Virus record (IMG/VR): IMGVR_UViG_3300048672_000448
Coordinates: 1-30,396 of that record
DNA length: 30,396 nt
Reading direction: 5' to 3' (one strand)
DNA from: a virus
This document shows, piece by piece, positions 1 through 30,396 of the stretch. The notes beneath the pieces were generated by a model that did not search any database, was not told the origin of the DNA, and saw only the letters and a program-made list of their open reading frames with translations. How positions within the stretch are numbered: the stretch's first letter is position 1; each line of letters begins with the position of its first letter. The position numbers and the translations under genes were made by a program.

Positions 1-151
1 CAAAAACTAAAATATCTTTTTGGTGTGAAAGACGCAATGCTTCTTCGTTGAAGTCACGTGGAGGGGAAATATAAAACCACGTAGCAATCATTATAAGGTA
101 GTCTATAAGATGGTTTATATGTGATATGAGATATTTTACGCTAATTTCCAT
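1..151 (-). CDS. Partial ORF, probable small membrane protein, cut by window edge
   Basis: An open frame of 50 codons runs from ATG at 151 off the left edge without a stop. It starts MEISVKYLISHINHLIDYLI, continues with a hydrophobic stretch (residues about 15-29) and then a charged segment around PPRDFNEEALRLSHQKD. The start overlaps the 3' end of the preceding gene by 16 nt, in keeping with the tightly overlapping genes upstream. An internal ATG at 91 is an alternative start. One predicted membrane segment is visible; the C-terminus is outside the window. I do not recognise the family. It follows the lysis block, so it may be an accessory or lysogenic-conversion gene, but that is only positional inference. 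Confidence 0.45.
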   Translation of the reverse strand, partial: MEISVKYLISHINHLIDYLIMIATWFYISPPRDFNEEALRLSHQKDILVF

Positions 152-486
152 TTTTTTATGATAAAGTAGATAGAAATTAACAAAAACTCTAACAACGTTA
201 CTCTAAAAGAGACTTTTTCACTTATGAAAGGAATTAATTTTGTTGCATAAGCGATGTAGTAAAGAAGTTCAACTGCTGAAAATACACTAAGGAAATATAA
301 AAAGTCTCTATCATATTTACGTATTCCTTTTAACGATAAAGCGATAAATAATAGCAGTTGGTATGTCCTATCACCAATATGAAATACATGGTCTAAAATA
401 GGCTCATTTAAAGTATAAAGTAAGTGGCAAAAAATACGATTTGCCACATACAACCAACCTGCAATATTTAAGATTCTGTTTTCCAT
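136..486 (-). CDS. Small multi-pass membrane protein, unknown function
   Basis: A 116-residue hydrophobic protein with about three predicted membrane helices: residues about 42-55 (LLLFIALSL region), 62-85 (FLYFLSVFSAVELLYYIAYA) and 95-111 (TLLEFLLISIYFII), ending in a basic tail KKWKLA. Its ATG overlaps the stop of the upstream 56-residue ORF by one base (TAATG), which implies translational coupling. I do not recognise the family. It lies downstream of a holin-like gene, so an accessory lysis role, superinfection exclusion or lysogenic conversion are all possible; the sequence does not decide between them. Confidence 0.6.
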   Translation of the reverse strand: MENRILNIAGWLYVANRIFCHLLYTLNEPILDHVFHIGDRTYQLLLFIALSLKGIRKYDRDFLYFLSVFSAVELLYYIAYATKLIPFISEKVSFRVTLLEFLLISIYFIIKKWKLA

Positions 487-656
487 TAACTTACTGGCGG
501 ACGGTCTTTTGGCGATGGTGATCCTTTTTCGTCTAATCCTTCTCCTTCGGTAATGCCTTGAATTTTAATTTTACTTTCTTTTGATTCAATAGACTTCAAT
601 ATTTCAATAATATCATCTACTGAACAACTTTCTAAAATAATAATTGTAGCTTTCAT
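486..656 (-). CDS. Small 56-aa protein, unknown function
   Basis: This short ORF reads MKATIIILESCSVDDIIEIL, then a lysine- and glutamate-rich middle and a proline-rich tail (SPSPKDRPPVS). Two junctions support it as a real gene. Its ATG overlaps the stop of the holin-like gene in a four-base ATGA, and its TAA shares a base with the next gene's ATG. The predicted fold is beta-alpha-rich at the N-terminus and disordered at the C-terminus. There is no membrane segment, unlike both neighbours. Function is unknown; translational coupling suggests it acts with them. Confidence 0.6.
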   Translation of the reverse strand: MKATIIILESCSVDDIIEILKSIESKESKIKIQGITEGEGLDEKGSPSPKDRPPVS

Positions 657-1105
657 TCTTTTTCTGTTTTTGAAGATAACTTATAAGCAAATTTGATGAT
701 TCTTTTCAACACAAGTTCATAAAATGCTCCTACTCCTGCCGAAACTGCAACAATAGATAAATCTTTTTGTCCTAAGTAATTGGCTACCATTGGCGTTAAA
801 AACATACCGAATGTTCCTGCCATTATCACATTACTAATAAACCTAAGAATCCACTTTGATTTTGTATATTCTGGTTGTTTTGGAAACCATTCGGGATACA
901 AAAACCTTGCAATATAAATTATACATTGCCCAAAAATAGCAAATATACCAAACTCAATAGATAGACCGTAACTTGTTAATAATTCAAGTGTAGGAGCTAT
1001 GCTAATTACAGAAAACATAACTAAATAAAAAGCGTGCTTTATATCTTCTATTGAATCAAAGTTTTCAACAATCCAATGCCCTATTTTTGCGAATAACAAC
1101 TTCAT
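653..1105 (-). CDS. Holin-like membrane protein
   Basis: A 150-residue protein with about four hydrophobic segments: residues about 28-47, 50-69, 87-110 and 115-135. They are separated by short charged loops, and the C-terminus is strongly basic and charged (LKRIIKFAYKLSSKTEKE). Size, helix count and charged tail fit phage holins, which form inner-membrane lesions that release or activate the endolysin. It sits in the same leftward block as the muramidase and the spanin-like gene, although the antirepressor lies between. I cannot place it in a specific holin family from sequence alone, so the call rests on topology and position. Another membrane accessory role is possible. Confidence 0.6.
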   Translation of the reverse strand: MKLLFAKIGHWIVENFDSIEDIKHAFYLVMFSVISIAPTLELLTSYGLSIEFGIFAIFGQCIIYIARFLYPEWFPKQPEYTKSKWILRFISNVIMAGTFGMFLTPMVANYLGQKDLSIVAVSAGVGAFYELVLKRIIKFAYKLSSKTEKE

Positions 1106-1119
1106 TTTTTTAGTGGTTT

Positions 1120-1869
1120 TTATGATGATAAAAGTTTGATATTAATATCAGTTTCTTTTTTATTAAATAACGTATCTTCATTTTTTCGATACATAGTATT
1201 ATTTTCTAATTTTGCCATTTCTGCAACTAAATTAGCTAATTTCATACTTTGACTGTTTTCGCTTGCTGTTAAATAGTCCCAAACACCATTTCTTAAAATC
1301 TCATATTTATTAATTAAAGCAAGTTTGTCAATTTTATTATTAGCTTTACTAATTACATGATTTTCACTACAATATAGTTTAAGCCTTGTATTTATTTCTT
1401 CTTGACCTAATCCTAAAATATCATTTCTCATTTTATGAAAATCAACAAAAGGGTTTCTACTGTGGCTTTTCCCTACAAATTTATTCATATGTATTTTTTC
1501 TGCTTCTTTGCAATTTGAAACGTACTTAAATACCTCCTTTAATTTTACTAAATATAAAATTTGCTCATGTGAAAGTAAATCTGAACTTTCAACTTTATTT
1601 GAAAGATTAATTAACCATCTTCTTATTTGTTTTCCTTTTTCATTTCTTTCTAATAAACAAATTTCTTTGCAAGCATCTAATGAAAAGAAATATTCTCTTT
1701 TTGGTCGTCCACCTGTACTTTCCGTCAATTTTGACGTAAAGTCTTTTCCTTCTATTAAATCAGCATCACTTATTTTTCTATTAATCCAATGGTAATACTC
1801 CGTTTTACTTTGTATTTTTCGATAAAGTTCTGTTGCTTCAACAAAACCATCTTTATTAATTATTATCAT
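1120..1869 (-). CDS. Phage antirepressor, AntA/AntB domain
   Basis: The 249-residue protein opens with an AntA/AntB-type N-terminal domain (about residues 5-90). Visible family features are GFVEATELYRKI near the start, a YYHWINRKI segment, FTSKLTESTGGRPKREYFFS and the closing DACKEICLLERNEKGKQIRRWLI helix. The rest is charged and helical with no recognised second domain. AntA/AntB proteins are known in temperate phages as antirepressors that oppose a lysogenic repressor. Such genes usually lie near the immunity region; here it sits between spanin-like and holin-like genes, preceded by 236 bp of AT-rich non-coding DNA with its own promoter-like element. It is therefore probably a separate transcription unit. 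The target repressor is not in the window. Confidence 0.8.
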   Translation of the reverse strand: MIIINKDGFVEATELYRKIQSKTEYYHWINRKISDADLIEGKDFTSKLTESTGGRPKREYFFSLDACKEICLLERNEKGKQIRRWLINLSNKVESSDLLSHEQILYLVKLKEVFKYVSNCKEAEKIHMNKFVGKSHSRNPFVDFHKMRNDILGLGQEEINTRLKLYCSENHVISKANNKIDKLALINKYEILRNGVWDYLTASENSQSMKLANLVAEMAKLENNTMYRKNEDTLFNKKETDINIKLLSS

Positions 1870-1893
1870 TACCTTAATGTTTTATATTCACAA

Positions 1894-1924
1894 TAAAGAT
1901 AGTACTTTTTTGTTGAAAAACAAA
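1894..1924 (-). promoter_or_regulatory. Bacteroidota-type promoter for the antirepressor gene
   Basis: On the minus strand, TTTG (1924-1921) is followed after exactly 19 nt by TATCTTTA (1901-1894). This is a 7/8 match to the Bacteroidota -7 consensus TAnnTTTG at the usual spacing from the -33 element. Transcription would start near 1888, giving a very short leader before the ATG at 1869. It lies in a long non-coding gap, which supports it as a real promoter. Confidence 0.55.
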
Positions 1925-2081
1925 TAAAGTATTGATTATATTCTATATTTATGTATTATTTATTAAATTTTTGCAAAAAATATATTTATATTAGTTTATA
2001 TTTAATAGTTTTTTATAAAAAATATTTTCAATAAATACATAAACATAATTTATTATTTTTAGTTTTAATAAAAATACTAGT

Positions 2082-2101
2082 TTTACTATTTTTTTAGTAA
2101 A
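2082..2101 (-). terminator. Weak AT-only hairpin after the spanin-like gene
   Basis: Seven-base inverted arms TTTACTA/TAGTAAA enclose a six-base loop just downstream of the spanin-like gene's stop. On the minus strand the hairpin is followed at a short distance by TATTTTTATT. The stem has few G:C pairs, so terminator strength would be low. The rest of the 1870-2105 gap is very AT-rich and holds a 12-bp palindrome TTTTTGCAAAAA (1968-1979) and the antirepressor promoter. No gene is visible there. Confidence 0.3.
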
Positions 2102-2105
2102 TCTA

Positions 2106-2516
2106 TTACTTAATAAACTTTGGTTTTTCAAAAACCTCTGTGTACCATTTCGATAATGGTGCTTTTACAAAATAGCGAATATTTTCTGTTTTCTCCAAAT
2201 GCTTTAATTCAGCACAACAAGAATTATCATTATCCTTTAATAATTTAATAGTTTTTGCTTGTTCTGCAATGACTAATTGAAGTTTTGAATCATTACCTTT
2301 GCTTGCGTCAATAGATTGCTGCAAATCGAATATTTGTAGTTTTTGACTTGCAATTATAGTGCTGTCATTTAATCTACCTTCTTCGTATTTAGCAACCTTT
2401 TTATCCATGCGGTGTAACTCTTTTGAATTTTTGCAACTTTCTATTTTTGTCGCTAAAAAGAATACCCCGATACAACTAAGTAAAGTGAGTATATTTTGTA
2501 AGTTTAAGAATTTCAT
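2106..2516 (-). CDS. Spanin-like (Rz-type) membrane-anchored coiled-coil protein
   Basis: The 136-residue protein has one N-terminal membrane anchor (about residues 8-24, ILTLLSCIGVFFLATKI), then a long charged helical segment (about 27-108) and a compact C-terminal tail (RYFVKAPLSKWYTEVFEKPKFIK). This is the architecture of an inner-membrane spanin, which spans the periplasm and helps disrupt the outer membrane of Gram-negative hosts. Its ATG overlaps the endolysin stop as ATGA (2513-2516), the common arrangement in lysis cassettes. No separate lipoprotein o-spanin was found nearby. The call is by topology and context, as spanins diverge too far for motif recognition. Confidence 0.6.
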   Translation of the reverse strand: MKFLNLQNILTLLSCIGVFFLATKIESCKNSKELHRMDKKVAKYEEGRLNDSTIIASQKLQIFDLQQSIDASKGNDSKLQLVIAEQAKTIKLLKDNDNSCCAELKHLEKTENIRYFVKAPLSKWYTEVFEKPKFIK

Positions 2517-3097
2517 GCTTTTGAATATTTTAGATACGCTTTTTCTAATTTCTTATCGTATTCATTTTTGTAATACAATTTACCGTTGTATTGTCGTGCA
2601 AATCCTGCCCAATCTTTCGCTTTTAGTTCGTCGTCTAATAAGCTAAATTTAATATATTTTACAAAACCTTCTAAGTGTTTTCCTTCACCGATTTCAAACT
2701 CGTCAACCATGTGTAAAGCGTTTTTAAATCCTGCACGTTTTGCATTAAATCCCATTATTTGAAACATTCCCCAACTACACGAATTATATGCTGATTCTCT
2801 ATGAATCTTACAAGCTAGTGTAAGTTGATTCCATCTATCATCAACAGTTTTGCCATATAGTTCTTTGTTCCAAACAGGCGAAAGAATTGTAGGATATTGT
2901 TGTATTAATCTTTCGGGAGTTAAACCTAATGTTTTAAGCTCTTTCCAAAACACATGAGGCTCAAATAACATTTTTACACGACCTTTTGCATCGAATCCAC
3001 CACCGTTTGATTCAACTTCGGCAACTGACTTAATCGTTGCAATTTCACACCCAATTAAGGCAGCACTATTGATATAATCTTGTTCTGTTAGTTTCAT
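2513..3097 (-). CDS. Endolysin, N-acetylmuramidase
   Basis: This 194-residue protein matches the N-acetylmuramidase family (Pfam PF11860). Landmarks are AEVESNGGGF near residue 26, the MLFEPHVFWKEL segment, the NSCSWGMFQIMGFN motif in the middle and the FARQYNG motif near the C-terminus. The catalytic acid is probably E27 or E29. Family members cleave the glycan backbone of peptidoglycan during lysis. No signal peptide or membrane anchor is visible, so it would depend on a holin for access to the wall. It lies directly after the tail genes (one-base gap to the spike gene) and is coupled by a four-base overlap to the spanin-like gene. Confidence 0.88.
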   Translation of the reverse strand: MKLTEQDYINSAALIGCEIATIKSVAEVESNGGGFDAKGRVKMLFEPHVFWKELKTLGLTPERLIQQYPTILSPVWNKELYGKTVDDRWNQLTLACKIHRESAYNSCSWGMFQIMGFNAKRAGFKNALHMVDEFEIGEGKHLEGFVKYIKFSLLDDELKAKDWAGFARQYNGKLYYKNEYDKKLEKAYLKYSKA

Positions 3098-3098
3098 A

Positions 3099-6000
3099 TT
3101 ATAATGATGTTATTGTTTCCCACACACTGCCTGTGTAAATACATAACTTATGCAATGTTGAATCATATACAATTAATCCCTCTGTCGGGCTTGAAATAGC
3201 ATTTTTTTGTGTTGTCGTCATTCTTGGGAATAATACTCCTTTTGTAGTGCTTGTTACGTCTAATACTGCTTTTGATGAAGGCGAAAGTGTTCCTAGTGAT
3301 ACAGTTCCATCTCTATCAATACCAAGTGCATTAATCATTGTCCCACCACTATTTTTTGAACGAAATAAGAACCCTCCGCTTGAAGTTCCTGCATCTAACA
3401 ATAAATCCTCAACTGAATTAGTCATCAAGTTAGATATTGTAATATCGTGATAACCTTTGCTTGTTCTTTCAATTCTTATTGTATTTGCATCTGCCGATAA
3501 AATATGAAATAATTTTTGTGGCGAAACTGTCCCAATCCCAACATACCCAGTTGACTTTAAAATAAATTGATTGTTGCCACTTGTAGCTCCTCTCAATCCT
3601 ATATCGGCAGCCGTAGTGTTAGCAACTAAATTTAAACTTGCTGTTGCCGCTCCTTGTGTTGTTCCTATATTCAAATCAAATCTATTATCGTTAGAAGTTC
3701 CTGCTGATTTTGTTAATGACAAAATATTTTCGTCGTTAGTAGAAATTGTCGATTTAGGAATAGTGATTTGATTAGAAATAACACTATAAACATCAGTATT
3801 GCTTATTTTTGAAGTAAACGTATTATTGATTGCATCCTCAGAAAAATCTAACAACGACGTACAAGGGTAATACCCTGTCGAAACTTTTACATTATCTAAA
3901 TAAATAATCCCTGCCTTTGTAGTAAAGTCTTTCGTATAAATTGAGTAACTTAACTCTCCAAATTTTAAAACAGGTTGGTCGAAATATCCATTACTCCAAT
4001 CGGGCGAAATATATTTTACAAATTTTGTATAACTTGTTGTTACAGGGACATATTTAGCTTTATTGTTTCTAAGAATTTGCATACTTGTAATAGCAGAAGA
4101 CTTAATATATCCCGAAATTCTCATAACTTTTCCTTTTATCCCTGCTGTATTCCCTAATACATTGATAAGAAAAGAATTATTTGAACTTGAAGAAACTGAC
4201 AAACTTCTTCCAGAATCAACACCTGTTCCTGAACTAACGGAAACACTTCCGTTTGATATTGTGCTAAAAAATGCTGTGCTGTCGCTTTGTTCTGATTTTA
4301 AATTAGAATAAACAACATTATTTATGCTATTTTGAAAATTCAAATTAACTACTTCTTGCTCTGTTAATTCTTCATTAAAAAATTGAAACTTAGACATAAA
4401 TAAAGTAGAACCTTGCGAAATGTCCCCAGCTCCGATATAACTCTTTGTTCCTGCTGATGTTGCTATTGCAGTACCTGAACCACTTCCACTAACATTTAAT
4501 ACACCATTTAGATAAATTTTCCATGTATTAGTTACGTCTTTTACAATATCAATATTATAATAAGTATTAGCTGATATTACGCTTGTAGATGTAGAAATAA
4601 ATGCAGTAGATTCTACTAAACAATACAATGCTCCTGCTGCGGATATTCTAATTGCAAATCTACCCGTTTGACTACCAATCGTAATATCTTTTTGTTGAAA
4701 CAATGTAACATCGCTAGTAACATTAGATATTTTTACATTTTCAAAATGTAAGCTAAATTCTGATTGATTAGAAATAAGTAAAGACGAGTTAGTTATACCT
4801 ACTGTTCTACTTTTTTCAAAAGTAAATCCTTTTCCTTTATATTGATAATCACTTGCTTTTGCTTGATATACAAATGATTCTTTAAAGGATTGTTTATCAT
4901 ATTTATTTTGTGAAGTTTCCTCACCTGCATAATTATCTTGTATATCTAAGTAATTAGAATTAGTAATTTCATTTCCACTTATAACATTGTTACCAGAAAA
5001 TTCATCAATATACATTCCAATATAACTAATATCATTTAGGTTTTCTGTCCTTGCTGATATACTATTCCCTGTAATAGTGTTATTATTAGCCCCTTTTTCT
5101 AATGTAAACAACTTAGAAATATATAAATTAATAGATTTTGATACCGTATTTCCGCTAAAAACATTATTATATCCACCTCTTACTACTATACCGTCCCATA
5201 CAACGTCCTCAAATTTATTGTTAATATAAGTACCTGTATTAGAATTTTTTCCTGTCAATAACATTACGGCAGAAGGAACTTGAATTACACCATTAGAAAA
5301 TGTTTCAGTAGTATTTACGTATCCACTCGGCACATTTGTATAATTGTACAAATTATTATACAAAACCATAGTAGTATCAGTCAAAAATTTTGGATAATAT
5401 GATTCTGAATGAGGGAAATAAATTTTAAAATTATTTGACACCGTTGAAGGATAGTTAAACACAACAGGAACGCCATCATGTCGTGATGTAGTTGAAGTTA
5501 TTTTTAAATTAGAAAATATCAAACTATCCGTTCCGCTAATACTTACTGCTGATGTTCTTATTTTTAGAATTGTGTTTGAAATATTAGAACTTGGCGTAAA
5601 TGAAATATTAATATTTTGTATTGAACTATTGGCAGTTATTGTGCCGTATGTTGTTGTACTATCATTGTCAGAAAAAGTAACGCTTCTCGATGTTGAAACT
5701 CCACTTAGCCTAACTGTCCCTGTTAATTTATAAGTTATTCCAGATTCTAAAACTGCATAAGTTAAGCTACTATATGTTGATAAATATCCGCCATTTACTG
5801 AAACTAAACTTAGATTTTGTGTAGATTCTGTAAAGTTTGATGTTCCAGAATTTGACACATAAGTAGGTGCAGGTGTTAAATAATTAAAAGGAGATACTTT
5901 AAATACACCCGATGTAAGACTTGAAATATTAAACTTTATTGATGGTGTTGTACTTCCGCCTAAATATATTTTATTGTTGCCTAATGTACCATTCCCAACT

Positions 6001-7316
6001 CTGTCAAAATAAGTAGCAGGTGTATTTAATCCGCCTACAATGTCATTTCCATAAATAATGTAATCAGCATTACTTATTCCCAAAAACCCCTTTATGCTGT
6101 TATTTGTTAAATAAAATTCGTTACAATCAGTAATATTTAGTGAATATAATTTACCTCGATAAAACTTACATTTATCAATCGTAAATCCCCACGCTTCCGT
6201 AATATTAAAAGCATAGTTAGACATATTACTAGCATCAAAACTTATATTTGAAATAGTAATATTAGGATATGACTTTGCTAAATTTGTTACTTCACCTGAT
6301 TGTTGATAATAAGTTCTGTCAGGATATAATTCAACAAAGTTTGTTGAAAAAGTACTTGAATAATTCTTAATTGTTGTGCCATTGAGAGTTGATTCTGCTC
6401 CTGCTGCTAAGTTTCTATCAGAACCAATCATGCTCACGTTCTTTTTAATATAAAAAGGTGCTGTTAAATACGTTTTTGCTAAAAACTTAATTCTTCCTCC
6501 TTTTGTTAAAGATGCAACATAATTAATACAGTTAGTGATAGCAGCATAGTCGTTTGTTGCTCCATCACCCTTAGCACCAAACCATTCTACATAATAATCA
6601 TCTTGTACTATTCTAATCCATCTACCTGTCGTCACACCTGTAACTTGAACAACCATTGCATCATCTGCTGTTGTTGTGCTTGTTTTGTTCCAATAAAATT
6701 GCCCTCCACCCCCATCATTTGGGGTAAAATAGCCTAAAACGGTAACCTTTTGATTATATCTACCAATTTTAGTTTTAAGTTCGGTAATGTTGTAAATTGA
6801 TATTGAAACCTGTGACGTAAGCGAATCAAGATAATTAAACTCTGTATTACTAACTACACCAGTGCCTAACTTACTTGCGTCAATATTTGCAGAACTTGAA
6901 ACGTCTGAATTGACTAAAGTAGAAGAAGAAAGTGTTCCTGTTGAATTAGAATGTACTAATCCTGTGCTTAACCCTTTCATTCGTAACCCTGTTATTACAG
7001 GTGTTGAAGTAGAATCTATTCGAGTTGACCAAGTGCGATTTGATGCAAGTGTTTGCGTTCCTCCTGTTATTGCAATGCCATTACTTCCTGTAAAAGTCAA
7101 AGAACGGCTTGAAATGTTTGAAAGTGGAATTTCTGTATATTTAGTGGTTGAAACTAAATAAAAAGTGCTATCAGTCGGAGCATTGATAGTATAATTGCTC
7201 GCATTGCCTTTTAGTTTTGTTCGGGATGCTTCATTCGTACTACCCCCAAAAATTAAACTTTGTCCGCTTGCTACAAACGAAAAAAGCGTTAAAAATAAAA
7301 TAAGTGTCTTTTTCAT
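3099..7316 (-). CDS. Tail spike, pectate-lyase-like beta-helix with LamG-like domain and signal peptide
   Basis: A 1405-residue modular receptor-binding protein. Residues 1-19 look like a Sec signal peptide (MKKTLILFLTLFSFVASGQ), unusual for a virion protein. About 195-210 holds the GYFTPNDGGGGQFYW motif, followed at 243-262 by VEWFGAKGDGATNDYAAI, the hallmark of the pectate-lyase-3 superfamily (PF12708). A long beta-helix follows. About 825-990 resembles a concanavalin/LamG lectin domain, with a possible carbohydrate-binding module to about 1200. The C-terminus carries VGIGTVSPQKLFHI (about 1259) and a GVLFPRMTTTQKNAI...GLIVYDSTLHKLCIYTGSVWETI tail, shared with Bacteroidota phage fibres and host surface proteins. 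Likely role: adsorption and depolymerisation of a surface polysaccharide. No catalytic residues can be assigned. Start chosen because the signal peptide begins there, one base after the upstream stop. Confidence 0.75.
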   Translation of the reverse strand: MKKTLILFLTLFSFVASGQSLIFGGSTNEASRTKLKGNASNYTINAPTDSTFYLVSTTKYTEIPLSNISSRSLTFTGSNGIAITGGTQTLASNRTWSTRIDSTSTPVITGLRMKGLSTGLVHSNSTGTLSSSTLVNSDVSSSANIDASKLGTGVVSNTEFNYLDSLTSQVSISIYNITELKTKIGRYNQKVTVLGYFTPNDGGGGQFYWNKTSTTTADDAMVVQVTGVTTGRWIRIVQDDYYVEWFGAKGDGATNDYAAITNCINYVASLTKGGRIKFLAKTYLTAPFYIKKNVSMIGSDRNLAAGAESTLNGTTIKNYSSTFSTNFVELYPDRTYYQQSGEVTNLAKSYPNITISNISFDASNMSNYAFNITEAWGFTIDKCKFYRGKLYSLNITDCNEFYLTNNSIKGFLGISNADYIIYGNDIVGGLNTPATYFDRVGNGTLGNNKIYLGGSTTPSIKFNISSLTSGVFKVSPFNYLTPAPTYVSNSGTSNFTESTQNLSLVSVNGGYLSTYSSLTYAVLESGITYKLTGTVRLSGVSTSRSVTFSDNDSTTTYGTITANSSIQNINISFTPSSNISNTILKIRTSAVSISGTDSLIFSNLKITSTTSRHDGVPVVFNYPSTVSNNFKIYFPHSESYYPKFLTDTTMVLYNNLYNYTNVPSGYVNTTETFSNGVIQVPSAVMLLTGKNSNTGTYINNKFEDVVWDGIVVRGGYNNVFSGNTVSKSINLYISKLFTLEKGANNNTITGNSISARTENLNDISYIGMYIDEFSGNNVISGNEITNSNYLDIQDNYAGEETSQNKYDKQSFKESFVYQAKASDYQYKGKGFTFEKSRTVGITNSSLLISNQSEFSLHFENVKISNVTSDVTLFQQKDITIGSQTGRFAIRISAAGALYCLVESTAFISTSTSVISANTYYNIDIVKDVTNTWKIYLNGVLNVSGSGSGTAIATSAGTKSYIGAGDISQGSTLFMSKFQFFNEELTEQEVVNLNFQNSINNVVYSNLKSEQSDSTAFFSTISNGSVSVSSGTGVDSGRSLSVSSSSNNSFLINVLGNTAGIKGKVMRISGYIKSSAITSMQILRNNKAKYVPVTTSYTKFVKYISPDWSNGYFDQPVLKFGELSYSIYTKDFTTKAGIIYLDNVKVSTGYYPCTSLLDFSEDAINNTFTSKISNTDVYSVISNQITIPKSTISTNDENILSLTKSAGTSNDNRFDLNIGTTQGAATASLNLVANTTAADIGLRGATSGNNQFILKSTGYVGIGTVSPQKLFHILSADANTIRIERTSKGYHDITISNLMTNSVEDLLLDAGTSSGGFLFRSKNSGGTMINALGIDRDGTVSLGTLSPSSKAVLDVTSTTKGVLFPRMTTTQKNAISSPTEGLIVYDSTLHKLCIYTGSVWETITSL

Positions 7317-7317
7317 A

Positions 7318-9585
7318 TTAGTTTGAGTAATCTGATAATGTATCAGTATCTGTCGTTCTGTTTCCGTTTACTTTAATAATTTTTATTGACGTTTTTGTGA
7401 TTGTACTCATATTAATTGTATAAGAATGACTTGCCCCTGACACTAATTTTTTTTGTAATAAAGGCTGATATGGGTCTAATCCGTAAACCTCCATTGTAAT
7501 AGGATAGCTACCTGTATTTTCCATATAAACCGTAAAGTTTTGTCCTCCTATTGGAATATACATAAGTGCATCGTTCAAAATAGGGTTTGCAGGACTACGT
7601 TCGGGATGGTTATTTTGACGAGGGTCAGTATTATCTTGCGTAGAATAATAAGCAATGCTTTGCGTATTTCTAACGTATATGATATTATCCGTTGCTCCCT
7701 TAATATACCAATTAGACTTTGCAGGTTGTCCTGCTATGTAGCTAATTGAGTGCGTCATTGCCCAAAGACGAAACCTATTTGTATTATAGTCATTTTGTAA
7801 AGTACTAAACTCCCCTGCATTATAATAATCGTTAGATTTTAGGTCTGCTGAGTTCAAACAAAATGTATGAGTGTCATAAATTTGTAAAGGAAAATTACAC
7901 GATTCAGAAGGCGGAATGTCAATGTTATCCGTTTGAAACATATTTATACGCTTGTTGTTGCTGCCACCTGCCGACCTCCACGAACTCAACCAAGAATCAT
8001 AACTCAATAAAATATTTCCTAAGCTATAATTTACCGTTATGTCTCCGCTAATCCTGCCGTTTTGCGTAGCCATATATGCCTTCAATTCTACTATACATTC
8101 AAGCAATGATACGAAGTTTGCAACGTTGTACTTATCACCGATGAAAAGAATATCTTTTGCACCGCTTTCTATACACGCTTTGCCCATGTAAATCATCATA
8201 GACTTCATTTCTGCGGCTGTCGTTGCTCCGTACATATCGCTAAAGAAATCGTACATATTTAACTCTGTACCTAATTTTTTAGAGTAATTTGTGCGAAGTA
8301 CGTCTAGCGTAATAGAAAGGTCAGGCGAACGTAACGACTTGCCAAATTGTGCCTTCATCATATCGCTATAAGTAGGCATATCATTTACGTTAATTGCCAT
8401 TCGTCTAGGTGCTAGCGTATCCGTACATGACCCCCATTCTAAGACATATTTTGCAGTTGTGGCATAAGTGTTGATAACCGCTTTACAATCTTCTTGAAAA
8501 CCTTTTACAAGCGAATAATTCCATTGCCACCAATCATAGCCCAATGCAGTTGAATAAGTTGAGTTATCGCCATTCGTAGGAGGTTCAACCACTGAAAAAC
8601 TAGCGAAACTTGTACCCCAATGCGTATTAGCTGTTCCGATTGTGCTGTATAAACCTGTTACGTAAGTCCTAAACCCCGATTTTGAGTAACTTGAATAGTC
8701 GTATGAGGTTTGATAACGAGCGGCAGGATATTGTTGATTTTCGTAACCGTAACCGCACTCCCATTGTGCGGCAGTTCCACATGACATTTGCAAGATAGAA
8801 CTTCCATTGCTTGCTACTCTTGCAGCGTAACGAGTAGCAGCTTTTTGCACAAAATCTAATGCTTGTGCCGTTGCTGTTGTGTTTGCAAAACTTATTTGTC
8901 CGATACCTTCCGCAACTCTACTAACAAATCCTAAATGGTCTTTTGCCATTTCTGACAAACCAATAAAACCGCTTGTGTTTGTGCCTTCAATGTCATTGTG
9001 GCTACCATCATCAAGTGTTAGAACTAATCGAATAGCAACTTTTACCTTATTGCCATTTGTGGCAGTTTTTGACGTTGCATAATCAATCAATTCATCATAA
9101 AAAGCCCAACATCTGTCGTGATTCGTTGTTTGTGAGTAATCCGTTACGCTAGCAGGTGGCGTATAAGTATTAAACACCCCACCATTTGGAGAAGAACTGT
9201 TCCCGTTCCAAATAACCGACAACATGATATAAGTCACACCGTTGGCAATAGCATCGTCATATTCAGATTTAGCTTTGGCAATGTCACGCTCTGGAAAGTT
9301 TGACATATAACCTACTTCTGTTGTTGATTCGTACAAATCATCGGCAGGAACGTCACTATATCCGCTCGGAATATTGCTTAATGCTTCCGATTGAGAAGTA
9401 AAATAACCATTTGCATTGTTTGCCCTTCGGTCTGTTAATACTCCACTTGAATTTGACTTTATCCAATAAAATTGGTCAACTGCTGTCCCACTTCCTTCTA
9501 CTTTTTTTGAGGTAAAGTAAAGAGAAAGAAAGTCACTCCCATTTGTGACCACATAACCCATGAAAATCGGCTGTGAAACTGCCAT
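7318..9585 (-). CDS. GH42-like TIM-barrel glycoside hydrolase, tail-associated
   Basis: The 755-residue protein resembles family GH42 beta-galactosidase-type barrels. A GVTYIMLSVIW strand lies at 116-126 and an AIRLVLTLDDG strand near 184. SCGTAAQWECGYGYE at 268-282 has E276 in the position expected of the acid/base. NTHWGTSFASFSVVEPP lies about 45 residues later (320-336), as in GH42. YVLEWGS at 380-386 has E383 as candidate nucleophile. A C-terminal beta-sandwich (about 680-755) follows. It lacks a signal peptide and sits between hub and spike genes, so it is probably a virion-borne enzyme that trims capsule or exopolysaccharide. The substrate cannot be read from sequence. Its ATG shares one base with the upstream stop. 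Confidence 0.65.
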   Translation of the reverse strand: MAVSQPIFMGYVVTNGSDFLSLYFTSKKVEGSGTAVDQFYWIKSNSSGVLTDRRANNANGYFTSQSEALSNIPSGYSDVPADDLYESTTEVGYMSNFPERDIAKAKSEYDDAIANGVTYIMLSVIWNGNSSSPNGGVFNTYTPPASVTDYSQTTNHDRCWAFYDELIDYATSKTATNGNKVKVAIRLVLTLDDGSHNDIEGTNTSGFIGLSEMAKDHLGFVSRVAEGIGQISFANTTATAQALDFVQKAATRYAARVASNGSSILQMSCGTAAQWECGYGYENQQYPAARYQTSYDYSSYSKSGFRTYVTGLYSTIGTANTHWGTSFASFSVVEPPTNGDNSTYSTALGYDWWQWNYSLVKGFQEDCKAVINTYATTAKYVLEWGSCTDTLAPRRMAINVNDMPTYSDMMKAQFGKSLRSPDLSITLDVLRTNYSKKLGTELNMYDFFSDMYGATTAAEMKSMMIYMGKACIESGAKDILFIGDKYNVANFVSLLECIVELKAYMATQNGRISGDITVNYSLGNILLSYDSWLSSWRSAGGSNNKRINMFQTDNIDIPPSESCNFPLQIYDTHTFCLNSADLKSNDYYNAGEFSTLQNDYNTNRFRLWAMTHSISYIAGQPAKSNWYIKGATDNIIYVRNTQSIAYYSTQDNTDPRQNNHPERSPANPILNDALMYIPIGGQNFTVYMENTGSYPITMEVYGLDPYQPLLQKKLVSGASHSYTINMSTITKTSIKIIKVNGNRTTDTDTLSDYSN

Positions 9586-9950
9586 TATAGTATTAGTTTA
9601 TACTCGTCTAAAATCAATAAAGCCTTAGTTACTTCAAAAGTGTTTTCTTTATTTCCAAGATAACACCCTTCAATCAATTCATGTTGAATTGAAGCTAAAT
9701 CATCGCTATTAATTGCGGTTAAACTTACACTTGATTCTTCCGAAAGATAAGTTTCAATTTCTGAATCAATATAAGATTCGTGAACCTCTTTTTCTTTCCC
9801 AAGTTTCATTATACTTTGAATTTCTACTGCAATGCTATTTGCTTTTTTAGCATTATCATTAAAAAGTCTAATTAATCCAAATTTCATTTGCTTTGACCTC
9901 GTCAATGCTCCGCAAATGTTGCCTAAATTTAGTACGTCTTTGTTTTTCAT
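9585..9950 (-). CDS. Small tail-region protein, unknown function
   Basis: A 121-residue soluble, predominantly helical protein with a basic N-terminal third (SKQMKFGLIRLFNDNAKKANSI) and an acidic middle (KEVHESYIDSEIETYLSEES). No membrane segment or recognised motif is present. It is wedged between the tail hub and the glycoside-hydrolase-like gene with a 7-nt gap on one side and a one-base overlap on the other, so it is certainly part of the tail operon. A fibre-assembly chaperone or minor tail component is plausible from position only. Confidence 0.6.
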   Translation of the reverse strand: MKNKDVLNLGNICGALTRSKQMKFGLIRLFNDNAKKANSIAVEIQSIMKLGKEKEVHESYIDSEIETYLSEESSVSLTAINSDDLASIQHELIEGCYLGNKENTFEVTKALLILDEYKLIL

Positions 9951-9957
9951 AAATTAT

Positions 9958-12900
9958 TTATATCCATTCAGCTTTTGTGCTACTTGTCGCTTTCAAAAAT
10001 TTACCTGTTGCAAATCCACTCATATCAATCTCTATCTTTGTCGCACCATTATAAATATAATATTTTGTTGCGTGCAATTCAATGTCTGTTGCGTTAGCTG
10101 CTATTATGCTCCCAAACAAATTTATTTTTTGTGTAGCTGCAAAACTCCCTGCTGTTTCGTCACATCCACTTACAATATTTATTGCATCAACATCAAGCGA
10201 ACTTGTAATGTTTAATCCATTCGGAATGTAACCTTTTGAAATAAATATTTCACCAAACCAGTTTGCATCATCCGAACGAGTAAACTTTACTGAACTTCTT
10301 GAAGATGAAGCATTGCTATTGCTTGAAAAATTAAATCCATCTAAAATAGTATCACCATCATCTAACTTATTATTAAATGTAGTCCAATCTGTACTTGTCA
10401 GTTTCCCTGTTACACTTCCCGAAGCATTACTAAGAACATCTTGCTTCCCGTTAAAAGTACTCCAATCTGTATTACTTAAATATCCACTATCTAAACTTGT
10501 CGCTTTCTGAATGTATATATTGTGGTTTTCTTGTGTAATAAACAAAGGTGAACTTGCCGTATATGTACCCGAACCGCCACCACCTGTTATTACGTTGTCG
10601 TTTGTTGTTAGTATGCGATAACGAACCCCCGAAGGTAAAACGTGGTAAAGGAAAGTATCTTTGTCTATTTGTAAACCGTATTGTTCAGTAGTACTTCCAT
10701 TTAATCTGTATCCATGAATACCAAAAACACCAGTATCTGAATCGGTAAACACAAACCCCTCTAAAACGGTTTTATTAGCATCGGAATACATTTTAAAACC
10801 TCTTTCCCCTTCATCAGTAACGAGCATTACAATATCAAGTTTGTCCTCTAACTCACCTGTGTTTAATATTGCCCATTCGTTATTAGTTCCGTTAGACTTT
10901 AAAAACTGATGGTCAGTTCCAAACGATTCATTGATATAAAGTTTGCCATGTACGTTCAAATTGCCATTTACATAACTTGTACCGTTTAGAATAATGTCAT
11001 ATCCTGTAATCGGTGTTGATGTACCAATACCAAAAAAAGTGCCGTTATCAAATAATCGTGACTTAGTTAATGTTGTTGCACCTGTTTTAACAAGGTAATT
11101 TTCATCACCTGTCGTTTTTTGTATCTCCCCTAAGTTAATGTAAGCAAACTCTTGACTTGTACCATTTGACTTTAAAAATTTGTGGTCTGATCCAAAGTCG
11201 TCATTAATATACAATTTGCTTGAAACGTGCAAGTTGCCTGTTATGTCTAATTTATAAGCAGCAGTTGTGGCTAAATTACCTATACCTATTCTTCCACTTG
11301 ATTCATAAATAACACTTTTTTCTAACGTACTATTCCCTGTCTTAATTAAGTAGTTTTCGTCTCCTGTTGTTTTCTGAATTTCCCCTAAATTAATATATGC
11401 CCATTCGTAAGTTAGTCCATTATATTTCCAAAATTGATGGTCTAATCCTGCTGAACCTCCTAAGATAATGTCATAATTAAATTGGATAGGCGAATTTACA
11501 ATAATTGGTTCAGAATCCAATGATTCAATAGTGCCAACTCCTAAAACTCCATTTATATTGATGTTACTTGAAACAAGTTCTAACGGTGAATAAGAAGAAT
11601 CAATATAGGCTTTCATTATGCCATCATCACCTCTACGCTTCTCAATAATTGGGTATCCTTGTCCGACTGATATTTTTCCTGCCATTTCAAGGTCTCCTTC
11701 AATCATTAACTCGTGTGTATCAAGTCCTAAACTGTACGCATAAGTGCCATCACCCAAGTATTTAGAGTTATCATAAAATACATTGTCTTTTATACCTAAC
11801 TTGCCTAAAACTTTCGTAAGTGTGTCAAATGCAGGGTTTCCAAGTTCAATTAATTCAGCAAATTCACCACCTAATTTTAAAACACCTTTATTTGTTGCTC
11901 GTGGGTCTGTGCTTGTAGTAGGTATTGCATCAATGCCACCATCTGCATAAATAGGGTCATAAGCTGTACCTCCTATGGTTGTAATAGGTCTATCAAATGA
12001 TTCATTTGTTTTTATCTTAGACGAACCACTTATATCTGAAATGTCAACTAATTTGCCATCTGAAAATTTATCATAAACTTTTGCAGAAAAAGTAATATCA
12101 GAAGCATATAGTTCAGTTAATACAACTTCAGAACTATCAGTTTGTAAATTATATTCAGATGTTAAAACTAAAAACCTTTTACTATTTGAAGTGATATAAG
12201 GCGTTTCTATTAGATTTATATATCCTTTTACGCTACCTTCAAATATATCACCAAATTTGCTTGTTATAACTAATCTATCAATCAATAATGATTCTACAAT
12301 ACTATAAGCAGTTGATTCAGTTGTACGTTTCCATGAATTTGCGTAGTTGTTTGAATCCTCTACGAATAAACTATTCCTAAATCTTGATTCGTCGTAAGTA
12401 TTTCCACTAATTTGACCTTGAAAATATAAAACTATTTCATCTTCTTTTTTTGATGAAGTTAAAAGTGTGTTAGAATATTCAAACTTTCTTCCAACAAAAT
12501 CTTTATCGTAATTCCTTGCTGTTCCTGTTAATACTAAGTTTCTAAACTGTACCTTTTTATTGGTAGGTGTTTCGCTAGTTAATTTAACGCCTGGATATAT
12601 TCTTATTTTTAATCTATTGCTATCACCTATGTAAAAAGTATTATTTGAAGGTATTCCTGCATCAAACTTGCAATCAAATTGGACTTTTTGAGAAAGAAAG
12701 CCTTTATCAATTAATAATGTAACGTCATATTTTTTAATACTTCCGTACTTATCAACGTAGTATTTTTGTCCAGATTCGTTGCCATCTTCATAAATTATTA
12801 TGGCAATTTTAACGCTATCTATATTGTCGTCGGCATACGCTTCAGCACTGAATGAAAAAGAACCCAATCCCGAAATATCAATTTCACTTGATTCAAAATA

Positions 12901-13947
12901 TTTATCATCCTCCGCTAGCTCGCTAGTAGTAAAAGTATTATTAAACTGTATTCCATCACTATCTAATATTGTAGAAACCTCACCAATATTCCACGTGCCG
13001 ACCTTTGTCCAGTTGATAGGGTTGAGGCCAGAATAATTATTAAACTTTCCGTTAGATAGCAAATTAGTTAAAAGACCTGTTTCATAAATTGCAGAAAATT
13101 GCTGAATAGGTATGTCTTTTCTAATTTGAGAATTGGACTTTATTTTTAAGCCTCCTGTATGTATAACGGTGTCGGTAGATAATGTTACATTTGATTGATA
13201 TGTTCCTTGATAATTAAACTTTCTTCCACTTACTTCACCATCAACTAGTTCAATAGGTGATACAATAACCCATTTGCCTTGTGTTTGCAAAAGTCTTAAA
13301 TCATGCGTTAATAATAACCTTTGTAATGTTTCGTAATAATCTATGTATAACCCGTCTTTATCTTCTAATGATGTTACATTAAAATACAACTGTGACAAAG
13401 GGCAATCAGAAGCCGTTTTGTCCATCAATGTATCATACTTGTTATAATAAATTTCAACGTTTAAATTATACCCTATTTGCCTTAATGACTGACAAATAAT
13501 GTCTTTAAACGATTGTTTATTACTAACAACGTCTGTATGTTCATCAACAAAGTTTTTATTCTTTAATTGATTAACACCATCTTTTGCCATAATTGAAATA
13601 TAAGCCAAAGACGTATCTTCAAATTGTTGCGACGAATAAAAAGGTATTAACCAACCAATAAATTCAAGTACATCATTTTTATAAACATTTACTTGAAATT
13701 TTCTTTCATCGTCAAATTGTAATGAATCAATGTCAAAAGTATTAGTAACTTTTAAATCGATTACGGCATATCTACTAAATATGTTATTAAATCTATTGTC
13801 CTCACGGTCATACCCAATTACAATTCCATTGCCTTTTAATGAAAGTTCGGTAGTGCTTCCACTATACAAGTTTTCAAGCAATTCAATTTTCCATTGAACG
13901 CTTGATAATCCGTAAGCTGTTGCATAATATTTTAATCCGTAAGCCAT
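9958..13947 (-). CDS. Tail hub/tip protein with C-terminal fibre repeats
   Basis: A 1329-residue protein with two parts. The N-terminal region (about 1-250) matches the tail-hub type seen in Bacteroidota phages: an early SGSTTELSL strand, a FDDERKFQVNVYKNDVLEFIGWL segment (about 78-100) and AYISIMAKDGVNQLKNK (about 115-131). From about 690 it becomes fibre-like, with a DPIYADGGID segment and three imperfect repeats centred on DHQF/DHKF (residues about 836, 921, 1012). These carry GEIQKTTGDENYL in two copies. Two LS/TSTDWSTFN-type motifs follow near 1156 and 1180, and the C-terminus reads GKFLKATSSTKAEWI. Likely role: central tail-tip hub extended into a fibre. It directly follows the tape measure (TAA then ATG), with no separate distal-tail (Dit) gene. 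Confidence 0.75.
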   Translation of the reverse strand: MAYGLKYYATAYGLSSVQWKIELLENLYSGSTTELSLKGNGIVIGYDREDNRFNNIFSRYAVIDLKVTNTFDIDSLQFDDERKFQVNVYKNDVLEFIGWLIPFYSSQQFEDTSLAYISIMAKDGVNQLKNKNFVDEHTDVVSNKQSFKDIICQSLRQIGYNLNVEIYYNKYDTLMDKTASDCPLSQLYFNVTSLEDKDGLYIDYYETLQRLLLTHDLRLLQTQGKWVIVSPIELVDGEVSGRKFNYQGTYQSNVTLSTDTVIHTGGLKIKSNSQIRKDIPIQQFSAIYETGLLTNLLSNGKFNNYSGLNPINWTKVGTWNIGEVSTILDSDGIQFNNTFTTSELAEDDKYFESSEIDISGLGSFSFSAEAYADDNIDSVKIAIIIYEDGNESGQKYYVDKYGSIKKYDVTLLIDKGFLSQKVQFDCKFDAGIPSNNTFYIGDSNRLKIRIYPGVKLTSETPTNKKVQFRNLVLTGTARNYDKDFVGRKFEYSNTLLTSSKKEDEIVLYFQGQISGNTYDESRFRNSLFVEDSNNYANSWKRTTESTAYSIVESLLIDRLVITSKFGDIFEGSVKGYINLIETPYITSNSKRFLVLTSEYNLQTDSSEVVLTELYASDITFSAKVYDKFSDGKLVDISDISGSSKIKTNESFDRPITTIGGTAYDPIYADGGIDAIPTTSTDPRATNKGVLKLGGEFAELIELGNPAFDTLTKVLGKLGIKDNVFYDNSKYLGDGTYAYSLGLDTHELMIEGDLEMAGKISVGQGYPIIEKRRGDDGIMKAYIDSSYSPLELVSSNININGVLGVGTIESLDSEPIIVNSPIQFNYDIILGGSAGLDHQFWKYNGLTYEWAYINLGEIQKTTGDENYLIKTGNSTLEKSVIYESSGRIGIGNLATTAAYKLDITGNLHVSSKLYINDDFGSDHKFLKSNGTSQEFAYINLGEIQKTTGDENYLVKTGATTLTKSRLFDNGTFFGIGTSTPITGYDIILNGTSYVNGNLNVHGKLYINESFGTDHQFLKSNGTNNEWAILNTGELEDKLDIVMLVTDEGERGFKMYSDANKTVLEGFVFTDSDTGVFGIHGYRLNGSTTEQYGLQIDKDTFLYHVLPSGVRYRILTTNDNVITGGGGSGTYTASSPLFITQENHNIYIQKATSLDSGYLSNTDWSTFNGKQDVLSNASGSVTGKLTSTDWTTFNNKLDDGDTILDGFNFSSNSNASSSRSSVKFTRSDDANWFGEIFISKGYIPNGLNITSSLDVDAINIVSGCDETAGSFAATQKINLFGSIIAANATDIELHATKYYIYNGATKIEIDMSGFATGKFLKATSSTKAEWI
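10855..11460 (-). repeat. Three imperfect coding repeats in the tail fibre
   Basis: Three copies of a unit of about 85-91 codons begin near 11442, 11187 and 10914, each anchored on codons for DHxF(L/W)K(S/Y)NG. The first two share GEIQKTTGDENYL nearly intact; the third diverges after NTGEL. At DNA level the copies have many synonymous differences, so they are old duplications rather than fresh copies. Such repeats are typical of trimeric fibre shafts. Confidence 0.7.
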
Positions 13948-16215
13948 TTAGAATCCTTTAATAGTTTGATACCTATTTTGAGCGATAAAAATATCACCTC
14001 CTCTTACTACGCTATTATAAGAAGTTTGACCATAAGAACTTGATTTGTTTTGGCTTTTTTTGCCAATACCTCCTAAAATACCAGAACCAATACCAGCTGC
14101 AATACCAGTTATTAATTTTAATGGCCCAACTGATGGTATTAAACTTGCAAGTCCAGCAGCAATGTTTACTTTTGCTATATCCATTAATGCTTGTGACATA
14201 GTAGAAGCTAACATTTTTCCTAAATCGGCCATTGTTGCTGTGCCTACAATCATTTGTCCAACAATCATTGACATATTTGCAACTGAATCTATTGCTAAGT
14301 TTCTTAAACTATCACTTATTGCTTGATTTGCATCTACAACTGTTTTAGCTTTTTGATTATATTCATTAAAATTAACATTATTAATTAATTCTGGGTCTAT
14401 ACCTAATATTGATGCAAGCGTGTTTTTGTCCCCTTGTTGAGTTATTCCACGCATGCCATTTGATAAAGTTGATTGTAGTTGACCTTGCAACTTTTTATCA
14501 ATTTCTTTTGGCATCATTGATTCGGGCATACTTTTCTCCCAGTAATCTTTTAATAAATCAACGCCCTCTTTATTTAATTTTTTTAGAAGTTCATTATATT
14601 TAACTTTTGCATCATAAACATCTTGTGAAATTTTTAAGGTTCTATCTGCTAAATCTTGTTCCCACTTTAATTTGTCGCTAACTTGTTCTTTATCTATATT
14701 AGCTAAATCAGAATTTAATTTTTGTTTGCGTGCAAAAGTATAGTTTGCAAGTTCATCTTCAAATCCCTTTTTACCTTTTATAGAATTTTGTTTTTCTTTT
14801 AAGTCATCATTGTATGCTTTTTTTGCTTCTTCTCTTTCTTTTGTATATTTTTCTAAAATAGATGCTATTTGCATATCTCTAGTTTCAGAAAGAAAATCAC
14901 TTTGTAATTTCTTTAAACCATCTAATGATTTTTTATCTCCTCCTAAACCTGTTGATGGTGGAGGTGGAGGAACATTACCAGTATTTGGCTTTTCACCTTT
15001 TTTATACATGAACTTTTTATTGCTCTGATAATCAGATTTTATTTGGTTCACTATACTTGGGTCAATGCCTACATTTTTAGAATACGCACTAAGAAGTTTT
15101 GCTCGTTGTTCTGATGCACCTGCTGGGTTAAAAACACCTTGCAATGCTGCACCTGCTAATCCAACACCTAAAAGAGTGTCTTGTAATCCTTTTTTTACTT
15201 TATATAAAATACCCTCTACTTTTTCCCAATGTGAAACAGCATAAATAGCTGCTCCTGCAATAGCTGCACCTGCTAATCCAGCAGGACTAATTAACGCTAA
15301 AAATCCTGTCGAAATAGCAGGTAAAATAGTCCCTGCTAAAGCTAATAACGGAGGTAAAACAATGGCAATGCCACCAATCGCTAAAATTGCTTTTTGCGAT
15401 TCTGGTGTTAATTCAGAAAAATGCTTTGCTAATGATTCCATTGCAGAACCTGCTTCATCAGCCCATTTTTTTATGCCTACATTTTTGTCAATTGTTTCTC
15501 CTATACTAGCAAAAGACTTAAACATAGTATCAGATAAATTCTCTAAAGCATTTTTTACTCCTCCTGAAACTTTAGGTAATTTTTCAAGTTCAGTTATTAA
15601 TTGCTCAATAAATTGTTGAGAATTAATACCTGCTGCACTCATTTTTGACTGTATTTGCTCGGTATCTACTGTTCCATAAAGTTTTTTAACAGCAGATGCA
15701 ACCATTGGAACGGCTTCAATAATAGGTCTAAAATCTTGTGATAAGACTTTAGATTTTGCAGACATTTGTGTTAATTGATAAATTACCGAATCAAATTGAG
15801 CTTTGCCGCCACCTGCTGTTGCAATAGCATTTCCAAAGCCTAACATAGCTCGTTTTGCTATATCAGCAGAAATACCAACAGACCTTAGTCTTACATCGGC
15901 TTGAATAGCTTCTTTATATCCAATTCCTGGTAATTTTGCTAATTCATTTAATTCTGAAAGCCTATTTGATAAAGAGGATGCAGTTTTTTCTAATGTACCT
16001 AAGCTCATTTTTAGAGCTTCCATTTCTCCAAAAGATTCAACTGCTCTTTTAGCCATTAATCCCAAAGGTGCAGAAACGGCAATAGATAATTTTGTGCCTA
16101 AAGATTCAGCTTTTTTGCCAAAACTTTCAATTTTTGATTCGGCATTATTAAGCCCTCTTTGTAGTGCGTTTGCATCTACACCTATTTCTAGTAGAAATTG
16201 ACCTAATCCTGCCAT
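13948..16215 (-). CDS. Tape measure protein
   Basis: The 755-residue protein matches the phage tape-measure family. The N-terminus LEIGVDANALQRGLNNAESKI is followed by the LPGIGYKEAIQADVRLRSVG and FDSVIYQLTQMSAKSKVLSQDFRPI region (about 95-175). A hydrophobic block (about 275-325) is consistent with membrane insertion during DNA ejection. Next come a proline-rich linker (VPPPPPS near 413) and a long charged coiled coil (about 430-580), then a glycine/alanine-rich hydrophobic C-terminal part. By the usual rule of about 1.5 angstrom per residue, the tail would be on the order of 110 nm. Its start lies inside the end of the frameshifted chaperone frame (13-nt overlap), the expected gene order. 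Confidence 0.9.
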   Translation of the reverse strand: MAGLGQFLLEIGVDANALQRGLNNAESKIESFGKKAESLGTKLSIAVSAPLGLMAKRAVESFGEMEALKMSLGTLEKTASSLSNRLSELNELAKLPGIGYKEAIQADVRLRSVGISADIAKRAMLGFGNAIATAGGGKAQFDSVIYQLTQMSAKSKVLSQDFRPIIEAVPMVASAVKKLYGTVDTEQIQSKMSAAGINSQQFIEQLITELEKLPKVSGGVKNALENLSDTMFKSFASIGETIDKNVGIKKWADEAGSAMESLAKHFSELTPESQKAILAIGGIAIVLPPLLALAGTILPAISTGFLALISPAGLAGAAIAGAAIYAVSHWEKVEGILYKVKKGLQDTLLGVGLAGAALQGVFNPAGASEQRAKLLSAYSKNVGIDPSIVNQIKSDYQSNKKFMYKKGEKPNTGNVPPPPPSTGLGGDKKSLDGLKKLQSDFLSETRDMQIASILEKYTKEREEAKKAYNDDLKEKQNSIKGKKGFEDELANYTFARKQKLNSDLANIDKEQVSDKLKWEQDLADRTLKISQDVYDAKVKYNELLKKLNKEGVDLLKDYWEKSMPESMMPKEIDKKLQGQLQSTLSNGMRGITQQGDKNTLASILGIDPELINNVNFNEYNQKAKTVVDANQAISDSLRNLAIDSVANMSMIVGQMIVGTATMADLGKMLASTMSQALMDIAKVNIAAGLASLIPSVGPLKLITGIAAGIGSGILGGIGKKSQNKSSSYGQTSYNSVVRGGDIFIAQNRYQTIKGF

Positions 16216-16541
16216 TTTTTATTTTGTGTAGATTCTTGTAATTTCTTTAACTGCCTTTCGGCATATCTTTTTTCATATTCTTTTACCCAATCAATTTGCT
16301 GTTTAGCCTTTTGTTCGGATGGTAGAATCATTATTTTGTCACGTGGTATATGTTTAGTTGACTGAATATTAACAGTCCAATAGGCTAATTCACGTACTTT
16401 GTATAATTCAAATTCGTCTCTTTCTTGATTAACTTCAACTAACAAAGAAACGTCATACAAAGTTATGCAATCTAATTCAGTTGGCTTGTAACCGTTTCTA
16501 AATCCGATTTTGTCAACGTCTCGCCAGTAGTCAAACCAATT
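16203..16541 (-). CDS. Tail assembly chaperone, -1 frameshift extension (GT-like)
   Basis: This frame is open from the slippery A-run to the stop at 16203 and encodes 112 residues. It begins NWFDYWRDVDKIGFRNGYKP and ends in a charged helical tail (KEYEKRYAERQLKKLQESTQNKKWQD). It is in the -1 frame relative to the upstream chaperone, and its upstream part overlaps that gene's end. A start-codon reading would need the TTG at 16460 and would throw away 27 in-frame codons that look coding (NWFDYWRDV and on). I therefore read it as the C-terminal part of a 240-residue fusion, equivalent to lambda gpGT, which bridges the tape measure and tube subunits during assembly. Confidence 0.75.
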   Translation of the reverse strand, partial: NWFDYWRDVDKIGFRNGYKPTELDCITLYDVSLLVEVNQERDEFELYKVRELAYWTVNIQSTKHIPRDKIMILPSEQKAKQQIDWVKEYEKRYAERQLKKLQESTQNKKWQD

Positions 16542-16924
16542 TTTTTTTCTTCCTCAACTGGTTTAGAATCGTCTTTTTTAGTATTCTTTTCAACATATTC
16601 CTCCGCTGTCATTCCTACAATGCTAATCCAAAGTGCATCAAACGCTTTTTTGTATTGCTCCGTTGAAATTTCATTAGTGTCTAAGAAAAGGTCAATTTCC
16701 TCAACAGGCTTTATTTTTAATGCACCTGCACCCCCCGATTGAATCAAGGCATTTTCGTAACTGAATTTTAAAAGATAAACAGTAAATTCTAATTCTTTCC
16801 CTGCGTTACCTGCTAAAAACAACAACTCTTGTGTTGTGCATTGAAAATATTTTGTAAGGTTACGTAACGCATACGTACCGACCAAACAATCACCTAAACC
16901 TGTTATTTGAAATTGACCTTTCAT
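16472..16924 (-). CDS. Tail assembly chaperone, unshifted form (G-like)
   Basis: A 150-residue mostly helical protein between the major tail protein and the tape measure, the standard place of the tail assembly chaperone. It begins MKGQFQITGLGDCLVGTYAL, has a YFQCTTQELLFLAGNAGKELEFTVYLL segment and an acidic, lysine-rich end (EKNTKKDDSKPVEEEKKIG). The A-run encoding KK near residue 127 is the probable frameshift site, so two products are expected: this 150-residue form and a 240-residue fusion. In lambda the two forms occur in a fixed ratio and recruit tail-tube protein to the tape measure. Family identification is by gene order and frameshift geometry rather than strong motifs. Confidence 0.8.
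   Translation of the reverse strand: MKGQFQITGLGDCLVGTYALRNLTKYFQCTTQELLFLAGNAGKELEFTVYLLKFSYENALIQSGGAGALKIKPVEEIDLFLDTNEISTEQYKKAFDALWISIVGMTAEEYVEKNTKKDDSKPVEEEKKIGLTTGETLTKSDLETVTSQLN
16541..16547 (-). other. Slippery heptamer for programmed -1 frameshift
   Basis: On the minus strand the codons GAA AAA AAA ATT place A AAA AAA in the correct phase, inside a run of nine A (16548-16540). Both tRNAs can re-pair after slipping back one base. The -1 frame then continues 112 codons, whereas the 0 frame stops at 16472. A specific downstream stimulatory structure was not resolved by eye. Confidence 0.75.
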
Positions 16925-16939
16925 AGATTATTTTTTATA

Positions 16940-17362
16940 TTATGATACTGCTCCTACTGTAATGTCACCTGCAAACTCTAACGATGCTGTGAATGTTAAG
17001 CCTGTTTCTGTGCCTGACGTCAAATCAAGTGCCGTTACATAAGCTGTGCCTTGATGCGTTGAATCTCCTGTTGTTGCATTTTTGATTAAACAAACAAGTG
17101 AAGTACCTGCCTTTGCAGCGGTCATAAAGTTATCAAAGTTTCTTTCGTCTGTGTCTGTTTGAAAGTCTACAAACCCCTCAATCGAAAGGCTAAAACTTTT
17201 CAAACCCATGATGAAATCCCTAAAACCTCCGTTATCCTTAGAAGTCAAATCAATAGTTTCACCCGAAAAAGATAATCCTATACTTGTTAATTCAGCTACT
17301 AACTTATTCGTAGATGATTCAATCAAATAAAGTTTGTGCGAACTTGCGTTAGTTTTTGCCAT
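16940..17362 (-). CDS. Major tail (tube) protein
   Basis: This 140-residue protein has the pattern of the phage major tail protein/TP901-1-like family: KTNASSHKLYLI at the start, TSIGLSFSGETIDLTSKDNGGF at about 26-47, SFSLSIEGFVDF in the middle and TGLTFTASLEFAGDITVG at the end. These are beta-strands of the tube fold that stack as hexameric rings to form the tail lumen. It lies between the tail-completion genes and the chaperone pair as expected, in a leftward operon with short gaps. A long tube with a tape measure and no sheath gene argues for a siphovirus. Confidence 0.88.
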   Translation of the reverse strand: MAKTNASSHKLYLIESSTNKLVAELTSIGLSFSGETIDLTSKDNGGFRDFIMGLKSFSLSIEGFVDFQTDTDERNFDNFMTAAKAGTSLVCLIKNATTGDSTHQGTAYVTALDLTSGTETGLTFTASLEFAGDITVGAVS

Positions 17363-17384
17363 TGTTTTGTATTGTTGTGTGGAC

Positions 17385-17804
17385 TTAAATTTGTTGTATT
17401 AAATGTTCTATTGTGATAACCCTCCTATAAATAGTTTGTGCATCACTTACATAAGGGTCGAAATCCATATCCATAATTTTTTGAGTTGCAAATATATTGA
17501 AACCCGAAACCGTTATCCCTGCCTTGTGTGGTTGTGGTATTGCTGCTGTTAAAATTACATCAACAATTAAATCTAAACTTTTTCTACCTCCGAAACCATC
17601 ATTAAAAGCTGTTATAATATCAATGTTTATCGTTACTCTATTATTGAAAGTTGATTTATTGCTTTCGTCTTGGCTAGTTTGGCTCGCTAAAATAACATAA
17701 GGCTTACTAGCTGAATCAGGTGCTTTTGAATCATATACATTATATCCTAATCCGCTAATAAGCGTAAAATATGCTTTACGAATAGGGTATGATGTATCTT
17801 TCAT
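17385..17804 (-). CDS. Tail completion/terminator protein (DUF3168-like)
   Basis: The 139-residue protein starts MKDTSYPIRKAYFTLISGLG and continues VYDSKAPDSASKPYVILASQTSQDESNKSTFNN, then VTINIDIITAFNDGFGGRKSLDLIVDVI. This strand-helix order is typical of gp17/DUF3168-type tail completion proteins that cap the tail tube and bind the head connector. It is positioned immediately before the major tail protein. Its ATG overlaps the stop of the upstream HK97 gp10-like gene by four bases. Confidence 0.75.
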   Translation of the reverse strand: MKDTSYPIRKAYFTLISGLGYNVYDSKAPDSASKPYVILASQTSQDESNKSTFNNRVTINIDIITAFNDGFGGRKSLDLIVDVILTAAIPQPHKAGITVSGFNIFATQKIMDMDFDPYVSDAQTIYRRVITIEHLIQQI

Positions 17805-18235
17805 AATCTTTTAATTGATTTTAACCCACTATATTTTTCTACTATTTTTTGTGTATTATCTGTAAGTTCTTTTTTCCCTTCTAAAAACGAAGGTATTAAA
17901 AATGGTCTTGGTCTTAATGTTCCTTTGCCGTTTACATAAAATGTCATTGCAAAATCTTCATAACCACTTGGAATTTGTACATTAGTTCCTGTTCCAAATT
18001 CAATGAATGGAGCATAAAACTCTGTCGCTCCAACCTCTCCAATTGATTTTTGATAATTCATTTTATGATAAATCGATTGCTTTAATTTGCCTAAATCAAC
18101 TGGCACAACTTGTTTAGCTTTTAACTCAATTTTTGTAACAGACTTAAAAACCTCTAACGTTAAATCACTTCTTAGTGCTTTGCTATAAATTTTAAAGTTT
18201 TTTAAAACTCCTGATATGCCTTTTATTTTTGACAT
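17801..18235 (-). CDS. HK97 gp10-like neck/tail completion protein
   Basis: This 144-residue basic protein carries the HK97 gp10-like pattern: an N-terminal helix (GISGVLKNFKIYSKALRSDLTLEV), then KAKQVVPVDLGKLKQSIYHKM, FYAPFIEFGTGTNV and TLRPRPFLIPSF. The motifs PVDLGKLKQSI, EFGTG and RPRPFL are particularly diagnostic. Members of the family act at the head-tail joint or in tail completion. Its ATG shares a base with the stop of the upstream head-closure gene (18235), and its stop overlaps the start of the terminator gene, so all three are probably co-translated. Confidence 0.85.
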   Translation of the reverse strand: MSKIKGISGVLKNFKIYSKALRSDLTLEVFKSVTKIELKAKQVVPVDLGKLKQSIYHKMNYQKSIGEVGATEFYAPFIEFGTGTNVQIPSGYEDFAMTFYVNGKGTLRPRPFLIPSFLEGKKELTDNTQKIVEKYSGLKSIKRL

Positions 18236-18576
18236 TATTTTCTAACTAAAACAAGTTTCAAAACTAAATTTCTTCTCAAAACATTTTCGATGCCTTTTAT
18301 TTGAAACCATTCATCTCCGTATTTAACCAAATATGATTCTGTTGGTATTCTGTCAGTCTCATATCGCATTAATACTTCCCACGTTTCAATAAACTCTGTC
18401 TTACCACCTTCGTAATTTCTAACGCTCCCTTTTGGCTTAATGCTTGTTAACATACTAAACGCTAATGTTTTAGTGCTTGTCGGAAACCCGCCCGCATCGT
18501 CTTGCGTTGCGGTAGTTGTGTAAAACTCAACAGTATCTCGCAACATTCCAGGATTAATTATTAAAACATCATCCAT
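18235..18576 (-). CDS. Head closure / head-tail joining protein
   Basis: A 113-residue all-beta protein of the phage head-tail joining family (PF05521, SPP1 gp16-like). Visible features are NPGMLRDTVEFYTTTATQDDAGG at 8-30, ETWEVLMRYETDRIPTESYLVKYGDEWFQIKGIENV at about 64-99 and the closing NLVLKLVLVRK. These proteins form the ring that closes the connector after packaging. The gene overlaps its upstream neighbour by 16 nt and its downstream neighbour by one base. Confidence 0.85.
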   Translation of the reverse strand: MDDVLIINPGMLRDTVEFYTTTATQDDAGGFPTSTKTLAFSMLTSIKPKGSVRNYEGGKTEFIETWEVLMRYETDRIPTESYLVKYGDEWFQIKGIENVLRRNLVLKLVLVRK

Positions 18577-19097
18577 GTTGGTCTATAATTTAAAGCAATT
18601 GTCCGCCAATTGTTAGGCAAAATACTGCTACTTGATAAAGAGATTCCGTACCTTTGCACAAAGTTATCAACCACGTGCTTAACAATAGCTAATTTTAAAT
18701 CTTCTGGTGTTGACGATCCATACCCTGCTGTATAAGTTACAACTAAACCATTTACAAACGTTCCGTAAATAGTTTTTTTCTTTGAACCTTTAACGATGTA
18801 ATCAGCATCTAAAACTAATGTGTCTTCACCCGAAACAACGCTATTAATCGAATTAATAATTGGATAAGGCAATACTACTGATTCATTGACATAATCCCAC
18901 TCGGCACGAACAGTTTTAGTTACAATAGCTATTGAAGCTAATTTTTCAATTTCAACCCTTGCTGCTTTTATCAAAGAAGTCAATAAAGTGTCGTGAGTAG
19001 ATGTACTAATTGCAGCATATAACTTTACATAAGCTAAGTCTACAACTTCACTACCTATACTTGAAAAAGTAACATCAATTAGATTCGTTGTTGCCAT
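18561..19097 (-). CDS. Head-tail connector (gp6-like adaptor)
   Basis: The 178-residue protein matches gp6/gp15-type connectors (PF05135 group). A helical N-terminal part (LAYVKLYAAISTSTHDTLLTSLIKAARVEIEKLA, about 21-54) is followed by a beta region (TVRAEWDYVNESVVLPYPIINSINSV) and a GLVVTYTAGYGSSTPEDLKLAIVKHVVDNF segment (about 118-147), a common adaptor signature. It would form the ring directly under the portal. It follows the small ORF at 19075-19254 and overlaps it by 23 nt. Confidence 0.85.
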   Translation of the reverse strand: MATTNLIDVTFSSIGSEVVDLAYVKLYAAISTSTHDTLLTSLIKAARVEIEKLASIAIVTKTVRAEWDYVNESVVLPYPIINSINSVVSGEDTLVLDADYIVKGSKKKTIYGTFVNGLVVTYTAGYGSSTPEDLKLAIVKHVVDNFVQRYGISLSSSSILPNNWRTIALNYRPTWMMF

Positions 19098-19254
19098 TAT
19101 CTTTTTTTAATTTCAATTCTTTTGTTTTTACAATTTCAACATTTCCACGTTTAGCATGAAAATTTGCTCTTGCTTCGTCCATACTTGCCGTTTCTCCTGC
19201 CTTTACCTCAACTATTCCATGCAAGTCTTTTAATGCCTTTATTACTGTTTCCAT
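19075..19254 (-). CDS. Small 59-aa phage protein bridging two genes
   Basis: An ATG at 19254 opens a frame of 59 residues reading METVIKALKDLHGIVEVKAG, then ETASMDEARANFHAKRGNVEIV and a lysine-rich, asparagine-rich tail. It fills the otherwise empty gap between the second glycosyltransferase (13-nt overlap) and the connector (23-nt overlap). The pattern of VKAL followed by a short strand, then ...A...RGxVE, resembles small proteins often encoded just after major capsid genes in siphophages. The function of those is generally unknown. Filling a gap with overlaps on both sides supports a real gene. Confidence 0.65.
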   Translation of the reverse strand: METVIKALKDLHGIVEVKAGETASMDEARANFHAKRGNVEIVKTKELKLKKDNGNNESN

Positions 19255-20204
19255 TGCTTTATGTTATGAATATTTAGTAAGAACTTATTTAAGTTTGAAA
19301 GGTAAACTTTTGGGTCTAATTCTTTAGCTCTTTGCTTTGATTGTTCGGACCGCTTTTTATAAACGTCTTTATCAGTCATTAATAACTCAATTTCTTTTAC
19401 CCACAAATCAATTTTATTAATGTCGATTCCTTCTTGGTTGAGTGCTTCTGATAATCCTTTTGCTGTGCTGTTAATTACAGGTATTCCGCAACTTATCGAT
19501 TCGATTGCTACTTGTCCGTAGCTTTCGTATTGACTAGGCATTAGTACTATCTTGCTTTTCTCATATACTTTCTTAATATCGCTTTGCGGTTCAATATACT
19601 TGATATTCTTAATCGAATTGTCTTGTATTTGCTCATAATATCCACCTTGAACGCCTAAGAATTTATACTGTGGCAACCTTTTAGCTAATTCTATTAACAT
19701 TTGACCGCCTTTGTTTTCATTTAGGTTTATCAGTGTAATATAGTCTCCACTATTTTTTACATTCTGATAATCTCTATAATCAACTGGAGGAATACAAACG
19801 CAATTTGGTTGCTCATATTTTAAAATCCTTTTTACGTATTCAGAATTATAAACTATGTAATTTGCATTAACTCTACACCTTAAAATATGGTCTCCGTATG
19901 AGTTATGTACTAAATGAACTAACTTTTTATTAAACTGTCTCGCTCGATTAAAACAATGATAAGTATTGCCTAAATGAGTGATAACTAAATCCGACCACGT
20001 CCATTCTTTTCTATCATCTTCGCCTTGTTTCCAACTTAACACCTCAACACCATCTAAGTAGTTTTTCTTTTTTGTTGCTGTCAATGATAAAACCTTTACT
20101 TGGTGTCCTTCGCTTACTAAGTACCTTGCAATCTTATGAGCCATTGTTTCCGCTCCTGCTAATACTTCATTTGGATAAGCGTGTAAATGAAAAAGAATAT
20201 TCAT
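19242..20204 (-). CDS. Glycosyltransferase, GT4 family (GT-B fold)
   Basis: A 320-residue GT-B enzyme. The N-terminal domain begins MNILFHLHAYPNEVLAGAET with the glycine-rich acceptor-side loop and has LVHNSYG near 98-104. The C-terminal domain opens with ITLINLNENKGGQ (K165 is a candidate phosphate contact) and holds the family's EX7E motif, ESYGQVAIE (E227, E235), followed by CGIPVINS. GT4 enzymes transfer sugars from nucleotide donors with retention of configuration. It overlaps the upstream GT25-like gene as ATGA (20201-20204), so the two are probably translated together. Placement directly after the capsid gene suggests virion-protein glycosylation, or modification of a host surface glycan. 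Donor and acceptor cannot be inferred. Confidence 0.85.
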   Translation of the reverse strand: MNILFHLHAYPNEVLAGAETMAHKIARYLVSEGHQVKVLSLTATKKKNYLDGVEVLSWKQGEDDRKEWTWSDLVITHLGNTYHCFNRARQFNKKLVHLVHNSYGDHILRCRVNANYIVYNSEYVKRILKYEQPNCVCIPPVDYRDYQNVKNSGDYITLINLNENKGGQMLIELAKRLPQYKFLGVQGGYYEQIQDNSIKNIKYIEPQSDIKKVYEKSKIVLMPSQYESYGQVAIESISCGIPVINSTAKGLSEALNQEGIDINKIDLWVKEIELLMTDKDVYKKRSEQSKQRAKELDPKVYLSNLNKFLLNIHNIKQWKQ

Positions 20205-20842
20205 ATAAATCTGTTTTGGGCTACTTTAAACGCTTCATCATAATCTGCATACCCATTTATAATATTAGAGTAACTCGCTCTTTGTACCGCAACCATCGGG
20301 TAAATAATATAGCACTTTTTTAATGGTTGTGCTGTTACTCTCAAAAAGTCATCGAATACTAATTCTTTATCCCAATACTCCAAGCACCAATTACGAAACT
20401 TTTTTGTCATTATGATTGCATGAGTACTCCATCCGTTCTCTAACCTATATAAATTACCTCCTACTCTACCAAAATGCGTTGATTGTAGGTTTGAACCCAA
20501 ATAAAACGCATCAAAATCGTTTGGCAATTCATTAATTGCATCTTTTATGTGACTTAAATCACCTATAAATTTGCAATCATCTTCAACTAAAAATAAATTT
20601 TCAATATCTTGATTTTCTTCTAAAATTCTTAAAATAGATTGATTGTAACCAATTCTACCATCTTCATTTTTTATTGCAGAAAACCGCTCAAATTCAATTC
20701 CTACACTGTTTAACTCTTTTGTAACTTGTTCTAACCTGTCAGTCCTTTCATCTAAATTAAGAACTATTGTTTTTTGTATAAAACGTGGAGGAATAACCCC
20801 CACGTTTCTACTATTTTCGCTTATGATGCTAACGCTGTCCAT
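20201..20842 (-). CDS. Glycosyltransferase, GT25-like (LPS-type)
   Basis: The 213-residue protein resembles GT25 enzymes. It has TIVLNLDERTDRLEQV at 25-40 (the family's VINLxxRxDR start), a FSAIKNEDGRIGYNQSILRIL segment at about 54-73 and FLVEDDC at 84-90, with EDD (87-89) as the probable metal/nucleotide-binding acidic motif. GWSTHAIIMTKKF lies at about 137-149 and FDDFL at 163-167. GT25 members modify LPS or glycosylate hydroxylysine. The start overlaps the capsid gene's end by 22 nt, so expression should follow capsid translation. No transmembrane segment is visible. Whether the acceptor is the capsid, the GT4 product or host LPS is open. Confidence 0.8.
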   Translation of the reverse strand: MDSVSIISENSRNVGVIPPRFIQKTIVLNLDERTDRLEQVTKELNSVGIEFERFSAIKNEDGRIGYNQSILRILEENQDIENLFLVEDDCKFIGDLSHIKDAINELPNDFDAFYLGSNLQSTHFGRVGGNLYRLENGWSTHAIIMTKKFRNWCLEYWDKELVFDDFLRVTAQPLKKCYIIYPMVAVQRASYSNIINGYADYDEAFKVAQNRFI

Positions 20843-22071
20843 GTACCTGTGATGAATGCTGCTGGTATATAAGTTGCTAAACCAACTCTTTCTTCCACAC
20901 GAATCGTTACCAAGTTCTTTTGGAAGTTGTCGCTATCTTCACGTGAAATATCCACTTGAATAGCATTACGTACCAAGAACTCCGATTGCGAGAAGTCACC
21001 AACCAAGAAAGCATTTGTAGCCATTGCTGTCGATGAGTACAAAGGAACACCAAACAAACGTATAGAGTTATCTGCTCCTATTGTTAAGCCCATGTATGGC
21101 GAAGTGTATTCTTTGGTTGTTGTTTTGATTTGTGCCAACTCATAATAAGCATAAGGATTAACTAAAATTCCGTTTGGAGAATAATTAGAACTTGCTAATT
21201 GTGAGATTGCATTAATCAAGTAACTGAAACGGTCAGCCGACGAAGTATTTGCTGCACCTGTTGGAGCATATGCAGTTGCTTGTGTGATAATACCGTTCAA
21301 GGTATTAGAAGTCCCTGCACCGTTCAAAATTTGGTCATCCTCTTTGTCAAGTAATTGCTCAACCATACGACCAGAAGTAAATGCCAACAAACGAGGAATA
21401 TCTTGTAAGATTTGCTCTGAATGTCTTTGGAAGTGTGCAATTACAATCGGTGTTGCTGTTACGTATGCAACGTCTGCATCCGTTTGAGACTTAGCTGAGC
21501 CTTCTGTTTGAATACCTACTGAACCTTCTCCATTTGTATAGCGTGGAAACGAGTAAATGGCATCTGTTAACGGAACTGATGGAATTAATGAGCGTACGTG
21601 TGTTTTTCTGTTTGGAGAAAAAGCAAAATTGTTTGAGAACGATGTTGGTAAAGTTCCTGTAACATTGCTTGACGTTACATTGCCAACTGCCTTAGAGAAA
21701 AGTAGTTCTTGACCTGCTTCAATGTCAAAAGAAATACCTCTGCTTTTGCGATTTTTGATTTTCTCAATGTCCTCTTTTGCTTGTTCAGCTTGTTCTGCAA
21801 GGTCTTGATGGAAAGATTTAGTTTTTGCATCAAACGCTTGGTTAGTACGTTTAGCTGCCAATTCGATTGCATCTTGTTGCTTGCCTAACGCTTCTAATTG
21901 TGCTTTTACTTCACCGTGCTTTACCAAAAGGTTGTTAAGTTCTGTTTTAACAGTTTCCTCAACTCCTTTTACGCTTAACTTTGCCTGCTCATCATATTTA
22001 TTGATGCGTGAATCAATCGAAGTTTCGATAGACTTAACAACTGCATCTAATTGTGCTTGTTCAAGTGCCAT
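20821..22071 (-). CDS. Major capsid protein, HK97 fold
   Basis: A 416-residue HK97-type capsid protein (PF05065). Residues 1-110 form a charged helical delta (scaffold) domain, ending near KNRKSRGISFDIEAG, a plausible protease cleavage area. The shell domain follows with NVTGTLPTSFSN, PRYTNGEGSVGIQTEGSAKSQTDADVAYVTATPIVIAHFQRHSEQIL (E-loop and spine-helix start), LLDKEDDQILNGAGT and the closing QKNLVTIRVEERVGLATYIPAAFITGTW. It lies immediately after the prohead protease, the canonical order. Its last 22 nt overlap the GT25-like gene. Confidence 0.93.
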   Translation of the reverse strand: MALEQAQLDAVVKSIETSIDSRINKYDEQAKLSVKGVEETVKTELNNLLVKHGEVKAQLEALGKQQDAIELAAKRTNQAFDAKTKSFHQDLAEQAEQAKEDIEKIKNRKSRGISFDIEAGQELLFSKAVGNVTSSNVTGTLPTSFSNNFAFSPNRKTHVRSLIPSVPLTDAIYSFPRYTNGEGSVGIQTEGSAKSQTDADVAYVTATPIVIAHFQRHSEQILQDIPRLLAFTSGRMVEQLLDKEDDQILNGAGTSNTLNGIITQATAYAPTGAANTSSADRFSYLINAISQLASSNYSPNGILVNPYAYYELAQIKTTTKEYTSPYMGLTIGADNSIRLFGVPLYSSTAMATNAFLVGDFSQSEFLVRNAIQVDISREDSDNFQKNLVTIRVEERVGLATYIPAAFITGTWTALAS

Positions 22072-22094
22072 TTTATTGTGTGTTTTTTGTGGAT

Positions 22095-22841
22095 TTATAT
22101 TTGTGATAATCTGCTCAAAAAATAATCAAAATTTACTTCCTCTTTCGGTTGAGGTGCTTCTTTTGCGACCTCAATGAGTTCTTTTTTTACAAAGTTTTCT
22201 TCAATTATATTTTCAAGTAATTTGATTTCAATATCAAGTAAAGGGAAAAACTCATCTGTAAAATTACCGTTCTTATATGCCTTAGTTAATCTTTTTAACT
22301 GATTAAAGACTTTTGAAAGGTCATTGTCGTACACTTGTGAGAATAGGTTTTTTACTTCTAATGTTGGTGTATCTGGATTTGCTCCCCAAAGAACAGTTGA
22401 ACCTTCATATAATTTAGCTTCGTAAATTACGTTATAAGCGTTTCCATTAGTCGGGTCTGTTTTTGCTTCCCATTTGCCTTTTGGCACTCCGAACATTACG
22501 CTGTGCTGATTCCAAATACCATCTTGATACCCTTTTAAAATATCGTTAGCATGAGCGGAATCTCGTATTGTAGAGGTCATTTTCAATCCATATCCATCTT
22601 CTTCAAAGAACGGCTTACTTAATACGTATTCGGGTTGCGTGCGATGATTAGAAAGGTGAAAAAGTTCGTTTGTTCCGTTACTTCCTCTTTCTGAAATGCT
22701 TTTTTTGTAGCACCCTTGCATCATCATATCACCGTCTAAGTCAATATTTCCAAACTTAGATACGTAAGCTACAATCGTTCTTTTAGACATATCTACGTCC
22801 AAAAGTTCAGTTGCAATATTTTTATATTGTGTGGATTTCAT
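22095..22841 (-). CDS. Prohead protease, HK97 family (U35)
   Basis: The 248-residue protein carries the HK97 prohead protease domain (PF04586) in about residues 20-165. Landmarks are VAYVSKFGNIDLDGDMMMQGCY at 24-45, FHLSNHRTQ at 61-69 with H66 as catalytic histidine, and GIWNQHSVMFGV at 108-119 with S114 as nucleophile. KLYEGSTVLWGANPDTPTL (143-161) probably contributes the third residue. The C-terminal 80 residues are charged and helical, possibly a scaffold-like extension. It would trim the capsid delta domain during maturation. On its 5' side it diverges from the rightward cassette at 22951. Confidence 0.9.
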   Translation of the reverse strand: MKSTQYKNIATELLDVDMSKRTIVAYVSKFGNIDLDGDMMMQGCYKKSISERGSNGTNELFHLSNHRTQPEYVLSKPFFEEDGYGLKMTSTIRDSAHANDILKGYQDGIWNQHSVMFGVPKGKWEAKTDPTNGNAYNVIYEAKLYEGSTVLWGANPDTPTLEVKNLFSQVYDNDLSKVFNQLKRLTKAYKNGNFTDEFFPLLDIEIKLLENIIEENFVKKELIEVAKEAPQPKEEVNFDYFLSRLSQI

Positions 22842-22868
22842 TGCGGATTAAAGCATAAGATACTTTTT

Positions 22869-22910
22869 TACTTAAATTTAACTTAGTTTAAGTACTTTTC
22901 ATTATATTTG
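22869..22910 (+). promoter_or_regulatory. Rightward promoter with overlapping inverted repeat (operator candidate)
   Basis: TATATTTG at 22903-22910 is a full match to the Bacteroidota -7 consensus TAnnTTTG, 40 nt upstream of the first rightward gene. Just ahead of it lie perfect 8-bp inverted arms TACTTAAA (22869-22876) and TTTAAGTA (22887-22894) with a 10-bp centre. The dyad covers the place where the -33 element should be, and no clear TTTG is seen there. A regulator bound to the dyad could block or activate the promoter; the HTH protein encoded just downstream is the obvious candidate. Confidence 0.5.
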
Positions 22911-22950
22911 CACAATGAGCCGTATATTTTTACACTAAAACGTCTATTAT

Positions 22951-23130
22951 ATGCAAGTAGTCAATACAAAGGATGTAATGAAAATTTTTGGCTGTGGTTC
23001 TACAACAGCAAAGAAGAAAATAAAATTGGTACGTGAAAGTTTAGGCAAGGCAACTTGTAACGGTAGAGGAAAAAGGGGAGCAGACCCGATAACGGACGAG
23101 CAATTAATTGAATACTTTAAATTGAAGTAA
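22951..23130 (+). CDS. Small HTH DNA-binding protein in rightward cassette
   Basis: A 59-residue rightward ORF beginning MQVVNTKDVMKIFGCGSTTA, followed by KKKIKLVRESLGK and a basic loop (CNGRGKRGAD), ending ITDEQLIEYFKLK. The NTKDVMKIFGCG / STTAKKKIKLVRE pair reads as the helix-turn-helix of small excisionase- or MerR-like DNA-binding proteins common in Bacteroidota mobile elements. It is oriented against every neighbouring structural gene. A TAnnTTTG promoter and an 8-bp inverted repeat lie immediately upstream, suggesting autoregulation. The next rightward gene starts one base after its stop. The start is the first ATG in frame after the promoter. Confidence 0.7.
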   Translation: MQVVNTKDVMKIFGCGSTTAKKKIKLVRESLGKATCNGRGKRGADPITDEQLIEYFKLK

Positions 23131-23131
23131 A

Positions 23132-23383
23132 ATGATTTCAACAAATGTTATAGAAAAATTATCCTTAGTAAAGGAGACCGTTTATAATTGTGAACCGATT
23201 TATAAATTAAATGAAAATGTATTTATTGGAATGTTTGACAAAAGAAAGCGTTTAACTACTCTTTTTTTGTCAATTGGTTGTACAAGAAAAGACGTTATCA
23301 TAAGTTACGACTTTTTAGAAAGTGCTTCAAAAGAAGAAATACTTGAAGTAATTCAAATACAAATTGAAAAATTAGCCAAATAA
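23132..23383 (+). CDS. Rightward cassette protein, unknown function
   Basis: An 83-residue protein starting MISTNVIEKLSLVKETVYNC, with a beta-like middle (FIGMFDKRKRLTTLFLSIGC) and an acidic C-terminal helix (ESASKEEILEVIQIQIEKLAK). It has no signal peptide, membrane segment or recognised motif. It begins one base after the HTH gene and is presumably co-transcribed with it. Its last 12 nt overlap, tail to tail, the end of the leftward head morphogenesis gene. It could be a cofactor of the HTH protein or an effector expressed in the lysogen. Confidence 0.6.
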   Translation: MISTNVIEKLSLVKETVYNCEPIYKLNENVFIGMFDKRKRLTTLFLSIGCTRKDVIISYDFLESASKEEILEVIQIQIEKLAK

Positions 23384-24241
23384 TTCAGTAATCAACTGGC
23401 TAACGAGTAGATTTGATATTATGCCTGTTTGTGGCAGTACTTGTTCTTGATTTGGTGAAGGAAGGTAAACAATAGCACAACGACAATTAACAACATTTGC
23501 AGCACTTCCGCTAGGGTCGGCAGGGTACATCATTTGTTCACCACCAACTACAAACATTTCTTCTTTCTTAATAGGCTTATGACCTAACATATTAAGGTGT
23601 GCTTCACGGGTACGCATATCGCTTACAGGTATCCAAGCTTTGTCAAGTTTAAACGGGGAGTCTTGTACGTTTATTTCAGCTGCTTTTGAATTAATAAAAG
23701 TAGTTTCAGTACGTGCAATAGTCAATGCTCTTTTCTTTGCTATTGCTCCACCTGTTTTACTTAATATTTCATCAGCAATTTGTTTTTTTGTTTTGTTCGC
23801 TGCAATGCCTTTTTCAATAGTTTCACGTATTAAGTCTCGTGTGTGTTGTGTTATTTTTGTAACCTTGTCAGCTACTTCTTTTAGTGTAGATATTTTAGCA
23901 AGTTCTGCTATCTTTTCAGCATCACGAAAGGAAATATTAATTGCGTCAGTAGGGTTTTTGTCTTTCTGACTACTTAACTTAAATTGTTCTTTGTGAAACT
24001 TTAAAAACGTCTTCCCTACTTTCGGATAAAACTCATTAAACGCTGTTTTAAACGTTTCTTCTTGAATAATAGAGTTAATTTGACTTAATAGATATTCAAG
24101 TGGATATTCGTTTAAGAATGTTTTAATAACTCTACTTTGTGACTTTAATGTTTTAAAAAAGAAATTTAAAGCATAACGCTCTACTCTATTGTTGAATTTA
24201 GAGTAAACTTTACCGTATGTTATTTTGTCTTTTTTAGTCAT
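23372..24241 (-). CDS. Minor head / head morphogenesis protein (SPP1 gp7 / Mu F-like)
   Basis: The 289-residue protein ends in the Mu F/SPP1 gp7 domain (PF04233): a helical RALTIARTETTFINSKAAEI segment (about 170-189), DKAWIPVSDMRTREAHLNMLGHKPI and GSAANVVNCRCAIVYLPSP, with the hallmark NCRC at about 252-255. The N-terminal part is helical and basic. Family members bind the portal and enter the procapsid, possibly helping DNA retention or ejection. It normally follows the portal gene directly; here a membrane-protein gene lies between. The 3' end overlaps the convergent 83-residue gene by 12 nt. Confidence 0.85.
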   Translation of the reverse strand: MTKKDKITYGKVYSKFNNRVERYALNFFFKTLKSQSRVIKTFLNEYPLEYLLSQINSIIQEETFKTAFNEFYPKVGKTFLKFHKEQFKLSSQKDKNPTDAINISFRDAEKIAELAKISTLKEVADKVTKITQHTRDLIRETIEKGIAANKTKKQIADEILSKTGGAIAKKRALTIARTETTFINSKAAEINVQDSPFKLDKAWIPVSDMRTREAHLNMLGHKPIKKEEMFVVGGEQMMYPADPSGSAANVVNCRCAIVYLPSPNQEQVLPQTGIISNLLVSQLITELFG

Positions 24242-24273
24242 TAAATGAAAATATATTTATTATTTTAGAATAT

Positions 24274-24645
24274 TCACTTTTCTACTAAAATAGAACCTAT
24301 CATATAACTAAATGAAAATGCTCCTATAATAGAAAATAAGATAATTAATATTTCTTGTTTTTCGTCTTGAATAATTTCGCATTTCATCAAGTTAAAATAC
24401 AATATGTCGTTTTTGTTAGAAGTGACATAAATAGAAGGAGAAACTTTTAAATCAAAAACTATATTTTCAGAATTTCTAAGTATTAAATAAAATTCGGCAC
24501 TTTGTCTAAATCCTGCTGACGTTTGAATTTTCCCTAATACAATACACCGTTCTTTATGTTCTTTTCTATAATCATTGTTGATTACAAAGTGCAATGAAAA
24601 TATACTTACGATAAGGCAAAGAAATATTTTTAGATAAAATCTCAT
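24274..24645 (-). CDS. Two-helix membrane protein inserted in the head module
   Basis: A 123-residue protein with an N-terminal hydrophobic segment (about 3-22, FYLKIFLCLIVSIFSLHFVI) and a C-terminal one (about 99-119, ILIILFSIIGAFSFSYMIGSIL). The intervening 75 residues are polar and would face the periplasm or cytoplasm. It interrupts the usual portal - gp7-like order and is flanked by AT-rich gaps (32 and 62 nt) rather than tight overlaps, as expected of a moron. A near-consensus TATATTTA lies on the minus strand in the upstream gap, without a clear -33. Superinfection exclusion or lysogenic conversion is possible; no family is recognised. Confidence 0.55.
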   Translation of the reverse strand: MRFYLKIFLCLIVSIFSLHFVINNDYRKEHKERCIVLGKIQTSAGFRQSAEFYLILRNSENIVFDLKVSPSIYVTSNKNDILYFNLMKCEIIQDEKQEILIILFSIIGAFSFSYMIGSILVEK

Positions 24646-24707
24646 TATAAGTTTTTTTATATTTTATTTATTAAATTGTACGTAAATATATAAAATAACT
24701 TTTATAA

Positions 24708-26093
24708 TTAATACCCTGCCGAAACATTTGCATCGGGTAAAGTGTTTGATAAATCGTCTAAAATAGTTTTACTTGATGAAACTAATATTTTATCTCCGTT
24801 TTCCCCTGCATATTCGCCAAACTTCCACATATCACGTATTTCATTGATAGTAAATGCTTCGGTATCTTTCATTTCCTTTGCTGTATCTCTCAATTCTTTT
24901 TGTATTTCTGGTAATACTGTATAATCAAAATCTAACATTAATCCCTCACCCCAAGATTTGACAAATGACGAATTTAAACAGTTTTTCAACGCTTCAAGTT
25001 CAGGCAATACTCCGTCAGTAATACAGTTTAAACGTGCTTGTTGCATATTATCTTTTGTACTACTTTGATGGTCATTAAATACTACTCGGCTATCAACATG
25101 AAACAATGAACACCATGCTTGTATATCCATCTTATTCGTTTCTAAGATTTGCAAATCAACAGGTGAAAGCCCTATTTGTGCAACCCCTAACGGTAAACTA
25201 TTAACAACTACGCCTTGATTTCCTGCTTCACGTAATCGCTTATTCAAAGCAACATTCATTGAATCAACCGTTTCACCGTCGGGCATTGTTATTGCTGCTC
25301 CAATTAGTTCTTTTGGTACGGTCGGAAACACTAACGTTCTCGCTCCTCTATTTTGTAATGATTCTGATTCTGCTTCTAACGCTGCGTTTGATTTGGTTAA
25401 TAATCCTCTTGCTGCTTGCATTACCGATTGACCTGATAAATGACTACCTGCAACGGTGTAATTAGATGAAAAGTTACGAGCAATCATTATTTGTTCGGTC
25501 GGTATCTTTTCGGCAGGATTACGTGAATCTTGATAGTAGTCAATAATGTTTAATCCGCTACCACTAACCGCTTGAATGTAATTGGCAGGTAATAACCAAA
25601 GTTCTTGCATCTTTTTAGCGTTCAATCCTTCATTTGTAGCAATGCCTTGAATAACAGAACGACCAACGAACTTTTTATAAATGTAAAATCCATAAACAAA
25701 CTCGTCCCACGTCATAGTAGGATTAGGATTTTTTAATACGTCTAAAAGTGGATGGTCTTTTACTTCAGTAAACGCTTTGTTTTTTATTCTTAACGCTTCA
25801 ATGTAGTTTGTGTGACTGCCTTCTTTTCTTAACGCTTGATAGTCTTTCGCTGCTCCTTTGTCCTTTGTGTTGTATAGAATAGGAGGGACTAATGTCATTT
25901 TTCTTGCAGCCCAATCTGCAACGGTAAATATAACATGATTCCCTTCAAAGCCTTTTCTTAAATAAGTGTCTGTATCATCAGCAAAAAATATAACAGGATT
26001 TGCTCCCATCATTCTAAAAATCAAGTTTGCAGGCTGTGCCGAGCTTTGTTGCAAAACAATAGATTTCTTTTTAAAAATATCGAATAATCCCAT
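24708..26093 (-). CDS. Portal protein, HK97-type
   Basis: The 461-residue protein has the order of the HK97/PF04860 portal family. It starts MGLFDIFKKK, with HVIFTVADWAARKMTLVPPILY (about 52-73), a DHPLLDVLKNPNPTMTWDEFVYGFYIYKKFVGRSVIQ block (about 113-149), LWLLPANYIQAV and GQSVMQAARGLLTKSNAALEAESESLQNRGA. A LETNKMDIQAWCSLFHVDSRVVF...SSTKDNMQQARLN crown/stem segment follows. It forms the dodecameric DNA channel at one head vertex and docks the terminase. It follows the large terminase after a 21-nt gap. Confidence 0.92.
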   Translation of the reverse strand: MGLFDIFKKKSIVLQQSSAQPANLIFRMMGANPVIFFADDTDTYLRKGFEGNHVIFTVADWAARKMTLVPPILYNTKDKGAAKDYQALRKEGSHTNYIEALRIKNKAFTEVKDHPLLDVLKNPNPTMTWDEFVYGFYIYKKFVGRSVIQGIATNEGLNAKKMQELWLLPANYIQAVSGSGLNIIDYYQDSRNPAEKIPTEQIMIARNFSSNYTVAGSHLSGQSVMQAARGLLTKSNAALEAESESLQNRGARTLVFPTVPKELIGAAITMPDGETVDSMNVALNKRLREAGNQGVVVNSLPLGVAQIGLSPVDLQILETNKMDIQAWCSLFHVDSRVVFNDHQSSTKDNMQQARLNCITDGVLPELEALKNCLNSSFVKSWGEGLMLDFDYTVLPEIQKELRDTAKEMKDTEAFTINEIRDMWKFGEYAGENGDKILVSSSKTILDDLSNTLPDANVSAGY

Positions 26094-26114
26094 TTTATTT
26101 TTATGTTGTGTGTG

Positions 26115-27458
26115 TTAGTATATTTTCCAAACGACCGATTCGTTGACAAGTTCAAAAGAATAACGCATCATTATCATATCTGAATAATCGGGTGAATGAC
26201 CTAATAACTCTTTTACGTCTTCCTTTCTTAGAACTGATTTTTTGCCGTCAGAATCAATTTTGCTTTGTTTAACGTATTGTAATTCCTCAATAATCTTTTC
26301 TTTGTGTTCTCCTTCAATAGCAAAAAATACCTCGTTCTTATTTATTTTGTCCGATAAACCAAAATAGCATTGTGATTTTAAATTAGTAAAGTTTGCATCT
26401 TGGTTGTTTAGTTGTATTGGTCGGGCATTATTAATGAAACCTTTGCAATGTAAAAAGTCTTTTACTCCGCCGCCTACTCCATCTTCATCGACAATAATAT
26501 TCGATAAAGGTATTTGATATTGTGTTCTTAGTCTATTTATTTCACTTGCTACAAAGTCTAGACCACTTTTATTTATTGTTTCAACTTTTATCAATCTCCA
26601 GCCATTCCAAATTCCTATTACGGTCTTATCTCCTCCATATCTGGCAATATCTGCTGTTATAAACCCTTTGCCTTCGGGAACAAATATATTACTGAAACAG
26701 TTTACAATGTTTTCATAAGGTATTAAAATTGTCGGGTCATCATCATACTCAAAGTTTCCATAAATTAACCTTTCAATAGTAACCCTATTTGCTGTTTTTA
26801 AAATACCTTCAACGTAATCATTAACCTCTGGGCTAGGATTATCTTTTGGTAAAGCAGGAATAAAAACTATTTCGTTAGACTGATTGTCCTCTTTATATGG
26901 TTTATAATACCTAGTATAAACATGGTTTTTGGCAGGGTTAAAAGTTTCTAATACTTTTTTACAAATATTGTACTTATGATTGTTTTTCCTGCCTAATCTA
27001 GTAAATAATATTTCAATTGCTTTATAATCATTTTCAGCACTTTCATCTATTGCTGCCCCTGTTAATTCTAAACCTCCGAACCTTGTGTATAAAGGGTCTG
27101 ATGGTTTATATGCCATGTCAATTAAAAATATAACAGAACCGTTTTTAAAGAATATTGCATTAGCTTGTTGATTATACGAGTAATCTATATCAATTTGTAT
27201 ATTGCACTCTCTAAATACTTTAAATAAGGTCAAAAGAGTTGTTTTCTTTAATGTTACTAATTCTTTCCTTCCAAGTCCCCAATATGTCTCTGGGTAAGCA
27301 ACGCACATAATTGTTAGCCAATAACACAATAAATAACTTTTGCCTGAAAATGCAGAACCTCCATATCCAATAAATAAAGTTTTATTATCAAATAGATATG
27401 TTAGTGCTAAATCTTGTTTTTTTGATGGTTTAAAATTAATTACAATGCCTTCATTCAT
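26115..27458 (-). CDS. Terminase large subunit
   Basis: A 447-residue packaging motor. The ATPase domain carries a Walker A of GGSAFSGKS (33-41), Walker B LTGAAIDESAE (132-142, with D138 and E139) and the coupling motif TFNP (172-175). The RNase H-like nuclease domain has TADIARYGGDK (D270), VDEDGVGGG (D324/D326) and SPDYSDM (D424/D427) as metal-binding candidates. It cuts and pumps DNA into the procapsid. The gene begins directly after the small subunit stop. I cannot tell a pac from a cos mechanism from motifs alone. Confidence 0.93.
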   Translation of the reverse strand: MNEGIVINFKPSKKQDLALTYLFDNKTLFIGYGGSAFSGKSYLLCYWLTIMCVAYPETYWGLGRKELVTLKKTTLLTLFKVFRECNIQIDIDYSYNQQANAIFFKNGSVIFLIDMAYKPSDPLYTRFGGLELTGAAIDESAENDYKAIEILFTRLGRKNNHKYNICKKVLETFNPAKNHVYTRYYKPYKEDNQSNEIVFIPALPKDNPSPEVNDYVEGILKTANRVTIERLIYGNFEYDDDPTILIPYENIVNCFSNIFVPEGKGFITADIARYGGDKTVIGIWNGWRLIKVETINKSGLDFVASEINRLRTQYQIPLSNIIVDEDGVGGGVKDFLHCKGFINNARPIQLNNQDANFTNLKSQCYFGLSDKINKNEVFFAIEGEHKEKIIEELQYVKQSKIDSDGKKSVLRKEDVKELLGHSPDYSDMIMMRYSFELVNESVVWKIY

Positions 27459-27872
27459 TTAGTTTTCTTTATCGTCAACAGTTCTAATTATATTGATTAT
27501 TGGCAACTGTTCTAATTTTTCCCCTTTACTCGTCATGTCTGTTTGTTGTAAAGCCTTTCCGAACATATAATCCCGATAATCTTGCATTGCTTTTGACCTA
27601 GTTCTTTCATCTGTAAACTCTGAAATAATTAATCTAAGTCCTAATGGTTGCGTTGCGTCGTCGGCTACTGCTTTTATTTCTTCTTCCGTTGCTGAAAACA
27701 AAAACGAATAGCACTCAATCAAAGCCTCCTTTGATAATGGCTCAAAACCTTTTTCTTTCATTGCTCTATTGAATTGAGTAAAAGATTTTGGTTTCCTACC
27801 ACTATTTGAGGGCTGATTAGTGCTTGAAAATTGGGTATTTTTCCCAAGTTCTGCAATATTATCTCTTGCCAT
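27459..27872 (-). CDS. Terminase small subunit (putative)
   Basis: A 137-residue protein directly abutting the large terminase. It has a polar N-terminus with NQPSNSGRKPKSFTQF (about 19-34), typical of phage small terminase/DUF5681-type proteins, a helical core (LSKEALIECYSFLFSATEEEIKAVADD) and a LRLIISEFTDERTRSKAMQDYRDYMFG segment. The basic GRKPKS stretch may contact DNA. Small terminases recognise the packaging site and regulate the large subunit. Assignment is mostly from position and size, supported by the N-terminal motif. Confidence 0.75.
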   Translation of the reverse strand: MARDNIAELGKNTQFSSTNQPSNSGRKPKSFTQFNRAMKEKGFEPLSKEALIECYSFLFSATEEEIKAVADDATQPLGLRLIISEFTDERTRSKAMQDYRDYMFGKALQQTDMTSKGEKLEQLPIINIIRTVDDKEN

Positions 27873-27899
27873 ATTTGAACCGATTAATAACCGATTTTA

Positions 27900-28010
27900 T
27901 TAACTTTTTCTTTTAGGGCTTCTTTTTCCTGCTGATGTGCTACTTCTGCCCCTTAAACGCCAATCTTTTAGGCGTTGTTTTTTTCCTTCTCCGCTTGAAC
28001 CACTTGCCAT
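27900..28010 (-). CDS. Very basic 36-aa ORF between nuclease and terminase genes
   Basis: An ATG at 28010 opens a 36-residue frame, MASGSSGEGKKQRLKDWRLR then GRSSTSAGKRSPKRKS. It overlaps the end of the PLD-like gene by 43 nt and fills the otherwise empty gap before the small terminase. More than a quarter of the residues are lysine or arginine, so the product would bind nucleic acid. The length is short enough for chance, but the fit to the gap and the residue bias support a real gene. Function is unknown. Confidence 0.45.
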   Translation of the reverse strand: MASGSSGEGKKQRLKDWRLRGRSSTSAGKRSPKRKS

Positions 28011-28690
28011 AATTTATTACCCCTAAGGGATTTCTTTTTAAAATGTGAATCAATATTATGATTTATTGTTTTATATTTTTCTAAAATATTTTCTTGAAAC
28101 TCTAAATTGAATTGATAAAGTTGTTCGTTTTCCTCAACTACAAATTGCTCAATGTTTGAACTTGACCGCAAATTAGCTGAACCATGAATAATAATAAACT
28201 TTCCACACTCAGTTTCAATTAAACATAACTTACAATGTGTTCCTGCTGCTGCTAATTGAAACTTATTGTCTATGTCAAGTTCTTGATACATATAAGGGAT
28301 TAAATCTCCTTTTTCATGCGAGAAGAAGTAATCACTAATAATTAAGTCTAACTTTTGAACAAAATCACCATCAATTAAATTTCTTAAACTATCAATGTTG
28401 TTTTGTGACATGGACAAAGTTGATATTACCATTCTTTTAACTAGGTAATTTTTTTCAACTATTAATGCTTCAATAAAATCACCAAAAATAAAAGTGCCGT
28501 TTATAATAAAAAAATGGCGGATATTTTTTTCTATTTCAATATTTTTAGCTAGCTTTTTTGCATCTGAATACTTTAAATATCTTTCGTCAATTTCCTCCGA
28601 TTGTGGTGGAGTAATATATCTTGATGAAAACTTTGTATCTATTTTAATGTCTATTACAATAGGTCGAATTTCAATAGGATTAATTAACAT
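27968..28690 (-). CDS. PLD-like nuclease-family protein
   Basis: A 240-residue protein with one phospholipase D-type HKD motif: THCKLCLIETECGKFIIIHG then SANLRSSSNIEQ, giving H152, K154 and the G170-S171...N173 segment, with E181 after it. One HKD copy is typical of Nuc-like endonucleases that dimerise to make an active site. The N-terminal half is mixed alpha/beta and has KNIRHFFIINGTFIFGDFIEAL. It is the first gene after the leader promoter-terminator and precedes the terminase genes, so a role in packaging, DNA processing or host DNA breakdown is plausible. There is no signal peptide. Confidence 0.7.
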   Translation of the reverse strand: MLINPIEIRPIVIDIKIDTKFSSRYITPPQSEEIDERYLKYSDAKKLAKNIEIEKNIRHFFIINGTFIFGDFIEALIVEKNYLVKRMVISTLSMSQNNIDSLRNLIDGDFVQKLDLIISDYFFSHEKGDLIPYMYQELDIDNKFQLAAAGTHCKLCLIETECGKFIIIHGSANLRSSSNIEQFVVEENEQLYQFNLEFQENILEKYKTINHNIDSHFKKKSLRGNKLWQVVQAEKEKNNA

Positions 28691-28711
28691 AATTCATAGG
28701 ATTAAATTTTA

Positions 28712-28740
28712 AAAAATAAGCAGGCAAACATTATGCCTGC
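28712..28740 (-). terminator. Intrinsic terminator ahead of late genes
   Basis: A perfect 7-bp stem, GCAGGCA/TGCCTGC (28740-28734 with 28726-28720), with loop TAATGTT, is followed on the minus strand by TTATTTTTT (28719-28711). G:C content is high for this genome. It acts leftward only, since the plus strand has no U-tract. It sits between the promoter at 28784-28814 and the first late gene. Confidence 0.75.
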
Positions 28741-28783
28741 CATTTAAAAACCTAAACAATTTATCTATGAAAAAACTTTTTAT

Positions 28784-28814
28784 CAAAGTTAAAAAAAAGT
28801 TTGTATTTATCAAA
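28784..28814 (-). promoter_or_regulatory. Leftward promoter-like element ahead of the late genes
   Basis: TTTG (28814-28811) is followed after 19 nt by TAACTTTG (28791-28784), an exact match to the Bacteroidota TAnnTTTG with the same spacing as the antirepressor promoter. Transcription would begin near 28778. The 211-bp gap between 28690 and 28902 also holds two terminators and a 27-codon rightward ORF that I do not accept. Confidence 0.6.
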
Positions 28815-28854
28815 ATTAAATTGTATAAAGATTATTTTTGTAGTTTTTGATTGT

Positions 28855-28881
28855 AAAAAGCACTACCTTTTGAGTAGTGTT
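28855..28881 (-). terminator. Intrinsic terminator of the small early-gene operon
   Basis: On the minus strand CACTAC (28879-28874) pairs with GTAGTG (28866-28861) around a seven-base loop, extendable by a U:G and an A:U pair, and is followed by CTTTTT (28860-28855). It lies 20 nt after the stop of the last small gene (28902), the right place to end that transcript. Confidence 0.65.
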
Positions 28882-28901
28882 ACGGTGAATGAGTGAATAT
28901 T

Positions 28902-29147
28902 TTAATAATTTGACAATGAAGCACCTGATAATACAACAGAATAACAATTATCTTCATTATCTCTGATTTTATAAACATATCCTTCATTGCCTCCTAAATC
29001 TAAGCATTGTCCAAGTTCTGCATTTTGTTGAAAATCTTCAATGTCTTTACAATCTTCTATTACGTCCGTAAAGAAATAATTTTCTTCATTTGATTCAATC
29101 CCTAAAAATGAATCTACTTTTTCTGCTGATAATAATTGATTTGCCAT
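28902..29147 (-). CDS. Small acidic protein, unknown function
   Basis: An 81-residue acidic protein (MANQLLSAEKVDSFLGIESN, then FFTDVIEDCKDIEDF, QCLDLGGNEGYVYKIRDNEDNCYSVVLSGASLSNY). The second half looks like a short beta-sheet. It is the last gene of the right-hand small-gene cluster and is followed after 20 nt by a terminator. A role as an inhibitor, anti-defence protein or peptide carrier would all fit an acidic early protein; nothing in the sequence chooses. Confidence 0.55.
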   Translation of the reverse strand: MANQLLSAEKVDSFLGIESNEENYFFTDVIEDCKDIEDFQQNAELGQCLDLGGNEGYVYKIRDNEDNCYSVVLSGASLSNY

Positions 29148-29191
29148 TTTAGTATTAGTTTAAATTTGAGTAGTGCTTTAGGTAGGACAAA

Positions 29192-29470
29192 TTAATTAAT
29201 TATTTCATATTTTTCTTCTGAAACATTAAAAGCATATCCATAAAAATCTTTTCTCTTTTCTTGATAGTTGTTATATTCTATTCGATCTTCTGTAGTAAGC
29301 GTATATAAGCTATCCATAGACATACTTTGTTTTGAAATAATTTCTTTGTGAGCTAATATAAAAGCACTCAATTCATCATGTTGTTTTTTTAAAGTTTCAT
29401 ATTTTTTTCTTGTAACTCTTTCTTTTGTAAAAGATGATTCACTAATTGGGTTGAAATCTAAATTTTCCAT
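29192..29470 (-). CDS. Small helical protein, unknown function
   Basis: A 92-residue, highly charged, helix-rich protein (TRKKYETLKKQHDELSAFIL, then ILAHKEIISKQSMSMDSLYTLTTEDRIEYNNYQEKRKDFY). The KKYETLKKQHDEL stretch has heptad-like spacing consistent with a short coiled coil. No membrane segment or enzyme motif is visible. It shares short gaps with its neighbours in the small-gene operon. Confidence 0.55.
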   Translation of the reverse strand: MENLDFNPISESSFTKERVTRKKYETLKKQHDELSAFILAHKEIISKQSMSMDSLYTLTTEDRIEYNNYQEKRKDFYGYAFNVSEEKYEIIN

Positions 29471-29484
29471 TGTTTTATAGTGTT

Positions 29485-29793
29485 TTATAATTTATTAATT
29501 TCTACACAAGGGGCATAATTATGCTTACCGTAACCGCAACGAACTTGCACACGTTGGAAAGGTTTATACGCATCAAAATAAGGGTTATCCATAGGCAACT
29601 CAATATCCACCGATATTCCTTTTTCTTTTTCAAAAACGATAATCGAAAGTTTCCAAGCGTTCGGAAATTTTTCATCGGGTAATGTTGCAATGGCTCGTAT
29701 GCTGTCAGCTTTCACGCCCAACATTTCAGCCATTTGCTCGTATGACCAGTCATAATTCCGTTTCATACGAGCAAAGCGTTCTTTCCAAGTCAT
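29485..29793 (-). CDS. Small protein with HTH-like N-terminus
   Basis: The 102-residue protein begins MTWKERFARMKRNYDWSYEQ, and WSYEQMAEMLGVKADSIRAIA at 16-36 reads as a helix-turn-helix of the XRE/Cro type. PNAWKLSIIVFEKEKG follows and the C-terminus is beta-rich (FQRVQVRCGYGKHNYAPCVEI). Its ATG overlaps the upstream stop as ATGA (29790-29793). A DNA-binding regulator of early phage genes is likely. Whether it acts on the nearby palindrome is unknown. Confidence 0.6.
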   Translation of the reverse strand: MTWKERFARMKRNYDWSYEQMAEMLGVKADSIRAIATLPDEKFPNAWKLSIIVFEKEKGISVDIELPMDNPYFDAYKPFQRVQVRCGYGKHNYAPCVEINKL

Positions 29794-30074
29794 AATTTAG
29801 AATAAAAATCTTTGTAAGATTTAATTTCAGTATCGACACCACTAAAATCATTTGTTTCAGCTATCTCAATAATGATGAAATTGCATTTTCTTGCTCCAAT
29901 CATTACTATTTTATTTTCATCTTGAAAACTATCTTTATGAAAATCTTCATCTGAAATTAAGTTGAAAAACTTAAATCCACTTTCCGAAAGAAAAGAAAAT
30001 GTATCTTTCCAAGAGTCAAAAGACATTGCTTCTAAAGCCAATTCTCTTGTTATTTTGTAGTTAGATGCTTCCAT
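29790..30074 (-). CDS. Small protein, unknown function
   Basis: A 94-residue soluble protein (MEASNYKITRELALEAMSFD, then WKDTFSFLSESGFKFFNLIS and IVMIGARKCNFIIIEIAETNDFSGVDTEIKSYKDFYSKL). It alternates helical and beta segments. Its stop overlaps the start of the HTH-like gene by four bases, so the pair is probably translationally coupled. Family not recognised. Confidence 0.55.
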   Translation of the reverse strand: MEASNYKITRELALEAMSFDSWKDTFSFLSESGFKFFNLISDEDFHKDSFQDENKIVMIGARKCNFIIIEIAETNDFSGVDTEIKSYKDFYSKL

Positions 30075-30080
30075 AATTTT

Positions 30081-30272
30081 TTAAATAGCAACAGCCATTC
30101 CGATTTTAATTGCGTTCATAAATCTATTTAATCCTGTTGAATTACCTGATTCAACTATTTGAGAATCAACGGTTATTTTCTCATCGTTTTGGTCTATTAC
30201 AGTAATAATATCAGCACCAAAACGTCCATAACTTCCATTTACTTTGAATTTTTTTCCGATTAGATTTTCCAT
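30081..30272 (-). CDS. Small 63-aa protein, first gene of the right-hand operon
   Basis: A short protein with an SH3-like beta-rich N-terminal half (MENLIGKKFKVNGSYGRFGA, DIITVIDQNDEKITVDSQIVESG) and a hydrophobic C-terminal helix (NRFMNAIKIGMAVAI). It is the promoter-proximal gene of the cluster, starting about 60 nt downstream of the palindromic promoter region, with a 6-nt gap to the next gene. Function unknown. Confidence 0.55.
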   Translation of the reverse strand: MENLIGKKFKVNGSYGRFGADIITVIDQNDEKITVDSQIVESGNSTGLNRFMNAIKIGMAVAI

Positions 30273-30320
30273 TGTCTTGATTGTTTATTGCGTTGTTTGA
30301 TGATATAAAAGTACGAAGAA

Positions 30321-30367
30321 AAAGAATACTATGCAAATATATATTTGCATTTAATGTAATATTCTTT
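30321..30367. promoter_or_regulatory. Nested palindromes with divergent promoter boxes
   Basis: A perfect 20-bp palindrome ATGCAAATATATATTTGCAT (30331-30350) is flanked by a second pair of perfect 8-bp inverted arms, AAAGAATA (30321-30328) and TATTCTTT (30360-30367). Because of its symmetry the palindrome holds TATATTTG, the Bacteroidota -7 consensus, on both strands (leftward at 30341-30334, rightward at 30340-30347). The leftward copy would drive the small-gene operon from 30272. No clear -33 element is seen for either copy, so an activator or repressor site is likely here. Confidence 0.5.
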
Positions 30368-30396
30368 AAATAGTACAATGTTTTCTAAATTATTCG

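What the first reader, a model, noticed from the sequence alone, without database searches (positions are those of the whole stretch)
19242..20842. Two co-translated glycosyltransferases embedded between the capsid and connector genes
A GT25-like and a GT4-like enzyme are joined by ATGA, and the first overlaps the major capsid gene by 22 nt, so both should be made late, at capsid levels of transcription. O-antigen-modifying phage enzymes usually sit near the attachment site with a flippase; none is seen here. Mycobacteriophages are known to glycosylate capsid or tail proteins using enzymes encoded beside the structural genes, so a virion-glycosylation system in a Bacteroidota phage is the simplest reading. 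The two enzymes could add successive sugars. This is the strongest candidate for an undescribed system here.
Basis: partly seen in the sequence, partly recalled or inferred. Interest (0 to 1): 0.8.

Follow-up and report, generated by a model that had tools for sequence, protein, structure and literature searches.

The report
Capsid-linked sugar-transferase pair in phage
A phage that probably infects Bacteroidota carries two sugar-attaching enzymes locked into its capsid gene block; the same block, often with extra sugar-transfer and methylation enzymes, recurs in many uncultured phages, so these viruses probably coat their own particles with glycans, as a few mycobacteriophages are known to do.

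Summary
A GT25-type (20201-20842, -) and a GT4-type (19242-20204, -) glycosyltransferase are joined by ATGA; the first overlaps the major capsid gene by 22 nt, and both precede the head-tail adaptor.

The linkage is conserved. Of 38 GT4 relatives in uncultured viral contigs, 32 lie within 4.5 kb of a capsid gene and four more are fragments cut inside the block. Of 69 GT25 relatives, 63 lie near a capsid gene; the other six are fragments. GT4 divergence tracks capsid divergence as closely as the adaptor's does. Between capsid and GT4 sits a variable slot: nothing, GT25 alone, an FkbM or other methyltransferase, or GT25 plus GT2, GT11 and methyltransferases.

No integrase, GtrA flippase, thymidylate synthase or sugar-nucleotide epimerase was found in the window's long relatives, apart from one integrase. 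Che8 gp110, reported as essential for mycobacteriophage capsid glycosylation, is itself Pfam GT25; cluster O mycobacteriophages carry a similar cassette in the head block.

Best reading: a virion (most likely capsid) glycosylation module, new in this phage group but of a known kind. Acceptor, sugar and linkage remain unproven.

The parts
20821..22071 (-). Major capsid protein, HK97 type, 416 aa; proposed acceptor (inferred)
   Evidence: PF05065 E 7.7e-38; phrog_10 major head protein E 3.2e-49
20201..20842 (-). GT25-like glycosyltransferase, 213 aa; start overlaps MCP end by 22 nt
   Evidence: PF01755 29.4 bits over cut-off 24; EDD motif (87-89) and D164 invariant in 12 relatives; model pLDDT 89, nearest solved fold COLGALT1 Z 20.5
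19242..20204 (-). GT4-like glycosyltransferase, 320 aa, joined to GT25 by ATGA; the near-constant member of the module
   Evidence: PF00534 61.6 bits, phrog_26352 E 4.3e-53; K165-G166 and E227-x7-E235 invariant in 17 relatives; model pLDDT 89.3, GT-B/GT4 neighbours Z 24-30
19075..19254 (-). Small ORF, 59 aa, between GT4 and the head-tail adaptor; overlaps both; function unknown
   Evidence: read; positional counterparts of 57-59 aa in L002, L006, L086; no Pfam match to 57 of its residues
18561..19097 (-). Head-tail adaptor; downstream boundary of the slot
   Evidence: phrog_442 E 1.3e-14; PF05135 E 3.4e-4
22095..22841 (-). Prohead protease; upstream structural neighbour
   Evidence: PF04586 E 3.4e-13

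Best explanation
The pair is a capsid-operon glycosylation module. Both enzymes are soluble, intact-looking glycosyltransferases (GT-A fold GT25 and GT-B fold GT4), probably translated with the late head genes (inferred from one-strand, overlapping gene order). They most likely take nucleotide sugars from the host and build a short glycan on a virion protein, most likely the major capsid protein, in the cytoplasm before lysis. GT4 probably does the step that is always needed, possibly protein attachment, because several relatives carry GT4 without GT25. GT25 and, in other phages, GT2, GT11 and FkbM or other methyltransferases in the same slot would extend or cap the glycan. Because the slot content varies, related phages would display different glycans. 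Shown: families, fold predictions, invariant catalytic-type motifs, gene order, conservation, co-inheritance, absence of the searched rival-pathway genes. Inferred: expression timing, acceptor, sugar, order of addition, benefit to the phage.
For: MCP-slot-GT4-adaptor order across diverged phages, down to about 26% MCP identity. GT4 distances follow MCP distances (rho 0.63; MCP-adaptor 0.51, MCP-protease 0.40; 0/500 permutations as high). Slot enzymes GT11, GT2, FkbM and other SAM methyltransferases. Exactly one PF00534 match in each of 13 records of 22-95 kb, which is the slot gene. Che8 gp110 is PF01755 and is named essential for capsid glycosylation in PMC12363180. Firecracker (cluster O) has O-MTase, GT, GT and GT25 between portal and protease. 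MCP-GT4 linkage also in a Streptomyces phage-plasmid, and a GT after the MCP in phage TurkishDelight. Nearest solved fold of GT25 is human collagen galactosyltransferase COLGALT1, a protein-modifying enzyme.
Against: No mass data or glycan staining exist for any member known to me. No acceptor signature was found: the MCPs share no obvious Ser/Thr-rich extension, and a conserved C-terminal Ser is missing in the L177-type clade. The window-type and Che8-type GT25 profiles match each other only weakly. More distant GT25 relatives (23-40% identity) sit in GT clusters of large phages without a detected MCP, so the family is not restricted to capsids. COLGALT1 similarity is a fold match and does not set the acceptor.
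Confidence: 0.75

Rival explanations
1. Host-surface modification: the enzymes alter host capsule, LPS or a surface glycan late in infection to block superinfection or readsorption of progeny, and sit in the head operon only for late expression.
For: GT25 is annotated in Pfam as an LPS biosynthesis family; a glycosyltransferase between portal and MCP in gut 'Gratiaviridae' phages was read this way (PMC8008677).
Against: No GtrA match in 13 records; PF00589 integrase in only one; no membrane-like segment in either enzyme (maximum 19-residue hydropathy below 0.9); capsid-tracking inheritance of GT4 and a fixed position next to the MCP are not expected for an exchangeable host-takeover gene.
Confidence: 0.12
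2. A sub-reading of virion glycosylation: another virion protein (major tail protein, adaptor, small 59-aa protein or tail fibres) is the true acceptor, and the capsid is not modified.
For: Mycobacteriophages glycosylate tail-tube as well as capsid proteins (PMC12619734, PMC12363180); no acceptor motif is evident in the MCPs.
Against: The module lies directly against the MCP and GT4 tracks it best (rho 0.63); a related cassette type has GT25 between MuF and protease, still in the head block.
Confidence: 0.2
3. DNA hypermodification: the enzymes glycosylate modified bases of the phage genome.
For: Phage glycosyltransferases that modify DNA are well known (cited in PMC12619734).
Against: No thymidylate synthase/hydroxymethylase-type gene (PF00303) in 12 relatives of 22-95 kb, with a working control; the Tet/JBP search was also empty but had no positive control; GT11 and FkbM partners and the head-block location do not fit. 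All records may be fragments.
Confidence: 0.04

Closest known systems
Mycobacteriophage virion glycosylation: cluster O (Corndog, Firecracker)
   Same: GT25-family enzyme plus other GTs and an O-methyltransferase inside the head gene block, overlapping genes; Corndog gp38 reported as essential for capsid glycosylation (PMC12363180, PMC4351075)
   Different: Cassette lies between portal and protease, no GT4 identified; different hosts; glycans demonstrated there, not here
Mycobacteriophage Che8 gp108-gp110
   Same: Overlapping GT genes; gp110 is PF01755; gp108 combines GT2 and a methyltransferase
   Different: Located at the right genome end; GT25 subfamilies only weakly alike; no GT4 found
Chlorovirus PBCV-1 MCP glycosylation
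   Same: Virus-encoded soluble GTs and a sugar methyltransferase build a complex glycan on the major capsid protein outside ER/Golgi (PMC7019647)
   Different: Eukaryotic virus with an unrelated (jelly-roll) capsid fold; a PBCV-1 capsid-glycosylation GT structure shares only the general GT-A fold (2p6w, Z 10.8)
Streptomyces phage TurkishDelight gp20 and Streptomyces sp. NBC_01369 phage-plasmid GT4
   Same: GT4-type gene directly after or close after the major capsid gene
   Different: Different phylum; no adjacent GT25 annotated; function untested
Cellulophaga baltica phage phi18:1 gp40-gp41
   Same: Overlapping Methyltransf_24 and glycosyltransferase genes in the head block of a cultured Bacteroidota phage
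   Different: GT belongs to PF04765, unrelated to the window pair by profile comparison; lies between MuF and protease

Membership tests
CAZy GT25 / Pfam PF01755 | Sequence match above the curated cut-off | tested here: met
   29.4 bits against 24, E 9.2e-7, best stretch residues 23-61 only
CAZy GT25 / Pfam PF01755 | GT-A fold closest to known GT25 enzymes, acidic metal-binding motif | tested here: met
   COLGALT1 Z 20.5, mimivirus R655 Z 17.6; EDD invariant in 12 relatives
CAZy GT25 / Pfam PF01755 | Glycosyl transfer activity and donor | not testable with these tools
   needs purified enzyme
CAZy GT4 / Pfam PF00534 | Match above cut-off, GT-B fold, E-x7-E motif and conserved Lys | tested here: met
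   61.6 bits against 26.4; GT-B/GT4 neighbours such as MshA, PglA, PimA at Z 26-30; K165 and E227/E235 invariant in 17 relatives
Phage virion glycosylation as in mycobacteriophages | Phage-encoded GT25-type enzyme linked to virion glycosylation | tested here: met
   Che8 gp110 and Firecracker gp36 match PF01755, as does the window protein; family level only
Phage virion glycosylation as in mycobacteriophages | Close homology of the GT25 enzymes | tested here: inconclusive
   hhalign of A3 against A6: probability 24%, E 8e-4, 41 columns around the EDD motif
Phage virion glycosylation as in mycobacteriophages | Glycans present on capsid or tail proteins | not testable with these tools
   needs mass spectrometry of virions
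Serotype-converting gtr cassette | GtrA flippase with the GTs | tested here: not met
   PF04138 absent in window and 12 relatives, control positive; records may be fragments
Serotype-converting gtr cassette | Temperate phage, cassette by integrase/attachment site | tested here: not met
   PF00589 in 1 of 13 records, not in the window's; cassette is in the head operon

The most novel reading that the evidence does not exclude
A large, mostly uncultured assembly of tailed phages carries a dedicated capsid-glycan island in which GT4 is inherited like a structural gene while an interchangeable slot (GT25, GT2, GT11, FkbM and other methyltransferases) diversifies the glycan, giving phage particles variable surface coats comparable to bacterial O-antigens.
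Probability: 0.45. Interest if true: 0.78.

Novelty: new variant of a known kind. Interest (0 to 1): 0.64.

Why it matters
In the literature reached here, phage capsid glycosylation is demonstrated in a few mycobacteriophages, where shielding from mammalian antibodies is unlikely to explain its origin in soil phages. Finding a capsid-locked module in many environmental phages, probably including Bacteroidota phages, suggests that glycosylated phage particles are common in nature, and gives a testable question: what does the coat protect against or bind to outside the host? The variable slot also offers a natural series for linking gene content to glycan structure.

Tried and rejected
Single-sequence searches of viral contigs with either GT found no confirmed relatives; alignments were needed. 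The genome-contig scan gave only two weak hits (31% and 24% identity), so no prophage or named host was found. Nucleotide search of phage records was empty. The isolate collection has almost no close relatives of either enzyme. Acceptor search by comparing MCP C-termini and Ser/Thr content gave no clear signal. Recent horizontal acquisition was rejected because of matching GC and capsid-tracking distances. Flavobacterium phage 11b and Cellulophaga phi10:1 carry small ORFs, no annotated GT, in the same slot, so the module is not universal. Freeman et al. 2023, the primary paper on virion glycosylation, is not held; statements about it come from papers that cite it. Literature searches for a capsid-linked GT cassette in Bacteroidota phages found no description beyond PMC8008677 and PMC11946311.

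Full report
Observation. The two ORFs, the ATGA junction and the 22-nt overlap with the major capsid gene are exactly as described. The 213-aa protein is GT25-like and the 320-aa protein GT4-like; both pass Pfam's curated cut-offs. They lie in a one-strand head block: portal, MuF, protease, MCP, GT25, GT4, a 59-aa ORF, head-tail adaptor, Hc1, Neck1. The whole record is a 30,396-base virus contig. Its terminase is closest to Flavobacterium, Cellulophaga, Polaribacter and Bacteroides phages.

Enzymes. The EDD motif and D164 of GT25 are invariant in 12 relatives. K165-G166 and E227-x7-E235 of GT4 are invariant in 17. Structure models are good (pLDDT 89.0 and 89.3). GT25 is closest to human collagen galactosyltransferase COLGALT1 (Z 20.5, rmsd 2.9, 190 residues) and mimivirus R655, well above the general GT-A background near Z 9-10. 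GT4 matches many GT-B enzymes at Z 24-30 with no single standout, so its donor and acceptor cannot be read from fold.

Conservation of the linkage. Five contigs have MCPs 73-78% identical to the window's. Four carry GT4 (57-70% identical) at the same place and no GT25; the fifth, cut short, has a GT25 starting inside the MCP end. An alignment search found 38 GT4 loci. In 32 an MCP lies within 4.5 kb; four more are contigs cut inside the block; two have another context. A GT25 alignment found at least 323 relatives, of which the best 80 were kept. Of 69 scored new loci, 63 have an MCP within 4.5 kb and six are fragments. These counts include near-identical contigs. The window-type overlap of 22 nt recurs in L005, L086 and L091, and the -4 junction into GT4 in most lineages.

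Inheritance. On an MCP tree of 47 rows the GT label needs four changes, at least three forced by well-supported branches, so the module has been gained or lost several times, always at this position or, in L182-type phages, with GT25 moved between MuF and protease. Pairwise GT4 distances follow MCP distances (rho 0.63), at least as well as adaptor (0.51) or protease (0.40) distances do; GT25 follows less closely (0.40) and shows no correlation with protease (-0.03). The pairs of distances are not independent, so the permutation counts are a guide only. GT4 thus behaves like a structural gene and GT25 like a more exchangeable one.

Variable slot. Between MCP and GT4, relatives carry nothing, GT25 alone, an FkbM methyltransferase (L107, L191), another SAM methyltransferase (L098, L175), or long cassettes: L156 has GT25, two copies of an unassigned 230-aa family, an FkbM-like methyltransferase, GT2, GT11 and GT4; L114, L122, L158, L163 and L185 are similar. 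The 230-aa family is coherent (45-52% identity) with an invariant DAG motif, but has no Pfam match and is unassigned.

Rivals. Two long relatives (47-48 kb) have GT4 but no GT25 match. Each of 13 records has exactly one PF00534 match, in the slot. No GtrA, sugar-nucleotide epimerase or thymidylate synthase was found, with working controls; integrase appears once. The Tet/JBP search had no positive control. Donor sugars therefore probably come from the host. The records may be incomplete.

Known systems. PMC12363180, citing Freeman et al. 2023, names Che8 gp110 and Corndog gp38 as essential for capsid glycosylation. Che8 gp110 matches PF01755, as does Firecracker gp36, which lies in an O-methyltransferase-GT-GT-GT25 cassette between portal and protease (PMC4351075). 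The resemblance in enzyme families, methyltransferases and head-block position is strong; direct homology between the two GT25 subfamilies is weak. The module here differs in its near-constant GT4, its MCP-adaptor position and its phage group. Chlorovirus MCP glycosylation is a functional analogue (PMC7019647). Earlier readings of glycosyltransferases in head blocks of Bacteroidota-type phages left the function open or suggested host-surface change (PMC8008677, PMC11946311).

Conclusion. A virion glycosylation module, most likely acting on the capsid, is the best explanation (0.75 for virion glycosylation as such; the acceptor within the virion is less certain). It is a new variant of a known kind. 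The acceptor, sugars, linkage and order of addition are not shown.

Noticed in passing
L007-L050, e.g. L010:9950-10321: MCP relatives without GTs carry a PD-(D/E)XK (PF11645) endonuclease-like ORF in the 1.3-kb gap between MCP and head-tail adaptor; no Rfam intron family was convincingly matched there.
   Followed up: partly
L158:3174-3857; L205; L209; L216: GIY-YIG (confirmed in L158) and HNH-looking ORFs interrupt the glycosyltransferase slot, so this slot attracts mobile endonuclease genes.
   Followed up: partly
L156:8555-9253 and relatives: A recurring 230-aa slot protein family without Pfam match, with invariant Y82-D84-A85-G86; possibly another glycosyltransferase.
   Followed up: partly
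window 7318-9585 (-): 755-aa protein in the tail region with weak matches to glycoside hydrolase families 14 and 42, just under cut-off; possibly a host-glycan-degrading tail protein.
   Followed up: no
window 1120-1869 (-): Anti-repressor Ant homologue (phrog_5817, E 1.5e-27), hinting at a temperate or formerly temperate relative although no integrase is in the record.
   Followed up: no
window 20821-20830 (MCP C-terminus) and A5 alignment: MCPs of the window's clade and its GT25/GT4-bearing sister clades all end in Ser, unlike the L177-type clade; a possible but untested attachment site.
   Followed up: partly
L243:21056-22728: Cultured Cellulophaga phage phi18:1 has overlapping methyltransferase (annotated as DNA methyltransferase, but PF13578) and PF04765 glycosyltransferase genes in its head block.
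   Followed up: partly
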